The position numbers were made by a program, and so were the translations under genes. From Gammaproteobacteria bacterium (lineage in GTDB: Bacteria; Pseudomonadota; Gammaproteobacteria; HK1): a stretch of 64,000 nt of DNA. Under the pieces are notes generated by a model that saw only the letters and a program-made list of their open reading frames with translations, ran no database searches and was not told the origin of the DNA. Every line of letters starts with the position of its first letter. The stretch's first letter is position 1. This document shows positions 1 to 64,000 of this stretch, piece after piece. The stretch is from positions 1 to 64,000 of the forward strand of contig JAJDUQ010000168.1 in the NCBI GenBank assembly GCA_022826505.1, in the 5' to 3' direction.

Positions 1-2610
1 GCTGGAGAGAACATGGCCATTATGCTGAATCCTCCCACGAAAGTTTACGAGAACATTTTTTTCTCAGCCTCCCAACCCCCTGATTCCTCTACTATCCTCC
101 AGCCAGCGGGAATTGCTGGGCAGGTCTATCCGTTCACGCCCGCGCTCGTACAGACCCTGATCGCCGTCTCCTCCCTGCTGCAGCGCGAACGCACCGCCCT
201 CAAGCTCATGCTGCAGCTTCTCGTCGGCCACGGCCATCGCCTGGAGCTTGGCGACATCATCCCCGTGGGCGATCTGTTCGACGTCATCGCAGAGGGTGAC
301 GAACCGTTCACGCAGGCAATGCGGCTGCGCTTCGACGATGCCCGGAAGCTCTACCGCACCAAGCTGCTGCCGTTGCTGGAGAGCGAGCACGGCGTGGCGG
401 CCGCCGACGTCAGGGAGGGCCGCGCCGACGCTCGCAAGGCGACGAGCTTCCGCAACGACGACCGGCTGATGAAGACGCTGCTGCTCTCGGCTCTCGCCGA
501 GGGAGTCGAGGCGTTGCGGGCACTCACCCCGGCGCGGCTGTCGGCACTCAACCACGGCACCGTGCGCTCCCCTATCCCCGGCCAGGAGAGCCGGATCGTG
601 CTCGGCAAGTGCCGGCAGTGGGCGGCGCAGGCCGGGGAGATCAAGGTCTCGGACGACAGTGCGAACCCAGTCGTCACCCTTCAGATCGTGGGAGTGGATA
701 CCGAGAGCATCCTCGCGAACGCGACGGCGCTCGACAGTCACGGATATCGGATTCAGAAGGTGCGCCAGCTCGTCTACGAGAGCCTGGAACTCGACGAGTC
801 CCAGGGGTGGCTCCCGCAGAGCTACGAGATGCAATGGCGGGGCTCGAAGCGCAAGTGCGAGATCCTGATCCGCAACGTGCGGGAGATGAATCCTGAAGAG
901 TTCCGCAACTCCGAGGGCCTGTGGCGAATCGTGATCGACTGGCCGTTCGACGAACCGCAACACACGCCGCTCGACGATCTGGCTCAGGTGCGGAACTTCA
1001 AGACGGAGGGAGAGACGGCCGATACCATCGTGTGGCTGCCCTGGTTCTTCACCGAGTCGACGCAGCGCGACCTCGGACGGCTGGTGCTGCTCGATCAGGT
1101 GCTGACCGGAAACCGTCTCAACGAGTACGGGGCGCACCTGTCACAGACCGACCGCGATCAGGCGCGCAGCCTCATGGTGAACCAGCGCGACCAGATGCGG
1201 ACACGCATCCGCAACTGCCTTTTCGCCGCATACGGCATCTCCAGGGCCGACGTCGACGCCGTGGACGACAGTCACGATCTGGAAGGGCACTTCATCTCCC
1301 TGAATCCGGCACTGGAGGTTCGCCCGCCGGTGGCGGCAAGCATCGGCGACGCCCTTCAGGATGTCTTCGGTCAGTGGCTGACGGCGCGCTACCCCCATCA
1401 CCCCGACTTCGGCGTCGAGGTTCGACGCCCAGGCTTGCGCCGCGTCCGGGAGGTCGTCGAACGGGCGGTAGTCGCTTCCGAAAATCGAGTGGAGGTGGAT
1501 CGCCAGTCACGCGGTGATGTGCGACACATCGCAGTGCCGCTCGGGCTCGGCGCGATGGGAGAGACGCACTTCGTTCTGGAGCGAACTTGGCTGGACGAGC
1601 TGGAGCGCAAGCACGCGCAGCATGGCGGCGACTCCTTGAGCGTGCGCGAGCTGCGGGCCTGGATCGAGGCGCCGGAGCGACGCGGCCTCGATCGTGATGT
1701 GCAGAACCTCTTGATCCTGACATTCGCGCTGCAAAAGGGGCTTCGCTTCTCTCTGCACGGCCAGCCCGCGACCCCATCCATCGAGCAGCTCGACGACCGC
1801 CTCGTGCTGGTGGCGCAGGCGTTGCCGGACGCGGCTGACTGGGAGGGCGCGGTCAAGCTTGCGCAAACCCTGTTCGGAATCGAGGCGTCAGGGTTGATGA
1901 ACGCCCAGAATGTCGCCGATCTGAACGGCGCCCTCCGCCGCGCGACGGACGAGCATCGCGACGCCGTAGACGCGTTGGTCGATTCCCTGAAAGGGAGGAT
2001 GGGCGCTCGCGGTATCGCCGCGAATGGCACCAATCGGTACCGCACCGCCCATGCGACCCGAACGCTGCTGTCGGCGCTGGCTGGCGCGGAAGACGACGCG
2101 CTGGTGGCAACGCTTGCCAAGGCCGACGTGCAGACCAGCGATACCGCGATGGCACAGTGCCTGAGGAGCGCACGCGGCGTCGCCCAAGCGCTGGCATCCG
2201 GCGGATGGAGAGTTTTCGACACCACCGACAAGCTCGGCGAGCCATACCAGGGACGCGTTCAGGCGATTGCCGCGAAGCTGAACGACGCCCTCGGTCACGA
2301 CGAGCACGTGACTCAGCTCGCAGGAGTCCTGGAGGGTTGTCAAACCACCGCGCTGGCCCTGCTGTCCGAGGCTGTAACCACGTCGTCACCCAAACCGCCC
2401 GGACCGCCCGAACCGCCGACACCGGAGCCTCCGGTGAAAACGGACAAGCGCGAGAGCCGAGTAGCCACCGGCCACAGAAGCGTCGCGGCAGCCGAGGTCG
2501 ACACGGTGTTCGCGGAAATCCACAACGCGGTGCGCAAGGCCGACGCCACGCGAGTCGACATTGAGTGGCGGGTGTATTCGGGCGAGGAGGACGGGAAGCG
2601 ATCGCCGTGA
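1..2610 (+). CDS. pglY: BREX-2 PglY-like protein, C-terminal part (5' end outside window)
   Basis: The reading frame is open to the left window edge, so the gene begins outside; about 869 residues are visible. No Walker A motif is present in the visible part, as expected if the N-terminal ATPase region is missing; full PglY proteins are about 1,200-1,300 aa. A stretch beginning YPFTPALVQTLIAVSSLLQ, followed by GDIIPVGDLFDVI and an ARKLYRTKLLPLLE segment, matches what I remember of PglY-type phage-resistance proteins. The C-terminus has a Pro-rich linker (PKPPGPPEPPTPEPP) before a short tail. The stop codon overlaps the start of pglZ (GTGA), the arrangement known from BREX type 2, where PglY is the large ATPase of a phage-restricting complex. 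Without the N-terminus the identification rests on remembered similarity and the neighbour. Confidence 0.72.
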   Translation, partial: AGENMAIMLNPPTKVYENIFFSASQPPDSSTILQPAGIAGQVYPFTPALVQTLIAVSSLLQRERTALKLMLQLLVGHGHRLELGDIIPVGDLFDVIAEGDEPFTQAMRLRFDDARKLYRTKLLPLLESEHGVAAADVREGRADARKATSFRNDDRLMKTLLLSALAEGVEALRALTPARLSALNHGTVRSPIPGQESRIVLGKCRQWAAQAGEIKVSDDSANPVVTLQIVGVDTESILANATALDSHGYRIQKVRQLVYESLELDESQGWLPQSYEMQWRGSKRKCEILIRNVREMNPEEFRNSEGLWRIVIDWPFDEPQHTPLDDLAQVRNFKTEGETADTIVWLPWFFTESTQRDLGRLVLLDQVLTGNRLNEYGAHLSQTDRDQARSLMVNQRDQMRTRIRNCLFAAYGISRADVDAVDDSHDLEGHFISLNPALEVRPPVAASIGDALQDVFGQWLTARYPHHPDFGVEVRRPGLRRVREVVERAVVASENRVEVDRQSRGDVRHIAVPLGLGAMGETHFVLERTWLDELERKHAQHGGDSLSVRELRAWIEAPERRGLDRDVQNLLILTFALQKGLRFSLHGQPATPSIEQLDDRLVLVAQALPDAADWEGAVKLAQTLFGIEASGLMNAQNVADLNGALRRATDEHRDAVDALVDSLKGRMGARGIAANGTNRYRTAHATRTLLSALAGAEDDALVATLAKADVQTSDTAMAQCLRSARGVAQALASGGWRVFDTTDKLGEPYQGRVQAIAAKLNDALGHDEHVTQLAGVLEGCQTTALALLSEAVTTSSPKPPGPPEPPTPEPPVKTDKRESRVATGHRSVAAAEVDTVFAEIHNAVRKADATRVDIEWRVYSGEEDGKRSP

Positions 2611-5231
2611 CACCCGAGCACCTGACGCGACAAGTCGAGCGGCTCCGCGAGAAGTGGCCGGATACACGGGTCGTGGGTGTTCACGCGGCGCGGTGGCAGG
2701 GCGGCGCCTCGATCACCGTCGGCGGCGAAACATTTCCCGTTCACTGGTGCGTATCCGCCCTGGCGGTGAGCGAACGACTCACCGGGCTCGGTGAAGACGA
2801 TCGGTTGATCGTCCTCACCCCGCTGGCCGACAAGAATCTCAGCCTCGACGTTCGAGCCCGCCTGGCGAGGGGTCGGCTGTTCCACCCCGACCGCTGGCAG
2901 ATGGTATGCGACGCATACGGCGTGGCCGCGGTGGACCCGAGATTGCCCATGCACCCGTGGATGGCCGACGCCCTGCTCAGCGCACGGCCGCGCCAGGGCC
3001 GATCGAAAGCACGGGTGCTGGATGCCGATACCGCCTGGCTGCATGTACTCGACCACCATCTTGGAATGCCGGACGGCAGCCCCGACGCCGGAACCATCCT
3101 CCGCTGGAGCATGGAGCCCGGTTCAGCGGAGCGATTCGCGCGACTCCCGACGCCGCTCGCGGAAGCGGTGGCGCGCAGGTTGGGACAATCCGCAGGTGGC
3201 CTGGGGACGCTGATGGCCAGCGGAATTGCATCGGGTCACGCGAGCGAACTGCTGCCAATCGGCCTCGTCTGCGACGTGCTGTTCGACGACGTGAACGGCG
3301 CGCCCGACCCGACACTTCTGCAGGCGGCCGCGCGTCTCGAGCCCTTGCTTGGCGCCGAAAGCGTGGAGCCGAAACGCGGCCGCGAATGGGCGGAGGTGGC
3401 GCGGCGCGTTCTCCGGGCGCTACCGCATGACTCGCGTGTCGAGTGGCTCGCACGCGCGGAAGCCACGCTCTCCAGTCTGAAGGCAGAGGCATTCGCGGAG
3501 CGCAGCTCGGTGTTGCCGTCCGGCTTTCGGAGTCGGCTCGAACGGTTCGCCGCGGCGGCGACAAGTGCAATCAATTCCTCGAACGCGATCGACTCGGCGG
3601 AACAGGCCTTTCGACGCATCAGTGAACACTTGTCATTCGACGAACAGGGCGAACGCGCTCGACACCTGGAAATGGCCCTGCGGCTCGTGCGCAGCCTCCA
3701 TCAAGGGCGCGAGACCCCGAGCACACCCGCTGGCCTCATGACGCACCACGCCACCGAGGGCGCCTTCGAAGACTGGGCGCGGCGCCAGTTGCTGGGCGGC
3801 GACGAACACCCCGAGGTCGGAGCCCTGTTCGGCGCAATCCATCGCGCCGTGCGTGCGCGCCGCGAGGAGCGGAACCGGGCTTTCGCTGTCGGCCTGAGCG
3901 AATGGCTGACCGGCGCCCGCGGCCAGGGAATCGTGCCGATCGAACACTGCCTTGATCGCGTCGTCGCGCCGCTCGGGCGCCTCCGGCCGGTGCTGGTGCT
4001 CGTGCTCGACGGCATGGACGCCGGAGTCTTCGAAGAACTCGGAGAGAGCCTGCACGAGCGCGGCTGGCGGCGGCAACGCGGCGCGGCGCCGGAGGCCCTG
4101 CTGGCGGTGCTGCCGACGGTGACGGAGTCGTCGCGCATGGCGCTTCTGACCGGTGGCGTGAGACGGGGGAACGCCGCGGCGGAGAAGGCCGGATTCGCCA
4201 GACACCCCGACCTGCGAGATGCCTCCCGACCGGGCCGGCCTCCGCGCCTGTTCCACAAGGCCGAGCTGACCGACGGCGCGGCGGAGGGACTCGCGGTGCC
4301 CGTGCGAGAGGCGTTGGGCGACGAGCGACAGCGCATCGTCGGCATCGTCCTGAACGCCGTGGACGATCACCTCGCAAAGTCGGAGCAGATGCAGTTGACG
4401 TGGCGAATCGATTCGGTACGGCTTCTGCCGGCGATCCTGAACGAGGCGCACGCGGCGGGTCGCGCCGTCATCCTGACGTCGGATCACGGCCACGTCCTGG
4501 AGGCGGACGGCATCAAGCTGCCCGGCGAGGAGGAAGGCCGATGGCGACGCGCTGCCGCACCGGCGACCGAGCTGGAAATCGAGTTGGGAGGCGCTCGCGT
4601 ACAAGCAGCGACAGGGCTGGAGCGCATCGTATTGCCCTGGAGCGAGACCGTTCGATACGGATCGAAACGAAACGGCTATCACGGCGGGGCTTCGCTGCAG
4701 GAGGCGGTCGTACCGGTTGGCGTGTACGTCGGACCGGGCGAAGAGCTCGACGGCTGGCAGCAGATTCCGGTTCCATATCCACCTTGGTGGTCGGGCGAAT
4801 CGCCGAGTGCGGCAGGATTTCGTCTTCCGGTGCCGGAACCGAAGTGGGCAAATCGTGAAACGTCTGCAGAGCCTCAACCCGACCTGTTCACCGAGGCTGC
4901 GCGAAAGGGGGCCGCAGCAACCTCACGGTGGGCTCCGCTCTTCGAGTCGGAGGTGTATCTGGCGCAACGTCAGCTTGCAGGCTCGAGGGTGCCGGATGAC
5001 GATACCGTCGGTGCAGCGCTCGATGGGTTGTTGGAAGCCCAGGGCCGCCTTCCGCTCGTGTCGCTCGGGGCACGGCTGGATGTACCGGCGATGCATACGC
5101 CCGGCATCGTCGTCGGCCTGCAACGCCTCTTGAACGTGGACGGCTATCCGGTGCTCCGGTTAAACGACGACACGGAGCGTGTCGACCTTGATGGCGAATT
5201 GTTTGCCAAGCTCTTCAATCTGGTGCCGTAG
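2607..5231 (+). CDS. pglZ: BREX-2 phosphatase-like protein PglZ
   Basis: PglZ proteins are alkaline-phosphatase-superfamily members shared by BREX systems. Visible signs: a metal-binding start LVLVLDGMDAG (about residue 466), the nucleophile region LPTVTESSRMALLTGG (about 500) and a later TSDHGH metal motif (about 623). The length, 874 aa, suits type 2 PglZ. I prefer the GTG at 2607 because it overlaps the pglY stop as GTGA and is preceded by GGGAAG; the GTG at 2565 would add 14 unconserved-looking residues. The neighbour pglY supports type 2. No brxHI or brxD follows; the next gene is a convergent mttB-like gene, so other BREX genes must lie to the left, if present. Confidence 0.85.
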   Translation: MTPEHLTRQVERLREKWPDTRVVGVHAARWQGGASITVGGETFPVHWCVSALAVSERLTGLGEDDRLIVLTPLADKNLSLDVRARLARGRLFHPDRWQMVCDAYGVAAVDPRLPMHPWMADALLSARPRQGRSKARVLDADTAWLHVLDHHLGMPDGSPDAGTILRWSMEPGSAERFARLPTPLAEAVARRLGQSAGGLGTLMASGIASGHASELLPIGLVCDVLFDDVNGAPDPTLLQAAARLEPLLGAESVEPKRGREWAEVARRVLRALPHDSRVEWLARAEATLSSLKAEAFAERSSVLPSGFRSRLERFAAAATSAINSSNAIDSAEQAFRRISEHLSFDEQGERARHLEMALRLVRSLHQGRETPSTPAGLMTHHATEGAFEDWARRQLLGGDEHPEVGALFGAIHRAVRARREERNRAFAVGLSEWLTGARGQGIVPIEHCLDRVVAPLGRLRPVLVLVLDGMDAGVFEELGESLHERGWRRQRGAAPEALLAVLPTVTESSRMALLTGGVRRGNAAAEKAGFARHPDLRDASRPGRPPRLFHKAELTDGAAEGLAVPVREALGDERQRIVGIVLNAVDDHLAKSEQMQLTWRIDSVRLLPAILNEAHAAGRAVILTSDHGHVLEADGIKLPGEEEGRWRRAAAPATELEIELGGARVQAATGLERIVLPWSETVRYGSKRNGYHGGASLQEAVVPVGVYVGPGEELDGWQQIPVPYPPWWSGESPSAAGFRLPVPEPKWANRETSAEPQPDLFTEAARKGAAATSRWAPLFESEVYLAQRQLAGSRVPDDDTVGAALDGLLEAQGRLPLVSLGARLDVPAMHTPGIVVGLQRLLNVDGYPVLRLNDDTERVDLDGELFAKLFNLVP

Positions 5232-5289
5232 CGAAGAACTCGGTCGCCTCCATCCTCCCTCACCGCGCTCGCAGCTCTCGGCTTCGAGT

Positions 5290-6969
5290 TCAGAACGCCT
5301 CGTCCGGAAGCTCGCGACTGCGACGGGCCACGAACTCGTCGAGCCCTTCGGCAACGCTTTCGTCGAGAGGAGGCGGCTCGAAGGAGTCGATGAGCGAGGC
5401 TGCGACCGCGGCCGCCCGGGCCTCCACGTCCCTCCTCCCCTCCTCCACCCACTGGTCCCAGGTTCCGGTTTCCGCCGTCATCGGCCGGTAGAACGCCGAG
5501 TCGTAATGCTCGATGGTGTGGCCGTGGCCGAAGAAGTGCCCCGACGGACCGACGTCGCGGATGGCGCCAAGCGCGAGCGTGTCGTCGTCCACGTCGAGTC
5601 CCTTGGCGATTCCGAGCAGATGGGCGAGCTGATCCGCGTCCATCACCATCTTGGCGAAGCTCGCCGACAGCCCGCTCTCCAGGAACCCCGCCGCGTGCAG
5701 GACGAAATGCACGCGGCCGAGCATCGCCGAGAGCATGGCGATCATCGACTGCGCACCTGCGTCTGCATCGCAGGTTTTCGACCCGGTGCGCATCCCCCCG
5801 GTGCGCGACGGCACGCCGTAGCGCCGCGCGAGCTGGGTGATCGCCAGCCCGAGGATGACCGTTTCCGCGGTGCCGTAAGTGGGCGCCCCTGACTGCATCG
5901 ACACCGTGGCGAGCGTGTTGCCGTACACGACCGGAGTGCCGGGACGAACGAGCTGGGCGAACGCCATGCCGGCCACCGCCTCGGCGTTGAGCTGGGCGAG
6001 CGCGCCGGCGGTGGTCACCGGGGTGTTCGCGCCCTGCATGATGAACGGAGAGACGAGCAGGGCCTGGCGGTGGCGCGCGTAGACCTTCATCGCACCCAGC
6101 ATGGTCGCGTCCCACACCAGCGGGGAATTGCCGTTGACGAGCGAGATGAGGACGGTGCGTTCGCCGGTCTCGATCCGTCCGGCGTCTGCCCCGCCGGCGC
6201 CGCTTCCGCCAGCGTCGGTTCCAGCGGTGTCGGTCCCGCCGGTGTCTGCCCCGCCGGCATCCACCCCCCCGAACACGATCCGGGCCATCTCGACGCAGTC
6301 CATCGCCCGATCCGGCGCGTTCACCGCGCCCATGAACGGCATGTCGGAGTAACGCACATGGGCGCGGAAGATCTCCAGGTGCCGTTTGGGTACGGGAACG
6401 TCCTGCGGCTCGCAGACGATTCCGCCGGAGTGGTTGAGGGCCGGGAGCCGGCAGGCGAGCTTGATGAAGTTCTCGAGGTCTTCGAGTGTCCCCCGGCGCC
6501 GGGCGCCGTCGAGTGCACGCACGTACGGCGGCCCGTAAACGGGGGCGAGGACGAGGTTCGAGCCGCCGATCTCGACGCTCCGGACCGGGTCGCGCGCGTG
6601 CTGCGTGAACCGAGCCGGCGCGAGCGCAAGCTGGGCCATCGCGAGCTCGCGCGGAATGCGCACCCGCTCGCCGGCAACCTCCGCCCCGGCCGCGCGCCAC
6701 AGTGCCAGCGCTTCGGAGTCTCCACGGAAGTCGACGCCGATCTCCTCGAGAATCCGCATCGACGCCTGATGAATGGCCTCTTCGGCTGCGGGGTCCAGGA
6801 GCGCGTAGGTCGGAATGCGATTGACCGGCTGGACGACCGCCCCGACGCCTGGCCGCGCGCGCGCCGCCGCGGCCCGGCGGATGCCCCCGCGACGCCGGCC
6901 GACGAGGGTCGCGGCGCGAGAGCCCCTACCGGGCATTGCGAACGCCTGCACAGCGCCGCTGACGGTCAT
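5290..6969 (-). CDS. Trimethylamine methyltransferase (MttB) family protein with repeat insert
   Basis: A 559-aa protein of the MttB/COG5598 family. The stop-free sense frame means there is no amber pyrrolysine codon, so it belongs with the non-pyrrolysine MttB homologues, some of which demethylate glycine betaine or other quaternary amines onto a corrinoid protein. Family signs: an N-terminal ASMRILEEIGVDF helix, SLVNGNSPLVWD, GANTPVTTAGALAQLNAE in the barrel, and a C-terminal GPSGHFFGHGHT motif. A low-complexity insert of about 30 residues lies near residues 234-263 (separate entry). The first 45 residues are Arg/Ala-rich, no clear ribosome site precedes the first ATG, and the ATG at 6936 is an alternative start. 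It is convergent with pglZ and next to a second MttB gene. No corrinoid protein gene is in view. Confidence 0.85.
   Translation of the reverse strand: MTVSGAVQAFAMPGRGSRAATLVGRRRGGIRRAAAARARPGVGAVVQPVNRIPTYALLDPAAEEAIHQASMRILEEIGVDFRGDSEALALWRAAGAEVAGERVRIPRELAMAQLALAPARFTQHARDPVRSVEIGGSNLVLAPVYGPPYVRALDGARRRGTLEDLENFIKLACRLPALNHSGGIVCEPQDVPVPKRHLEIFRAHVRYSDMPFMGAVNAPDRAMDCVEMARIVFGGVDAGGADTGGTDTAGTDAGGSGAGGADAGRIETGERTVLISLVNGNSPLVWDATMLGAMKVYARHRQALLVSPFIMQGANTPVTTAGALAQLNAEAVAGMAFAQLVRPGTPVVYGNTLATVSMQSGAPTYGTAETVILGLAITQLARRYGVPSRTGGMRTGSKTCDADAGAQSMIAMLSAMLGRVHFVLHAAGFLESGLSASFAKMVMDADQLAHLLGIAKGLDVDDDTLALGAIRDVGPSGHFFGHGHTIEHYDSAFYRPMTAETGTWDQWVEEGRRDVEARAAAVAASLIDSFEPPPLDESVAEGLDEFVARRSRELPDEAF
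6179..6268 (-). repeat. In-frame 15-bp (pentapeptide) repeat inside the mttB-like gene
   Basis: About six diverged tandem copies of a 15-bp unit encode the pattern GGxDx (GGVDA, GGADT, GGTDT, AGTDA, GGSGA, GGADA). The unit length preserves the reading frame. The segment sits between a helix ending EMARIVFGG and the conserved ERTVLISLVNGNSP strand, so it probably forms a flexible acidic surface loop. The second MttB paralogue has an ordinary short stretch here instead. Confidence 0.85.
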
Positions 6970-7175
6970 TGCGATTCATGAACGGCACCCAATCGGCGAT
7001 TTCGTGAGAGATTCTGCCGCGCCGGGAATCAAGCAGCGACGCCCGGCGGGCCGAGTGGCGGTGCCGAGGGACCATCCGGTGCCATGGAAATCATGCGTTC
7101 CCCGTCCGTGCCTCGCACCGCGCGCGTCGCTCGAACGCCGACTCGCCGGCATGAACGCGACGGCGGCGGCCGGGC

Positions 7176-8744
7176 TCAGAAATCCGTCGGCGCCCCGCCC
7201 TCGCGCTTGCGCCGCTCCACGAACGCGGTGAGCTCGTCGCTGATCGCCTCGTCCATCCCCGGCGCCTCGAACTCGGCGAGGACCTTCTTCCAGACGGCGT
7301 TCGCCCGCCGCACCGTGTCGACCGAACCGCGCTCCTCCCAGTTCTCGAAGTTGCTCCAGTCGGAGAGGAAGGGGCCGTAGAACGCGGTCTCGTACCGATC
7401 CTGGGTATGCTGGCAACCGAAGAAGTGACCGTCGGAGCCTACCTCCCGGATGGCGTCCACCGCGATGTCGTCGTAGGTCACCGGCACCGGTTTGAGGTAG
7501 GTGATGATCTGCTGGAGAGTCTCGCAGTCCATCACGAACTTCTCGTACGACGCGCACAAGCCCCCTTCCAGCCACCCCGCGGCGTGGTAGACCACGTTCA
7601 CCCCCGCCGCCACCGCCGACCACAGTGAGAACGCGCTCTCCCACGCGGCCTGCGCATCCGGGCAGTTCGCGGCGCAGGCGTTGGAAGCACGCAGCGGCAA
7701 GCCATAGAAGCGTGCCATCTGCCCGGAGATCTGAGTGGCCCGAATGTACTCGGGCGTCCCGAAGGCCGGCGCACCGGTACGCATGTCCACGTTCGACGTG
7801 AACGACCCGATCGCGCACGGCACGCCCGGCTTCACGCACTGGAGCAGCACGATCGCGGACAGCCCCTCGGCCACGAACTGGGTCACCGCGCCGGCGATCG
7901 TCACCGGGGCCATGGCCCCGGCCAGCGTGAACGGAGTGACGATGGTGGGCTGGCCGCGGCGCGCGAGACGCATCGCGCCGTCGAGCATCGGCCAGTCGTG
8001 CTTGAGCGGCGACGAGGAATTGATGTTGGTGTACATCCGCGGCTTCGCTTCGAACTCCTCGTGGGTGAGTCCGCCCGCGATGCGCACCATCTCCATCACG
8101 TCCTCGATGCGCGCGGTGCCGAGCGAGTACGCGTGCGCAACCTTGTCGGTCAGAACGAGCTTGTCATGGAGGCAGTCGAGATGGCGAACCGACGGGTGCA
8201 GGTCGACCGGCTCCACGGGATAACCACCGGCCATGTGGATGCAGTTGAAGTACTGGGTCAGCTTGAGCAGGTCCCGGTAGCTCTCGCGGTCGCCGGCCCG
8301 CCGTCCGCGGTCGAGATCGGAGCAGTTCGGCGGACTCGACACGTTGACGAACACCATGTGACGCCCGCCGATGACGAGCTCCCGCTCGGGGTTGCGCGGG
8401 GTGATGGTGAACCGCGACGGCGCGAGGCCTACCTTCTCCATCACGAGCGCCCGGTCCATGCGCACGTTGGTGCTGCCGGGGCTCGTCTCGCAGCCGGCCG
8501 ACCTCAGCACCTCGCGGGCCTCGTCGTTCAGGAACTCGATCCCGATCTCCTCGAGCACCCTCATCGCCCCGTCGTGCACCGCCTGTACCTGCTCGGCGGT
8601 GAGCGGCTCGGTGGGGGCGTCGTTGTTGACGGGAAGCTCCCACGGAAGCTGCCGGACCGCCGAGCCCGTACCCCGGCGATTGGCTCCTCGCCCTCCCGAC
8701 CGGCGCGTACGCCGTCGCGTTGCGGAACCTTGTTCGGTAGTCAC
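7176..8744 (-). CDS. Trimethylamine methyltransferase (MttB) family protein
   Basis: A 522-aa MttB-family protein without an amber codon. It has the N-terminal AMRVLEEIGIEF helix, INSSSPLKHD, LAGAMAPVTIAGAVTQ and the C-terminal GSDGHFFGCQHTQDRYE motif. Known MttB homologues transfer a methyl group from a quaternary amine to a corrinoid protein; the actual substrate here is unknown. The start is a GTG with no strong ribosome site; residues 1-30 are Arg/Gly-rich and may be disordered. The 206-bp gap to the preceding mttB-like gene shows no gene. The C-terminus closely resembles the fragment at 12287-12580. The start region faces a plus-strand M81 gene, so the promoters are divergent. Confidence 0.87.
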   Translation of the reverse strand: MTTEQGSATRRRTRRSGGRGANRRGTGSAVRQLPWELPVNNDAPTEPLTAEQVQAVHDGAMRVLEEIGIEFLNDEAREVLRSAGCETSPGSTNVRMDRALVMEKVGLAPSRFTITPRNPERELVIGGRHMVFVNVSSPPNCSDLDRGRRAGDRESYRDLLKLTQYFNCIHMAGGYPVEPVDLHPSVRHLDCLHDKLVLTDKVAHAYSLGTARIEDVMEMVRIAGGLTHEEFEAKPRMYTNINSSSPLKHDWPMLDGAMRLARRGQPTIVTPFTLAGAMAPVTIAGAVTQFVAEGLSAIVLLQCVKPGVPCAIGSFTSNVDMRTGAPAFGTPEYIRATQISGQMARFYGLPLRASNACAANCPDAQAAWESAFSLWSAVAAGVNVVYHAAGWLEGGLCASYEKFVMDCETLQQIITYLKPVPVTYDDIAVDAIREVGSDGHFFGCQHTQDRYETAFYGPFLSDWSNFENWEERGSVDTVRRANAVWKKVLAEFEAPGMDEAISDELTAFVERRKREGGAPTDF

Positions 8745-8965
8745 TGGTTTGGATGCTCCGCGCGCCGAGGTCTCCCGGCACGATTCGAAACGAACCCGCC
8801 GGATGGCGTCGGCGGAGTGGCATACTGGCGACCACCGAAGTGTATTCCGCGCCGCCGTGACATGCAGCGAGATGTTGGCTCGGCCGAACCGCGAGCAAGG
8901 GGTGGATGTTCGCTCCGGCCCGGATCACCGTCGCCAACAGGGTCGACCGCGAAGGAGCCCGAACG

Positions 8966-10537
8966 TTGACCGGAACGAGGCAGGTGAATGGAGCATCGCG
9001 AGCCCCCCGCATCGCGCTCGTCGGCATGTCGCTGGAGAGCAACGCTTTCGCCCCGGTCGCCACCGAGGCGGACTTCCTGGCGCGGTACTACTTCGAAGGC
9101 GAGGAAATCCTGACACAGGCGCGGCGCCCCGATTCGGTCATCTCCACCGAGATGGCCGCATTCGTCAGAACCCTCGACGCCACCGGACCATGGGAGCCGG
9201 TTCCGGTCGTAGTCACCGACTGCCCGCCCTGGGGACCGGTCGATCATGCGTTCTTCGCTGCGACCGTCGAGACCATCGCGGCCGGACTTCGGGAGTCCGC
9301 TCCGCTCGAAGCCGTCTATGTCGCGAACCACGGCGCGATGGTCTCGACCGAATCCACGGACCCGGACGGGGAGATGCTCGCCCGCATCCGCGACGCGGCC
9401 GGACCCGATGCGGCGATTGTCGCGACCCTCGATCTGCACGCCAACCTCTCCGAGCGGATGGTCGACGTCGCGGACGTGATCATCGGTTATCAGACGAACC
9501 CTCACGTGGACATGCGCGAGCGCGGCGAGGAGGCGGCGCACACGGTTCGGGCGATGCTCGCCGGAATGCGCCCGCGGGGGACCCTGGTACGGCTGCCCCT
9601 CACGCCACCCAGCGTCACCCTGCTCACCGCCTCGGGTCCGTACGGGGAACTCATCGACTACGGGCAGCGCCGCAAGCGCGAGCACGGAGGCGCGATACTC
9701 AACGTGTCCATCTTCGGAGGGTTCGTGTTCGGGGACACGCCGAAGAACGGGCTCGCAGTCGTGGTGACGGGACGCGAGGACGCAGTCCCCGCCCGCGCGC
9801 TCGCGCTGGAGATCGCCGAACGCGCGTGGTCCGAGCGGTCACGCTACGCAAGGCACCTCACGTCGATCGAGGAGGCCGTCGCGCTCGCACTCTCGAACGG
9901 ACCGAATCGAGCCCCGGTCATCTTCTCCGATGCCGGTGACAACCCTGGAGGCGGCGGCAGCGGCAACACCACGTGGTTGCTGCGGGCGCTCGTCGAAGCG
10001 GGGGCGCAGGGGGTCCTCTACGGCTCGTTCTTCGACCCGGACCTCGCACACGCCGCGCGCGAAGCAGGAGTCGGCGCAACCATCGCCGCGGTGTTCAACT
10101 CCGCCGGAGAAACCGAGTTCGCAAAGCGCTTCGAGGTCCCGGCCATCGTCCGCGCCGTGCACGAAGGTCCCGTCGTCGGCCGGCGTGGAATCTTCGCGGG
10201 CCGAACCCTCGACCTCGCGCCGATGGCGGCGCTGGAGATCGGAGGCGAGGACGGCATCACGGCGGTGGTGATCAGCGCCCGGCACCAGACCGCCGACCCC
10301 GTCTTCTTCGAGGCCCTCGGCCTCGAGGCCGGCACCGCGCGCACCGTCTGCGTCAAGTCCCGCGGACACTTCCGCGCCGGATTCGACCTCTGGTTCGCCC
10401 CGGATCAGGTGTACGAGATCGACACCCCGGGAGTCACCGCCCCCGTCCTCGACCGCTTCGCGTGGAAGGGACTTCCACGGCCGGTGTATCCCCTCGATCC
10501 GGACACCGTCTGGACGCCGCCGCCGGACCCTGCCTGA
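8966..10537 (+). CDS. M81 family metallopeptidase (MlrC-like)
   Basis: About 523 aa with the MlrC/DUF1485 layout. The N-terminal half has RIALVGMSLESNAFAP, VYVANHGAMVS, DLDLH-like ATLDLHANLS and IIGYQTNPHVDMRERG; the C-terminal half has FSDAGDNPGGGGSGN. MlrC from microcystin degraders is a zinc enzyme acting on linearised peptides, but most family members have unknown substrates. I prefer the TTG at 8966, which has GAAGGAG nine bases upstream; an in-frame ATG at 8906 would add 20 residues without family character. The 221 bp shared with the divergent mttB-like gene must hold both promoters. The spacer and start context resemble those of the M24 gene at 29896. Confidence 0.85.
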   Translation: MTGTRQVNGASRAPRIALVGMSLESNAFAPVATEADFLARYYFEGEEILTQARRPDSVISTEMAAFVRTLDATGPWEPVPVVVTDCPPWGPVDHAFFAATVETIAAGLRESAPLEAVYVANHGAMVSTESTDPDGEMLARIRDAAGPDAAIVATLDLHANLSERMVDVADVIIGYQTNPHVDMRERGEEAAHTVRAMLAGMRPRGTLVRLPLTPPSVTLLTASGPYGELIDYGQRRKREHGGAILNVSIFGGFVFGDTPKNGLAVVVTGREDAVPARALALEIAERAWSERSRYARHLTSIEEAVALALSNGPNRAPVIFSDAGDNPGGGGSGNTTWLLRALVEAGAQGVLYGSFFDPDLAHAAREAGVGATIAAVFNSAGETEFAKRFEVPAIVRAVHEGPVVGRRGIFAGRTLDLAPMAALEIGGEDGITAVVISARHQTADPVFFEALGLEAGTARTVCVKSRGHFRAGFDLWFAPDQVYEIDTPGVTAPVLDRFAWKGLPRPVYPLDPDTVWTPPPDPA

Positions 10538-10672
10538 CGGCATCCCCCGCCGGCGGCTCCAGGGTCGACGCCCGCGTCGGGTCCGGACGGCGGCCGGGAT
10601 TCGCGGTGCTCGCTTGGTACTGAGAGGCGGCACGAGTCATCGGGGCGATGCCCGGGGAAGCCGGCGACGGCG

Positions 10673-12025
10673 TCACGGCACGCGCGCCACGCGACGGCCA
10701 CGTTCCCTTGCCGCGCCCAGGAGTGAGGCAATCGCCTTCGAGTGCGCGATCCGGCCGTCATTGACGTACGCCTCGTGATTGGCCACGACGTCCGCCTCGT
10801 CGTACACGTAGTTCACCATCATGCCGGCGGACTGGGCCATGCCGGTCGGCGAGGGGTCGCTCATCCAGTTGATTCGTTCGAGCCGGGCGCCGTTGCGCAG
10901 GTGAAACCGGGCGACCGCGTCGAGAGGATGGTTCCCGCGCTTGGCGCGCAGCAGGTAGTGCGCGCACAGACGCGACAAGTCTGCTCTCAAATGCTCCCCC
11001 GGGGGGGGATCGGCCCGCCAGTCCGGCGTTTCGATCGCGTCGAGGGCCGCCTTCCCACCGTCCCGTCCAGCCGGAAGCCGTCCCTCATTCGCCATTCGAA
11101 TCAGCCACTTGCGGAAGCCCGGAATCGGGGAGAGGGTGGCGAAACGGCGCAGCCGCGGATTCTCCGTCGCAAGTTCCCGCACCACCTGCTTGATGAGGAA
11201 GTTGCCGAAGGAGACGCCGGTGAGGCCTCGCTGGCAGTTGCTGATGGAATAGAAGATGGCGGTGTCCGCGCCGATGTCCGGTTCGACTTCGCCGAAGAGC
11301 AGATCCGTGACCGATCCGGCCAGCCCCTTGCACAGCGCCACCTCGACGAAGATGAGCGGCTCGTCGGGCAGCGAAGGGTGAAAGAAGCCGAAGCAGCGTC
11401 GGTCCGACTCCAGGCGCCGGCGCAAGTCCTCCCAGTCGAGAATTTGATGCACCGCCTCGTATTCGATGATCTTCTCGAGCACGAGCGCCGGGGTGCGCCA
11501 GTCGATGCGGTGCAGGTCGAGGAATCCGCGGTTGAACCAGGAGCGGAGCATGTGCACGAAGTCGTCGTCCACGAGCTTGAGATCCGGGTTCCGGGAAAGC
11601 GCGTCGAGCAGCGCGACGCGCATCGCGAGGATGTCGCGGGTGCCGTCCGGAGCGGTATTCATCAGGCGCAGGAGCTCCTGGCGCCGCGGCTCGGCGGCTG
11701 CCGCGAGCGCCGCCGCCGTCTCCGGGTCCGGCGAGGCGCGGTAGCGCTCCAGGGCCGCGTCGAGGGCCTCCGGCTCGGCGCCGAGGTCGCCGCGCAGGAA
11801 CTCGAAGAACGCCTCCTGTCCGTCCGCGTCGAGACGGGCGAACGCATCGAGGGTGCGACGGGCGAGCGTCACCACCGACGCCTCGCCCTTGGTGCGAAGC
11901 AGGGCGAGGCAGAGCCCGCGGATGTCCTCGTCCGGGCGGTCGTCCGCCCGCCGACCGAGCAACCCCTGCCCCGCCGTGGCGACGCTCGCGATGATGTCCC
12001 TCAGGAATGCTCGTCCGAGTCTCAT
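10673..12025 (-). CDS. Malonyl-CoA decarboxylase
   Basis: This 450-aa protein should convert malonyl-CoA to acetyl-CoA and CO2. It has the helical N-terminal domain (from about residue 20 to 150) and the catalytic acetyltransferase-like domain with FFHPSLPDEPLIFVEVALC, FYSISNCQRGL and TLSPIPGFRKWL, the last being the conserved Ser-Pro-Gly segment. The ATG start has a good GGGAGGG ribosome site. The C-terminus has NYVYDEADVVANHEAYVNDG, another family block. No malonyl-CoA synthetase or transporter is adjacent, so it stands alone between the M81 gene (convergent) and gene debris. Confidence 0.92.
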   Translation of the reverse strand: MRLGRAFLRDIIASVATAGQGLLGRRADDRPDEDIRGLCLALLRTKGEASVVTLARRTLDAFARLDADGQEAFFEFLRGDLGAEPEALDAALERYRASPDPETAAALAAAAEPRRQELLRLMNTAPDGTRDILAMRVALLDALSRNPDLKLVDDDFVHMLRSWFNRGFLDLHRIDWRTPALVLEKIIEYEAVHQILDWEDLRRRLESDRRCFGFFHPSLPDEPLIFVEVALCKGLAGSVTDLLFGEVEPDIGADTAIFYSISNCQRGLTGVSFGNFLIKQVVRELATENPRLRRFATLSPIPGFRKWLIRMANEGRLPAGRDGGKAALDAIETPDWRADPPPGEHLRADLSRLCAHYLLRAKRGNHPLDAVARFHLRNGARLERINWMSDPSPTGMAQSAGMMVNYVYDEADVVANHEAYVNDGRIAHSKAIASLLGAARERGRRVARVP

Positions 12026-12286
12026 GGAGGCCCTCCCTGTCGTGCGGCAGAGCGCGTCCTACCCGGCCCGCGGCACGGCGCAAGTCTACTCCCCGGAGTT
12101 CGCCCGGTGTGCGTCAACCACGCACATCGGGCCAAGACCGTTCAGCGAGCCCCGGGAGCGCGGATGGCCGGAGACGACGCAGGAGCGCGCAGAGATTCAC
12201 CACCCACGCGGTGTGCCGAAGTATGATCGCCACTCCTCCCCGATCACTCGACTCGGGACCGGTTGTTCAGGCGAAGGCGCCACCGC

Positions 12287-12580
12287 GGCGCGCTGGCGCT
12301 CGACGCCTTCCGGGAGGTGGGGCCCGGCAATCACTTCTTCGGCTGCGCCCACACGCTTTCCCGCTACGAGGACGCCTTTCACGAGTGCGAGATCGCCGAC
12401 ACCGATTCCTGGGAGAACTGGATCGAGGCCGGCGGCAAGGATTCCATGGTGCGCGCCAACGCCAAGTGGAAGGAAACGCTGCGCACGTACGAGGCACCGC
12501 CGCTCGACGCTTCCGTGGACGAGGCGCTCCGGGAATTCATGGCCAGGAAGAAGGCTTCGATGCCGGACATCTGGCATTGA
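12287..12580 (+). pseudogene. C-terminal remnant of an MttB-family gene
   Basis: About 96 codons align with the last fifth of the MttB protein at 7176-8744: LDAFREVGPGNHFFGCAHT here against VDAIREVGSDGHFFGCQHT there, followed by matching WENWIEAGGKDSMVRANAKW and a final APPLDASVDEALREFMARKK. The catalytic barrel is absent and I see no continuation in other frames upstream. It is therefore a truncated copy, on the opposite strand to its intact relatives. Confidence 0.85.
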
Positions 12581-12734
12581 GGAAGCGTATGGAGGAAGCG
12601 CATGTGGCGCTTCGCGGTGGGACGGCCTGCTTCCGTCGGCCTGTTTCTCGCCACCCCCGAGCACGGCGCCGCTCGATGACCATCCGTCCGGCGGCGCGGA
12701 GCCTCCACCCGGTCCGTTGCACCTGCGCCCGGCC

Positions 12735-13025
12735 CTACTCGGTGCGGGAACCCTCGACGATGCCGGCGAGACGGGACTGCCCGGCGGTCAGGCGAAGGAT
12801 CTCTCGGGAAAAGGCTTCGCGGTCCCGAGCGACGGCTTCGCGGTCCGCTCGGGCTTCTGCCCGGGTCTCGGCCTGAACACGCTCCATCCGGACCTCGACA
12901 CGCTCGATCCGGGCTTCGAGCCGACTCGTGGTGAGCAGGATCGCGCCGAGGAGGGTCAGGCCGACCGCAGCGATCGCGATCGTCTCCTGCTTCAGGCCGG
13001 CCCTCGCGGCAGCTTGACTCGTCAT
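12735..13025 (-). CDS. Small membrane-anchored coiled-coil protein (copy 1)
   Basis: A 96-aa protein of unknown function. After a short GLKQETIAIAAVG start there is one hydrophobic helix (IAIAAVGLTLLGAILLTT, about residues 14-31), then a charged heptad-like coiled coil (LEARIERVEVRMERVQAE and onward) and a short tail RLAGIVEGSRTE. The ATG at 13025 follows a GAGGAAG ribosome site; longer in-frame starts upstream look spurious. A close paralogue lies at 20848-21084, with the same anchor and tail but a shorter coiled coil. Likely an inner-membrane protein with a cytoplasmic or periplasmic coil. Confidence 0.7.
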   Translation of the reverse strand: MTSQAAARAGLKQETIAIAAVGLTLLGAILLTTSRLEARIERVEVRMERVQAETRAEARADREAVARDREAFSREILRLTAGQSRLAGIVEGSRTE

Positions 13026-13343
13026 CGCGTCTTCCTCACGCCCCGATGGGTGGGTGCGCAGTGGTCGCGTCTGCATCCCGCTGCGGTTGAGTCTACCGTG
13101 CCTTCCCCTCTTGCCGAATCGGACGACGGGGCGAGGCGCGAGGTGTTCGCGCCCGGGGACGCAAAGGTGCTCCTCGACCGGCACCGTCTCGGCGACGGGC
13201 GCAAGGAGGATTCCCGGAGCGTCGAAAGATTGATTGTGGAGCGTGGATTGCATGGCGACCCCGTGCGCCGCATCGCCCCCTTCCCTTCGCGGTCCGGCCG
13301 GTGTGAACGCCCAGCACCGTCCATGCCGAACGACAAGCGCAGG
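13026..13343. other. Gap without recognisable gene
   Basis: About 318 bp between the small coiled-coil gene and the end of hipA. Several frames stay open because of the high GC content, but none shows domain character or a ribosome site. The part nearest 13026 should hold the promoter of the small gene; the part nearest 13343 should hold the hipBA terminator, although I see no clear hairpin with a T-tract. Confidence 0.5.
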
Positions 13344-14642
13344 TCAGCCGTCGTCCAGACCGTCGATCACGTCGCCGAGCCGCCCCTCCAGCCCCTCGAA
13401 CGCCAGGCCGTTCAGGATCTGCCGCCGCCAGAGCAGTCGCCGATCGGCTTCGGCCAGTCGTGCCTTGTCGCAAACCGCGTCCCAGCCGGTTCTGATCGCA
13501 GCGATCTGGCGCCTCATGATCTGCATCGCCTCGTCCTCGGCAAGCAGGTACTTGTGCGCCGCGGCCAGACACAGCGCGAGCTGGCTCCGGCGCTCGTGCC
13601 CGCGGACCCGCATGGCCTGCGACGCCTCGCGCCCCACCCTCGACTGCGGGCAGATGTCGTAGGCCGGGGTGAGGGTGAGGTGGCCACCATCCCAGAATGC
13701 CGCATGGTTGCGGGCGTGGTCGTCGGTGTTGCCGACGAGGATGTTGAACGTCATGCGGGCGAACAGCTCCCGGAGCGTCTCCACCGGGGCGGTGAAGCGT
13801 GCCCGGACGATGTCGGCCAGGTCCTCGTACGACGCGTGCGCCGCCAGGCGTTCGTCGAGGCCCAGGAGCGTCAGGGCCGAGACCATGGCGCGGCGTGTCC
13901 GGCCCTTCTTCGTGCGCTCCCGGTCGAAACGCCCGACCAGAAGGACATCCTTGTCCATCGTCCGCGTCAGCTCGACCCGGGCTACGTCCAGACCAGCGAT
14001 TGCGGCGAGACGCATGGCGATGAATTCGGCCTTGATCACGCTGTAGGTGTCGGTGGACGAGGAGAATTTGGCGACCTGACGGCGTTCGCCGCTGCGAACG
14101 AGGCACTTCGGTCTCGCTCCTCCAATCGACGTACCGTGCTGCAACGGCTCCGCCAGATTCGGGCTCAGCGGCAGACCCCGGTCGACCAGATCGGCGGCGT
14201 GCAGGAGGTCCTCCAGCGGAGCGCTGTCGCTCTCGCGCGGGACGTACTCCGAAGGAGAGGCCTGGAAGTCGAGCGCTCCGATCCGGTCGGACCCCGACTG
14301 GAGCATGAACGTCAGCTCGTCCAGATCCACAAGGTCGGCCGCTCTGCCCCGTGCTCCGGTGAGGCGATTGACGATGACTCGCCGTCCCCACGCGTCGGGC
14401 GAGGCGTCCCGCAGGGCGTTGGCAATATCGAGCGGCGGCTCGGGCTCGATTGCGCCCGACTGGAGCGGCAACTCGGGCAGGTGAATCGGTATCGCCTCGT
14501 GTCGCGAAAGATAGGAACGCCCGTAGTTGAAGATGTATCGGGATCCCTCCGCCTGAATCCGCCCCGCCACCACCGGCTCCGTTCTGCCGGGGAGCCAGAC
14601 CCACACGAACGCTTCGCGCGGCGGCGTGCCATCAGAAGTCAT
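13344..14642 (-). CDS. hipA: HipA-family serine/threonine kinase toxin
   Basis: A 432-aa HipA-like protein. Known HipA toxins phosphorylate translation factors such as GltX and cause growth arrest or persistence. Visible kinase features: the glycine-rich GTSIGGARPK (171-179), the VAKFSSSTD lysine strand (190-198), the catalytic loop GNTDDHARNHA (304-313) and the metal-binding YDI (328-330). The N-terminal part (1-130) matches the HipA N-terminal subdomain. It overlaps the upstream hipB by 11 bp, so the pair is translationally coupled, antitoxin first. Confidence 0.92.
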   Translation of the reverse strand: MTSDGTPPREAFVWVWLPGRTEPVVAGRIQAEGSRYIFNYGRSYLSRHEAIPIHLPELPLQSGAIEPEPPLDIANALRDASPDAWGRRVIVNRLTGARGRAADLVDLDELTFMLQSGSDRIGALDFQASPSEYVPRESDSAPLEDLLHAADLVDRGLPLSPNLAEPLQHGTSIGGARPKCLVRSGERRQVAKFSSSTDTYSVIKAEFIAMRLAAIAGLDVARVELTRTMDKDVLLVGRFDRERTKKGRTRRAMVSALTLLGLDERLAAHASYEDLADIVRARFTAPVETLRELFARMTFNILVGNTDDHARNHAAFWDGGHLTLTPAYDICPQSRVGREASQAMRVRGHERRSQLALCLAAAHKYLLAEDEAMQIMRRQIAAIRTGWDAVCDKARLAEADRRLLWRRQILNGLAFEGLEGRLGDVIDGLDDG

Positions 14643-14967
14643 CGTCGATCTCGCGCTTGGTCCTGCGAATGGAGCCCGGCATCAGCGCGAGCTTGTCGTC
14701 GATGCGACCGATCTGCGGGGCGAGCGTCGTGGCCTCCGGGACGAACAGGTCGACGCCGGTCAGGGTGGCCGCCTCGAACACCAGGCCGATCTCGACTGCC
14801 GGATCGCCCTTCTCGATTCGTTGCAGCGTGCTCCTGGCGATGCCGACGCGCGCCGCGAGGTCGTGCTCCGACATGCGGTGCTGTTTCCTGGCGAGCCTGA
14901 TCCGCTTGCCGAGGAGCAGCGTCGCCTCTCGGGAAAGGCGTGAGTAGGTCCGTGGTTTGTTGGACAT
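14632..14967 (-). CDS. hipB: HipB-like antitoxin, Xre-type DNA-binding protein
   Basis: A 111-aa protein with a helix-turn-helix of the lambda-repressor type at about residues 20-75: GKRIRLARKQHRMSEHDLAA then VGIARSTLQRIEKGDPAVEIG. It is the first gene of the pair and should bind the inverted repeat just upstream, repressing the operon and neutralising HipA. The acidic/basic tail after residue 85 (IDDKLALMPGSIRRTKREIDDDF region) probably contacts the kinase. Confidence 0.9.
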   Translation of the reverse strand: MSNKPRTYSRLSREATLLLGKRIRLARKQHRMSEHDLAARVGIARSTLQRIEKGDPAVEIGLVFEAATLTGVDLFVPEATTLAPQIGRIDDKLALMPGSIRRTKREIDDDF

Positions 14968-14977
14968 GAAATCACAA

Positions 14978-15029
14978 ATTGACCGATATATAAGGTATAA
15001 GAGTATTCATGACCTACATATCGGTCAAT
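14978..15029. promoter_or_regulatory. Palindromic operator/promoter of hipBA
   Basis: An 11-bp perfect inverted repeat, ATTGACCGATA (14978-14988) and TATCGGTCAAT (15019-15029), separated by 30 AT-rich bases that include a TATAAGGTATAA stretch. It ends 11 bp upstream of the hipB start and is one of the few AT-rich patches in the window. HipB-type repressors bind paired palindromes of this kind. Confidence 0.75.
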
Positions 15030-15171
15030 CTGTTCTTGAATTGTGAATATCCGCGAAAGTGCCGGCCGGTGGTCGGTCTGGGTGACTGAAGACAAATCGG
15101 TTGCTCGGTATCCACGCTCCACGACGGTCGCCATGTGCCGTCCGATCAGTACGAGGCCCCCGCCCCGGCCT

Positions 15172-18960
<3,789 letters not shown>

Positions 18961-19048
18961 GGGGCGGTACTCGTCGGAGGGAGAAGCTGTAGTGACTCGG
19001 GCTTGGGGCGGTACTCGTCGGAGGGAGAAGCTGTAGTGACTCGGGCTT
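18961..19048. repeat. Perfect 44-bp tandem duplication upstream of the ABC exporter
   Basis: Two identical, directly adjacent 44-bp units, 18961-19004 and 19005-19048, each starting GGGGCGGTACTCGTCGGAGG. A partial third echo (CGGGCTT) follows. The first copy directly abuts the exporter ATG, so it carries the leader of that gene. Because 44 is not a multiple of three, it is unlikely to be coding. Perfect identity implies a recent duplication. Confidence 0.9.
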
Positions 19049-19225
19049 CGGGCTTCGTTGTCCGGGTGAGCCGACTCAAGACGGATGCTCGCCCGCTCGC
19101 AAACGACGTTCTTGTCGTCAAGGCCGCCGCTCACTCCACCAGGACGGCATTCCTTCGGACGATTTCGAGGCCGATACGACCACCAAGGCTCCGGACCTCT
19201 TCAAGTCTAGCGTGCGTCCGCTCGT

Positions 19226-19762
19226 TTGCCGAATCGGCCGCCCGGCGGAGGGCATGGCACTTCGGACGACCGGGAGGCGTGGGGGTTCCCCGAGCTGTGG
19301 GTGGAGGTGCCGGAGCGGCGGGCACCGAGCCGCCCGAAGAGTCGGATGCCGGGACTCTCGATTCATCTGCTGGTGGAGGGTGCCTACCGGGAGTCGCCCC
19401 GGAGCGCGGCGTTTCCCGGCTGGCGAGCGGAGGACATCCACGAGGCGATGAACGAGGTCGGGCGTTCGGCGCGGACCAGCGCGATTCTGGAACGTCTGGG
19501 CCGGAGGCTGGGGACACAGGAGGGGACGGGGCCGGACAACGACTCGCTGCTGCGTTCCCTGCGGGATCAGAGTCGGGCGGAAGGCCGAGCGGAGATGGTG
19601 CGCCAGATGTTGCTGTCTCGGGGCATCGAGGTTTCGGACGGGTTCCCGGCCGACGTGCCGGCGTTCGCCGGATTGTCCGAGGCGGCCATTGTCGCGGCGG
19701 CGCTTGCCTGCGACAGCGAGCGGGACTTCAACGTGCGCATGGCCCGCATCCGCGGCCGTTGA
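19226..19762 (+). pseudogene. C-terminal remnant of a Uma2-like (PD-(D/E)XK fold) gene
   Basis: From about 19283 the translation (FPELWVEVPE, LSIHLLVEGAYRES, AAFPGWRAEDIHEAMNE) resembles the C-terminal half of Uma2-like putative nucleases, followed by a helical tail ending ALACDSERDFNVRMARIRGR. The N-terminal strand-rich half with the usual Asp and Glu-x-Lys catalytic residues is absent; the residues before 19283 look random. I therefore call it truncated. A small intact gene of unknown function is the alternative. Confidence 0.5.
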
Positions 19763-19980
19763 TGTGCGGACTTCCGGCCGGTCGGCGCCGAATCACGCCT
19801 GACCCGACGGCGTCGGAAAGCCGATCGACGGTACGTTTCGTGATCGCCCGGATTCGCAGTATCGCCATTTGACACTTCCTTCGCCTGGGGCTCCAGCCCG
19901 CCTTCCCCGCGCCACCGCAAGAAACCCGCAAGGTCGAAGGAGACAATTGGAGAGGAACCGGTCGCCGATCGGGGGCCGGG

Positions 19981-20772
19981 TCACGCGCAGTAGTCGTCCA
20001 TCCCCGCGCGTTCGAGTTGGCGCAGCAGGGCAGGCCACTCCTTTCCGGCTTCGACGAAGCCGCCGGGGCCGTACATTCGGCGCCCCTGCTCGATGGTCCG
20101 CTGCTGCGTCTCGGGCGAGATCGGTTGCAGTTCCACTCCGCCGGCCAAGGCGTCGATCTGGTGACGGCAGGCGGTCTCCAGACGATAGATCCACACGAAC
20201 GCCTCGCCCATGGTCTCGCCGACCGAGAGCAGCCCGTGGTTGCGCAGGATGAGAAGCCGGCGGTCGCCGAGGTCGCGTACGATGCGCGGGCGCTCTCCCG
20301 CCTCGGTGGCGGTCCCCTCGAAGTCGTGGTAGCCGACCCATCCCATGATGGTCAGCGCCTTCTGGCTGTTGGGAAGCAGCCCGTGCCGCTGCATCGACAC
20401 CGCCACCCCGTAGCGCGAGTGGGTGTGAATCACGTAGTGAAGGTGCGGGTGGTTCATGTGAATCGCACCATGGATGATGAAACCCGCCTTGTTCATGCCG
20501 TAGTCGGAGCCGCCGGTGACGTCGCCGCGGCGGTCGACGCGGATCAGCGACGAGGCGGTGATCTCCTCGAAGAACAGGCCGAACGGATTGAGCAGGAACT
20601 CGTCCTCGGTGCCGGGGATCCGGGCGGAGAAGTGGGTGTTGTTGAGATCGGTCCAGCCGTACAGCGCGCAGAGTCGGTAGGCGGCGGCGAGATCGCAGCG
20701 CACTGCCCACTCGTCAGCCGGGATTCCGTCCGGGATGCGGTGCGGCGGGTGCAGGTCCGGTGCGGCGGCCAT
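19981..20772 (-). CDS. Class II aldolase/adducin family protein
   Basis: A 263-aa protein with the class II aldolase fold. Zinc-ligand His residues are visible in VIHTHSRYG (about residues 113-121) and in LRNHGLLSVGET (about 190). The N-terminal AAAYRLCALYGWTDLNNTHFSARIPG block is typical of the branch annotated as adducin-like or aldolase-like hydrolases in proteobacteria. The start has a very strong GGAGGAGG ribosome site. The precise substrate (a sugar phosphate or a hydroxy acid) cannot be read from the sequence. Confidence 0.88.
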   Translation of the reverse strand: MAAAPDLHPPHRIPDGIPADEWAVRCDLAAAYRLCALYGWTDLNNTHFSARIPGTEDEFLLNPFGLFFEEITASSLIRVDRRGDVTGGSDYGMNKAGFIIHGAIHMNHPHLHYVIHTHSRYGVAVSMQRHGLLPNSQKALTIMGWVGYHDFEGTATEAGERPRIVRDLGDRRLLILRNHGLLSVGETMGEAFVWIYRLETACRHQIDALAGGVELQPISPETQQRTIEQGRRMYGPGGFVEAGKEWPALLRQLERAGMDDYCA

Positions 20773-20847
20773 CTTCGTCCTCCTCCAGGGTGAGTGCGCG
20801 CCGTGCCGCCAGGACGCAAGGAGAGGAAATCGAGCCGACAGTCGAAT

Positions 20848-21084
20848 CTACTCGGGGCGAGCGCCTTCGACGATGCCGGCAAGACGGGACTGCTCCGAGG
20901 TGAGGCGCAATATCTCCCGGGTAAAGACTTCGCGGTCCGCTCGCATCTCGGCCTGAGCGCGGTCGATACGGGCTTCGAGCCGGCCCGTGGTGTACAGCAT
21001 CGTGCCCAGCATGGTGAGACCAACCGCGACGATCGCGATCGTCTCCTGCTTCAGACCGGCCCTGGCGGTGTCGCCGCTCGTCAT
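20848..21084 (-). CDS. Small membrane-anchored coiled-coil protein (copy 2)
   Basis: A 78-aa paralogue of the protein at 12735-13025: the anchor GLKQETIAIVAVGLTMLG, then TGRLEARIDRAQAEMRADRE, then the shared tail REILRLTSEQSRLAGIVEG. It has one predicted transmembrane helix and a shorter coiled coil than copy 1. An upstream in-frame ATG at 21123 would add 13 residues; the ATG at 21084 aligns with the start of copy 1. It lies 75 bp upstream of, and in the same direction as, the class II aldolase gene. Confidence 0.7.
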   Translation of the reverse strand: MTSGDTARAGLKQETIAIVAVGLTMLGTMLYTTGRLEARIDRAQAEMRADREVFTREILRLTSEQSRLAGIVEGARPE

Positions 21085-21123
21085 GCGTGTTCCGCGGTAT
21101 CCGTCGGGATCCTGTTCGTTCAT

Positions 21124-21507
21124 TGCGCCGACCCGCGTGCAATTCTACCGCGATCTCCTCCGGCTGCCGAACCGGCAACCGGGCGCGGTGAATCACGATG
21201 GCAGCAGCGGGAAGGCGGCGTCTTCCGGTCGCTCCCGTCGCGAGTCGCGGAGGGGAACGCTCTCGGAAGCGTCGAAGGAGCCCGGGATCAAACAAGCCCT
21301 TCGTCCATCGAACTCGGACACCGGACGCGCAGGCGTAACGCCCGCGAGATCATGACGCTGCGGCCCTTCTCCCGAACGAGGCGGACACAATCTCGCCTCC
21401 CGCGACACCGGCGACTATCATGGCGCACCCCGAAACCCGCCGTACATCCTATCCGAGCCTCCTCGTACTCCCCCCGGCCCCACCGTGACGCACCCGACTC
21501 TCCCGTA
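21124..21507. other. Divergent intergenic region upstream of lpxH
   Basis: About 384 bp with no recognisable gene. Open frames on both strands lack ribosome sites and domain character. It must contain the promoters of the divergent small coiled-coil gene and lpxH. Confidence 0.5.
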
Positions 21508-22236
21508 ATGCTCCTGTTCGCGAGCGACGTCCATCTCTCGGCGCATCGGCCCGGCGCGGTCGCCGCGTTCGCGGAGTTTCTCGCCGGCCCCGTGCGGCGG
21601 GCGGACAGACTCTACCTCCTCGGCGACGTGTTCGACCTGTGGCTCGGCGACGACGATGACCGACCGCCCCACCCCGAGGTCGAGACCGCACTGGCCGAGA
21701 CCGTCGCCGCCGGCGTCCCCGTCGACCTGATCCGCGGCAACCACGACTTCCTGCTCGGCGACGCGTTCGCCCGGCGCACCGGGTGCCGGTTGGTCGACGA
21801 GCCGCTCGTCATCAAGGCCATGGACGAGCGCGCGGTGCTCCTGCACGGAGACACGCTCTGCACCCGCGACGTCGAGTACCAGACGTTCCGGCGCTACGCG
21901 CGAGACCCCGGCATCCAGCGGGCGTTCCTCGCTCGGCCGATCGAGGAGCGGGCACGGGAAGCGGCGAAGGTTCGCGCCACCTCGAGCTCCCGGACCCGGC
22001 TCAAGCCGGAGGACATCATGGATGTCACCGACGACGAAGTGGTGCGGGTGCTCTCGAAATGCGGTGCGACCCGGATGATCCACGGACATACGCATCGCCC
22101 CGCCGTCCACGAGTTCCGCCTCGAGACCGGCCCCGTCTCCCGCATCGTGCTCGGCGACTGGTACGAGCAGGGGACGGTGCTGGTATGGGACGAGGCCGGT
22201 TGCCGGCTCGCGTCGCCGGGAAGTCTTTCGGCCTGA
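21508..22236 (+). CDS. lpxH: UDP-2,3-diacylglucosamine diphosphatase
   Basis: A 242-aa calcineurin-like phosphoesterase. LpxH cleaves UDP-2,3-diacylglucosamine to lipid X and UMP in lipid A synthesis at the inner membrane, which marks the cell as Gram-negative. All metal motifs are in order: SDVHLS (6-11), GDVFDLWLGD (near 36), GNHDFLLGD (near 76), LLHGDTLCT and IHGHTHRPAVH near residue 195. The length matches the family. The open frame extends far upstream, but the ATG at 21508 is the family start (MLLFASDVHLS). It is monocistronic here. Confidence 0.93.
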   Translation: MLLFASDVHLSAHRPGAVAAFAEFLAGPVRRADRLYLLGDVFDLWLGDDDDRPPHPEVETALAETVAAGVPVDLIRGNHDFLLGDAFARRTGCRLVDEPLVIKAMDERAVLLHGDTLCTRDVEYQTFRRYARDPGIQRAFLARPIEERAREAAKVRATSSSRTRLKPEDIMDVTDDEVVRVLSKCGATRMIHGHTHRPAVHEFRLETGPVSRIVLGDWYEQGTVLVWDEAGCRLASPGSLSA

Positions 22237-22469
22237 GCGGACGTTGCCGCGCTGCCTGAGCAGGCCGGAATTCGGCGGTCGATGCCGGCCTCCCCATCGC
22301 CGCCGCCCGGTGGATGCGGCGAGCCGCCGGGACAGCTCCCGGAGCCGCCGGACGCCGTCTCCCCTGGGGTCGCGGTTACCTCGACACGATGAAGCGCAGG
22401 GGTGCGCCGATCGGTTTCATCGAGCCGACCTCTGCTCCGGCCCTCGACGCGGCGCACGCAAAACCACGG

Positions 22470-23099
22470 TCACCGACGACGCGGCGTGGCGTGCTCGAAG
22501 CGCACGGTGCGAAGGCGCCATCGAGTGTCGTCGACGTGGAGCACGACCAGCGACGGACCGCCGAAAGTCCGACTCCGTCCCGCGACACCCGGGTTGACGA
22601 TCCACGGCCGGGAGCTGCGGTCGATGCATCGCCAGTGGGTGTGTCCGTACACCACGACGCGGGCGTCGGGATAGCGCTCGCGCAGCCACCCGTGCCGGCG
22701 CTCGACGCCCATGACCTGGTGTCCGTGCGTCACCGCGAGCTTGCCGCCGGGTATCGAGAGCACGGCCTCCCACGGGAGCTCGTCGAGACGCCGATGCTCG
22801 CCCGGGTCCCACTTCGAGGCGACGTCGTTGTTGCCGCGCACCGCGGTGACCCGGCGGTCGGGGTGCGCGAGGGTGTCGAGCACCGCGCCGCTGCCGATGT
22901 CGCCGGCGTGGACCACGAGGCCGCATCGCTCCACGGCCTTCACGATCCGGGGTTCGAGATCCCCGTGGGTATCGGAAACCAGCGCAACCCGGAACCGGGC
23001 GCCCGGGTCGAACACATCATCGGCCCGGATGGGAGAATTCGTGGAGGAACTCATGGACGTGTTCATGGACGCATTCGTGGAGGCCTCACCGAGAGGCAT
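22470..23099 (-). CDS. Metallophosphoesterase, YfcE/MJ0936-like
   Basis: About 209 aa. Calcineurin-like motifs are SDTHGD, VHAGDIGS, RGNNDVAS, VTHGHQVM and VYGHTHWRC, the order of small YfcE/MJ0936-type phosphodiesterases. Before the domain there is a Ser/Thr/Asn-rich leader of about 35 residues, with three in-frame ATGs (23099, 23066, 23054), so the true start is uncertain. It follows fadD by 65 bp on the same strand and may be the last gene of the beta-oxidation operon, although no functional link is known. Confidence 0.85.
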   Translation of the reverse strand: MPLGEASTNASMNTSMSSSTNSPIRADDVFDPGARFRVALVSDTHGDLEPRIVKAVERCGLVVHAGDIGSGAVLDTLAHPDRRVTAVRGNNDVASKWDPGEHRRLDELPWEAVLSIPGGKLAVTHGHQVMGVERRHGWLRERYPDARVVVYGHTHWRCIDRSSRPWIVNPGVAGRSRTFGGPSLVVLHVDDTRWRLRTVRFEHATPRRR

Positions 23100-23164
23100 G
23101 CTCGGGACCAGGCAACACGGATCGAACGTATCGAGTCGCGTGGGACTCCAGCCGGGCGGCCCGG

Positions 23165-24859
23165 CTACCCGCCGGAGCCGCCGCCGGAGCCGGAGAACCG
23201 CTCGCGCAGCTCCCTGCGCAGGATCTTCCCGACGTTGGTCTTCGGCACATCGTCCGCGAACTCGATGTGCCGCGGGCGCTTGTAGCCGGTGAGGTGCTCC
23301 TCGCAGTACGAGCGCAGCGACTCCTCGGTCAGTCCAGGAGAGCGTTTCACCACGACGATCTTGACCGCCTCGCCGCTGAGCTCGTCCGGCACCCCGATGG
23401 CGCCGACCTCCGCCACCTCCGGATGCTGCGAGACCACCTCCTCGACCTCGTTCGGGTACACGTTGAACCCCGACACCAGGATCATGTCCTTCTTCCGATC
23501 GACGATGCGGAAGAAGCCGCGCGCGTCCATCTCGGCGATGTCGCCGGAGCGAAACCACCCCTCCTCGTCGATCGCCGCGGCGGTCTCCTCGGGCCGGTTC
23601 CAGTATCCGCGCATCACCTGCGGGCCGCGGATGCAGAGCTCGCCGGGTGCGTCGACGGGCAGCGCGTTCCCCTCCTCGTCGATCACCCGGCACTCGGTAC
23701 TCGGCATCGGCACCCCCACCGTCCCGGTGTAGTCCTCGAAGTGCAACGGATTCATGCACGCGCACGGCGACGTCTCCGTCAGGCCATAGCCTTCGAGAAG
23801 CGCGACGCCGGTCATCTTCTTCCACCGCTCGGCCACCGCGCTCTGCACCGCCATGCCGCCGCCGACCGAGATGCGCATCGCCGAGAAGTCGAGCTTGTCG
23901 AAGCCCTTGGTGTTCATGAGCCCGTTGAACAGCGTGTTCACGCCGGTAATCACGGTGAACCGCATGTCCTTGAGGATCCTGACGAAGCCCGGCATGTCGC
24001 GCGGGTTGGTGATCAGCACGCTCAGTCCTCCGAACCGCATGTACAGCAGGCCGTTCACCGCCAGCGCGAAGATGTGGTAGAGCGGCAGCGCGGTGATGAC
24101 CACTTCCTCCCCCTCGCGGGCGAAGGGACGCAGGAAGCCGTCCGCCTGGAGGACGCTGGACACCATGTTGCGGTGGGTCAGCATCGCGCCCTTCGAGACC
24201 CCGGTGGTGCCTCCGGTGTACTGGAGGAACGCGAGGTCCTCGCCGGCGAGCTCCGCGGTGTCGGCCGCCACCGCTGCCTTGCGGCCCGCGTTCAGCGCGT
24301 CCTCCCAGCGAATCGCCCCGTCGATACGGAACGGGGGCACGAGCTTCTTGACCCGCCGCACGATGAAGTTCACCAGCACGTTCTTGGGGAAGCTCAGCAT
24401 GTCTCCGAGACCGGTCACGACCACGCGCTCGACGTCGGTGTCGTCGATGCACTCCTCCAGCACGTGCCCGAAGTTCTCGAGCACCACGATCGCGCGGGCG
24501 CCCGAATCGACGAGCTGGTGGCGGAGCTCCCGCACGGTGTAGAGCGGGTTCGTGTTGACCACGACGAGCCCGGCGCGCAGCGCCCCGACGAGCGCGACGG
24601 GATACTGCAGCACGTTCGGCATCATCAGCGCGATCCGGTCACCCTTGCCGAGTCCGGCTCGGGAGAGGTACCCGGTGAAGTCCTTCGCCAGTCGATCGAG
24701 CTCCGCGAAGGTGATGCGCACGCCCAGGTTCTCGAACGCCGGGCGGTCCGGAAAGCGGGCGATCGCCTCGTCGATGATCGCGACGAGCGAAGGGTACGTG
24801 TCGGGGTCGATGTCGTGCGGCGTACCTTCGGTGTAGCTGTCGAGCCATATTCGTTCCAT
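23165..24859 (-). CDS. fadD: Long-chain fatty acid-CoA ligase
   Basis: A 564-aa AMP-forming ligase that activates fatty acids to acyl-CoA before beta-oxidation. The AMP-binding motif QYTGGTTGVSKGA (about 209-221), EGYGLTETSP (about 350) and the C-terminal GWFRSGDIAEMDARGFF and KTNVGKILRREL, with the catalytic Lys, are present. Length and the N-terminal MERIWLDSYTEGTPHDID match proteobacterial FadD. A GGAGGGAGG ribosome site precedes the ATG. The C-terminus ends in a Gly/Ser tail. It is downstream of thiolase and FadN-like genes on the same strand. Confidence 0.94.
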   Translation of the reverse strand: MERIWLDSYTEGTPHDIDPDTYPSLVAIIDEAIARFPDRPAFENLGVRITFAELDRLAKDFTGYLSRAGLGKGDRIALMMPNVLQYPVALVGALRAGLVVVNTNPLYTVRELRHQLVDSGARAIVVLENFGHVLEECIDDTDVERVVVTGLGDMLSFPKNVLVNFIVRRVKKLVPPFRIDGAIRWEDALNAGRKAAVAADTAELAGEDLAFLQYTGGTTGVSKGAMLTHRNMVSSVLQADGFLRPFAREGEEVVITALPLYHIFALAVNGLLYMRFGGLSVLITNPRDMPGFVRILKDMRFTVITGVNTLFNGLMNTKGFDKLDFSAMRISVGGGMAVQSAVAERWKKMTGVALLEGYGLTETSPCACMNPLHFEDYTGTVGVPMPSTECRVIDEEGNALPVDAPGELCIRGPQVMRGYWNRPEETAAAIDEEGWFRSGDIAEMDARGFFRIVDRKKDMILVSGFNVYPNEVEEVVSQHPEVAEVGAIGVPDELSGEAVKIVVVKRSPGLTEESLRSYCEEHLTGYKRPRHIEFADDVPKTNVGKILRRELRERFSGSGGGSGG

Positions 24860-24880
24860 CGCCAGCCTCCCTCCGGATCG

Positions 24881-25267
24881 TTACCGGCTGCAATCGACCA
24901 TGATCTGAGCCGGATATTCCCGATGCTTGTCGGTGATGGAGTCCACGATGCCGAAGTCCAGAAATATGGCGCTCGCGACTATCTTCCCTCCCATTCGGCT
25001 CTCGGTTTGTGTCCGATACGTCTTGCCCTGATCATCGGAACAACTGACATGGAGCACGTCGTCCGAACGCCGGATCATTGCAGTCCCCGGCAACTCGACA
25101 TCCCACGATCCCCGTTTGTTCTCAGCCGTGCACGTGATTTCCCTCTCGGCACAGTTCAGGCCCACGAACTCGACCGGTTGGTTCGGATCATTGGTAATCG
25201 TGGCGCATCCGGACAAGGCTCCCATGATTCCCAACGCATGGAACATTCCATTTTTCATTACCCGCAT
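24881..25267 (-). CDS. Small lipoprotein of unknown function
   Basis: A 128-aa protein. Residues 1-20 form a signal peptide ending LSGC, with Cys21 as lipidation site. The mature part has four further Cys residues and a pattern ending IVDSITDKHREYPAQIMVDC that resembles small outer-membrane lipoproteins of the YceK-like type. AAAGG and GGAG lie before the ATG at 25267. The gene is visibly less GC-rich than its neighbours and sits between fadN-like and fadD genes (gaps of 34 and 21 bp), so it is probably cotranscribed with beta-oxidation genes. Confidence 0.72.
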   Translation of the reverse strand: MRVMKNGMFHALGIMGALSGCATITNDPNQPVEFVGLNCAEREITCTAENKRGSWDVELPGTAMIRRSDDVLHVSCSDDQGKTYRTQTESRMGGKIVASAIFLDFGIVDSITDKHREYPAQIMVDCSR

Positions 25268-25301
25268 CTGCCTTTCTCCACTCAAGGGTCGAAAAGATTT
25301 C

Positions 25302-27650
25302 TCAATTGCGAAGCGGCCTGCCGGTTTCGAGCATGTGCTGAATTCGTGCTCGTGTCCCCTCCGTGCTCAGCAGGGAGAGCGCAGCTTCGCGCTCCAGCGC
25401 GAGGAGGTCGTCCTCGTTAACCTCGTCGGTCAGGTCGGCATCCCCTCCCGTCAGCACCCGGGCGAGGGCGTCGGCGACCACGACGTCGTGCGGCGTCGCC
25501 CTCCCGGCCCGTGCGAGATCCCCGACGCCGAACTCCAGCGCCACCTTGCCGGAGCGGCCGGGAAGGCGGAGCACCGGCGGCTCCGGGGGCGCATAGCCGT
25601 CCCGGAGCGCATGGACCTTGTCAATCGCCTCGCCGAGGACGCGGTCCCGGTTCATCACGATGACGTCGCCACGGCGGAGGATGCCGAGCTCGCGGGCCTC
25701 CGCCGCCGACTGCGAGACCTTCGCGAGCCCCACCATCTCGAACGCGCGGCTCACCGGCGGCATCGGTCCACCCGGCACCGGTCCCGCAATCCCCGGGCGC
25801 GAGAACCGCGCGAGCAGCTCCTTGCACCCGCCCCACGCCGGGATCAACCCGACGCCGGCCTCCACCAGCCCGGCATAGGTCTCCGCGTGGGCGACGATCG
25901 CGTCGCAGTGCAACAGGATCTCGCACCCCCCGCCCAGCGCCATTCCGGCCGGCGCGCCGACCACCGGGAACGGAGCGTACTTCATCGCCCTGAACGTGCG
26001 CTGGCCGAGCTCCGCCGCGCCCGCGAGCTGGTCCGGCGCCCCGGCCCGAAAGGCGGCGACCGCTTCGCCGAGGTTGACGCCGGCGGAGAAGTGCTCGGCG
26101 TCGCTGTGGATGACGAGCCCGGCGAATCGGTCCGGGACGAGGGCGATCGTCTCCGACATGAGCTCCAGAATCGCCGCGTCGATGGTGTTCATCTTCGTGT
26201 GGAATTCCAGGCACGCGACGTCGCGCCCGACATCCCACAGGCTCGCGGAGTCGTTGCCCGTCACGCGCTTGCGGCCGCGCTTCGCATCCGCGAGGCGCAT
26301 CGCGCCCTGCGGCGGACGGACCGATGCGTAGCGTCCGGCGGCGTCCATCCGCTCCACGCGCCCGTCGACCTGCCGGTAGAACCCGGCCTCGCGGGCCGCC
26401 TCCAGCATCGGCGGCACCGCGCGGCCCTCGGCGCGGAAACGCTCGGCGAGCCAGCCGGCGCCGATCCGATCCGCCATCTCGAACGGACCGGCCTGCCAGT
26501 TGTAACCGAGGCGCATCGCGGCATCGACGTCGGCGACGTCGTCGGAGATCTCGGGAACGAGCCCGGCCGAGTAGGCGATCACCGACGAGAGCACCCGCCA
26601 CGCGTACCGCCCCTCGTCGCTGTCGTGCGCGAGCAGCGCGCGCGGCCCCCCGGACTTCGCGGCCTCGACGCAGGCGAGGCGGGCGCGCCGGGACGGCCCG
26701 TACTCGCCGGTGGCGAGGTCGATCGACTCCTTGATCCGCTCCGAGCCCTCGCGCCGCAGCCGGTAGAACCCACCCCTGCCCTTTCGGCCGGTGTAGCCGT
26801 CCGCGATCATCCGGCGGATCAGATCGGGCATCTCCATGTAGCTGTGCAGCGCGTCGTCGGGCGCGAGCAGCGAGTCCATGCTCGCGACGACGTGGGGCAT
26901 GAGGTCGATGCCCACGAGGTCGGCAAGTCCGAAGACGCCGGTCTTCGGGATGCCGACGGCGGGTCCGAGCACCGCGTCGGCCTGCTCGACGCTCAAGCCC
27001 GCCCCCATCGCCTCGATCACCGCGCACTGCATCCAGTACACCCCGATGCGGTTGGCGATGAACCCCGGGGTGTCCCTGCACTCCACCACCCCCTTGCCGA
27101 GCCGCAGGTCCGCGAACTCGCGGAGCCGCTCGACCAGGTCCGGACGGGTCCGCGGGCCGCGCACGATCTCCAGCAGCCGCATGTACCGCGGCGGGTTGAA
27201 GAAGTGGGTGATGGCGAAGTCCCGCTGCAGTGCGTCCGATGCGCCCTCCACGAGCCGGCCGAGCGGGATGGTCGAGGTGTTCGAGGAGACGATGGTGCCC
27301 GGCCGGCGCACCGCGTCGAGCCGCGCGTAGAGGTCGCGCTTCACGTCGAGGCGCTCGACCACCGCCTCGACGATCCAGTCGGCCTCGCCGGCCCGCGCAA
27401 GGTCGTCGTCGATGTTTCCGACATCGATCTGCCGTACCGCCCGGCGGTGCATGAACGCGGGCGGGCGGGACTTCGCCAGGCGCCCGACCGCGGCGCGGGC
27501 GACTGCGGAACGGTCCGGTCCGTCCTGCGCGGCGACGTCGAGCAGGAACACGCTCGCCCCGGCGTTGGCGAGCTGGGCGGCGATTCCGCCGCCCATCACC
27601 CCCGAGCCGATGACCGCGGCCCGCGCGATGGTTCCCCCGTCAGCGCTCAA
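25302..27650 (-). CDS. 3-hydroxyacyl-CoA dehydrogenase/enoyl-CoA hydratase, FadN-like
   Basis: A 782-aa two-domain beta-oxidation enzyme. The NAD-binding dehydrogenase comes first (AAVIGSGVMGGGIAAQLANAG, then THFFNPPRYMRLLEIVRG) and the crotonase domain last (FSAGVNLGEA, PAGMALGGGCEI). This order is that of Bacillus FadN, not E. coli FadB, which is reversed. It should hydrate enoyl-CoA and oxidise 3-hydroxyacyl-CoA. The start is a TTG that overlaps the thiolase stop as TTGA; the open frame upstream lies within the thiolase gene. The thiolase is thus directly coupled. Confidence 0.9.
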   Translation of the reverse strand: MSADGGTIARAAVIGSGVMGGGIAAQLANAGASVFLLDVAAQDGPDRSAVARAAVGRLAKSRPPAFMHRRAVRQIDVGNIDDDLARAGEADWIVEAVVERLDVKRDLYARLDAVRRPGTIVSSNTSTIPLGRLVEGASDALQRDFAITHFFNPPRYMRLLEIVRGPRTRPDLVERLREFADLRLGKGVVECRDTPGFIANRIGVYWMQCAVIEAMGAGLSVEQADAVLGPAVGIPKTGVFGLADLVGIDLMPHVVASMDSLLAPDDALHSYMEMPDLIRRMIADGYTGRKGRGGFYRLRREGSERIKESIDLATGEYGPSRRARLACVEAAKSGGPRALLAHDSDEGRYAWRVLSSVIAYSAGLVPEISDDVADVDAAMRLGYNWQAGPFEMADRIGAGWLAERFRAEGRAVPPMLEAAREAGFYRQVDGRVERMDAAGRYASVRPPQGAMRLADAKRGRKRVTGNDSASLWDVGRDVACLEFHTKMNTIDAAILELMSETIALVPDRFAGLVIHSDAEHFSAGVNLGEAVAAFRAGAPDQLAGAAELGQRTFRAMKYAPFPVVGAPAGMALGGGCEILLHCDAIVAHAETYAGLVEAGVGLIPAWGGCKELLARFSRPGIAGPVPGGPMPPVSRAFEMVGLAKVSQSAAEARELGILRRGDVIVMNRDRVLGEAIDKVHALRDGYAPPEPPVLRLPGRSGKVALEFGVGDLARAGRATPHDVVVADALARVLTGGDADLTDEVNEDDLLALEREAALSLLSTEGTRARIQHMLETGRPLRN

Positions 27651-28816
27651 TTGACCGCCTCCAGGACGGTGGCGATCCCCTGTCCTCCGCCGATGCACTG
27701 GGTCGCGAGGGCGTACCGCCCGCCCTCGCGTACAAGCAGCGCCGCGGCCTTGCCGGTGATGCGGGCGCCGGTGGCCCCGAGCGGATGGCCGATGGCGATG
27801 GCGCCGCCGTCGATGTTCACCTTCTCGTGGTCGAGCCCGAGGTCGCGCATGCAGGCGATGGCCTGCGCGGCGAACGCCTCGTTGAGCTCCACGACGTCCA
27901 CGTCCGCGGCGTCGATGCCGGCGCGCTCCAGCGCCTTGCGCGACGCCCCGACCGGGCCGATCCCCATCACCTCGGGCGCGCAGCCCGACACCGCGACGCT
28001 CTTCACGCGGGCCAGGGGCTCGAGCCCGTGCTCCGCCGCGTACGCCTCGCTGCACACCACGACCGCCGCCGCACCGTCGGTGAGCGGGGACGAGGTGCCG
28101 GCGGTGACCGTCCCGGTTTCGAGGAACGCAGGATTGAGGTCCGCCAACCCTTCGAGGCTTGTGTCCTCACGGATGCAGCCGTCGCGCTCGATCCGCGCAC
28201 CGCCGGCGTCGACCGGCACGATCTCGTCGTCGAGACGTCCGTCCGCGCGCGCCGCCGCGGCCCGCTGCTGGCTCTCGAGCGCGAACGCCTCCTGCTCGGT
28301 GCGGGTGATCTGGTACCGCTCCGCCACGTTCTCCGCGGTCTGGCCCATGCTCATGTAGGCGGCCGGGAACGACTCGTGCAGCCCGGGGTTGGGCAGCGGG
28401 TTGAATCCGCCCATCGGCACCCGGGACATCGACTCGACCCCGGCGCACACGAACGCATCGCCCGCGTTCATCCGCACCGCCCCCGATGCCATGTGGACCG
28501 ACTGCATCGAGGAGCCGCAGAAGCGGTTGACGGTGGCTCCGGCCACCGAGAGGGGCAGCGTCCCGGTCAGCATTCCGACGAGGCGCGCGACGTTGAACCC
28601 CTGCTCGCCCTCGGGGAAGGCGCAGCCCACGATGAGGTCCTCGACGTCGTCGGGGTCGAGCCCGGCGCGTTCGACCACGCCGCGCACCACCTGGGCGGCG
28701 AGGTCGTCGGGGCGGAGCTTCACCAGCGCGCCCTTGCGCGCGAAGGTGAACGGGGAGCGGCCGTAGGCTGCGATGACGGGGGAGCGGTCGTCGGCCGCGG
28801 CGTTTGGATCGTTCAT
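27647..28816 (-). CDS. fadA: Acetyl-CoA C-acyltransferase (thiolase)
   Basis: A 389-aa thiolase that cleaves 3-ketoacyl-CoA to acetyl-CoA in beta-oxidation. The nucleophile Cys is in VNRFCGSSMQSVHMA (about residue 91), with the C-terminal GHPLGATGARI His motif and the CIGGGQGIA Cys motif. I chose the ATG at 28816 (MNDPNAA), which follows a GAGGA site; the frame extends 23 residues further without family character. It is first in a minus-strand operon with the FadN-like gene, the lipoprotein, fadD and perhaps the phosphoesterase. Confidence 0.93.
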   Translation of the reverse strand: MNDPNAAADDRSPVIAAYGRSPFTFARKGALVKLRPDDLAAQVVRGVVERAGLDPDDVEDLIVGCAFPEGEQGFNVARLVGMLTGTLPLSVAGATVNRFCGSSMQSVHMASGAVRMNAGDAFVCAGVESMSRVPMGGFNPLPNPGLHESFPAAYMSMGQTAENVAERYQITRTEQEAFALESQQRAAAARADGRLDDEIVPVDAGGARIERDGCIREDTSLEGLADLNPAFLETGTVTAGTSSPLTDGAAAVVVCSEAYAAEHGLEPLARVKSVAVSGCAPEVMGIGPVGASRKALERAGIDAADVDVVELNEAFAAQAIACMRDLGLDHEKVNIDGGAIAIGHPLGATGARITGKAAALLVREGGRYALATQCIGGGQGIATVLEAVN

Positions 28817-28900
28817 GGTTCGTGATTCCTCGGTTGTGGGGGCTCCTGACGAGGCTTCGGTCGATGTCGCACCCGAAGGCGGCACCGATTGTCGGGGTCT

Positions 28901-29299
28901 CTATATCCAGTTGTCGATTCGAAGGCCTGGGACCCGCTCGAATTCACGGACGTTGTTGGTGACGAGGACAAGACCGAGCGAGCGTGCATGTCCTGCAATC
29001 ATCTGATCGTATGGACCGATGGGCCTTCCCGCTCTGGCGAGCTCGGCTCGAAGCTGTCCGAAATGCGTGGCAGCCGACCTGTCGAACGGCAACACTTCAA
29101 GGTGTGCCGCCAACCTCTCGATGTCCGACAGGTTCCGTTCCGGGGAGGTCGACTTCTCGGCACCGTATATCAACTCGCCAAGGGTGACGGTCGATACCGC
29201 CATCTGTCCGGAGTGTCGCTTGAATGCATTCCTCACTCTCGACGGCCGGTTCTTCATCGTGTAGACGACGATGTTGGTGTCCAGCATGTATTTCAGCAC
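28901..29299 (-). CDS. vapC: VapC-family PIN-domain RNase toxin
   Basis: A 132-aa PIN-domain toxin. VapC proteins cut tRNA or rRNA. The acidic residues are visible: LDTNIVVY (Asp7), TLGELIYGAE (Glu, about residue 43), PIGPYDQMIAGHA (Asp, about 98) and VTNNVREFERV. The GTG start at 29299 overlaps the end of vapB by 7 bp; a second possible start is ATG 29287. The antitoxin-toxin order supports coupling. It lies tail-to-head behind thiolase. Confidence 0.93.
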   Translation of the reverse strand: MLKYMLDTNIVVYTMKNRPSRVRNAFKRHSGQMAVSTVTLGELIYGAEKSTSPERNLSDIERLAAHLEVLPFDRSAATHFGQLRAELARAGRPIGPYDQMIAGHARSLGLVLVTNNVREFERVPGLRIDNWI

Positions 29300-29526
29300 T
29301 GCGCCTCTCTGTCCTGCTGCTCCGGCTGCTCGCGCTCGTTCATGAAGTCATCGGACACCCCCGGCCCATCGAACCAGGCGTCCCATCCCTCTCCCGCCGG
29401 CGCGATCAGCCGGGTGTTGCCCACCTTGACGATGTCGACCTGCTTGACGGACTCCGGCAGCGCCACGGGCTTCGGCAGACGCACCGCCTGGCTCTTGTTG
29501 GATTTGAACACGGTGGATCGCTCCAT
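29293..29526 (-). CDS. vapB: VapB-family antitoxin
   Basis: A 77-aa antitoxin with an N-terminal AbrB/MazE-like swapped-hairpin domain (MERSTVFKSNKSQAVRLPKP) and an acidic C-terminal tail (GVSDDFMNEREQPEQQ) of the kind that wraps the PIN toxin. The ATG at 29526 is the family start; the frame runs 42 residues further upstream through the promoter region without similarity. It is first in the operon with vapC. Confidence 0.9.
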   Translation of the reverse strand: MERSTVFKSNKSQAVRLPKPVALPESVKQVDIVKVGNTRLIAPAGEGWDAWFDGPGVSDDFMNEREQPEQQDREAQC

Positions 29527-29576
29527 ATCGACATCTCCGCACGGCACGAAATCCAGCGCATGGTGGCGGCGATATT

Positions 29577-29599
29577 GGGATATGTCAATGGTATATCCC
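29577..29599. promoter_or_regulatory. Inverted repeat, likely vapBC operator
   Basis: GGGATAT (29577-29583) and ATATCCC (29593-29599) form a perfect 7-bp inverted repeat with a 9-bp spacer, about 50 bp upstream of vapB, in an AT-rich patch. VapB-type proteins autoregulate at such palindromes. Extra half-sites (GATATT, TATCCC) flank it. Confidence 0.6.
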
Positions 29600-29670
29600 G
29601 ATTCATGGCTATCCCGATCATGCCGGTGAGTCGCTCGCGCTCCCGGGACCACCCGGACGTTTCAAGCCGT

Positions 29671-29842
29671 GTCGATCTTCACAAACGGCACCGCGCACAG
29701 ACCGCGCGGCGTGTTGAGCCAAGTTTCCGAAAGTGGTTTCCTGCGTGAAGGCACGAGGCGGCGACGGGTAGAGGACGCCCGGCAGGCTCGTGCCAGGATG
29801 AGGCGCCCGGCACGCCTTGTCGGTCCGAGGCGCAGCCTCGCC
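29671..29842. repeat. Diverged dispersed repeat, copy A
   Basis: This segment shares ordered blocks with 49483-49623: GTCGATCTTCACA, then GAGCCA followed by a TTTnnGAAAG block and GGTTnCC, then a GTCGGTCCGAG block followed by GCCTCGCC, with near-equal spacing except for about 30 extra bases here. No coding capacity is evident. It may be the residue of an insertion sequence or a shared leader. Confidence 0.45.
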
Positions 29843-29895
29843 GGCGGAACACATGACTCGATTGCAGGGCAATGGCGCCCGGAGGAGCCCGAACG

Positions 29896-31095
29896 GTGAC
29901 CGGTCATTCCCGCATCGACTCCATCGATGAACGATCCATTCGTGCGTTTCGGGCCGATCGTGTTCGCCACGAGCTGCGCCGTCAGGAGCACGAGGCGGTG
30001 CTGGTGGTGGACCCCGTCAACCTGCGCTATGCCACCGGCACCCGGAACATGCAGGTGTGGACGATGCACAACGTCGTTCGCTACGCCCTGGTCTTCGCGC
30101 ATGGCCCCACGGTGTTGTTCGAGCTTCCGACCGGCCGCCACCTGAGCGCCGGGCTGGAGAGTGTGAGCGACGTCCGGGCGTCGACTCCCTTTGACTACAT
30201 GCTCGTCGCCGACAATGCCGAGGCGATGGCGAGACGCTGGGCGCTGCAGATCCGCGAGACGCTGAAGGAGCACGGATGCGCCGCGGACACCCTGGCCGTC
30301 GACCGGGCCGATACCCTGATGGTCCGGTCGCTTGAGGCGCTGGGCATCCGCGTGGTGGACGGCAAGTCGGTCCTGGAGCATGCAAGAGCCATCAAGTCGG
30401 CGGAGGAGATCGGAGCGTTCCGGGCGTCGCTCGCCACCTGCGAGGCGAGCGTCCGTTCCCTGCGCGAGTTCGTCGTCCCCGGAACCACGGAGTCGGAAGC
30501 CTTCGGCCACCTCGTCGGCCAGAGCCTGGCCCGTGGCGGGGAGTATCCCGAGACGCGCCTGCTCACCAGCGGAACGCGCACCAACCCGTGGTTCCGGGAA
30601 GCATCCGATCGCGTCATGCAGGCGGGAGAGCTTCTTTCCTTCGACACCGACCTCATCGGTCCCATGGGCTTCTACAACGACATCTCCCGGAGCTGGGTGA
30701 TCGGCGAGCGCCGTCCGACCCGCGCCCAGGCGACCCTGCTCGACCTCTCCGGGGAACAGATCGCCCACAACATCGACCTTCTGCGTCCCGGCGTGTCGTT
30801 CGTCGAGTTCGCATCGAAGGCGTACCGCCTGCCCGACGCCTACCTCGCCAACCGCTACGCCGACCTGGTCCACGGATGCGGGCTGGGCGTCGAGTATCCG
30901 TTCGTGCTCTACCCCGAGGACGCGGACGACGGGATGTACGACGGCCGCTTCGAGGCGAACATGATCGTCTGCGTGGAGAGCTACTTGGGCGCCCTCGACG
31001 GACCGGACGGCGTCAAGCTGGAACAGCCGGTGCTGATCACGGACGAGGGGCCGGAGGTGCTGAGCGAGTTGCCACTCGATGCGGTGGACTTCTGA
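29896..31095 (+). CDS. M24-family enzyme, DMSP-lyase (DddP)-like
   Basis: A 399-aa M24 (pita-bread) protein. Metal ligands are complete: Asp250 and Asp252 in SFDTDLIGP, Asp262 in NDISRSW, His326 in VHGCGLG, Glu361 in VESYLG and Glu376 in KLEQPV. Their spacing is the same as I recall for the Ruegeria DMSP lyase DddP (constant offset of 45), and TSGTRTNPWFREASDRV also looks DddP-like. The residue at the position of DddP Asp377, a proposed catalytic residue, is Val332. So it is DddP-family, but DMSP cleavage is doubtful. I prefer GTG 29896, eight bases after GGAGGAG. No acrylate genes adjoin. Confidence 0.75.
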   Translation: MTGHSRIDSIDERSIRAFRADRVRHELRRQEHEAVLVVDPVNLRYATGTRNMQVWTMHNVVRYALVFAHGPTVLFELPTGRHLSAGLESVSDVRASTPFDYMLVADNAEAMARRWALQIRETLKEHGCAADTLAVDRADTLMVRSLEALGIRVVDGKSVLEHARAIKSAEEIGAFRASLATCEASVRSLREFVVPGTTESEAFGHLVGQSLARGGEYPETRLLTSGTRTNPWFREASDRVMQAGELLSFDTDLIGPMGFYNDISRSWVIGERRPTRAQATLLDLSGEQIAHNIDLLRPGVSFVEFASKAYRLPDAYLANRYADLVHGCGLGVEYPFVLYPEDADDGMYDGRFEANMIVCVESYLGALDGPDGVKLEQPVLITDEGPEVLSELPLDAVDF

Positions 31096-31342
31096 GGCCC
31101 CGTCGTGGCGGCACGCAAACGCTCATGTGGCGACCATTCGGACTCTGCGGGGTCGGACGGCGGACGCCCGCGAACGTCAATCGGTGCGGGGGAGAAACCA
31201 CTGACGCCGCGGCCGCTTCAGACCTGTCGTGCAGGCCGGTCTCCACTCCTGGCGTCGCGGACCAGGCAACGACCCGGAACGGCTTGTGCGCAAGCTCGCG
31301 CACGAGACTCGCCACGATGTCGGAATGTGATGGCTGAGCGAA

Positions 31343-31963
31343 TCACCTGTCATTTTCGTGAGCCTTGATCGCGGTCAAAGCGTCGCCGGCTGCTTTGCAG
31401 AGATGAGTCAGATCGACTCCGCCGGCCCGGATCCGCCCGATTTTCTTGATGGTGCGGGCATAGCCGTTCTCAAATTTGTCTTCGGGCCACTTGTCGCCAA
31501 GCTCAAGATCGGTCGTGCGTTGGTCACCGTCCGCATCGTAGTAGTCAATTGCAAGCATCACGTGGTCGACATCGGCCATTGCACCTGCATAGAAACTGGA
31601 TTTTGTAGTCGTAAACCTAAAACCACGGATGAACCACGATTTATTCCAAACCGTGTTTGTATCGAGCTTCTGCCCCCACCTCTTCTCCGTATCGGCAACG
31701 GTCAAGGCCTTCAGTGTCGCCCCCAAGTCGGACTTTTTGCACGCCGACTTCCAAACGTCATTCCAGAATTTGATCAGGAAAATTGCGTGTTCACATCGTA
31801 CTTGGTGCGCCGACAGGACCGCCGTGTGGAATGCCGACAGATCCCTCCATTTGATGCCGGCGTAAAGCGAAAGCGATTTCGATTCCAGGATATGGTCGAC
31901 CGCCGTCCGGACCCCGTCGTCCTCGCAAAACGCCCGATAGCTCGGGGGTAGTTCGATCATCAT
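31343..31963 (-). CDS. Unrecognised protein, last gene of the DUF1156 operon
   Basis: A 206-aa soluble protein that I do not recognise. It begins MMIELPPSYRAFCEDDGVRT and has a helical, Trp-rich middle (AIFLIKFWNDVWKSACKK) and a FRFTTTKSSFYAGAMADVDHVMLAIDYYD strand region that could be a sensor or nuclease-like fold; no catalytic motif is evident. The ATG at 31963 has a strong AAGGAGA site; a TTG at 32002 also lies in frame. The 42-bp gap to the upstream nuclease-like gene indicates an operon. Base composition is less GC-rich than the window average, suggesting transfer with the operon. Confidence 0.7.
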   Translation of the reverse strand: MMIELPPSYRAFCEDDGVRTAVDHILESKSLSLYAGIKWRDLSAFHTAVLSAHQVRCEHAIFLIKFWNDVWKSACKKSDLGATLKALTVADTEKRWGQKLDTNTVWNKSWFIRGFRFTTTKSSFYAGAMADVDHVMLAIDYYDADGDQRTTDLELGDKWPEDKFENGYARTIKKIGRIRAGGVDLTHLCKAAGDALTAIKAHENDR

Positions 31964-32005
31964 GTTCTCAATCTCCTTCCGGATTGCCGGGGACGCCGGC
32001 AACCG

Positions 32006-32791
32006 TCAGCCGGCCTGATCCCAAAGCGTTCTGCGAAACTGAAGGTACGCATCGTCGTCGCACTCGACGGGCAGTGCACGCTCATGTGCGATGAGCAGGT
32101 CTCGCCACGCCATCCAGCACCAATCCTGGTTCTTGTCGAGCATCTTGTCCGTGTGGGCATCACGCCGTGGCGAGACGACAACCAGCAACCAGCGCTCCTG
32201 CGAAATTTTCCGATGCTTGAGATGCCTGCGATATGCCGCCAACTGGTCGACGGTAATACGATTGCCAGGCAGCTTGGCCTCGATCACTGCCGCGTAGCGG
32301 TTCTTCTTCTCCGACGAATCCTTCCACTCGATCAGGAGATCGATACGCCTTTTCCGAGCACTACGCCTCTTCCGAGCGGTCGGTGCTTCCGCTGTCACCG
32401 TGAGGTCGCACATGTCTTCGCAGAGCCATCCCGCTCCAAGCGCCACCAACAGCGCTCGGACTCTCTGGATCCGAACGGCCGGCATGTCAAGAAAGTAGGC
32501 GAACCCCTTCGTGAACTGCGGCTCCGTGAATTTGGCCCAGACTACCGGCTCGGCCCGGAACAGATGAGGCTGGCGTTTCAGCTCGAATGTGCTCTCGAGG
32601 GCCGAATACCCCCGGGACCAGTCCAGTGTCTCGGAAAAGGAAAGAGCGCCCTTGCCGATCGCCACCGCCACGGCATCGGACAACCTTTCGTGGACGACAA
32701 CCAGCGCCTTGCGACTTTCCTCGGACCATACCGGTCCGCGAAACTTGAAAGCGCCGCGTCTGATCGCACGCATGGCGGGGTTGGAATTCAT
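32006..32791 (-). CDS. PD-(D/E)XK nuclease-like protein
   Basis: A 261-aa protein. A PD-(D/E)XK core is visible near residues 150-175: RRIDLLIEWKDS supplies the Asp, and AAVIEAKL the Glu-x-Lys, followed by VDQLAAYRRHL, a typical helix after the core. The upstream TEPQFTKGFAYFLD helix could supply a fourth acidic residue. Such domains cut DNA in restriction and defence systems. ATG 32791 is preferred; TTG 32809 would add six residues. It lies 106 bp after the ATPase and 42 bp before the small gene. Confidence 0.72.
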   Translation of the reverse strand: MNSNPAMRAIRRGAFKFRGPVWSEESRKALVVVHERLSDAVAVAIGKGALSFSETLDWSRGYSALESTFELKRQPHLFRAEPVVWAKFTEPQFTKGFAYFLDMPAVRIQRVRALLVALGAGWLCEDMCDLTVTAEAPTARKRRSARKRRIDLLIEWKDSSEKKNRYAAVIEAKLPGNRITVDQLAAYRRHLKHRKISQERWLLVVVSPRRDAHTDKMLDKNQDWCWMAWRDLLIAHERALPVECDDDAYLQFRRTLWDQAG

Positions 32792-32897
32792 GTCACCGAC
32801 CAGACGCAAGCGCCGGAGGCATGAAATGCCGGGCGCCGGAATCTCAGCCGACTCCAGTCACGGACAGTTGCCGAATCGGGCATGTTTCGCCGCTTCG

Positions 32898-34442
32898 TCA
32901 CAGATTTCGCCAGCGACCGATCTGCTCCTTCAGAGCGACCACGAGCTCGGGAATGGTGTCTTGCTCGGCCTCCCGCTTGCCGACGATCCGGGCGATTCCC
33001 GGAACAGTCCGCTTGATTTCCTCGGCAAAGGTACCCAAGGCGGCCTTGGCGGCATCGCGCTGCTGGACGGCTCCTTCGACGAGATGCGCCACCCTGTCCG
33101 TCATCTTCTTCATGTCGGGCACGGCAAGGCCGAACTCGGCCGCATACCGCTCCGGCCGCTGGCGCACGATGTCCCAGATCCACCTCTCCGGGGGGACATC
33201 TCCCGGCAGAAACAACGGTTGCAGCGCATGTCCATATTTCTCTGCCGCCGCCTTCAGACTGTTCTCCATCGCACGCGAGTCACCGTCCAGCACCAGTACG
33301 AAGTCGGCGAGCTTGCCGAACTTTCCGAGCGTGTGTACGTGGCTCGGAAACTCGTTTCGTCCCGTGTCGCGACCGATGATGATGTCTTCGGGGTGCAGGC
33401 CCAACTCGACGTTCAGCACGTCCAGCACGCCGCGGATCACGCCTTCCGCTACCTCGTCTTCGCACAGAATGGAGAGACGGTCCTGCGACTGCCCGTACAA
33501 CGCCTTCTGAAAGATGTCGCGGTAGAGCGGCTCGCGCCGCACCTGACCGGTGACGTGATCGCGATCCAGGAAGATCCGCGCTTCGGGCGGCACGCTGTCC
33601 AGTACGACCGGACTGTGCGAGGCGACGATGATCTGCAGGTTCTGGCGCAACGCGCTTCGCTGCAGTTCCAGCATCGCCTGCTGCTGCGTGTAGGGATGCA
33701 GCCCCGTGTCCACTTCGTCGATCAGGACCAGTGCGTTCTCGAGACCGGAGATGTCCTTCGAGATACGCACGATGGTCCGTTCCCCGGAGGACATGTGGAA
33801 CTCGGAATAGCGGGTTTCTCCGGTGCCTTCGATCTCCGCGAAGAGCAAGTCTCGGGAGGGCTGGCCGCTGATGAGATTCAGGCTTTGATACCGCCACGGC
33901 AGAATGCGGTGGGCGAAGATCAGCAGATCCGGACCGATCGTCTCGGTACGGACCTGCCTTCTTCCGATCTGCAGGATGCTCCGCACCTCGCTCGGACTGG
34001 TGAGATTCGCGAGGGTACGCAGATAGACCTGTCGTTCGGGCTGGCTGTCTCCTTTCCGGCTCCACGATTTTCCCCGCCTCCACGTCATGGAGCAACGTGC
34101 GCCACGGTGAAGGTAGTGAAACTCCAGCCGTGTCTCCGGCGCCAAGTCCGATTGCACGGCCGGCTGCCGGCTGATGAAGTTGGGAAACAGGCGGCTGGGA
34201 GCAAAGTCACCGGGACCCCGTCCTGGCACGCGATAAGCGCAGGCGCAAGCGAACAAGACCGTGGACTTGCCGGAACCGTTGGGGCCGGCCAGGACCGAGA
34301 CGGGGTAGTCGAAAGGAAACCGCAGGTCCCAGATGCCGCGCAGGTTCCGTATGCGGACCTCCACCAGAGACTCGTCGCGCTGGCCCTTGCTGGCGCGTAA
34401 CGCATTCCATACTTCGTTCAGTTGCGCGGCAATCTGCGACAT
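32898..34442 (-). CDS. ABC-type ATPase with C-terminal TOPRIM-like domain (OLD-like)
   Basis: A 514-aa protein. The ATPase domain has Walker A GPNGSGKST (53-61), signature MSSGERT (217-223), Walker B ALVLIDEVD (237-245) and the switch His in VASHSP (276). From about residue 322 a TOPRIM-like fold appears: ILCEDEVAEG (acidic Glu328-330), then LVLDGDS with Asp386 and Asp388. This combination is that of OLD-family nucleases and related phage-defence ATPases. The tail (410-514) is helical. It follows the methyltransferase by 67 bp on the same strand; AGGGA precedes the ATG. Confidence 0.82.
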   Translation of the reverse strand: MSQIAAQLNEVWNALRASKGQRDESLVEVRIRNLRGIWDLRFPFDYPVSVLAGPNGSGKSTVLFACACAYRVPGRGPGDFAPSRLFPNFISRQPAVQSDLAPETRLEFHYLHRGARCSMTWRRGKSWSRKGDSQPERQVYLRTLANLTSPSEVRSILQIGRRQVRTETIGPDLLIFAHRILPWRYQSLNLISGQPSRDLLFAEIEGTGETRYSEFHMSSGERTIVRISKDISGLENALVLIDEVDTGLHPYTQQQAMLELQRSALRQNLQIIVASHSPVVLDSVPPEARIFLDRDHVTGQVRREPLYRDIFQKALYGQSQDRLSILCEDEVAEGVIRGVLDVLNVELGLHPEDIIIGRDTGRNEFPSHVHTLGKFGKLADFVLVLDGDSRAMENSLKAAAEKYGHALQPLFLPGDVPPERWIWDIVRQRPERYAAEFGLAVPDMKKMTDRVAHLVEGAVQQRDAAKAALGTFAEEIKRTVPGIARIVGKREAEQDTIPELVVALKEQIGRWRNL

Positions 34443-34509
34443 GCGTGTCCCTGGTGTGAGAAGTGAAATCGGCTATGGGGTGGCCCGGTTCGATCACCGG
34501 TTGCCGCTG

Positions 34510-37500
34510 TCACCGGGCACCGCCCGCATCACCTGCGAGCATCCCGGCCCGCTTCGCGCCTGCACTCCTGGCGAGACGGCTGATCTCGGGCCAACTCCGC
34601 ACCAAGCCATTGTAGGCCAGCGACTCGGTAACGAAGCGCTTGCGCTCGCACACTGAATACAGGCGGTAGCACAGATCGCGGGCAACATCGGCACGGGCCA
34701 GCGCAGCGGTCGGCACCGCCGCGGCAACCGCACCTCCCAGCGCCAGCAGCCGGATCAGGTGGTGGAGCGCCTTCCAGGTGGCAGGTCGCTCATCGATATC
34801 GGGGTCCCACCAGGAGGACAGCTCCTCCGGCCGCAGGAGCCGCACGTCACCGGCCCGCAAGCGAAGGATCTCCACCTCCCCAATCTCGGCCACGCTGGTG
34901 TTCATCGCCTCGGCCAGGGATTGCGCGGCGTGCTGGTCGCCCGCCTCGAAGCCATGTTGCTCGAACCATGCCAGTGCCCAGCGGCTGATGGAATCCAGGT
35001 TGCCGTCCTGCGCCGCAAGGGATTCGTGCAGAGTCCGGGCGATGAGAGCCAGCGCATCGCGGACCGACAACGGTTGACCATCGGCACCTAGCACCCGGGT
35101 GTAGCGAGCGTAGACCGCCAGGCCAGGACCGGCGGCAGCGTGGGAGAGATCGGCCGGGGCGAGGTTGCTGTCCTGAAGCAGGCGTAGCGCTTGCGGCATC
35201 TCGGCTCCGAGCTCGGCCAGGAATTCGCGATGTGTGGTCGCATGGGCACTGTTCGGACGACGGCGGCAAACGAGGACGATGCCCGATGCGGACTCGCTGC
35301 CGGCGACATCGCCCATTCGGCCACTGCTTTCCGTACGCACCGGCCACGTGCCGTTGATAGCAAGTCCCGACCGAATCGCCGAATCGACAAGGGCTTCCCA
35401 GTTGGCGCTCGCGGCTGTCGCTTCGTCCCTGGAACCGGGTGGCTTGAAAGCATAGTAGATGGTGACAGGGAAACCGGGATGCGATTGCTCTGCCGTCCGC
35501 CGCATCGCTTGCCTCGTTCCCTCGAGGAAGAACGCCACCGCCTTTTCCTTGTCGCCGTGACGACCCGGGACCACCACCAGCTCCTCCGCCTTCGGAACCG
35601 CACCTTCGACGAACAGGTCCGGGAATACCGGTTTCAAGCATCGACGCAGCCAAACGTAGAAGAAATCGGACAAATCTGCGTAGCCGACGTTGTCGTAGTA
35701 CGGAGGATCGGTCGAGACGACCCTGTTCACGCTCAGTATCTGCCGGGTCGCATCGGCCTGAACGGCGGAACCGAATGACACGCTGCTTCCGGAAATGGGC
35801 CGGTCGTTGCGTGCAACGGTCGCCCGGACGACGCCCCGAGGGGTGTCGATTCGGGCGGTGTTCACCGTGGCTCCGGCAATGCCATCGGTGATCCACGGGA
35901 TCGTCCCCGGAAAGCCGCCGGCCCCTCTCGATATCGGGTTGGACTCCGCGTAGTCCCACGTCATCGGAATGGCCTGACGAGCAAAGGTGTTCCGAATGGA
36001 TTCCCTCTCGGCCGACCACGTGCAGATCGTCGATCCGCGGTCGGCCAGTCTGGACAACGCAAACGCCAGGTAGACACCAACCCCTTCCGCGTACGCGGCC
36101 GCTCCCGTTCCGCCGTCGCGCAGCGGCTTCCCGTCGTCGGGCAGCTTGGCGCCGATCGCATCGCGACGAACATGCGCAATCGCTTCCGCAACCAGGTCCG
36201 AGAACGTGGTCAATGCGACGAGCTGGCGCGGGGTGAAATAGTCCCCGAATGTCTCGAACCCGTAACGTCGTCCCTGGGCGTTGCCCGCCCACGTTCCACG
36301 ACTCGGTGTGTCCGGCTTCCAGACGGGCTCCGCACTTCGCGCGACGGCTTCGGCCTCCGGCATTGGCGAGAGGTAGACTCGCGTTCGATCTCCGGCGAGG
36401 ACGATGGCCATCAAACGTTCCTTCATTCGGCCGGCTTTCGCCTCGTCATCGATGTACTCGTACGTGATGGGTTCATCCGAAAGCAGGCACCGAAATGCAC
36501 GGGACGACAGCCTGGTACCCCCCCGAGCTGCACCACCGTCCGCCGGCTTGCCTGTCTTCACCGCAAACCGATAGCGGGGTGCCTCGACGACCGGCTCGAC
36601 GTATGCCTCCCTGCCTTTCCTGGTGGAGAGCATGAAGGAGGACACGAGCGGTACGTCCACGTCTGCGAATTCCGGGTGCGGGCTCTTCACCGTGCGCGCC
36701 CAGAGCCATGCGACGACGGTCAACTTCCGTCTCGCGTACGGCTTGAGGTCAGGCCGCTCTCGGATGATTTGCGGGGTGATCTCGACCTTGGGATAGAGGT
36801 TCCCGATCCGCCGTTCGGCTTCGTCGCGCATCCAGTTGCCATAGTAGCGAGCGTCCTCCGCCAACCCCTGCGTACTACTCGGCTCTCGGGCAACAACCGT
36901 CGGATCTCCCGTCGCGTCCGGGTTCACGGGCGACTGATGAACGAATCGCGGCGGGATTTCGATCATCGCCTTGGTAATCAGCACGGCCACCGGATTCAGA
37001 TCGCTGGCATGGGCACGGAGGCCGAGTCGTTGTGCTTCGAGGGGCAGTGCTCCACCGCCTGCGAAAGGATCGTGGAATTCCGGCAGCTTGTCGGAATTGA
37101 AGAGCTTCCAGACGCTGGAATTTCCCTCGCTACCCATGCTCTCTCGATGAATTTCGTGCACGGAGCAGGCCCGCCGCCAGCTTCGACGGATCTCGGTCTG
37201 CGCCCGATTCAGCACATCCTCGTTCGCGGTGTTCTCCCACTGCACCAACTCTTCGACAAGCTTGAACAGCCTCTCACGTTCCAGCGCCGCCGCCATTTCA
37301 CGAAGGGCTCGGCTGGCCGCCTGAGCCGGTGCCAGGTCATCCGGTTCGCGCACCTGATTCGGCGGCACGGCGGCACCTCCTTCTCCGGAACCCGACGAGC
37401 AGGCCTCTGTCGGCACGGATTTGCCCAGCCGCACCAATTCGCGTGATGCTGCAAGCCTCGTTTGCGGGTCTGCCAGCAACTCGTCCACGTACTCGGAAGG

Positions 37501-37671
37501 GTCATCAACCATCTGGGCAAAGATCACCGCACGCGCGACCGCTTGCGGGCGCCGCGCCCACCACAGATGCAGCGCACTCGGATGCCCGCGTCTGACCAAT
37601 TTCTCCCGCGCCGCCGCCCGGTTGATGGCATTGAGGGGCAGCGCCGCTTCGATCAGTTTCCTGCGTTGCAT
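34510..37671 (-). CDS. DUF1156-containing adenine-specific DNA methyltransferase
   Basis: A 1,053-aa methyltransferase of COG1743 type. The DUF1156 block starts at the N-terminus (RRKLIEAALPLNAINRAAA, then LHLWWARRPQAVARAVIFA). The SAM-binding motif I is DPFAGGGALPLEA (about 201-213) and the catalytic motif IV STDPPYYDNVGYADLSDFF (about 653-671). A CLLSDEPI block (about 395) stands where relatives carry a Zn-ribbon. Relatives occur in anti-phage islands and in BREX type 3. ATG 37671 follows GGAGGTG; the frame runs 25 residues further through an inverted repeat. It heads a four-gene operon with the ATPase, the nuclease-like and the small gene. Confidence 0.88.
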   Translation of the reverse strand: MQRRKLIEAALPLNAINRAAAREKLVRRGHPSALHLWWARRPQAVARAVIFAQMVDDPSEYVDELLADPQTRLAASRELVRLGKSVPTEACSSGSGEGGAAVPPNQVREPDDLAPAQAASRALREMAAALERERLFKLVEELVQWENTANEDVLNRAQTEIRRSWRRACSVHEIHRESMGSEGNSSVWKLFNSDKLPEFHDPFAGGGALPLEAQRLGLRAHASDLNPVAVLITKAMIEIPPRFVHQSPVNPDATGDPTVVAREPSSTQGLAEDARYYGNWMRDEAERRIGNLYPKVEITPQIIRERPDLKPYARRKLTVVAWLWARTVKSPHPEFADVDVPLVSSFMLSTRKGREAYVEPVVEAPRYRFAVKTGKPADGGAARGGTRLSSRAFRCLLSDEPITYEYIDDEAKAGRMKERLMAIVLAGDRTRVYLSPMPEAEAVARSAEPVWKPDTPSRGTWAGNAQGRRYGFETFGDYFTPRQLVALTTFSDLVAEAIAHVRRDAIGAKLPDDGKPLRDGGTGAAAYAEGVGVYLAFALSRLADRGSTICTWSAERESIRNTFARQAIPMTWDYAESNPISRGAGGFPGTIPWITDGIAGATVNTARIDTPRGVVRATVARNDRPISGSSVSFGSAVQADATRQILSVNRVVSTDPPYYDNVGYADLSDFFYVWLRRCLKPVFPDLFVEGAVPKAEELVVVPGRHGDKEKAVAFFLEGTRQAMRRTAEQSHPGFPVTIYYAFKPPGSRDEATAASANWEALVDSAIRSGLAINGTWPVRTESSGRMGDVAGSESASGIVLVCRRRPNSAHATTHREFLAELGAEMPQALRLLQDSNLAPADLSHAAAGPGLAVYARYTRVLGADGQPLSVRDALALIARTLHESLAAQDGNLDSISRWALAWFEQHGFEAGDQHAAQSLAEAMNTSVAEIGEVEILRLRAGDVRLLRPEELSSWWDPDIDERPATWKALHHLIRLLALGGAVAAAVPTAALARADVARDLCYRLYSVCERKRFVTESLAYNGLVRSWPEISRLARSAGAKRAGMLAGDAGGAR

Positions 37672-37705
37672 CCCGACACCTCCGACGGGTCTACTGCGCA
37701 TTCCG

Positions 37706-37753
37706 TTGTTGATTGCGGCCGGCTCATCGACACCTCGCCGCCACAATCAACAA
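37706..37753. promoter_or_regulatory. 10-bp inverted repeat upstream of the DUF1156 operon
   Basis: TTGTTGATTG (37706-37715) and CAATCAACAA (37744-37753) are exact inverted repeats separated by 28 GC-rich bases, 35-82 bp upstream of the methyltransferase ATG. The arms are AT-rich in a GC-rich setting. This may be an operator or a promoter-embedded stem; no regulator gene is adjacent. Confidence 0.65.
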
Positions 37754-37956
37754 TTCGTATTCGCTGTATCCGCGCTGTCCGGACGGCGTTCCAGTCACCG
37801 CTGAGCACGTTGCCTGCGGCGCCAAGATACGCCAAAGATGCGCCGTGGCATAAACGGCACGCGAACGGCGGCACACTTTGATTCCATGCACTTCAGGCGC
37901 GTGACGACCGTACCAGCGCCAGTGAACCGGCCATTCCCGATGTGGAGAAGCGGGAC

Positions 37957-38478
37957 ATGATGAGCTTCCGCGTGCATCAAGCGCGAACCGGTGACGCGGC
38001 AGCGGCGGCGGCCGTGTTGCGTGCGTCCATCACCACCCTGTGCCTGGCGGACCACGGCAACGATCCGCAATTGCTCGCGTGCTGGCTCGCGAACAGGACA
38101 CCGGGTAACGTCCGCACCTGGATCGAAGGCCCCGGGCGATTCGTGGTCGCGGAAGAACGCGGACGGATCGTGGGCGTGGGCGGGGCCTCGGTATCAGGGG
38201 AGATCGTGCTCAACTACGTGCTTCCCGAGGACCGCTTTCGAGGTGTGAGCAAGGCCGTGCTGATCTCGCTGGAGACGCATCTGCGCGCGCAGGGGCTCCT
38301 CCGCAGCACGCTCTTCAGTACCCGTACAGCCCATGAGTTCTACCGCGCGATGGGGTACGTCGAGACGGGAAGACCGCACGTGGAGGATGGGCTCACGGCA
38401 TTTCGCATGTTCAAGGATCTCTCGGCTCCGCAGCCCACGCACGACGCGCCGTCACTCGTCAGTCCCACCGGGGGATGA
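37957..38478 (+). CDS. GNAT-family acetyltransferase
   Basis: A 173-aa N-acetyltransferase. FRVHQARTGDAAAAAAVLRA opens the GNAT fold, RFVVAEERGRIVGVGGASV and GEIVLNYVLPEDRFRGVSK form the central strands and acetyl-CoA loop (a degenerate V-x-P-x-x-R-x-x-G), and AHEFYRAMGYVETG is the C-terminal signature. I prefer ATG 37957 with GGAGAAG six bases upstream over GTG 37942. The stop overlaps the start of the patatin-like gene as ATGA, so the two are coupled. Confidence 0.87.
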   Translation: MMSFRVHQARTGDAAAAAAVLRASITTLCLADHGNDPQLLACWLANRTPGNVRTWIEGPGRFVVAEERGRIVGVGGASVSGEIVLNYVLPEDRFRGVSKAVLISLETHLRAQGLLRSTLFSTRTAHEFYRAMGYVETGRPHVEDGLTAFRMFKDLSAPQPTHDAPSLVSPTGG

Positions 38479-39488
38479 GAGACCGTGGACATTCTCGGTG
38501 CCACGCCATGACTGCGCTCGGCAATTTTGGCCGCCGCCAGGAGGTCTCGGACCGGAACCCGCCGGACACCGAGGGCGCATATTTCTCAGCGCACGACGAC
38601 ATCGACGCGGTGGTGTTCTCCGGTGGGGGCGCGCGATGCTTCTGGCAGGCCGGGTTCTGGCGGGCGGTGAAGGACGCGTTGCCGAGCCCTGCCGTGGTCG
38701 CGGCGGTGAGCGGGGGCGCGGCGCTGGCCACAATTCTGTTCGCCGGTGGCTGGTCCCGCTTCTTCCCCAGGTTTCTCGAGCTGGCGGCGAGCAGCGGGGG
38801 CAACTTGCAGCTCGGCAATCTGCTTCGTTGGCGACGGGTGTTTCCCCATCCACGTATCTCGCGCGACTCCTTCCTTCACTCCGTGTCCCTGCCAGGACTC
38901 GAACGACTGTGCGAGGGACCGGACTTGAGAATCGTCATCTCGCACCCGCCGCGACTCCTGGGGGCATGGCTCGGCTCGGTGGCCGCAGCCGCGGTCTGCG
39001 GGATCGAGAAGGGTCTGACGAAGCGACTGTGCCCGCTTTGGGTCGGAAATCTGGGATTCCGGACCAGCGTGGTGAGGGCCCGCGACTGCAGCACGCCGGA
39101 AGAACTCGTTCACGCGATCTTCCAGTCCTCCGCCGCGCCTCCCGTTTTCCCCGTGACCCGCCGCAACGGACGTCCGGCACTCGATGGTGGCCTGACCCCG
39201 CCGGAGCCGTACGGGGACCTGGATCGCACGTGGCAGCCCTTCCCGTCGAGGCCATGTACGCGTGTCCGTCGCCGGTGTCGACTCCCGATCTCCGCGTCTC
39301 TCCTCACCCGGCCACATCGAGCCGCGGGGCAACCTGCGCCCACAACTGCTCGAAGGCGCGCGCCGGCGCGCTCGACGGCGCGAACGCGGTCACCGGCATC
39401 CGCCGGGGGCCCATCTGCTCCACCTCCGTGGCGTAGGGGATGTAGATCCGGGAGCACTCCGGCGTGCGGCGCGCGAAATCCACCATGA
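38475..39488 (+). CDS. Patatin-like phospholipase, C-terminus doubtful
   Basis: A 337-aa frame. The N-terminal part is patatin-like: the oxyanion motif FSGGGARCFWQAGFW, the nucleophile AVSGGAAL (Ser with Gly-2 replaced by Ala) and DGGLTPPEP holding the catalytic Asp. After about residue 245 the translation becomes Arg/Pro-rich and loses the usual final strand, and the frame overlaps the convergent parA gene by 185 bp. A frameshift between 39190 and 39240 is possible: the next frame reads VAALPVEAM, reminiscent of the patatin DNVPVEAL segment. It is coupled to the upstream GNAT gene by ATGA. Confidence 0.65.
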   Translation: MRDRGHSRCHAMTALGNFGRRQEVSDRNPPDTEGAYFSAHDDIDAVVFSGGGARCFWQAGFWRAVKDALPSPAVVAAVSGGAALATILFAGGWSRFFPRFLELAASSGGNLQLGNLLRWRRVFPHPRISRDSFLHSVSLPGLERLCEGPDLRIVISHPPRLLGAWLGSVAAAAVCGIEKGLTKRLCPLWVGNLGFRTSVVRARDCSTPEELVHAIFQSSAAPPVFPVTRRNGRPALDGGLTPPEPYGDLDRTWQPFPSRPCTRVRRRCRLPISASLLTRPHRAAGQPAPTTARRRAPARSTARTRSPASAGGPSAPPPWRRGCRSGSTPACGARNPP

Positions 39489-40053
39489 TGTTGCGGTGCA
39501 GGCGCCGGCGCCGGTCGGCCATGGAAAAGAACGGGACGATCTCGGCTTTGAGCGAGCTGGTCCGGGCGTGGCGGAGGAGTTGCGTGTAGGTGCGAAGCGA
39601 GAGCGTGGTGGGGATGGTCGGGACGAGCACGAGGTCGCTCGCCCGCATGACCGCGTCGGATACGAGCGACACCCCGGGGGCGCAGTCGACGAAGACGAGA
39701 TCGTAGTCGCCGCGCATCGGCCGCAGCAGGCGCCGCAGCCGGGTGAGCGGATCGCCGAGCCTGTTCAGCGCCAGCACCAGGCTCCGCAGCGAGAAGTCGG
39801 CGGGGACGACGTCGAGCCCCGGGAAATCGCTGGCCTTGATCGCCTCTGCGAGCCGGTTCTTGCGCTTCAGCAGCCGACGGGGTCCCCCCGCGAGCTTCGG
39901 CCGGATGCGGAGGTAGAAGCTCGCGGCGCCCTGCGGATCGAGGTCCCACAGCAGGGTCCTCGCCCCCCCGCGCGCGGCGAGGTGCGCGAGGTTCACCGCC
40001 GCGGAGGTCTTTCCAACCCCGCCCTTGATGCTGAACAGCGCGACCGTCTTCAT
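39304..40053 (-). CDS. ParA/MinD-family ATPase
   Basis: A 249-aa ParA-type ATPase. The deviant Walker A is SIKGGVGKTSAAVN (8-21), Walker A' is LLWDLDPQGAASFY, and Walker B is LVFVDCAPGVSL. Such ATPases form nucleoid gradients to position plasmids, chromosomes or cell inclusions. There is no parB gene or parS-like repeat in view. The ATG overlaps the stop of the CHAD gene (ATGA), so its partner is probably the CHAD protein. It converges with the patatin-like gene. Confidence 0.9.
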   Translation of the reverse strand: MKTVALFSIKGGVGKTSAAVNLAHLAARGGARTLLWDLDPQGAASFYLRIRPKLAGGPRRLLKRKNRLAEAIKASDFPGLDVVPADFSLRSLVLALNRLGDPLTRLRRLLRPMRGDYDLVFVDCAPGVSLVSDAVMRASDLVLVPTIPTTLSLRTYTQLLRHARTSSLKAEIVPFFSMADRRRRLHRNIMVDFARRTPECSRIYIPYATEVEQMGPRRMPVTAFAPSSAPARAFEQLWAQVAPRLDVAG

Positions 40054-41633
40054 GCCCGCGCGCGGCGGAGCGCGGCGCTGAACGCCTTGTGCGCCCGCTT
40101 TGAATCGTAGCTCTTGAATCTGGCCGCGAACTCGGCCCTGGTCTTGCGCTCGCGCTCGGCCAGCGCCGTGCACTGAGCCTCGATGCCTTCGACCGCGACT
40201 GCGTCGAGCGACTCCCGGGCGTACTCGCGGAATTCCTCCAGTACCGTGCGCTGGACCTGTACGTCCTGGTACGCGCCGAGGTTGTCCTGCAGGCGCTTCA
40301 GACGGGCGATGGTGCGCTCCACCGATTTCGCGGGATGGACGTCGCGAAAGAACTCCAGCAGGTACCGCAGGCGCTTGCAGGTCTTGCGCAGATCGTGAAG
40401 CGCCTCGGCCGGGCTCGCGTCCCCGATCGCCCGGCCCTCGGTCAGCGTTCGGCGATACACCTTGAGGATCCGTCCCGCCGACAGGGCCCCGATGGGGACG
40501 AGCGCGTTCGCGCTCCGCGGACGCGCGGGCGGCTCGGATTCGAGGAACTTCCGCAACGCGGCCCGTGCGCGCCGATAGCGCGCCGAGCGGAGCGCACGGC
40601 ACAGCGCGCGGAACTCACGCTTCCTGACTGCTTCGAGGTGGGCGCGCAGCGCGGCGGACGCAGCGGCCTGTCCCGCCTCGTCGTCATCGACGGCGGCGAA
40701 CTCCATCAGGTGGACGTCGAGATCGCGTACCGGCCCCGTGCACCGTCCGAGCCAGCCGAAGTCGGCCCTGAGCCGCTTGGTGACGGCCGGCGGAAACACG
40801 CGCCTCATCTCCCCGAGCAGCGACCGCGCCCGGCGGACGGCGACCCGGAAATCGTGCAGGCACTCGGGGTCGAGATCGGCCTCGACGCCGGGCGCGTTCA
40901 CCTCCAGCGCCGCTTCGAGCCGCGCCAGCAGCCGCTTGCACGCGACGTCGGAGCGCTCGTCGGGGTCGGGATCGGCACGGGCCGGAACCGGGATGCCGCC
41001 GAAGGCCGCATCCGGGCCGTCGTCGGCCGCGAGCATGGGATCGCCGTCAGCGGGCGCTACCCCGTCCGCCTCCCGCACCCTGCGGATCGCGCGCCGGGCC
41101 ACGCGCTCGTAGCCACGCAGGGGACGGATCGTCATCCGGGCCGGACCGCGCGGCGCGGTGAAGCATTCCACGACCAGCACGGTCTTGTCCTCGGAGTCGA
41201 GGCCCCGGACGACACCGAGCCGCCCCCGGGTCTCCGCAACCACGAGCAGCCGCCGGATGTCGATCAGGGGCTGGAGCATCGCGCGCATCCGAGTGTGGGC
41301 GATGTCGCGCGCGAACGCCGGCAACGCCGCGCCGGGCGCGTCGGCCAGGAGTCGAGGTTGACCGAGCTCGCGGTAGCGCAGTCCGGTCTCGCCGGGGAGG
41401 GTCACGTGCTCCAGCACGAGCCCGGCGCGGCGCAGGCTCCGGTCGAAGGTGTCGAGGTAGCGCACGTGGGCCGGTCGTGCCGCCTGCGCGGACACCGCGA
41501 GCTTGCCGAGCGCGGTCGCGACCAGCCGGCGCGACGCGAGCCGGCGCGGCACCGCGAACGCGCACGCATCGACGGCCGCGGCATTGTCCGATCGTCTGCT
41601 CATCGGCGCGTAATCTACCGCTATCGGAACCAT
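40050..41633 (-). CDS. CHAD-domain protein
   Basis: A 527-aa protein whose C-terminal half (about 230-510) is a CHAD domain: helical, His/Arg/Lys-rich, with ECLHDFRVAVRRARSLLGEM and EALHDLRKTCKRLRYLLEFF, the two conserved His-x-x-Arg/Lys helices. CHAD domains bind polyphosphate, and in Ralstonia such proteins localise to polyphosphate granules. The N-terminal 200 residues have no domain that I recognise. Starts at 41633 or 41603 (MSRRSDN) are possible; neither has a strong ribosome site. It is coupled to parA by ATGA. Confidence 0.88.
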   Translation of the reverse strand: MVPIAVDYAPMSRRSDNAAAVDACAFAVPRRLASRRLVATALGKLAVSAQAARPAHVRYLDTFDRSLRRAGLVLEHVTLPGETGLRYRELGQPRLLADAPGAALPAFARDIAHTRMRAMLQPLIDIRRLLVVAETRGRLGVVRGLDSEDKTVLVVECFTAPRGPARMTIRPLRGYERVARRAIRRVREADGVAPADGDPMLAADDGPDAAFGGIPVPARADPDPDERSDVACKRLLARLEAALEVNAPGVEADLDPECLHDFRVAVRRARSLLGEMRRVFPPAVTKRLRADFGWLGRCTGPVRDLDVHLMEFAAVDDDEAGQAAASAALRAHLEAVRKREFRALCRALRSARYRRARAALRKFLESEPPARPRSANALVPIGALSAGRILKVYRRTLTEGRAIGDASPAEALHDLRKTCKRLRYLLEFFRDVHPAKSVERTIARLKRLQDNLGAYQDVQVQRTVLEEFREYARESLDAVAVEGIEAQCTALAERERKTRAEFAARFKSYDSKRAHKAFSAALRRARA

Positions 41634-41800
41634 GTGACAGGAAAGTTACAATTCTGTCGCCGTATCGCGCGCGGCGCAGTGCGGGAGATCACGTACGCGT
41701 CCTCGCGGAGCCCGGCAGCGTACACGAACCCGCGCGACACGCCGATTGGCGGCCTCGCGACACGCTCACTCCGCTGTCGCGACCGTGGATCCGCCCCCGG

Positions 41801-42973
41801 TCAGCGCCCGGAACCCGTCCCCGCCGCCGCCTCTCCGAACCCGCCGATGTCGAGCTTCTCGACGTAGCCCGACATCTCGAGGTAGCCGACGCCGGAAACC
41901 GGCCGCCCTCCCCGCTCGCCGCTGAAACGGACCGCGCCCTCCCAGTATGCCGGCAGTATTCCGTCCTCGGTGAACACCTCCTGCGCGTCGAGACGCGGGC
42001 GGACGTCCAGACGCAGGTCGAAGTTCGGGACCGACACCTGCCACTCCACCGGATACTGCGTGCCGGTCGCGTCGCTGCGCCAGCGCCTGCCGGGGCGAAA
42101 CGTCACCCCGCCCGGGTCGATGGGAAGCACCCCGCCCTCGGCATCCACGAAGGTGCCGAAGGTGTCGGGGCCGTAGTCGCCCTGCGCATCGCGGATGCCG
42201 AACAGCATCAAGTCGGCGCCGTCGTCGAGCTGGATGCTCATCCAGTCCCAGCCGACCTTGCTCTCGGTCAGATAGTGCGAGAAGAACTCGTGGTCCATCC
42301 AGGCCTGGCCCGCGACCGGGAACTCCTCACCTCCGACGGCGACGGTTCCCGAGGCCGCCATGCGCGTGAATGAGAGGTAGTACGAGACGGCCGCCGGGTC
42401 GCCGGTCACCTTGCGGCTCACGCCGTCGCGGCCGTGGATGACCACGGGCTTGCGGGGCTCGAGCACCAGGTGGATCGCGGCGTCCCGGTTCATCGCGGTG
42501 AGCACCTGGACCGGGCGGTCCTCGTCGCCCGGTCGCCACTCGACGCTCCAGTTGCCGTTCCAGACGCGCCGCATCTCGGCGTCGGCGCCGGCGATGCCCG
42601 GACCAGCCCGGTTCAGGCGTTCGTCGACGACGAAGCGCCCGCCGTCGGTATCGGTCACCGCGAAGTGCGCGAGATGCACCTGGTCGAGATCCCAGACCGA
42701 CGACGGTTGCACATCGACCGATCGCGCCCGGCGGAAGAAGGTCAGCTCGAATCCGAAGTGCCGGCCCGACCCGGCGAACACGTTGCCGGTGTAGTACCAC
42801 CACTCGGTCTCGAACCCGGGATGCGCGAAGTGATCGCGCGGGAACTCGAACGTGTAGCCCGGGACGACGCGACCGGATTGCGGATCCGGGCGGGATGTCT
42901 CGGCCAACGCTCCGGGTGGCGCGCAGACAGTCACGATGCACATGGCGGTCATGCGAAGGAACGCGGTCGTCAT
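41801..42973 (-). CDS. Secreted lipocalin-like protein, AttH/CrtC type
   Basis: A 390-aa protein. An N-terminal signal peptide (about 1-25, ending GALAETS) is followed by FEFPRDHFAHPGFETEWWYYTGNV, FGFELTFFR, then GQAWMDHEFFSHYLTESKVGWDWMSIQL, typical of the double-lipocalin AttH/CrtC (hydroxyneurosporene synthase-like) family. AttH-like proteins are exported partners of an ABC transporter; the exact role is unknown. ATG 42973 overlaps the stop of the upstream FtsX-like permease (ATGA). Order in transcription: ATPase, permease, this gene. Confidence 0.88.
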   Translation of the reverse strand: MTTAFLRMTAMCIVTVCAPPGALAETSRPDPQSGRVVPGYTFEFPRDHFAHPGFETEWWYYTGNVFAGSGRHFGFELTFFRRARSVDVQPSSVWDLDQVHLAHFAVTDTDGGRFVVDERLNRAGPGIAGADAEMRRVWNGNWSVEWRPGDEDRPVQVLTAMNRDAAIHLVLEPRKPVVIHGRDGVSRKVTGDPAAVSYYLSFTRMAASGTVAVGGEEFPVAGQAWMDHEFFSHYLTESKVGWDWMSIQLDDGADLMLFGIRDAQGDYGPDTFGTFVDAEGGVLPIDPGGVTFRPGRRWRSDATGTQYPVEWQVSVPNFDLRLDVRPRLDAQEVFTEDGILPAYWEGAVRFSGERGGRPVSGVGYLEMSGYVEKLDIGGFGEAAAGTGSGR

Positions 42974-45492
42974 TCTCCCCTCAACACCTCGACTGGATTC
43001 AGCCGCGCCCCCATGCGCGCCGGGTAGAGACCCGACACCACACTCGCCAAGAGGACGAGTACGAGGGCGCCGGCCAGGAAGGCCATGGGCCAGTGAAGCT
43101 GGATGCTCCATCCGAATGACTGCTTGTGAATGACCAGCAGGTTCACCTGCGACCACGCGATACCCAACGCGAATCCCAGGACGCACGCCGCCAGACCGAG
43201 CAGGCCTGCCTGCACCAGAACCAGGCCGCGGATCTGGCCCCTCGATGCGCCGTGCATGCGCAGTTGCGCGAGTTCCACGCGCCGGTCGAAGACGAGGTTC
43301 AGCAACGCCTCGGCCATGCCGAGGATCGCGACGAACACCGCGATCACCTCCAGCGCCCAGGTAATCGCGAAGGTTCGGTCGAAGATGCCGATGGACCGCT
43401 CCCGCAGCGTCCGACTCGGCGTCACCACCACCTCGAGGCCGGAGGCGGCCCGTACCACGGCCCTGCGGCTCGCCTCGAAGTCGGTCCCCGGCTCCAGGTA
43501 GACGCTCAGGCTGGACACGCGCCGATCCGGCAGATATCGAAGCAGCGCATTCCGATCGCCGATGACGAATCCCCGCTCGCCCGAGTAGTCGTAGAACACG
43601 CCGGCCACCCGCAGACCCACCGTCTCCGCCCCCAGGGGCAACCGGATCGTATCCCCTGCGCGCACCCCGTGTCGGTAGCTGAACAGCTCGCTGACGATCA
43701 CGCCGTCGCCTGCGGCCAGACTCGGCCAGACCGCCTCCGGCTCCGACCCTTCGAGGAATCGAATGCCCGAATACCGATCGTAGAGCCTCACCTCGGCGAG
43801 CCCGAGGGTGGCCGGGACGTCACGATAGCGGATGGGGTAGGCGCGGTAGCGGCCGACGTCCGCCACGCCGGGCACCACCTCCAGCGGCGCCGCCACCTCC
43901 TCCTCCTCCATGGTGGGAGACGCTCCACGGCCACCCCCTCCGGCGGGGCTCACGTAGAAGTCCGCCTGCAGCCGGTACCCAATCCAGTCGACCACCGTTT
44001 CGCGGAAACTGCCGACCATGATCGACATGCCGACGATCAACGCGGTGGCGACCGCCATCGCGGCCACGATCACCGAGGTACGGCCGAGCGATGCGGCGAG
44101 CCCTCGGGACGCGATGCCGGCGATGACCCCGAACCGCGTCGCGAGCCACCGGTCGGCGAGACCGAGCACGAGCAACGACACGCGCGGCGAGAGCATCGCC
44201 GCGGTGCCGATGAGGAAGACCAGTGCCGCGTATCCTCCGATGGGGATGCGGTCCACCGGCGGCACCAGGCAGGACCCCGCCGCCAGCAGGGCGAGCACGA
44301 TGGCGGCGGCGAAGGACCGGTGACCGGCCGTGCGGAGCCTCAAGTCGAGCGTCGCGCCGGCCATCGCCTCGGTCGGCGCCACTGCGGCCGCTTCGCGCGC
44401 CGGCCACCATGCGGACAGCACCGAGACCCCGAGCCCCGCCACGGCCGCAACCGCGATCGTCCAGGGCCGGAACTCGATCTCCCCGGGGGTGCTGCTCACG
44501 TAGAGCGAGCTGACGGTCTGTGCGACCGCGTCCACCGCACCGATTGCGAGAAGACGACCGAGCACGAGGCCCACCGCGACCCCAAGAACGCCGAACACCA
44601 TTCCCTCGAACAGGAACGCGGCCCGCACCATGGCCCGCGAGGCTCCGACCGCCCGCACGATGCCGATCTGCCGGCGCCGGCGAACGATGTAGGCGCTGAC
44701 GGTGTTGTAGATGAGAAACGCGCCGACCAGGATCGTGGCGTAGCTCATCATCCGGAGGTTCCAGCGGAACGCGTTCAGCATCCGGCGGCTGTCCTCGGAG
44801 CCGGTGCCGGCCGGCAGAATCGAGGCCGCGGCGGGAAGGAGCGGCGCGAGCGCGGAGGTCCAGTCGCGTTCGTCTCCCTGCGTGTACACGTAGATCCGGT
44901 CCAGCCTCCCCATGCGGCCGAGCGCGCGCTGGGCCGGTGCGATGTCCATCAGGACGAACCGTCCCACTGCGGCGGGTGACGGATCGAGAACTCCCTGCAC
45001 CCGAAGGTGAAGCCGGCGGTCGCCGGCGATCAGCTCGATCGAATCGCCGGTCGAGAGGCCCAGCGATGCGGTCACCCAGACCGATGTGCCGTCGAGCAGA
45101 TCGGAGAGGTCGGGTCTGGGCATGGTGCCGGCGGTGCCGAGCGTCGTGTCGCCGACGAGGTCCACCCCGAACAGCGGCACCTGCTCGCCGGTGGCCGGCA
45201 GCAGCGCGAAGCTCTCGATACGGGGCGAGAACGCGAGCGGCCCCTCGAGACGCGCCAGCTCGCCGTACGCCGTTTCCGGAATCCCGCCGACCTGGGTGAT
45301 CTCGTAGCTCGCGGAGCCCTCCAGCGATTCCAGCGACGAGCGGAACGAACCCATGGAGGCCTCGCTCGCGAGGTCGACCGCCACGATGACGGCCACGCCC
45401 AGTGCGACCGCCGCCACCGTCAGCAGCGCGCGAACCGGGTCCTTGCCCATGGGGCGGACGATGAGTCGGTACAGCGCGACGACCCGGGCCAC
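42970..45492 (-). CDS. FtsX/MacB-family ABC transporter permease (double)
   Basis: An 840-aa membrane protein with two FtsX-like halves. An N-terminal transmembrane helix (LLTVAAVALGVAVIVAVDLA) is followed by a large periplasmic domain, a three-helix core (about 255-385), a central hydrophobic block (395-500), a second periplasmic domain, and a final three-helix core. It resembles LolC/E- and AttF/G-type permeases, which extrude lipids or lipoproteins; here two AttF/AttG-sized units appear joined in one chain. GTG start, 18 bp after the ATPase gene. Confidence 0.88.
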   Translation of the reverse strand: MARVVALYRLIVRPMGKDPVRALLTVAAVALGVAVIVAVDLASEASMGSFRSSLESLEGSASYEITQVGGIPETAYGELARLEGPLAFSPRIESFALLPATGEQVPLFGVDLVGDTTLGTAGTMPRPDLSDLLDGTSVWVTASLGLSTGDSIELIAGDRRLHLRVQGVLDPSPAAVGRFVLMDIAPAQRALGRMGRLDRIYVYTQGDERDWTSALAPLLPAAASILPAGTGSEDSRRMLNAFRWNLRMMSYATILVGAFLIYNTVSAYIVRRRRQIGIVRAVGASRAMVRAAFLFEGMVFGVLGVAVGLVLGRLLAIGAVDAVAQTVSSLYVSSTPGEIEFRPWTIAVAAVAGLGVSVLSAWWPAREAAAVAPTEAMAGATLDLRLRTAGHRSFAAAIVLALLAAGSCLVPPVDRIPIGGYAALVFLIGTAAMLSPRVSLLVLGLADRWLATRFGVIAGIASRGLAASLGRTSVIVAAMAVATALIVGMSIMVGSFRETVVDWIGYRLQADFYVSPAGGGGRGASPTMEEEEVAAPLEVVPGVADVGRYRAYPIRYRDVPATLGLAEVRLYDRYSGIRFLEGSEPEAVWPSLAAGDGVIVSELFSYRHGVRAGDTIRLPLGAETVGLRVAGVFYDYSGERGFVIGDRNALLRYLPDRRVSSLSVYLEPGTDFEASRRAVVRAASGLEVVVTPSRTLRERSIGIFDRTFAITWALEVIAVFVAILGMAEALLNLVFDRRVELAQLRMHGASRGQIRGLVLVQAGLLGLAACVLGFALGIAWSQVNLLVIHKQSFGWSIQLHWPMAFLAGALVLVLLASVVSGLYPARMGARLNPVEVLRGE

Positions 45493-45510
45493 GTCGATCG
45501 CTTCCGTGCC

Positions 45511-46197
45511 CTACAGTCCCGACGCTGCGCAATCGTCGCCGACCAGCGTTCCGTTGCTGAGCACGAGCCGGCGGTCGGACGCGGTTGCCGCCGCGAGGCT
45601 GTGGGTCGCCATGAGAATGGTGGTGCCGAGTTCCCGCCTGACCTCGAGCAGCAGGTCCATCACCGTCTCGCCCGTCTTCGTGTCGAGACGGCCGGTGGGC
45701 TCGTCGGCGAGGAGCAGGCTCGGCCCGTGCACCAGCGCCCGGGCGATGGCGACGCACTGCATCTGTCCGCCCGACAACTGGTGCGGGTGACGGCGGGCGA
45801 GGTCGGCGACCCCGGCGAGCTCCATCATGCGAAGGGCTCGGGGGCGTGTCCCGCGCGCTCCCGCGAGCTGCAGCGGCAGCTCCACGTTCTCCACCGCGCT
45901 CAGTGACGGCAGCAACTGCAGGAACTGGAACACGAACCCGATGCGCGTGCGGCGGAGCCGGGTCAGCGCGTCGTCGTCCAGGGACGAGGTCTGCACCCCT
46001 TCGAGAACGACCTCGCCGCTGGAAGGCAGGTCGGCGGCCCCGGCGAGGTTGAGCAACGTCGTCTTGCCGCAGCCGCTGCGGCCGACCAGTGCGACGTACT
46101 CTGCGGGCGCGAGCCGCAGCGTGACGTCGGAGAGGGCCGGAATCCGCCGCTCGGCGACCGTGTAATGTTTGCTGACGTTGTGAAATTCGAGCACCAT
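45511..46197 (-). CDS. ABC transporter ATPase, LolD/MacB type
   Basis: A 228-aa ATPase. Walker A GRSGCGKTT (about 39-47), signature LSGGQMQCVAIARAL, Walker B LLLADEPTGRLDTKT and switch His MATHS are intact. FGFVFQFLQLLPSLSAVENV-like spacing (here IGFVFQFLQLLPSLSAVENV) is that of the MacB/LolD group, which works as a mechanical transmitter to FtsX-like permeases. First gene of a three-gene operon with the permease and secreted lipocalin-like protein. Confidence 0.92.
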   Translation of the reverse strand: MVLEFHNVSKHYTVAERRIPALSDVTLRLAPAEYVALVGRSGCGKTTLLNLAGAADLPSSGEVVLEGVQTSSLDDDALTRLRRTRIGFVFQFLQLLPSLSAVENVELPLQLAGARGTRPRALRMMELAGVADLARRHPHQLSGGQMQCVAIARALVHGPSLLLADEPTGRLDTKTGETVMDLLLEVRRELGTTILMATHSLAAATASDRRLVLSNGTLVGDDCAASGL

Positions 46198-46308
46198 GAC
46201 CGTGCACGGACGATATCAGACGCTTGGCGGGACCGGCTTCGACACGATCCCTTCCGGTCGGGAAAGCGCCGTGGCATTCCTTGCGGCCGGAGACGGGTCG
46301 AGGTGGAG

Positions 46309-47211
46309 ATGAGTCGATCGGCCCTGCTCCCGGCGCTGTTCGTGCTCCTGTGGTGCACCGGTTACCTCGTGGTCCGAATCACGATGCCCGACGCCGGGCC
46401 GGTGCGATTCCTCGCGTACCGGTTCGGGCTGGCCGCGGTGCTGCTCGCGATCGCGGCCGTCGCCCTGCGAGCGCCATGGCCGGGCCGCAGGGTCGACTAC
46501 GCCCACATGGCGGTGGTCGGTCTGCTGCTGCACGCGATCGGGCTCGGCGGCGTCTGGGTCGCGCTCGACCTCGGGGTCGAGACCGGGGTCGCGGCGCTGG
46601 TGATGGGGACCCAGCCACTCATCACCGCGGGCCTCGCGGTCGGCTTCATGCGCGAGCGGCTCGACCGGCGCGCGACCGCCGGACTCGTGCTCGGGTTCCT
46701 CGGCGTCGGCCTGGTCATCCAGCACAAGCTGGTGGGGATCGGGGATCCGTCCGGTCTCACCGCCGTCGTGATCGCGGTGCTCGCCATGACCGTCGGCATG
46801 CTGTATCAGAAGCGTCACTGCGCACATGTCGATCTCGTCACCAGTTCCACCATCCAGCTCGCAATTGCCGGCGCCGTCACGTCCACGGTGGCCTGGTGGA
46901 TCGACGACCGCCCGATCGCGTGGACGGTGAGGATCTTCGCCACACTCGGCTGGTCGGTGCTGGTGCTCTCGATCGGAGCCACGCTGGTGCTCTACATGCT
47001 GCTGCGCCGGGGAGACGCGTCGCGGGTGGCGAGCCTCCTCTATCTCGTGCCGCCCCTCACCGCGGTGATGGCCTGGGCCGTGTTCGGGGAGACGCTCTCC
47101 CCGCTCACCATCGCCGGCATGGTTCTCACCGCGACCGGCGTCGCGCTGGTGGCGCGACCCGGCGCTGCTGCGTCATCCGGCGCGGCGCGGTCGACGAGTT
47201 CGCGGCGGTAG
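46309..47211 (+). CDS. DMT-superfamily (EamA) transporter
   Basis: A 300-aa inner-membrane protein with about ten transmembrane helices and two EamA repeats (FLAYRFGLAAVLLAIAAVAL in the first, SLLYLVPPLTAVMAWAVFGE in the second, the typical C-terminal block). Family members export amino acids or metabolites. The ATG at 46309 has AGGTGGAG directly before it; the frame upstream is not part of the family. It is divergent from the AttE-like ATPase. Confidence 0.9.
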   Translation: MSRSALLPALFVLLWCTGYLVVRITMPDAGPVRFLAYRFGLAAVLLAIAAVALRAPWPGRRVDYAHMAVVGLLLHAIGLGGVWVALDLGVETGVAALVMGTQPLITAGLAVGFMRERLDRRATAGLVLGFLGVGLVIQHKLVGIGDPSGLTAVVIAVLAMTVGMLYQKRHCAHVDLVTSSTIQLAIAGAVTSTVAWWIDDRPIAWTVRIFATLGWSVLVLSIGATLVLYMLLRRGDASRVASLLYLVPPLTAVMAWAVFGETLSPLTIAGMVLTATGVALVARPGAAASSGAARSTSSRR

Positions 47212-47344
47212 CCCCGAAATTCAATGCTCGGATTCCTCATCGGACTGCGCAATCGGCCATTTCGACCTGCGGAACCGCATCGCGCCCACCAGGCAACGGG
47301 CAGGACCCGGAGTCCCCATTTCACGAGGCCGAATCGAGAGCCGC

Positions 47345-48532
47345 TCAGTTGACGATGGGCTCGCGCGGGATGTGGTTGACGCGCTCGCAGTCGCCGTCGG
47401 TGACGATCGCGGTCTCGCCGATGCACATGCTCAGTCCGGTGGTGTCGTCGAGCAGGATCATGTGAAGGAAGAACACCATCCCGGGCTCCAGCACCTGAGG
47501 GTTCCCGGCCCACACCATGGGCCAGTCCATCCAGGTCGGCGGATACATCGCCCCCATCGTGTAGCCGCAGGCGGCGAGCGAGGCATGGTCGAAACCGGCC
47601 TCGGCCATGGTCTTCGCGTGCGCGTCGAACACGTCGCCGACAGTCCGGCCGGGACGCAGGGCCGCCTGACAGGCGTCGATGGCGTCGGCGCACGCGCGGT
47701 TCATGGCCACGTGGCGCGGGTCCGGGTTGCCGGTGAGAATGTTGTACATCATCGCCGCGTGGTAGTGCCGGTACGCGGCGGCGGGCTCGAACACCACCTG
47801 ATCCCGGGCAGCCACCGTCTCGTCGCCGGTGTGGTAACGGCAGAAGACTGCGGCGTCGCCGGCGCCCATGGGCCAGCGGCTCGCGGTCGGATCGCCGCCG
47901 CCGTCCATCAGCGCCTGCATCATGGCCCCGTACACGGCCTTCACCGAGGCGCCGGGCACGGTGCGCTCGATGCTCACCTCGAGGATGCGGTCGCAGAGCG
48001 CCCCGGCCCTGCGTACGTACGCCAGTTCCTCCTCGCTCTTGACGAGGCGCAGCATCCGCACGAGGTCGGAAGCGTCGACCCGCTCGCAGAATCCGTCGAG
48101 CGCGGTGTCGACCATCTTCGCCCGCTGCCCGGTGAGGCCGTAGGCGTGGTACTCGACCCCGAGGCGCTTCCCCCGGCATCCGTGGTCCTCGAGCATCGCC
48201 CGCAGGTCCTCGCCCGGCGAGGCGTCCTCGCGGTCGCGCCAGATGCGGATGTCCTCGACGATGGAGGTCTCGCGCGACTGGATGCGGTCCGCGGTGCGGG
48301 TCAGCAGCGCGAGCGCGCCGTCCGCCCCGAGGTACATCCCCTGGAACATGGTGTACCCGCTCGTGTCGTACCCGGTGAGCCAGTACATGCTGTCCTGGCG
48401 GAACAGGACCAGGCCGTCGAGTCCGTCGCGTTCGAGGCTCGCTCGGGCCGCGGCGAGGCGGCGGTCGAATTCGGTGCGGGTGAAGTGAAGGTGGGGCATG
48501 GCGGGAACCGGTGGGATGGAAGCCGATGGCAT
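47345..48532 (-). CDS. M24-family protein, creatinase-like (metal ligands lost)
   Basis: A 395-aa pita-bread protein. The N-terminal creatinase domain (FDRRLAAARASLERDGLDGL, then MYWLTGYDTSGY) is followed by the M24 fold, but the usual Asp, Asp, His, Glu, Glu metal set is absent: VFEPAAAYRHYHAAMMY, ACGYTMGAMYPPTW and FFLHMILL stand in those places. Creatinase and the ectoine hydrolase DoeA are metal-free relatives that hydrolyse small C-N bonds. A similar gene follows the ectoine-type transporter at 52838. Start at 48532 or 48499 (MPHLHFTRTEF). Confidence 0.8.
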   Translation of the reverse strand: MPSASIPPVPAMPHLHFTRTEFDRRLAAARASLERDGLDGLVLFRQDSMYWLTGYDTSGYTMFQGMYLGADGALALLTRTADRIQSRETSIVEDIRIWRDREDASPGEDLRAMLEDHGCRGKRLGVEYHAYGLTGQRAKMVDTALDGFCERVDASDLVRMLRLVKSEEELAYVRRAGALCDRILEVSIERTVPGASVKAVYGAMMQALMDGGGDPTASRWPMGAGDAAVFCRYHTGDETVAARDQVVFEPAAAYRHYHAAMMYNILTGNPDPRHVAMNRACADAIDACQAALRPGRTVGDVFDAHAKTMAEAGFDHASLAACGYTMGAMYPPTWMDWPMVWAGNPQVLEPGMVFFLHMILLDDTTGLSMCIGETAIVTDGDCERVNHIPREPIVN

Positions 48533-48731
48533 ACGCGCGTCAGGGAGGCTTTATCGTTTCATTCAGAGACGAATTCAAGGAAATCCGATGAACGCGCATC
48601 GGCCGTGCCGGGTACGCGCACGTCGTGTCGAAGTGGCAGGCGCAGGCGTGGCCCGTCACCGGGACGGCGTCCGTACGGAATTCGCGGCGGCGGACGAACG
48701 CCCCCCACGGGTGGTCCGGTGAGAGCCCCGA

Positions 48732-49370
48732 CTAACCCAGTACGATGTCGAAGCGCGCGGTACGCTGGCCGGCCAGCTCCGGATGCGGCTGGAACGGCAC
48801 CACCAGACTCGCGCGGCGATTCGGGTCCCCGATGCGATTGAGAATCCAGTCCTTCGCATTCTCGGGTGCGCCCCGCACGTACAGTTGGGTGATGAGCGGC
48901 TCGAAGCCGGGGCCCCTGATCGCGAAGTGGATGTGCGGCGCCCGCCCCGGGTAGGCCACCGGTTCGATGGTGCGGAACCGGTAGCCGCCGTCCGCGCCGG
49001 TGCGGGACCGGCCGTAGCCCTGGAAGTTCTCGTCGAGCGGTGCGTTGCGCCGGTCGCGCGGATGGTGGTAGCGCCCGTTCGCGTCGCACTGCCAGATCTC
49101 CACCAGGGCGCCGGGCACCGGCCGGCCCCGGTGGTCCTTGACCACTCCGTCGAGGTGGGCAATCACGCCCCTGGCGAGGGCGCTGCGTCCATTGACCTGG
49201 ACCAGATCGGCGTCCGATTCGAGCGCGTGATCGTAGGGATAGAACGGGCCCGTGGTCTGGCGTGGCGTCTTCGCAAGCCCCAGCGCCCGTTCCGCCGCGA
49301 GGCTCAGTCCGACCGCCGCGGCGCCGGTAAGCCAGCGGCGGCGGTCGATTCGATCTCCAGTCCGTGCCAT
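48732..49370 (-). CDS. Secreted intradiol ring-cleavage dioxygenase-like protein
   Basis: A 212-aa protein related to protocatechuate/catechol intradiol dioxygenases. A Tat-like signal (RIDRRRWLTGAAAVGLSLAA) is followed by TTGPFYPYDHALESDADL and the nonheme-iron ligands: Tyr in CDANGRYHHP, Tyr in PVAYPGR and two His in APHIHFAIRG. The exported location is typical of a group of uncharacterised intradiol dioxygenases acting outside the cytoplasm. ATG 49370 is chosen since the twin-Arg signal then starts at residue 10. No beta-ketoadipate genes are near. Confidence 0.85.
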   Translation of the reverse strand: MARTGDRIDRRRWLTGAAAVGLSLAAERALGLAKTPRQTTGPFYPYDHALESDADLVQVNGRSALARGVIAHLDGVVKDHRGRPVPGALVEIWQCDANGRYHHPRDRRNAPLDENFQGYGRSRTGADGGYRFRTIEPVAYPGRAPHIHFAIRGPGFEPLITQLYVRGAPENAKDWILNRIGDPNRRASLVVPFQPHPELAGQRTARFDIVLG

Positions 49371-49482
49371 GGCGCTGCTTCCCGGTTCGACTTCCATCGA
49401 ACTATACACTCCGGTTCCGGGATTCGATGACCGGCGCGGGTGGCCGGCGTCACCGTCATCGCGGCCAGACGCCCTGAGCAGC

Positions 49483-49623
49483 GTCGATCTTCACAGTCGA
49501 GCCAGATTTTGAAAGCGGGTTCCCGGACGAGAGGGACAGGCCGCTACCAGTGACGGCGGTCACGGTTTCGAGGGAGTCAGGAGGGCGCCACATGTCTCGT
49601 CGGTCCGAGACACGGCCTCGCCC
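49483..49623. repeat. Diverged dispersed repeat, copy B
   Basis: Shares ordered blocks with copy A at 29671-29842 (GTCGATCTTCACA; GAGCCA with TTTTGAAAGCGGGTTCCC; GTCGGTCCGAGACACGGCC). It lies in the 359-bp gap (49371-49729) between the dioxygenase and the transporter operon. The rest of that gap, up to the AAGGAGA site of the binding-protein gene, holds no other gene and must contain the transporter promoter. Confidence 0.45.
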
Positions 49624-49729
49624 GTGCGCGATTCGTGTCCTCCAGCCCTCGTGCTCGACATGTTCGGGGAATCGGCTGTGCTACAGTCGGCGGCGCGTCG
49701 CACGACAAATCAATCAAGGAGACAGGGAC

Positions 49730-50572
49730 ATGAAACGCCTATTTCTCAAGGCGGTTCTGACGGCCGCGTTGATCACATGCGCCGGCGCCGGCGCGATGGC
49801 GGGGGAGCTGCTCGCCAAGGCCAACGCCGGCGAGGCCGTGCGCATCGGATTCGCCAACGAGGTGCCGTGGGCCTATCCGGGCGACGGCGACGCTCCCAAG
49901 GGCTTCGTCAACTCGATCGCGCTCGGCGTGCTCGACAAGATGGGCATCACCAACATCGAGCCGGTGGTGACCGACTGGGGCGGCCTGATCCCGGGCCTGA
50001 ACGCCAACCGTTTCGACGTGATCACCGGCGGCATGTACATCCTCGGCTCGCGCTGCGAGAACGTGGACTTCTCCGAGCCGATCGGCGTGTTCGGCGACGC
50101 CTTCATCGTGGCCGCGGGAAATCCCAAGGGCATCCAGACTTACGACGACATCAGGGACAAGGGGGCCGTCCTGGTCACCGGTGCGGGCTACAACATCGTC
50201 GAGGTCGCCAAGAGGGAAGGAATTGCGGACGACAACGTGATGCAGGTGCCAGGGCCCACCGAGATCCTGGCCGCGGTCCGGGCCGGACGCGCGGATGCCG
50301 GCGGCGTGACCTTCTTCACCGCGCGGGTCCTCGCCGAGCAGGCCGGAGGCGAGATCGACATTACCGATCCTTCCCTCCTTCCCGAATGGACCTTGAGCTG
50401 GGTGGGCATCGGCTTTCGCAAGAACGACGACGAATTCCGGGCTGCGTTCAACGCGGCGCTGAAGGAGTATCTGGGGACCGACGAGATGCTGGCGGGAGTG
50501 GCCGAGTACGGCTACACGGATCTGCAACTTCCGGGCGACGTCACCATGGAGTACGCCTGCGCCAATCGCTGA
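49730..50572 (+). CDS. ehuB: Ectoine/amino-acid ABC transporter binding protein, EhuB-like
   Basis: A 280-aa family 3 periplasmic binding protein. A signal peptide is cleaved near AMAG-ELL (residue 24-25). VRIGFANEVPWAYP opens the mature fold; VVTDWGGLIPGLNANRFDVI, the Cys pair region SRCENVDFSEPIGV and the end GYTDLQLPGDVTMEYACA match remembered EhuB (ectoine/hydroxyectoine) proteins. It should capture a zwitterionic osmolyte for the two permeases. An AAGGAGACAGGG ribosome site precedes the ATG; the frame upstream is not coding. First gene of a five-gene operon. Confidence 0.82.
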   Translation: MKRLFLKAVLTAALITCAGAGAMAGELLAKANAGEAVRIGFANEVPWAYPGDGDAPKGFVNSIALGVLDKMGITNIEPVVTDWGGLIPGLNANRFDVITGGMYILGSRCENVDFSEPIGVFGDAFIVAAGNPKGIQTYDDIRDKGAVLVTGAGYNIVEVAKREGIADDNVMQVPGPTEILAAVRAGRADAGGVTFFTARVLAEQAGGEIDITDPSLLPEWTLSWVGIGFRKNDDEFRAAFNAALKEYLGTDEMLAGVAEYGYTDLQLPGDVTMEYACANR

Positions 50573-50706
50573 GACGGGGTGGTCGCGGGGCGCGCACCCT
50601 GCGCCCCGCGGCCGGCTCGATGGTCCCTGCGGATACCTTGACGGTCACTCCAATCATCTGAGGACGCTGGGCAATTTCCTACCCGGAGTTCCTCGCCGTC
50701 CATGGA

Positions 50707-51339
50707 ATGCGCCTGCTCGACGGCGCATTCGTCACCGTCCAGCAGACACTCCTGGCGGCGGTCGTCGCGGTTCTGATCGCGCTCGTGGTGGGGATCATGC
50801 GGCTCTCCTCCAATTCGCTCGTCCACGGCGCCGCGACCGTCTACATCGAGATCTTCCGCGGCACCTCGCTGCTGGTGCAGCTCTTCTGGATCTTCTTCGT
50901 CCTGCCGCTGTTCGGGATCACGCTCGAGAAGTTCACGGCCGGATTTCTCGCGGTGGGCATGAACCTGGGCGCCTACGGGGCGGAGGTGGTGCGCGGCGCC
51001 ATCCAGGCGGTGCCGCGCGGGCAGTACGAAGCGGCGCTCGCGCTGAACCTGTCGCCGGCCCGGCGAATGTGGCGGATCATCCTGCCGCAGGCCCTGCTGA
51101 TCATGCTGCCGCCCTGGGGGAACCTCTTCATCGAGCTCCTGAAGGCGACGGCGCTGGTCGCCCTGATCTCGGTCACCGATCTCATGTTCCAGGCCAAGCA
51201 GATCAACGGCTACACCTTTCTGTCGGTCGAGGCGTTCGGCTCGGCGCTCGTGATCTACTACGTGATGGCGCGGTTCGCGGTCACGCCCGGCATGCGCTGG
51301 CTGGAGCGCTACTCCGCCCGGCGCCTGGGAAGGGACTGA
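50707..51339 (+). CDS. ehuC: Amino-acid-type ABC permease, EhuC-like
   Basis: A permease of the His/Glu/ectoine type (about 210 aa, five transmembrane helices), with the EAA loop GQYEAALALNLSPARRMWRIILPQALLI region, and EIFRGTSLLVQLFWIFFVLPL. The first visible ATG is 50707, but no ribosome site fits it: GGAG is 18 bases off. TGAGGA lies nine bases before an in-frame ATT at 50674, which would give ISYPEFLAVHG before MRLLDG and a more normal length, so a rare ATT start is possible. A 134-bp gap separates it from ehuB. It pairs with the next permease. Confidence 0.85.
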   Translation: MRLLDGAFVTVQQTLLAAVVAVLIALVVGIMRLSSNSLVHGAATVYIEIFRGTSLLVQLFWIFFVLPLFGITLEKFTAGFLAVGMNLGAYGAEVVRGAIQAVPRGQYEAALALNLSPARRMWRIILPQALLIMLPPWGNLFIELLKATALVALISVTDLMFQAKQINGYTFLSVEAFGSALVIYYVMARFAVTPGMRWLERYSARRLGRD

Positions 51340-51342
51340 TCG

Positions 51343-52014
51343 ATGTTCGACTGGCGCTGGGACTTCACCTTCGAGATCCTGCCCCGGCTGATGTGGGCCA
51401 CGCTGAACACGCTGGCGGCGGCCGGAATCGGCTACGGCATCGCGCTGGTGGTCGGGCTCGTCTTCGCCCTGGGCCAGCGCACCCCCTGGCGACCGGTCAA
51501 CGTCTCGGTGCGCGAGGCGGTGGAATTCATCCGCTCCACCCCGCTCGTGCTGCAGATCTTCTTCGTGTTCTACGTCGCCCCGCAGTTCGGCATCCGCCTC
51601 TCGCCGTGGACGTCCGGCATGATCGCCATCGGCCTGCACTACGCTTCCTACCTCTCCGAAGTCTACCGGGGCGCGCTGGAGGCGATCCCGAGAGGGCAGT
51701 GGGAGGCCTGCCGGGCGATCAACCTCTCGAGCCGGCGCACCTACTTCGGCATCGTGATCCCGCAGGCGCTGCCGATCGCGCTGCCCGGCATGGGGAACTA
51801 CCTGGTGGGCATCTTCAAGGACACGCCGATGCTCTCGGTCATCGGGGTGGCGGAGCTGATGCACACCGCCAACGCGCTGGGCTCGGAAACCTATCGGTTC
51901 CTCGAACCCTATACACTGGTGGGGATCATCTTTCTGGCGATTTCCCTGCCCACCGCGGCGGGGCTCAGGGTGTTCGAGGCCTGGACGAAGCGCAGGCTGG
52001 GCATGACCAAGTGA
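51343..52014 (+). CDS. ehuD: Amino-acid-type ABC permease, EhuD-like
   Basis: A 223-aa inner-membrane permease with five helices. FIRSTPLVLQIFFVFYVAPQ and the EAA loop IPRGQWEACRAINLSSRRTYF are intact. It starts 3 bp after the stop of the upstream permease and is followed 4 bp later by the ATPase gene, so all three are co-translated. Two distinct permeases, ATPase and EhuB-like protein form a complete importer. Confidence 0.87.
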   Translation: MFDWRWDFTFEILPRLMWATLNTLAAAGIGYGIALVVGLVFALGQRTPWRPVNVSVREAVEFIRSTPLVLQIFFVFYVAPQFGIRLSPWTSGMIAIGLHYASYLSEVYRGALEAIPRGQWEACRAINLSSRRTYFGIVIPQALPIALPGMGNYLVGIFKDTPMLSVIGVAELMHTANALGSETYRFLEPYTLVGIIFLAISLPTAAGLRVFEAWTKRRLGMTK

Positions 52015-52018
52015 GACG

Positions 52019-52822
52019 ATGAACGACTTTCCCGAAAGCCTCGGCGCCGGCGCCCCCATGGTCCGTTTCGCCGGGGTGTCGAAGCGCTACGGCGATCTCA
52101 CCGTCCTGGACCGGCTGGAGCTCGACGTGGCCGCGAACGAGATGGTGTCGATCATCGGCCCGTCGGGCTCGGGCAAGACCACGGTGCTGCGCCTGCTGAT
52201 GACGCTGGAGGAAGTCTCGGACGGCGTCATCTACGTCGAGGGCGAGCCGCTGACCCACATGGCGCGCAATGGCGTGCTGGTCAGGGCCGACCAGCGGCAC
52301 CTGCGCCGGCTGCGCAACAAGATCGGCATGGTGTTCCAGCACTTCAACCTGTTTCCGCACATGACGGCGCTGGGCAACTGCATGGAAGGTCCGGTGCAGG
52401 TGCTGGGCCTCGCGAAGGACGAGGCCGAGGCGCGAGCGGTGGAGCTCCTCGACATGGTGGGGCTGAGCGACAAGAGGGACCAGCATCCGGCGCGCCTCTC
52501 CGGGGGGCAGCAGCAACGCGTGGCGATCGCCCGGGCGCTCGCCATGCGGCCCCGGGTGATGCTGCTCGACGAGGTGACCTCAGCGCTCGATCCGGAGGTG
52601 ATCGGCGAGGTGCTCGCGGTCATCCGGCAGCTCAACTCGGAGCACAAGCTGACCATGCTGATGGTCACGCACCAGATGGGCTTTGCCCGGGAAATTTCCG
52701 ACCGGGTCTGCTTCTTCCACTCCGGCCGGATCGAGGAGCAGGGTCCGCCCGCGCAGATCTTCGGCGCCCCGCGCAGTCCGCGCACCCGCCAGTTCCTCTC
52801 CGCGGTCCTGGAGGCACACTGA
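52019..52822 (+). CDS. ehuA: ABC importer ATPase, EhuA-like
   Basis: A 267-aa ATPase of polar-amino-acid importers. Walker A GPSGSGKTT (about 45-53), LSGGQQQRVAIARALAM signature, Walker B MLLDEVTSALDPE and switch His VTHQMGF are present, and the C-terminus FGAPRSPRTRQFLSAVLEAH is typical of this group. It drives the EhuC/EhuD-like permeases. The ATG starts 4 bp after the permease stop. The M24 hydrolase gene follows 15 bp later. Confidence 0.9.
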   Translation: MNDFPESLGAGAPMVRFAGVSKRYGDLTVLDRLELDVAANEMVSIIGPSGSGKTTVLRLLMTLEEVSDGVIYVEGEPLTHMARNGVLVRADQRHLRRLRNKIGMVFQHFNLFPHMTALGNCMEGPVQVLGLAKDEAEARAVELLDMVGLSDKRDQHPARLSGGQQQRVAIARALAMRPRVMLLDEVTSALDPEVIGEVLAVIRQLNSEHKLTMLMVTHQMGFAREISDRVCFFHSGRIEEQGPPAQIFGAPRSPRTRQFLSAVLEAH

Positions 52823-52837
52823 CACCATGAGGGAGCC

Positions 52838-53998
52838 ATGACCATGTACGACCATCCGTTCCCCCCCGAGGAGCTCGACGCCCGGGTTGCAGCGGTTCGC
52901 TCGCGTCTGGCGGCGGACGATCTGGACGGGATCATCATCAGCGTGCCCGAGAACATCTACTACCTGACGGGGCTCGACCACTGGGGGTTCTTCGCCTGTC
53001 ACCTGCTGGTCGTCCCGCGTGACGGCGAGCTGGTCCTCACCTGCCGGGCGATGGAGGGGATCACGGTCGGGAACCAGGTCGGGAACGCCGCGTTCCTCGG
53101 TCACTCGGACACCGAGGACATTGCGGACTATGCGGTTCGGGCCATGACGCGGGCGGGGCTTCGCGGCGGGCGCGTCGGGATGGAGATGCAGAGCCTGTTC
53201 CTGACGCCGCGGGTGGCCGATGCGATCCGGGAGAAGGCGCCGGGTGTCGACTGGCGCGACGCCTCCGGGCTCGTCGACGAGTTGCGCCTGGTGAAGTCGC
53301 CGCTGGAGATGGACTACACCCGCCGGGCGGCGAAGGCCGCGGACGCGGGCACCATCGCCGCCATCGAGGCGACCCGCGACGGCGCGAGCGACTACGAGGT
53401 TGCGGCCGAGTGTCATCGCGCCATGATTCTCGCCGGCAGCGAGTACCCGGGCTTCGGTCCCTTCATCCGGCCGACATCGCGCCTGGGCGAGGAGCACACC
53501 ACCTGGCGGGGCGACCGATTCCGCGACGGCGACGCGGTCATGCTGGAGCTCGGCGCGGCGTACCGGAAGTACCAGGCGCCGATGGGCCGGCTGGTCTACG
53601 TCGGCCACGCGCCGGAGGGTGCGGAGGCGTCCGCCAGGCTCGCCATCGACGGCATGGAGGCCATCTGCGCCGCCATCAGGCCCGGGGCGCGAGCCGGCGA
53701 GGCCTACCGCGCGTGGCACGAGGTGGCGGCGGCGGCGGGTCTCGCCGACTATCACCGCCACCACTGCGGCTACATCGTCTCCATCGGGTTTCCGCCGAGC
53801 TGGACCGGCGGCTCGAAGGTGGTCGGGCTCGCGCCCGGCTCGGAGCTGGAGCTCGAGGTCGGCATGACCTTCCACGCCCACTCCTGGTTCACGAACACCG
53901 ATGTCGTGGACTACTTCATCTCCAACACCGTGCTCCTGGGAGAGGACGGCGCCGAGGTGCTGACCTGCGAAACGCCGCAGACGCTGATCGTGAGGTGA
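52838..53998 (+). CDS. M24-family hydrolase, DoeA/creatinase-like
   Basis: A 386-aa pita-bread protein. The N-terminal domain has ENIYYLTGLDHWGFFACHLL; the catalytic fold has MLELGAAYRKYQAPMGRLVY, HHCGYIVSIGFPPSWTGG and MTFHAHSWF instead of the M24 metal ligands, as in creatinase and the ectoine hydrolase DoeA. Placement as last gene of an ectoine-type importer operon suggests that it opens the imported ring or C-N bond. No DoeB deacetylase gene adjoins. ATG 52838 follows GAGGGAG; ATG 52844 is an alternative. A fragment of its C-terminus recurs at 55650. Confidence 0.83.
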   Translation: MTMYDHPFPPEELDARVAAVRSRLAADDLDGIIISVPENIYYLTGLDHWGFFACHLLVVPRDGELVLTCRAMEGITVGNQVGNAAFLGHSDTEDIADYAVRAMTRAGLRGGRVGMEMQSLFLTPRVADAIREKAPGVDWRDASGLVDELRLVKSPLEMDYTRRAAKAADAGTIAAIEATRDGASDYEVAAECHRAMILAGSEYPGFGPFIRPTSRLGEEHTTWRGDRFRDGDAVMLELGAAYRKYQAPMGRLVYVGHAPEGAEASARLAIDGMEAICAAIRPGARAGEAYRAWHEVAAAAGLADYHRHHCGYIVSIGFPPSWTGGSKVVGLAPGSELELEVGMTFHAHSWFTNTDVVDYFISNTVLLGEDGAEVLTCETPQTLIVR

Positions 53999-54089
53999 TC
54001 GCGGGGCCGGGGGAGTCGTATGCCAACCGCGGCTGTCCGGCCGCCTCTCTTCTCCAAGGGCCTCGCGCTCTGCCGAGCGAGGTTCCCGC

Positions 54090-54224
54090 TCACAGCCTTC
54101 GGTACGCGTCTCGTCGATGCCCCACGTACTGTACGACGACCTGTCGCATGCCGAAATCCACGCCATATACGAAGCGATAGCCCCCTACCCTCAAGCGATA
54201 CCACCGGCCTGGCATGACGATCAC
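54090..54224 (-). pseudogene. C-terminal remnant of a RelE/ParE-like toxin gene
   Basis: About 45 codons encode PGRWYRLRVGGYRFVYGVDF, then QYVGHRRDAYRRL, the end of the RelE/ParE toxin fold (a strand pair and the R-x-x-Y C-terminus). The first half of the fold and an antitoxin gene are missing. The upstream frame is Pro/Arg-rich and lies in the MFS gene border. Confidence 0.65.
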
Positions 54225-54303
54225 GGTCGAGCAGCCACTCTGGACAATCGAGCCGCAAATGGCGGGCGGTACACCAACCTGCGTGCGTGCAACGGGCGCC
54301 GGC

Positions 54304-55536
54304 TCACGGCGCGTCCGCTCCCGCCATCCGTCTCCCGCGCGTCGCCTGCCGCCAGGCGGCGAAGAGGGTGTAGAGCGCGGCAACCGCGATCAGCGTGACG
54401 GGGAAACCGGGTGGGCCGTAACGGTCCATCGCGACGCCGGCGAGGAACGGTCCCGCGAGCCCGCCCAGGCCGAACAGGAGCGAATACACCGCGTTGGCGG
54501 CCACCAGCTCGACGTCGCGGAAGCGCTCGCCCAGGAGCGTCAGCCCGACGGTGAAGGTCGCTCCCATCGTGCCGCCCCACGCGACGACCACGCACCACAG
54601 CGCGAGCGCGGCCGGCGACCACCACGGTCCCGCTGCGCCGGGCAGCAGCCACGGAAAGATCGCCATCGCCGCGGTCGTGGTCGCGACGCAGGCGACGAGC
54701 AGCCAGCCGCGGTCGATCCGATCGGCGAGCCACCCGACCGGGTACTGGAAGAAGATCGCGCCAACCGCGCCCACCCAGATGACGGCATACCCGGTCGCGC
54801 GGTAGTCGGCGCCGAGCACGTCCATGGTGTAGAGGTGCGCGAAGGACTGGATGCCGCCCTCGACCACTCCGAACAGGCAGGAAGAGAGCAGAACGGTGGG
54901 CGCGACGACGAAGACCGCAAGCAGGCGCACGAGCGGCGCGCGCGCCTCCCGCCCGATCCGGAGGCGCACGTCGATGCGCCGGGTGGGAAGGAGTACGATG
55001 AGTGCGACCGCGATCCCACAAATCCCGGCGAGGAACGGTCCGTAGGTGTTCGGGTCCATCTGAGAGCCGAGGATCGGCCCGGCCGCCCAACCTGCCATGC
55101 CCGCGGTGTTGTAGATCCCCATCCACCGGCCGCGCACGCGGTTCTCCACGATCTGGTTGATCCACGTGTCCCCGGCGGTGAAGAGCAGGGAGTTGCCGAT
55201 TCCGAGCACGAACCTGAGCGCGAACCACAGCGAATAGTCCCGGACCGCGGGCAGGGACGCGAGCATGGCGGCAACGAGCGCGAGGCCGACGAGCACCGTG
55301 CGGAAGAAGCCGAGGCGCGGAATCACCCACGTCGCGCTCCCCGCCACGAACATGATGCCGGCGAACTGGGCGGCCGCGTTCAGCCCGATTGCGGTTTCGT
55401 CGTAGCCCTGGTGGCGGAGCGACTCGGCCAGGATGGGCCAGGTGAGCGAGCTGGACATCGCGACCACGGAGAACACCGCGACCAGCGCGAGCAGGCACAG
55501 GCGCCGTTCGCGTCCGCCGAGACCGGATTCAGGCAC
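54304..55536 (-). CDS. MFS transporter
   Basis: A 410-aa major facilitator with about 12 transmembrane helices. Loop 2-3 has PRLGFFRTVLVG, and FVLGIGNSLLFTAGDTWINQIV with ENRVRGRWMGIYNTAG matches the YcaD-like/DHA1 drug or metabolite exporters. GTG start at 55536 with AAAGGA ten bases upstream. Substrate unknown. Gene fragments lie on both sides. Confidence 0.88.
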   Translation of the reverse strand: MPESGLGGRERRLCLLALVAVFSVVAMSSSLTWPILAESLRHQGYDETAIGLNAAAQFAGIMFVAGSATWVIPRLGFFRTVLVGLALVAAMLASLPAVRDYSLWFALRFVLGIGNSLLFTAGDTWINQIVENRVRGRWMGIYNTAGMAGWAAGPILGSQMDPNTYGPFLAGICGIAVALIVLLPTRRIDVRLRIGREARAPLVRLLAVFVVAPTVLLSSCLFGVVEGGIQSFAHLYTMDVLGADYRATGYAVIWVGAVGAIFFQYPVGWLADRIDRGWLLVACVATTTAAMAIFPWLLPGAAGPWWSPAALALWCVVVAWGGTMGATFTVGLTLLGERFRDVELVAANAVYSLLFGLGGLAGPFLAGVAMDRYGPPGFPVTLIAVAALYTLFAAWRQATRGRRMAGADAP

Positions 55537-55649
55537 GAATGTGCATCCTTTCGATTGCGCCCTGATGCAGCGGCCGGGGAGGCCGGCCGGGTTTCGTCAC
55601 TCCGCTGCGAGCCCACGACGGCCGCCGGCGGCGGTCTCGACTCGGAACC

Positions 55650-55790
55650 GGTGGGTCGAAGGTGGTCGGACTGGCGCCCGGGTCCGGATTGGAGCTCAAG
55701 GTCGGCATGACCGTCCACGCCCACTCCTGGTTCACGAACACGGATGTCGTGGACTACTTCATCTCCAACCCCGTGCTGGCGGGAGGCTTG
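55650..55790 (+). pseudogene. Fragment of the M24 (DoeA/creatinase-like) gene C-terminus
   Basis: About 47 codons read GGSKVVGLAPGSGLELKVGM then VHAHSWFTNTDVVDYFISN, nearly identical to the protein at 52838-53998 (GGSKVVGLAPGSELELEVGM). Conservation stops abruptly at the end. It lies 1.7 kb after the intact gene, on the other side of the MFS gene, and so records a partial duplication or recombination. Confidence 0.88.
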
Positions 55791-55831
55791 TCAGGTCGAT
55801 TGCCGACGCCGTGAGTGCCGCCGTCTACCCG

Positions 55832-56053
55832 ATGGCGGACCTCCTCCCCGAAGACAAGGCCATCTGCGAACGCGTCCAGCGTGGCGTGGCCGGAGACTTC
55901 GTACCCGGTCGCCTCGTCCCGATGGAACGGGTCGTCGCCGACTTCGGCCACTACCTCGACTGGCGGCTCAACCACGTGGAACCCCCGCCGGTGCACACGG
56001 AGACGACTCGCAAGCTGCGCGCGGGAGCGAGCCGGGCGACCGATCCGACGTAG
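55832..56053 (+). pseudogene. C-terminal remnant of a ring-hydroxylating dioxygenase alpha subunit
   Basis: The translation LLPEDKAICERVQRGVAGDF, then VPGRLVPMERVVADFGHYLD, has the C-terminal pattern of Rieske-type ring-hydroxylating oxygenase large subunits (EDxxICExVQRG, GRxxxxE, then a final FHxxLxxxL-type helix). The Rieske and iron-binding parts are absent. It is in a different frame from the adjacent M24 fragment. Moderate confidence, since only the last 70 residues are left. Confidence 0.5.
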
Positions 56054-56090
56054 CCGGCGTGCGGAGACATCACCGCAAGCGAGAGCCGGC

Positions 56091-56927
56091 TCATCGAATC
56101 GACCCGGCCGCATCACCGTCCCTCGACCACAGCACGGGAAGCAGCTCGCAGCGGTACGGACCCCCTTCGACCAGGCCGTGCTCGCGTTCCAGGAACTCCG
56201 TCATCTCGAGCGTCCAGGGACCGCGCCGGCGGTAGACGGCATCGCCGTCGGCGAATCTCATCGTGAGCCGCCGGCTGCCGTGCTTCGGCGGCACGGCATT
56301 CGTCACGCCGTGCACCGTGAACGCGTCGAACACGAGGCAGTCGCCCGGTTCCAGCGAGTACTCGACAGGATCGTGGCGCGCGAGATCCCGCGCGAAGTCG
56401 GGCGTTCGCTCGTAGGACTCGTGCGGCTCGGCCTTGGGTCCGGTGCCCGCGAAGCTCTCGGGCATGAAGGTGCGGCCCCACCGGTGTGAGCCCTTCAATA
56501 CCACGATGCCTTCGCCCGGGCCGACCGGTTCGAGCGCCATCCACAGCACGCACCACTTCCCGTCGAGATCGAAATAGGGCGCGTCGTGATGCCACGGCGC
56601 CCGGTTGACCGCACCGGCCTCGCGTATCAGCCAGTTGTCCGTGACCAGCATGACGGAGGCGACGCCCATGACCTCGCCGACGAGACGGGCGGCGGGGGAA
56701 TCGAAGATGAACGACCGCATGGCCGGCACCTGCGGCCAGGTCCAGAAGTCCCCGTAGTAGGTACCGGGCGCCGTCTCGGCCGAGTAGTCGATGTACATCG
56801 GGCCGGGATTGGCCCTGCCCTGCTCGATCGCGTCGGAGGCCACCGTGAGCCACCCGGCATCGAAGGCCTGGCGCAGACAGACGACACCGTCCGTCTCGTA
56901 CGCGCGACGAAGGTCGGGGCCGATCAT
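56091..56927 (-). CDS. Phytanoyl-CoA dioxygenase (PhyH) family protein
   Basis: A 278-aa Fe(II)/2-oxoglutarate dioxygenase. The metal triad is PWHHDAPYF (His and Asp, about 111-117) and FTVHGVTNA (distal His), with SRRLTMRF supplying the 2-oxoglutarate Arg. EctD ectoine hydroxylases and many natural-product oxygenases belong here, so the substrate is open. ATG 56927 overlaps the stop of tag as ATGA; an earlier ATG (56960) would overlap it by 37 bp. The two genes are thus coupled, with tag first. Confidence 0.88.
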   Translation of the reverse strand: MIGPDLRRAYETDGVVCLRQAFDAGWLTVASDAIEQGRANPGPMYIDYSAETAPGTYYGDFWTWPQVPAMRSFIFDSPAARLVGEVMGVASVMLVTDNWLIREAGAVNRAPWHHDAPYFDLDGKWCVLWMALEPVGPGEGIVVLKGSHRWGRTFMPESFAGTGPKAEPHESYERTPDFARDLARHDPVEYSLEPGDCLVFDAFTVHGVTNAVPPKHGSRRLTMRFADGDAVYRRRGPWTLEMTEFLEREHGLVEGGPYRCELLPVLWSRDGDAAGSIR

Positions 56928-57517
56928 CGGTGGTCCGGTCGACGGGACATCGTCATGCACGCCTCATGGCGGAAGCACGAGGTGACGTGGTCGTTCACCA
57001 TCCCTGCCGCCTGCATGAACGCGTAGCAGATGGTGGGACCGACGAAGCGGAAGCCACGACGCTTGAGCGCCTTGCTCATCGCCTCGGAGGCCGGAGTCGA
57101 AGCGGGGACGTCCTCGAGCCGTCGCCAGGCGTTGACGACCGGCGCGCCGCCGGCGAGCTCCCACAGGAACTCCGAAAACCCGGTGCCCGACTCGCGCAAA
57201 TCGAGCCAGGCGCGGGCGTTGCCGACCGCGGCCCGGACCTTCAGGCGGTTGCGCACGATGCCCGGGTCTTCGAGGAGCGCGGCGACCTTCCCCTCGCCGT
57301 AGCGCGCGATGCGCTCCGGGTCGAAGCCGTCGAACGCCCGGGCGTAGGCCTCGCGCTTCTTCAGGATGGTGTACCAGCTCAGGCCCGCCTGCGCGCCCTC
57401 GAGAATCAGCATCTCGAAGAGCCTGCGGTCGTCGCGGATCGGCACGCCCCACTCCTCGTCGTGGTAGGCGACGTAGAGCGGGTCGTCGTTCACCCAGCCG
57501 CAGCGCGTCGGAGTCAT
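56924..57517 (-). CDS. tag: DNA-3-methyladenine glycosylase I
   Basis: A 197-aa glycosylase that excises 3-methyladenine from alkylated DNA. The zinc-snap ligands are all present: Cys6 and His19 (TRCGWVNDDPLYVAYHDEEW), and His and Cys in VNDHVTSCF. LILEGAQAGLSWYTILKKR carries the catalytic Glu, and CYAFMQAAGMVNDH is the signature. ATG 57517 (MTPTRC) is the family start; the open frame runs 52 residues further. The PhyH gene is coupled downstream. Confidence 0.94.
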   Translation of the reverse strand: MTPTRCGWVNDDPLYVAYHDEEWGVPIRDDRRLFEMLILEGAQAGLSWYTILKKREAYARAFDGFDPERIARYGEGKVAALLEDPGIVRNRLKVRAAVGNARAWLDLRESGTGFSEFLWELAGGAPVVNAWRRLEDVPASTPASEAMSKALKRRGFRFVGPTICYAFMQAAGMVNDHVTSCFRHEACMTMSRRPDHR

Positions 57518-57781
57518 GTGCCGATTCTCCCACGATCGAAGCGCCCCGGGGCACGACATCACCCCGCCGAATACCGGCGCCTCCCGGGACGCTCGACTCC
57601 GAAGCAATGCCCAAGCCCGGACTTGCCCCGCTTCCGTGGACGCTTTCGAACTGTGCAGGACACGCATCCACAACGGCGAAGTCTCACCCGCCCTGCCCGG
57701 CGGTGTTCCGGAGTCGGGCGGGCGAACTGGTCTGGGCCGACGCGTCGGCGAGGAGTGGGAGCGCGAGTCGGGGCGCGTGCG

Positions 57782-58414
57782 CTACCCCGCCCCGGCGGAG
57801 GCCAGCTTCCCCCGAAGCCGGTGCCAGTTGAGGCCGAATCCGGCAATGAACAGCATCTGCACCGGCGTCGACCAGCCGGCAATGTCCGATGCGGTGCCGG
57901 CGCCGATTCCCGCCAGCGTCAGAACTCCACCCGCAACTCCGGACCCGCAGCAACCCATGATGCTGGTGCTGGAGGCCGCCACCGTCGCCAGCAGGCCCGA
58001 TCCGGCCGCCGCCGTGGTGCCGTGAAGCCCTGTGACCCGGCAGACCCGCCGGAGGTCGAGATGGGCGACCAGGTTCAATGCGATGGCGACGCCGAGGGCG
58101 ATGGTGAGGATCGACTGGCCGAACGTGAGGCTGTACATGTTGGCGAGCAGCGCACCGCTCGTCATGTTCATCGACAGCAGGGGCGTGCCCAGAAAGCCGA
58201 GGAGGTCGCCGCCGGCGAGCACCTGCCGAGCCTCCTCGTGGGGGATGTAGCCCGACGGGTCCACGAAGTCGAACTGTCGCCACACCAGTAGGCCGTAGAC
58301 CAGCGGGGGCAGGAGCAGCACGAGAGCCACGACTCCGGCAATGATTCCACCGTCGCGAACCACCCTTGCGGCATCCCACCGCCCGGCGATCCCGACCCCG
58401 GCGCTAACGCTCAT
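57782..58414 (-). CDS. Small membrane protein of unknown function
   Basis: A 210-aa protein with about four or five hydrophobic helices (about 24-45, 66-115 with a break, 130-160, 165-190). A striking segment is ASSTSIMGCCGSGVAGGVLT, with adjacent Cys residues in a small-residue helix; no family is recognised. Acidic periplasmic-type loop VDPSGYIPHEEARQVLAGGD follows helix 1. It overlaps the upstream nitrilase gene by 11 bp, so the two are coupled; it may take part in uptake or use of the nitrilase substrate, or bind a metal. Confidence 0.7.
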   Translation of the reverse strand: MSVSAGVGIAGRWDAARVVRDGGIIAGVVALVLLLPPLVYGLLVWRQFDFVDPSGYIPHEEARQVLAGGDLLGFLGTPLLSMNMTSGALLANMYSLTFGQSILTIALGVAIALNLVAHLDLRRVCRVTGLHGTTAAAGSGLLATVAASSTSIMGCCGSGVAGGVLTLAGIGAGTASDIAGWSTPVQMLFIAGFGLNWHRLRGKLASAGAG

Positions 58415-59495
58415 TCCTCAGCCTGACGGCTTGCGGATCGGCTGCGAACTCCGGATCCGCGCCGGAGTCCGTCGACTCCTTCATCGCGAACGCCCTGCCC
58501 TCCTCCTCCGCCACGAACGCAACCGGCCGGTTGGCGGATCGGTCGACGGTGAGCTTGAAGATGTCGAAGCGGTTGTAGTAGCCCACCACGTCGTGGAACT
58601 GCTTCGGCTCCACGCACTGCGCGACGTCGATGTCGCAATAGAGCAGGGATTCGTCCGTATCCGCGACGTCGCTCACCACGTCCCCCGTCGGCCCGATCAC
58701 CATGGAGACGCCGCGCGGGGTATGGTCCAGGATTCGCGCCGTCTCCCTGCCGATCTTCCCCAGCTCCCCGCGCATGCACTCGTCCATGAACCCCGACACC
58801 ACCACGGTGAAGCACTTCGCCTCGAACGAATGCGCGCCGGCGCGGATGCGGATGGCGTTCGCCAGGTCATAGTTGCCTCCGCGGGCCGGGTCGCGGGTCG
58901 GCCAGATCGGGGGGTAGCTCGCGACGTGCACCTGCTCGCCCTGGGCCATCAGCGCATAGCGGGCGAGCGGGTTCGTGTTCTCCCCGCAGATCAGCGCCCC
59001 GATGCGCCCGATAGCCGTGTCGACGACGCGCAGCCCCGCCCCGTCGCCATTGGCCCAGATGAGCTTCTCGAAGAACGTCGGCACGATCTTGCGGTGAAGG
59101 TTGAGCACCGCGCCGTCCTCGCCGACGAGCACGTTCGAGTTCCAGATGCAGCCGACGCTGGCGTCGGTCCCCTCGTTCACGCCGACGGAGACGAAGACGC
59201 CGGCCCGGCGCGCCGCCTGCGCGAGCGCGGACACCTCGGGCCCGGGGACGCGCACGGAGTTCGCCGCCAGGCGCAGGAAGAACTCGTGGTTGTTGATGGG
59301 CGCATCCAGCGCCGCCCACGCCGGGAAGGCGGGGATGAACGCTTCGGGAAACGCGACCAGTCGCGCGCCGTTGCGCGCGGCCTCCGTGATCAGGGCGCAG
59401 CACTTGTCCACCGTGGCGTCCCGGTCCAGGAACACCGGCGCGACGTGCGCCAGCGCAACCTTGAAGAAAGGGTAGATGTTCTTCGGTGCCGTCAC
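58404..59495 (-). CDS. Nitrilase / carbon-nitrogen hydrolase
   Basis: A 363-aa nitrilase-superfamily enzyme. The Glu-Lys-Cys triad is in LVAFPEAFIPAFP, HRKIVPTFFEK and ALICGENTNPLARYALMAQGEQ; the CGEN form with an aliphatic-nitrilase length points to nitriles hydrolysed to acids, rather than amidases. GTG 59495 (VTAPKNIYPF) is preferred over the ATG 75 bp upstream, which adds a low-complexity stretch. It is downstream of the amide/branched-chain binding protein gene and coupled to the membrane-protein gene. Confidence 0.85.
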   Translation of the reverse strand: MTAPKNIYPFFKVALAHVAPVFLDRDATVDKCCALITEAARNGARLVAFPEAFIPAFPAWAALDAPINNHEFFLRLAANSVRVPGPEVSALAQAARRAGVFVSVGVNEGTDASVGCIWNSNVLVGEDGAVLNLHRKIVPTFFEKLIWANGDGAGLRVVDTAIGRIGALICGENTNPLARYALMAQGEQVHVASYPPIWPTRDPARGGNYDLANAIRIRAGAHSFEAKCFTVVVSGFMDECMRGELGKIGRETARILDHTPRGVSMVIGPTGDVVSDVADTDESLLYCDIDVAQCVEPKQFHDVVGYYNRFDIFKLTVDRSANRPVAFVAEEEGRAFAMKESTDSGADPEFAADPQAVRLRNER

Positions 59496-59577
59496 CGGGG
59501 TGCCCGTGGTGCTCGGTGCGCGATGCCGTGCAAGGCGTCCCCGAGGCGACACCGCCCCGGGGACCGCCATGGACCGC

Positions 59578-60852
59578 CTAGAACGACTCCGTCGTGAAGT
59601 CGTACCGGGGCGGGAAGTGCTCCGCCAGATCCGCCGCCGGAATCTGGTGCTTCACGTGGATTTCGCCGTTCTCCACCTTGCTCATGTGGAAGTTGATCAC
59701 CGCCTTGTGATCCTGGGCTCGGATGTACTTGTCGCCCTGCGGGTGCTCGAACGACTCCTTCACCTCCATGCCTTCCAGGGCCTGGATGAAGTCGGGCGTG
59801 TCCTTCTTCGTCTGCCAGCCGCTCGCCTCGACCGCCTTCTTGATGAAGAACACGCTCTCCCAGACCTGCCAGTAGTGGCTGCCGGCGAGCACCCGGTTGG
59901 ATCCTTCCTCGCGCGCGTCCACCGGATCCACCTTCATGATCTCGCGAATCTTCGCGTTGTGGGGCGTATCCTTGTACTGCAGCATCCGCGGGTGGTACTC
60001 GAGGAGGTTGACGCCTTCGGAGGCGCCGCCGATGTCCTTGGGCGAGATGGCCTCGTGGGTGCAGAGCACCGAGTACCGGGACATGTTCTTGTCGAGCCCC
60101 ATCGACTTCGACTGGGTGTAGAGCGCCACCGACTGCGACCCGAAGAAGATCGAGTAGAGCTGGGTAGTCGACTTCGGCACCTTGGCCAGGTAGGGCAGCA
60201 GGTCCTTGGCGTCGAGCGGGACCGCGATTGGGTCGTTCACCTTGGCGCCCAGCTTCTCCAGGATGGGCTTGTGCTCGTTGTAGTGGCTCCAGCCCCAGCC
60301 GTAGTCGGCGAAGATGAACGTCCACTCGTTGCCGAGATTGTTGGTCGCCCACTCGGCGCCGGCCGCCGCCTGCGAGTAGGTGTCGCTGCCGACCCGGAAG
60401 GTGTATCGGTTGCCCTTCTTGCCGGTCATCTCCGCCGCCATCCCGTTGGGGATGTAGACGGTCTTCAGCTCCCTGGCGATCGGGACCGTCGCGAGGTCGA
60501 TTCCCGAGTGGACCGAGCCGAGCACGAAGTCCGCCTTGTGACGCTGCACCAGGGCGCGGAACTTCCGGGCGCCGGTGGGCGGGTTGGTCTCCGTGTCCTC
60601 GGTGACCAGCTTCACGGGACGTCCGGCGATGCCGTCGTTCTCGTTCAGGTGCCGGCAGGCCTCTTCGGCCGCCTTGTTGAGCCAGTAGCCCCAGGACGAG
60701 ATGCCGCCGGTGAGGTCGCACTGATGTCCGAGAATGATCGGATCGCCGGAGGTCTTCGCGAACAGGCTCGGCGCGAAGGCCAGGTTGACGGCCGGAGCCG
60801 CAACGCCCGCGGCGAGGGCGGTCTTCATGAACTTTCGTCTTGATGCGCGCAT
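59578..60852 (-). CDS. Branched-chain amino acid/amide ABC binding protein (LivK-like)
   Basis: A 424-aa periplasmic binding protein. A Tat-like or Sec signal (MRASRRKFMKTALAAGVAAP) is followed by DPIILGHQCDLTGGISSWG, NENDGIAGRPVKLVTEDTE and a C-terminal PRYDFTTESF. The long HAAT-family form covers urea, amides and amino acids; substrate not determined. GGGGAA lies eight bases before the ATG. Between LivF-like and nitrilase genes in one operon. Confidence 0.87.
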   Translation of the reverse strand: MRASRRKFMKTALAAGVAAPAVNLAFAPSLFAKTSGDPIILGHQCDLTGGISSWGYWLNKAAEEACRHLNENDGIAGRPVKLVTEDTETNPPTGARKFRALVQRHKADFVLGSVHSGIDLATVPIARELKTVYIPNGMAAEMTGKKGNRYTFRVGSDTYSQAAAGAEWATNNLGNEWTFIFADYGWGWSHYNEHKPILEKLGAKVNDPIAVPLDAKDLLPYLAKVPKSTTQLYSIFFGSQSVALYTQSKSMGLDKNMSRYSVLCTHEAISPKDIGGASEGVNLLEYHPRMLQYKDTPHNAKIREIMKVDPVDAREEGSNRVLAGSHYWQVWESVFFIKKAVEASGWQTKKDTPDFIQALEGMEVKESFEHPQGDKYIRAQDHKAVINFHMSKVENGEIHVKHQIPAADLAEHFPPRYDFTTESF

Positions 60853-60945
60853 TGTCGATTCCCCTGTCTGGTGTCTCCTTCGGAGTTGACGCCCAGTTGC
60901 GATGGGCCTTCAGTCAGTCACCGCTCCCGCGTACCGGTGCTCCGT

Positions 60946-61644
60946 CTACATCGACACTCCCAGGTAGCGGTGAATGATGTCCGGATTCGCCCGCAGGTCC
61001 GCCGACGTCGTCTCGTGGCTGATGACGCCCTTCTCCATGATGTAGACCCGCGAGCAGACGGCCAGCGCCGTCGGAACGTTCTGCTCGACGAACAGCAGCG
61101 AGACCCCGGCTTCGTTGATGGAACGGATCTCCTCGCGCAACGCCGCGACCAGCTTCGGCATGATGCCTTCGGTCGGCTCGTCGAGCAGCAGCATCTTCGG
61201 CTTGACGATCAGGCACCGGGCGATGGCGAGCATCTGCTGCTCGCCACCCGACAGGGTGCCGCCCGCCTGGCGGAGGCGTTCCTTCAACCGCGGGAACCGT
61301 TCGAAGATCGGACCGAGCTGGTCTTCGGTGGGCGCCCGAGTGAGGCCCAGGCAGAGATTGTCCAGCACCGACAGCTTCGGGAAGATGCGCCGGCCCTGGG
61401 GCACGTAGCCGATTCGCCGCCGGGGGATCTTGTGCCCCGGCAACGCGTCCAGACGCTCGCCTTCGAAGGTCACCGTGCCCCGGCTCAACGGCGTCAGGGC
61501 CATGATGGTGCGCAGCGTCGTGGTCTTGCCGACCCCGTTGCGCCCGAGCAGCGCGACCGCCTCTCCGGGTCGGACCTCGAGGTCGACACCCTGGAGGACC
61601 TGGCTCTTGCCGTAGCCGGCGCAGACGTTCTCGAGCTTGAGCAC
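60946..61644 (-). CDS. livF: HAAT-family ABC ATPase, LivF-like
   Basis: A 232-aa ATPase. Walker A GRNGVGKTT, signature LSGGEQQMLAIARCL, Walker B MLLLDEPTEGI and switch His-region LLFVEQN (the LivF form with Glu-Gln-Asn) are visible. RRRIGYVPQGRRIFPKLSV is typical of LivF. GTG start, 4 bp after livG. A 93-bp gap follows before the binding-protein gene. Confidence 0.9.
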   Translation of the reverse strand: MLKLENVCAGYGKSQVLQGVDLEVRPGEAVALLGRNGVGKTTTLRTIMALTPLSRGTVTFEGERLDALPGHKIPRRRIGYVPQGRRIFPKLSVLDNLCLGLTRAPTEDQLGPIFERFPRLKERLRQAGGTLSGGEQQMLAIARCLIVKPKMLLLDEPTEGIMPKLVAALREEIRSINEAGVSLLFVEQNVPTALAVCSRVYIMEKGVISHETTSADLRANPDIIHRYLGVSM

Positions 61645-61648
61645 CGCC

Positions 61649-62399
<751 letters not shown>

Positions 62400-62407
<8 letters not shown>

Positions 62408-63443
62408 CGCCGGCCTCCTCGCGGGCGGCCACCGGCTCGGGCTTCGACGACGCGCGCTTGCCGGCCTCGCGTCGGGCCACCCAGTCGTTGATGAGACCCA
62501 TGATGCCCTGGGGCGCGAAGGTGACGACCAGGATCACGATGACCCCGACGATAAGCAGGTAGTGCTCCCAGTACACCGACAGCTCCTCGCGGAGCACGAT
62601 GAGCAGCGCGGTGCCGATGGCCGGACCGAACAGGGTCCCGGCGCCGCCCACGATCATCCACACCACACCCTCCCCGGACACCGTCCAGAACAGGTACTGG
62701 GCGGTGGCGTAGCGGGCGAAGAGGCAGAAGAGCACCCCGGCGAGGCTCGCGAGGAAGCCCGCGAGCACGAAGGAGATGTATCGGACCTTGTAGGGGCTCA
62801 GCCCGATGAGGCTCGCCCGCATGTCGTTCTCGCGCACCGCCACGAAGGCGCGGCCCAGCGGGCTCTGCAGGACCCGCCACATGAGGTAGAAGCCGAACCC
62901 GACGATGGCCATGATGAAGTAGTACTGGAAGGTCTGGTCGAACAGCGACAGCTCGAAGCTGCCCACCTTCAGCACCGGCGGGACCGACAACGGCATGCCG
63001 TCGTCGCCGCCGGTCAGCTCCTTGGTGCCCACCGCCATGAAGTAGAAGATCAGCGAGAAGACCACGGTGATGATGGCGAAGTAGTGCCAGGTCAGCCGCA
63101 CCGCGAAGATGCCGGCGACCACCGCGGTGAGGGTGCCGAGCCCCACGCCCAGGAAAAACGCCGGCCAGAACGACATGTCGAGGTACTCGAACCCGAAGGC
63201 GACCCCGTACGCCCCCATGCCGAAGAAGAGCGCCTGGCCGAAGGAAAGCAGGCCGGTGTAGCCGAACAGCAGGTTCACGCTCGCCGCGAACAGGCTCCAG
63301 ATCATCAGCTCGGCGGTCACGTTGACCCAGAAGTCGTCGAGGACGACGGGGAGCAGGTACGGCGCGACCAGCAGGAACGCGAGCACCGCCAGGCCCAGCT
63401 TGTGCTGGAGGGTGAGCCGGCGCGGGGAGGCGGAACCGTTCAC
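62400..63443 (-). CDS. livM: HAAT-family permease, LivM-like (second of two)
   Basis: A 347-aa permease with about nine or ten helices. LLFGYTGLLSFGQALFFGMGAY is the LivM signature, and the conserved GLSPYKVRYISFVLAGFLA and GAGTLFGPAIGTALL follow. The start is a GTG overlapping the stop of the upstream permease gene as GTGA; the longer frame beyond it belongs to another gene. It ends in an Arg/Lys/Glu-rich cytoplasmic tail. Confidence 0.9.
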
Positions 63444-64000
63444 GGGCGGGACCTCCGTGCGACGAGGCGGGTGAGGATCCCCCAGATGCCGTCCGGCGCG
63501 TAGCGCAGGATAATCAGCATGAGGATGCCGAACACGATGATGAACTGCTCGAAGTACCGCGACAGGTACTCGTTGGTGATCATGTAGAAGGCGGTGCCGA
63601 CGAACGGACCCATCAGGGACTGGGCGCCGCCGATGATGGCCCAGATCACCGCCTTGCCAGAGTAGGTCCAGTGGAAGAACTCGAGGCTCGTGTAGCGGGC
63701 CAGTAGCGCGTAGAGCGAGCCGGCGTGACCGGCCACGGCGGCCGCGGCCACGAACATCATCCAGCGCAGGAAGTTGACGTCGAGGCCGATGAGCTCGGCC
63801 CGCAGCGCGTTGTCCTTCAGCGCCAGCAACGCCTTGCCGAACGGGGAATGCACCAGCCTCCACACCGCCCAGAGCGCCAGCCCGACCATGACCACCGTGA
63901 AGTAGTAGGCGACGGTCTCGCTCGCGAAGCTCAGGGTGGCGAAGCCGAGGGGTACCTCCGGCGGCGCCGGCAGCGAGCGCGTCACGTAGGGGCCCGCGAT
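63440..64000 (-). CDS. HAAT-family permease, LivM-like (5' end outside window)
   Basis: The frame runs off the right edge, and 186 residues of the C-terminal part are visible. VGLALWAVWRLVHSPFGKAL, then GLDVNFLRWMMFVAAAAVAG and GGAQSLMGPFVGTAFYMIT are LivM-like, paralogous to the next gene (RENDMRASLIGLSPYKVRYI). It is not LivH-like. The stop overlaps the next permease by GTGA. A LivH-type partner, if any, lies outside. Confidence 0.88.
   Translation of the reverse strand: MAGPYVTRSLPAPPEVPLGFATLSFASETVAYYFTVVMVGLALWAVWRLVHSPFGKALLALKDNALRAELIGLDVNFLRWMMFVAAAAVAGHAGSLYALLARYTSLEFFHWTYSGKAVIWAIIGGAQSLMGPFVGTAFYMITNEYLSRYFEQFIIVFGILMLIILRYAPDGIWGILTRLVARRSRP

Follow-up and report, generated by a model that had tools for sequence, protein, structure and literature searches.

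The spacing of polyphosphate (polyP) granules in bacteria, and their inheritance, is an open question. We know of no system in which ATP-driven spacing or sharing of these granules has been shown. AlgP is the only positioning factor named for polyP granules in a 2025 review of organelle positioning, which describes the polyP-positioning proteins of Caulobacter as yet to be identified and does not settle whether ATP is required; neither CHAD nor any ATPase for polyP is mentioned there (PMC13052382). No polyP granule cargo is reported in the accessible part of a ParA/MinD survey in Halothiobacillus. The CHAD domain binds polyP, not nucleic acids, and mutation of H253, R256, R260 or R296 in CtCHAD weakens or abolishes the binding (PMC6537752). 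Other CHAD proteins localize to polyP granules in vivo (cited in PMC9239181). A folD-ppk-parA-CHAD cluster of Acidithiobacillus was described in 2019 and 2024 and, in the accessible parts of both accounts, interpreted in terms of cAMP synthesis or copper resistance (PMC6416229, PMC10892726). Within the open-access literature, the accessible parts of these accounts do not contain the idea of CHAD-parA as a polyP positioning pair.

The CHAD-parA locus

A CHAD gene and an orphan parA lie on the reverse strand of the window, i.e. the whole stretch of 64,000 nucleotides that was analysed. The features are:

40050-41633 (-): CHAD gene, 527 aa; Pfam PF05235, 6.2e-57, residues 238-465
39304-40053 (-): orphan parA, 249 aa; AAA_31, 6.5e-29; ParA-type ATPase of a separate clade
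40050-40053 (-): ATGA start/stop overlap of CHAD and parA, suggesting translational coupling
41013-41576 (-): N-terminal CYTH/triphosphate-tunnel fold without the catalytic ExExK (AF2 model and structural match)
40056-40985 (-): CHAD domain of the long type with polyP-contact residues (Z 33.9 to 6qva)
40006-40026 (-): deviant Walker A KGGVGKT, residues 10-16 of ParA, invariant in the clade
39883-39909 (-): clade-specific ParA loop, residues 49-57 (G-V-D-K in other ParAs)

The initial annotation had read an ATGA overlap and no neighbouring parB from the sequence. Both observations are borne out: the overlap occupies 40053-40050, no parB adjoins the pair, and the ParB-family matches of the genome are on other contigs, the strong one on contig C91 beside a different ParA. 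The source genome has a separate canonical parAB. Its sole CHAD gene is the one paired with parA, and its ppk1 is located on a different contig. Homologue N-termini hint that translation of the CHAD gene may start at the second ATG, residue 11. The 5′ side of the pair is occupied by a CrtC/lipocalin gene and an ABC permease, the 3′ side by a convergent patatin-like ORF. This patatin-like phospholipase ORF (38475-39488, +; PF01734, 4.7e-22, residues 45-244) overlaps the 3′ end of parA by about 185 nt; its tail past the domain is perhaps spurious or the product of a frameshift. At 32898-37746 (-), where GC is lower (0.63-0.65), an HmaB-like DNA-adenine methylase of the Hma defence system (DUF1156, 1078 aa, PADLOC 1236 bits) is encoded beside an AAA ATPase resembling HEC-04/PtuA. 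This stretch is possibly a defence island adjoining the pair.

AF2 gave a confident model of the CHAD protein (pLDDT 91.7, pTM 0.87). From about residue 217 to 526 it superposes on 6qva, the crystal structure of the Chlorobium CHAD with polyP, at 2.2 Å over 306 residues. H260, R263, R267 and R303 are the equivalents of the four CtCHAD residues named above, and the polyP-contact residues are kept in 57-60 of 60 ParA-linked proteins. Binding of polyP by this protein is predicted from these residues. The N-terminal 200 residues, previously regarded as unassigned, do have an assignment: the model matches the CYTH/TTM fold of 2gfg (Z 13.1, 3.3 Å over 163 residues), with further matches to ygiF (5a60) and thiamine triphosphatase. 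The ExExK motif of the first strand is absent from the source protein and from all 60 ParA-linked proteins; it is present in 9 of 17 CYTH-CHAD proteins unlinked to ParA. The N-terminal domain is predicted to be a degenerate, catalytically dead CYTH. ParB-type partners usually stimulate ParA through a disordered N-terminal arginine segment. No conserved segment of this kind was seen in the CHAD proteins, which counts against positioning.

The ParA carries an intact KGGVGKT, and K10, K15, T16, D37, D39 and D123 of the deviant Walker A, Walker A′ and Walker B motifs are invariant in 29 homologues. Its model (pLDDT 88) is nearest in fold to Soj/ParA (8ray, Z about 32) and then to McdA (Z 28); Soj/ParA is also closest by sequence. 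BcsQ and FleN, ParA/MinD relatives that regulate enzymes or transcription, are among the structural neighbours but less close. MinD carries a C-terminal membrane-targeting amphipathic helix. None was found in this ParA, and the median extension past W238 is 10 residues. The protein is strongly basic (pI 11.2). The clade-specific loop, with R-V/I-K/R-P-K/R-V-K/R-G-G as the consensus of the clade, takes the place of G-V-D-K in ordinary ParAs. Chromosomal ParAs carry a PRN-type basic motif; its absence here is a further point against positioning.

Distribution and polyphosphate gene context

A homologue search with the ParA as query, using one genome per species, retrieved 80 loci. At 60 of these the CHAD profile identified a same-strand CHAD ORF immediately upstream of parA. 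The 60 loci come from Gammaproteobacteria, Actinomycetota, Acidobacteriota, Thermodesulfobacteriota, Myxococcota, Dormibacterota and SAR324. The exact 4-nt overlap of the source pair recurs in 46 of 72 pairs, some genomes being counted twice. CHAD and parA are in the same frame at L026, L018 and L090; natural CHAD-ParA fusions were not noticed in the loci read. The survey of adjacency that the initial annotation proposed thus led well beyond the source genome, to many families and several phyla.

A profile built from this ParA was also run against 276 Gammaproteobacteria genomes, sampled evenly and independently of the first search. The bit scores split the clade (254-400) cleanly from other ParAs (150 and less). 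The clade was found in 40 genomes, and CHAD adjoins it in 30, spanning 20 families (read from tables), where about 0.01 would be expected by chance. CHAD occurs in 36 of these 40 genomes and in 54 of the 236 others (p 3e-16, relatedness not corrected). Among 149 Acidobacteriota genomes five encode the ParA; all five have CHAD, adjacent in three. The clade is rare in Actinomycetota (5 strong and 2 weaker cases among 197). In a tree, all CHAD-linked ParAs group together (SH-aLRT 98) to the exclusion of 18 ordinary ParAs, and within this clade CHAD linkage has been lost repeatedly. Distances of CHAD and ParA are correlated (r 0.78; as high in 0 of 2000 permutations). Given the separate parA-parB of the genome and the distinct clade of the CHAD-linked ParAs, this ParA is not the chromosome-segregation ParA; the initial annotation had allowed that it might be one, with a distant parB.

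Clade ParAs also occur without any detectable CHAD in the genome, i.e. in Chromohalobacter moromii, two Zetaproteobacteria, and genomes G041, G219, G306 and G312. Since such members exist, and ppk1 is absent from two of the 40 clade genomes, CHAD is not an obligatory partner everywhere. The Chromohalobacter moromii genome (L043) contains ppk1. The ParA neighbours in the two Zetaproteobacteria (L073, L078) are unrelated, encoding RsgA and RmuC. At L137 and L139, ORFs of 714-736 aa upstream of parA were considered as a shared novel partner and rejected, since they are only the shadow frame of a gene for an AMP-binding enzyme, as L140 revealed. At the remaining CHAD-less loci no common gene was found upstream of parA (MFS, RmuC, PmbA/TldD, RsgA and others). 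L154 (G250), L155 (G137) and L160 (G222) encode long CHAD proteins that belong to this subfamily and likewise have no ExExK, but do not adjoin a clade ParA; they may use another partner. In G137, about 4 kb separate ppk1 from the CHAD gene.

The link of CHAD-parA to polyphosphate is strong. Of the 40 genomes with the ParA clade, 38 carry the polyphosphate kinase gene ppk1, compared with 133 of the 236 others (Fisher p 7e-7, relatedness not corrected), and nearly all clade genomes that have lost CHAD retain ppk1. It lies within 10 kb of parA in 6 of 40 clade genomes (0.2 expected). Several loci are of a polyP-operon type, ordered ppk1-ppx-(ppk2)-sixA-CHAD-parA. The pair is accompanied by ppk1, ppx, ppk2 and a SixA-type phosphatase gene at L130, by ppk1, ppx and sixA at L128, by ppk1 and ppx at L129, and by ppk1 and sixA at L131. 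PPK2 genes are located close downstream of parA at L004 and L035. In Acidobacterium Mor1, CHAD adjoins ppx and ppk1 while parA is elsewhere. At L127 (5659-8686, +), ppk1 and parA overlap directly and CHAD is reduced to a broken fragment, which suggests that a clade ParA does not need CHAD to work beside PPK1.

NUDIX enzymes of the DIPP kind cleave polyP. A fusion of a SixA-type phosphatase with a NUDIX domain is encoded near CHAD-parA at L031 (7123-8112, -), and homologues of its NUDIX part directly downstream of parA at L141 (2633-3067) and L142 (8061-8474). The NUDIX protein may be a further part of the module.

Granule positioning and alternative roles

The initial annotation proposed a polyP-granule positioning pair. 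Its polyP part has gained support from the neighbouring ppk1, ppx, ppk2 and sixA genes, the co-occurrence with ppk1 and the contact residues; positioning itself we infer. The pair probably constitutes a two-gene positioning system for polyP granules. The CHAD protein would coat the granule surface via its CHAD domain, a property established for CHAD domains and expected here from the conserved residues. ParA-ATP would dimerize and bind the nucleoid non-specifically, by analogy with its relatives. Granule-borne CHAD may then engage ParA and trigger ATP hydrolysis. Local clearance of ParA would let the granules climb a ParA gradient in McdAB fashion, distribute over the nucleoid and pass to both daughters. 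Coupled translation would keep production of the adaptor and of the ATPase in balance. The degenerate CYTH, its tripolyphosphatase role presumably gone, would most likely serve in ParA docking or granule spacing. Direct support for the tethering role that the initial annotation considered for the N-terminal 200 residues did not emerge.

As the two genes stay together across phyla and among polyP genes, they probably form an ATP-driven system for granule spacing or sharing. Positioning is favoured because order and overlap are conserved across phyla and the ParA co-occurs with ppk1 and CHAD; because of the polyP operons, the ppk1-parA overlap, the proximity of ppk1 and the conserved contact residues; and because of the Soj/McdA-like fold, invariant ATPase motifs, missing membrane tail, basic pI, correlated divergence and separate parAB. 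The clade ParAs without CHAD, the two of 40 genomes without ppk1 and the location of the source-genome ppk1 on another contig count against it.

The pair could instead serve polyP metabolism, the ATPase switching or scaffolding PPK/PPX at the granule in the manner of BcsQ or FleN, and CHAD acting as polyP sensor. The adjoining polyP enzyme genes and the presence of BcsQ and FleN among the structural neighbours are consistent with this role. However, Soj/ParA and McdA are nearer in fold and sequence than BcsQ or FleN, and none of the enzyme genes adjoins the ParA as constantly as CHAD does, so we consider it unlikely. An active CYTH-CHAD enzyme, either a class IV adenylate cyclase or a tripolyphosphatase, regulated by polyP and assisted by ParA, would agree with the CYTH/TTM fold and with the CYTH adenylate cyclase assigned to the Acidithiobacillus cluster in the accessible part of the 2019 account (PMC6416229). 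The loss of the first-strand ExExK in 60/60 ParA-linked proteins, when 9/17 unlinked ones retain it, makes this very improbable.

Next in rank, and about as improbable, is a ParA that couples polyP to chromosome segregation, with CHAD-polyP as a signal or alternative ParB and DNA moved rather than granules. The resemblance to chromosomal Soj fits this, as does the dependence of polyP granule placement on chromosome segregation in Caulobacter (PMC13052382); the genome's own parA-parB, the separate ParA clade and the binding of polyP, but not of nucleic acids, by a CHAD domain (PMC6537752) count against it. Mere co-transcription of two genes without joint work is the least probable reading. The genes are unlinked in some genomes that carry both, but order and overlap are conserved across phyla, CHAD and ParA co-occur even where unlinked, and their divergence is correlated.

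Taking granule positioning as the preferred reading, we lean on balance towards a dedicated, widespread system for ATP-driven spacing and partition of polyP granules, in which both the cargo and the adaptor class, the dead CYTH-CHAD, are new for ParA ATPases, and which has probably moved between phyla as a two-gene module. If true, polyP granules join the list of ParA/MinD cargos. The candidate is conserved, comprises two genes and is present in cultured species such as Thiorhodococcus mannitoliphagus DSM 18266, Methylohalomonas lacus and Acidithiobacillus, so the question is directly testable.

Comparison with known systems

McdA-McdB likewise combines an orphan ParA-type ATPase with an adjoining partner gene and a protein-bearing cargo, and McdA is a clear structural neighbour (Z 28). 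In contrast, the partner here is a CYTH-CHAD protein predicted to bind polyP rather than McdB, the predicted cargo is polyP instead of carboxysomes, and the ParA is nearer to Soj than to McdA. Neither an McdB partner nor carboxysome genes were found next to the ParA, whose neighbours at other loci are polyP genes. ParABS (Soj-Spo0J) supplies the nearest ParA by sequence and fold, but the present locus differs in having no adjacent parB, a separate clade, a clade-specific basic loop and a genome with its own parAB.

The CHAD protein shares the CHAD fold and polyP-contact residues with CtCHAD (6qva) and the CYTH-CHAD domain order with the E. coli tripolyphosphatase ygiF. It differs in the loss of the catalytic ExExK of the CYTH and in its genetic tie to ParA. 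The Acidithiobacillus cluster is described as containing the same gene pair beside ppk1; its accounts, in their accessible parts, concern one genus only and propose no positioning role (PMC6416229, PMC10892726). AlgP for polyP and PhaM, PhaF and PhaH for PHB also maintain the spacing of storage granules over the nucleoid (PMC9239181, PMC13052382). They are single histone-like or DNA-binding proteins without an ATPase, whereas the system described here is predicted to combine an ATPase with a separate granule-binding protein.
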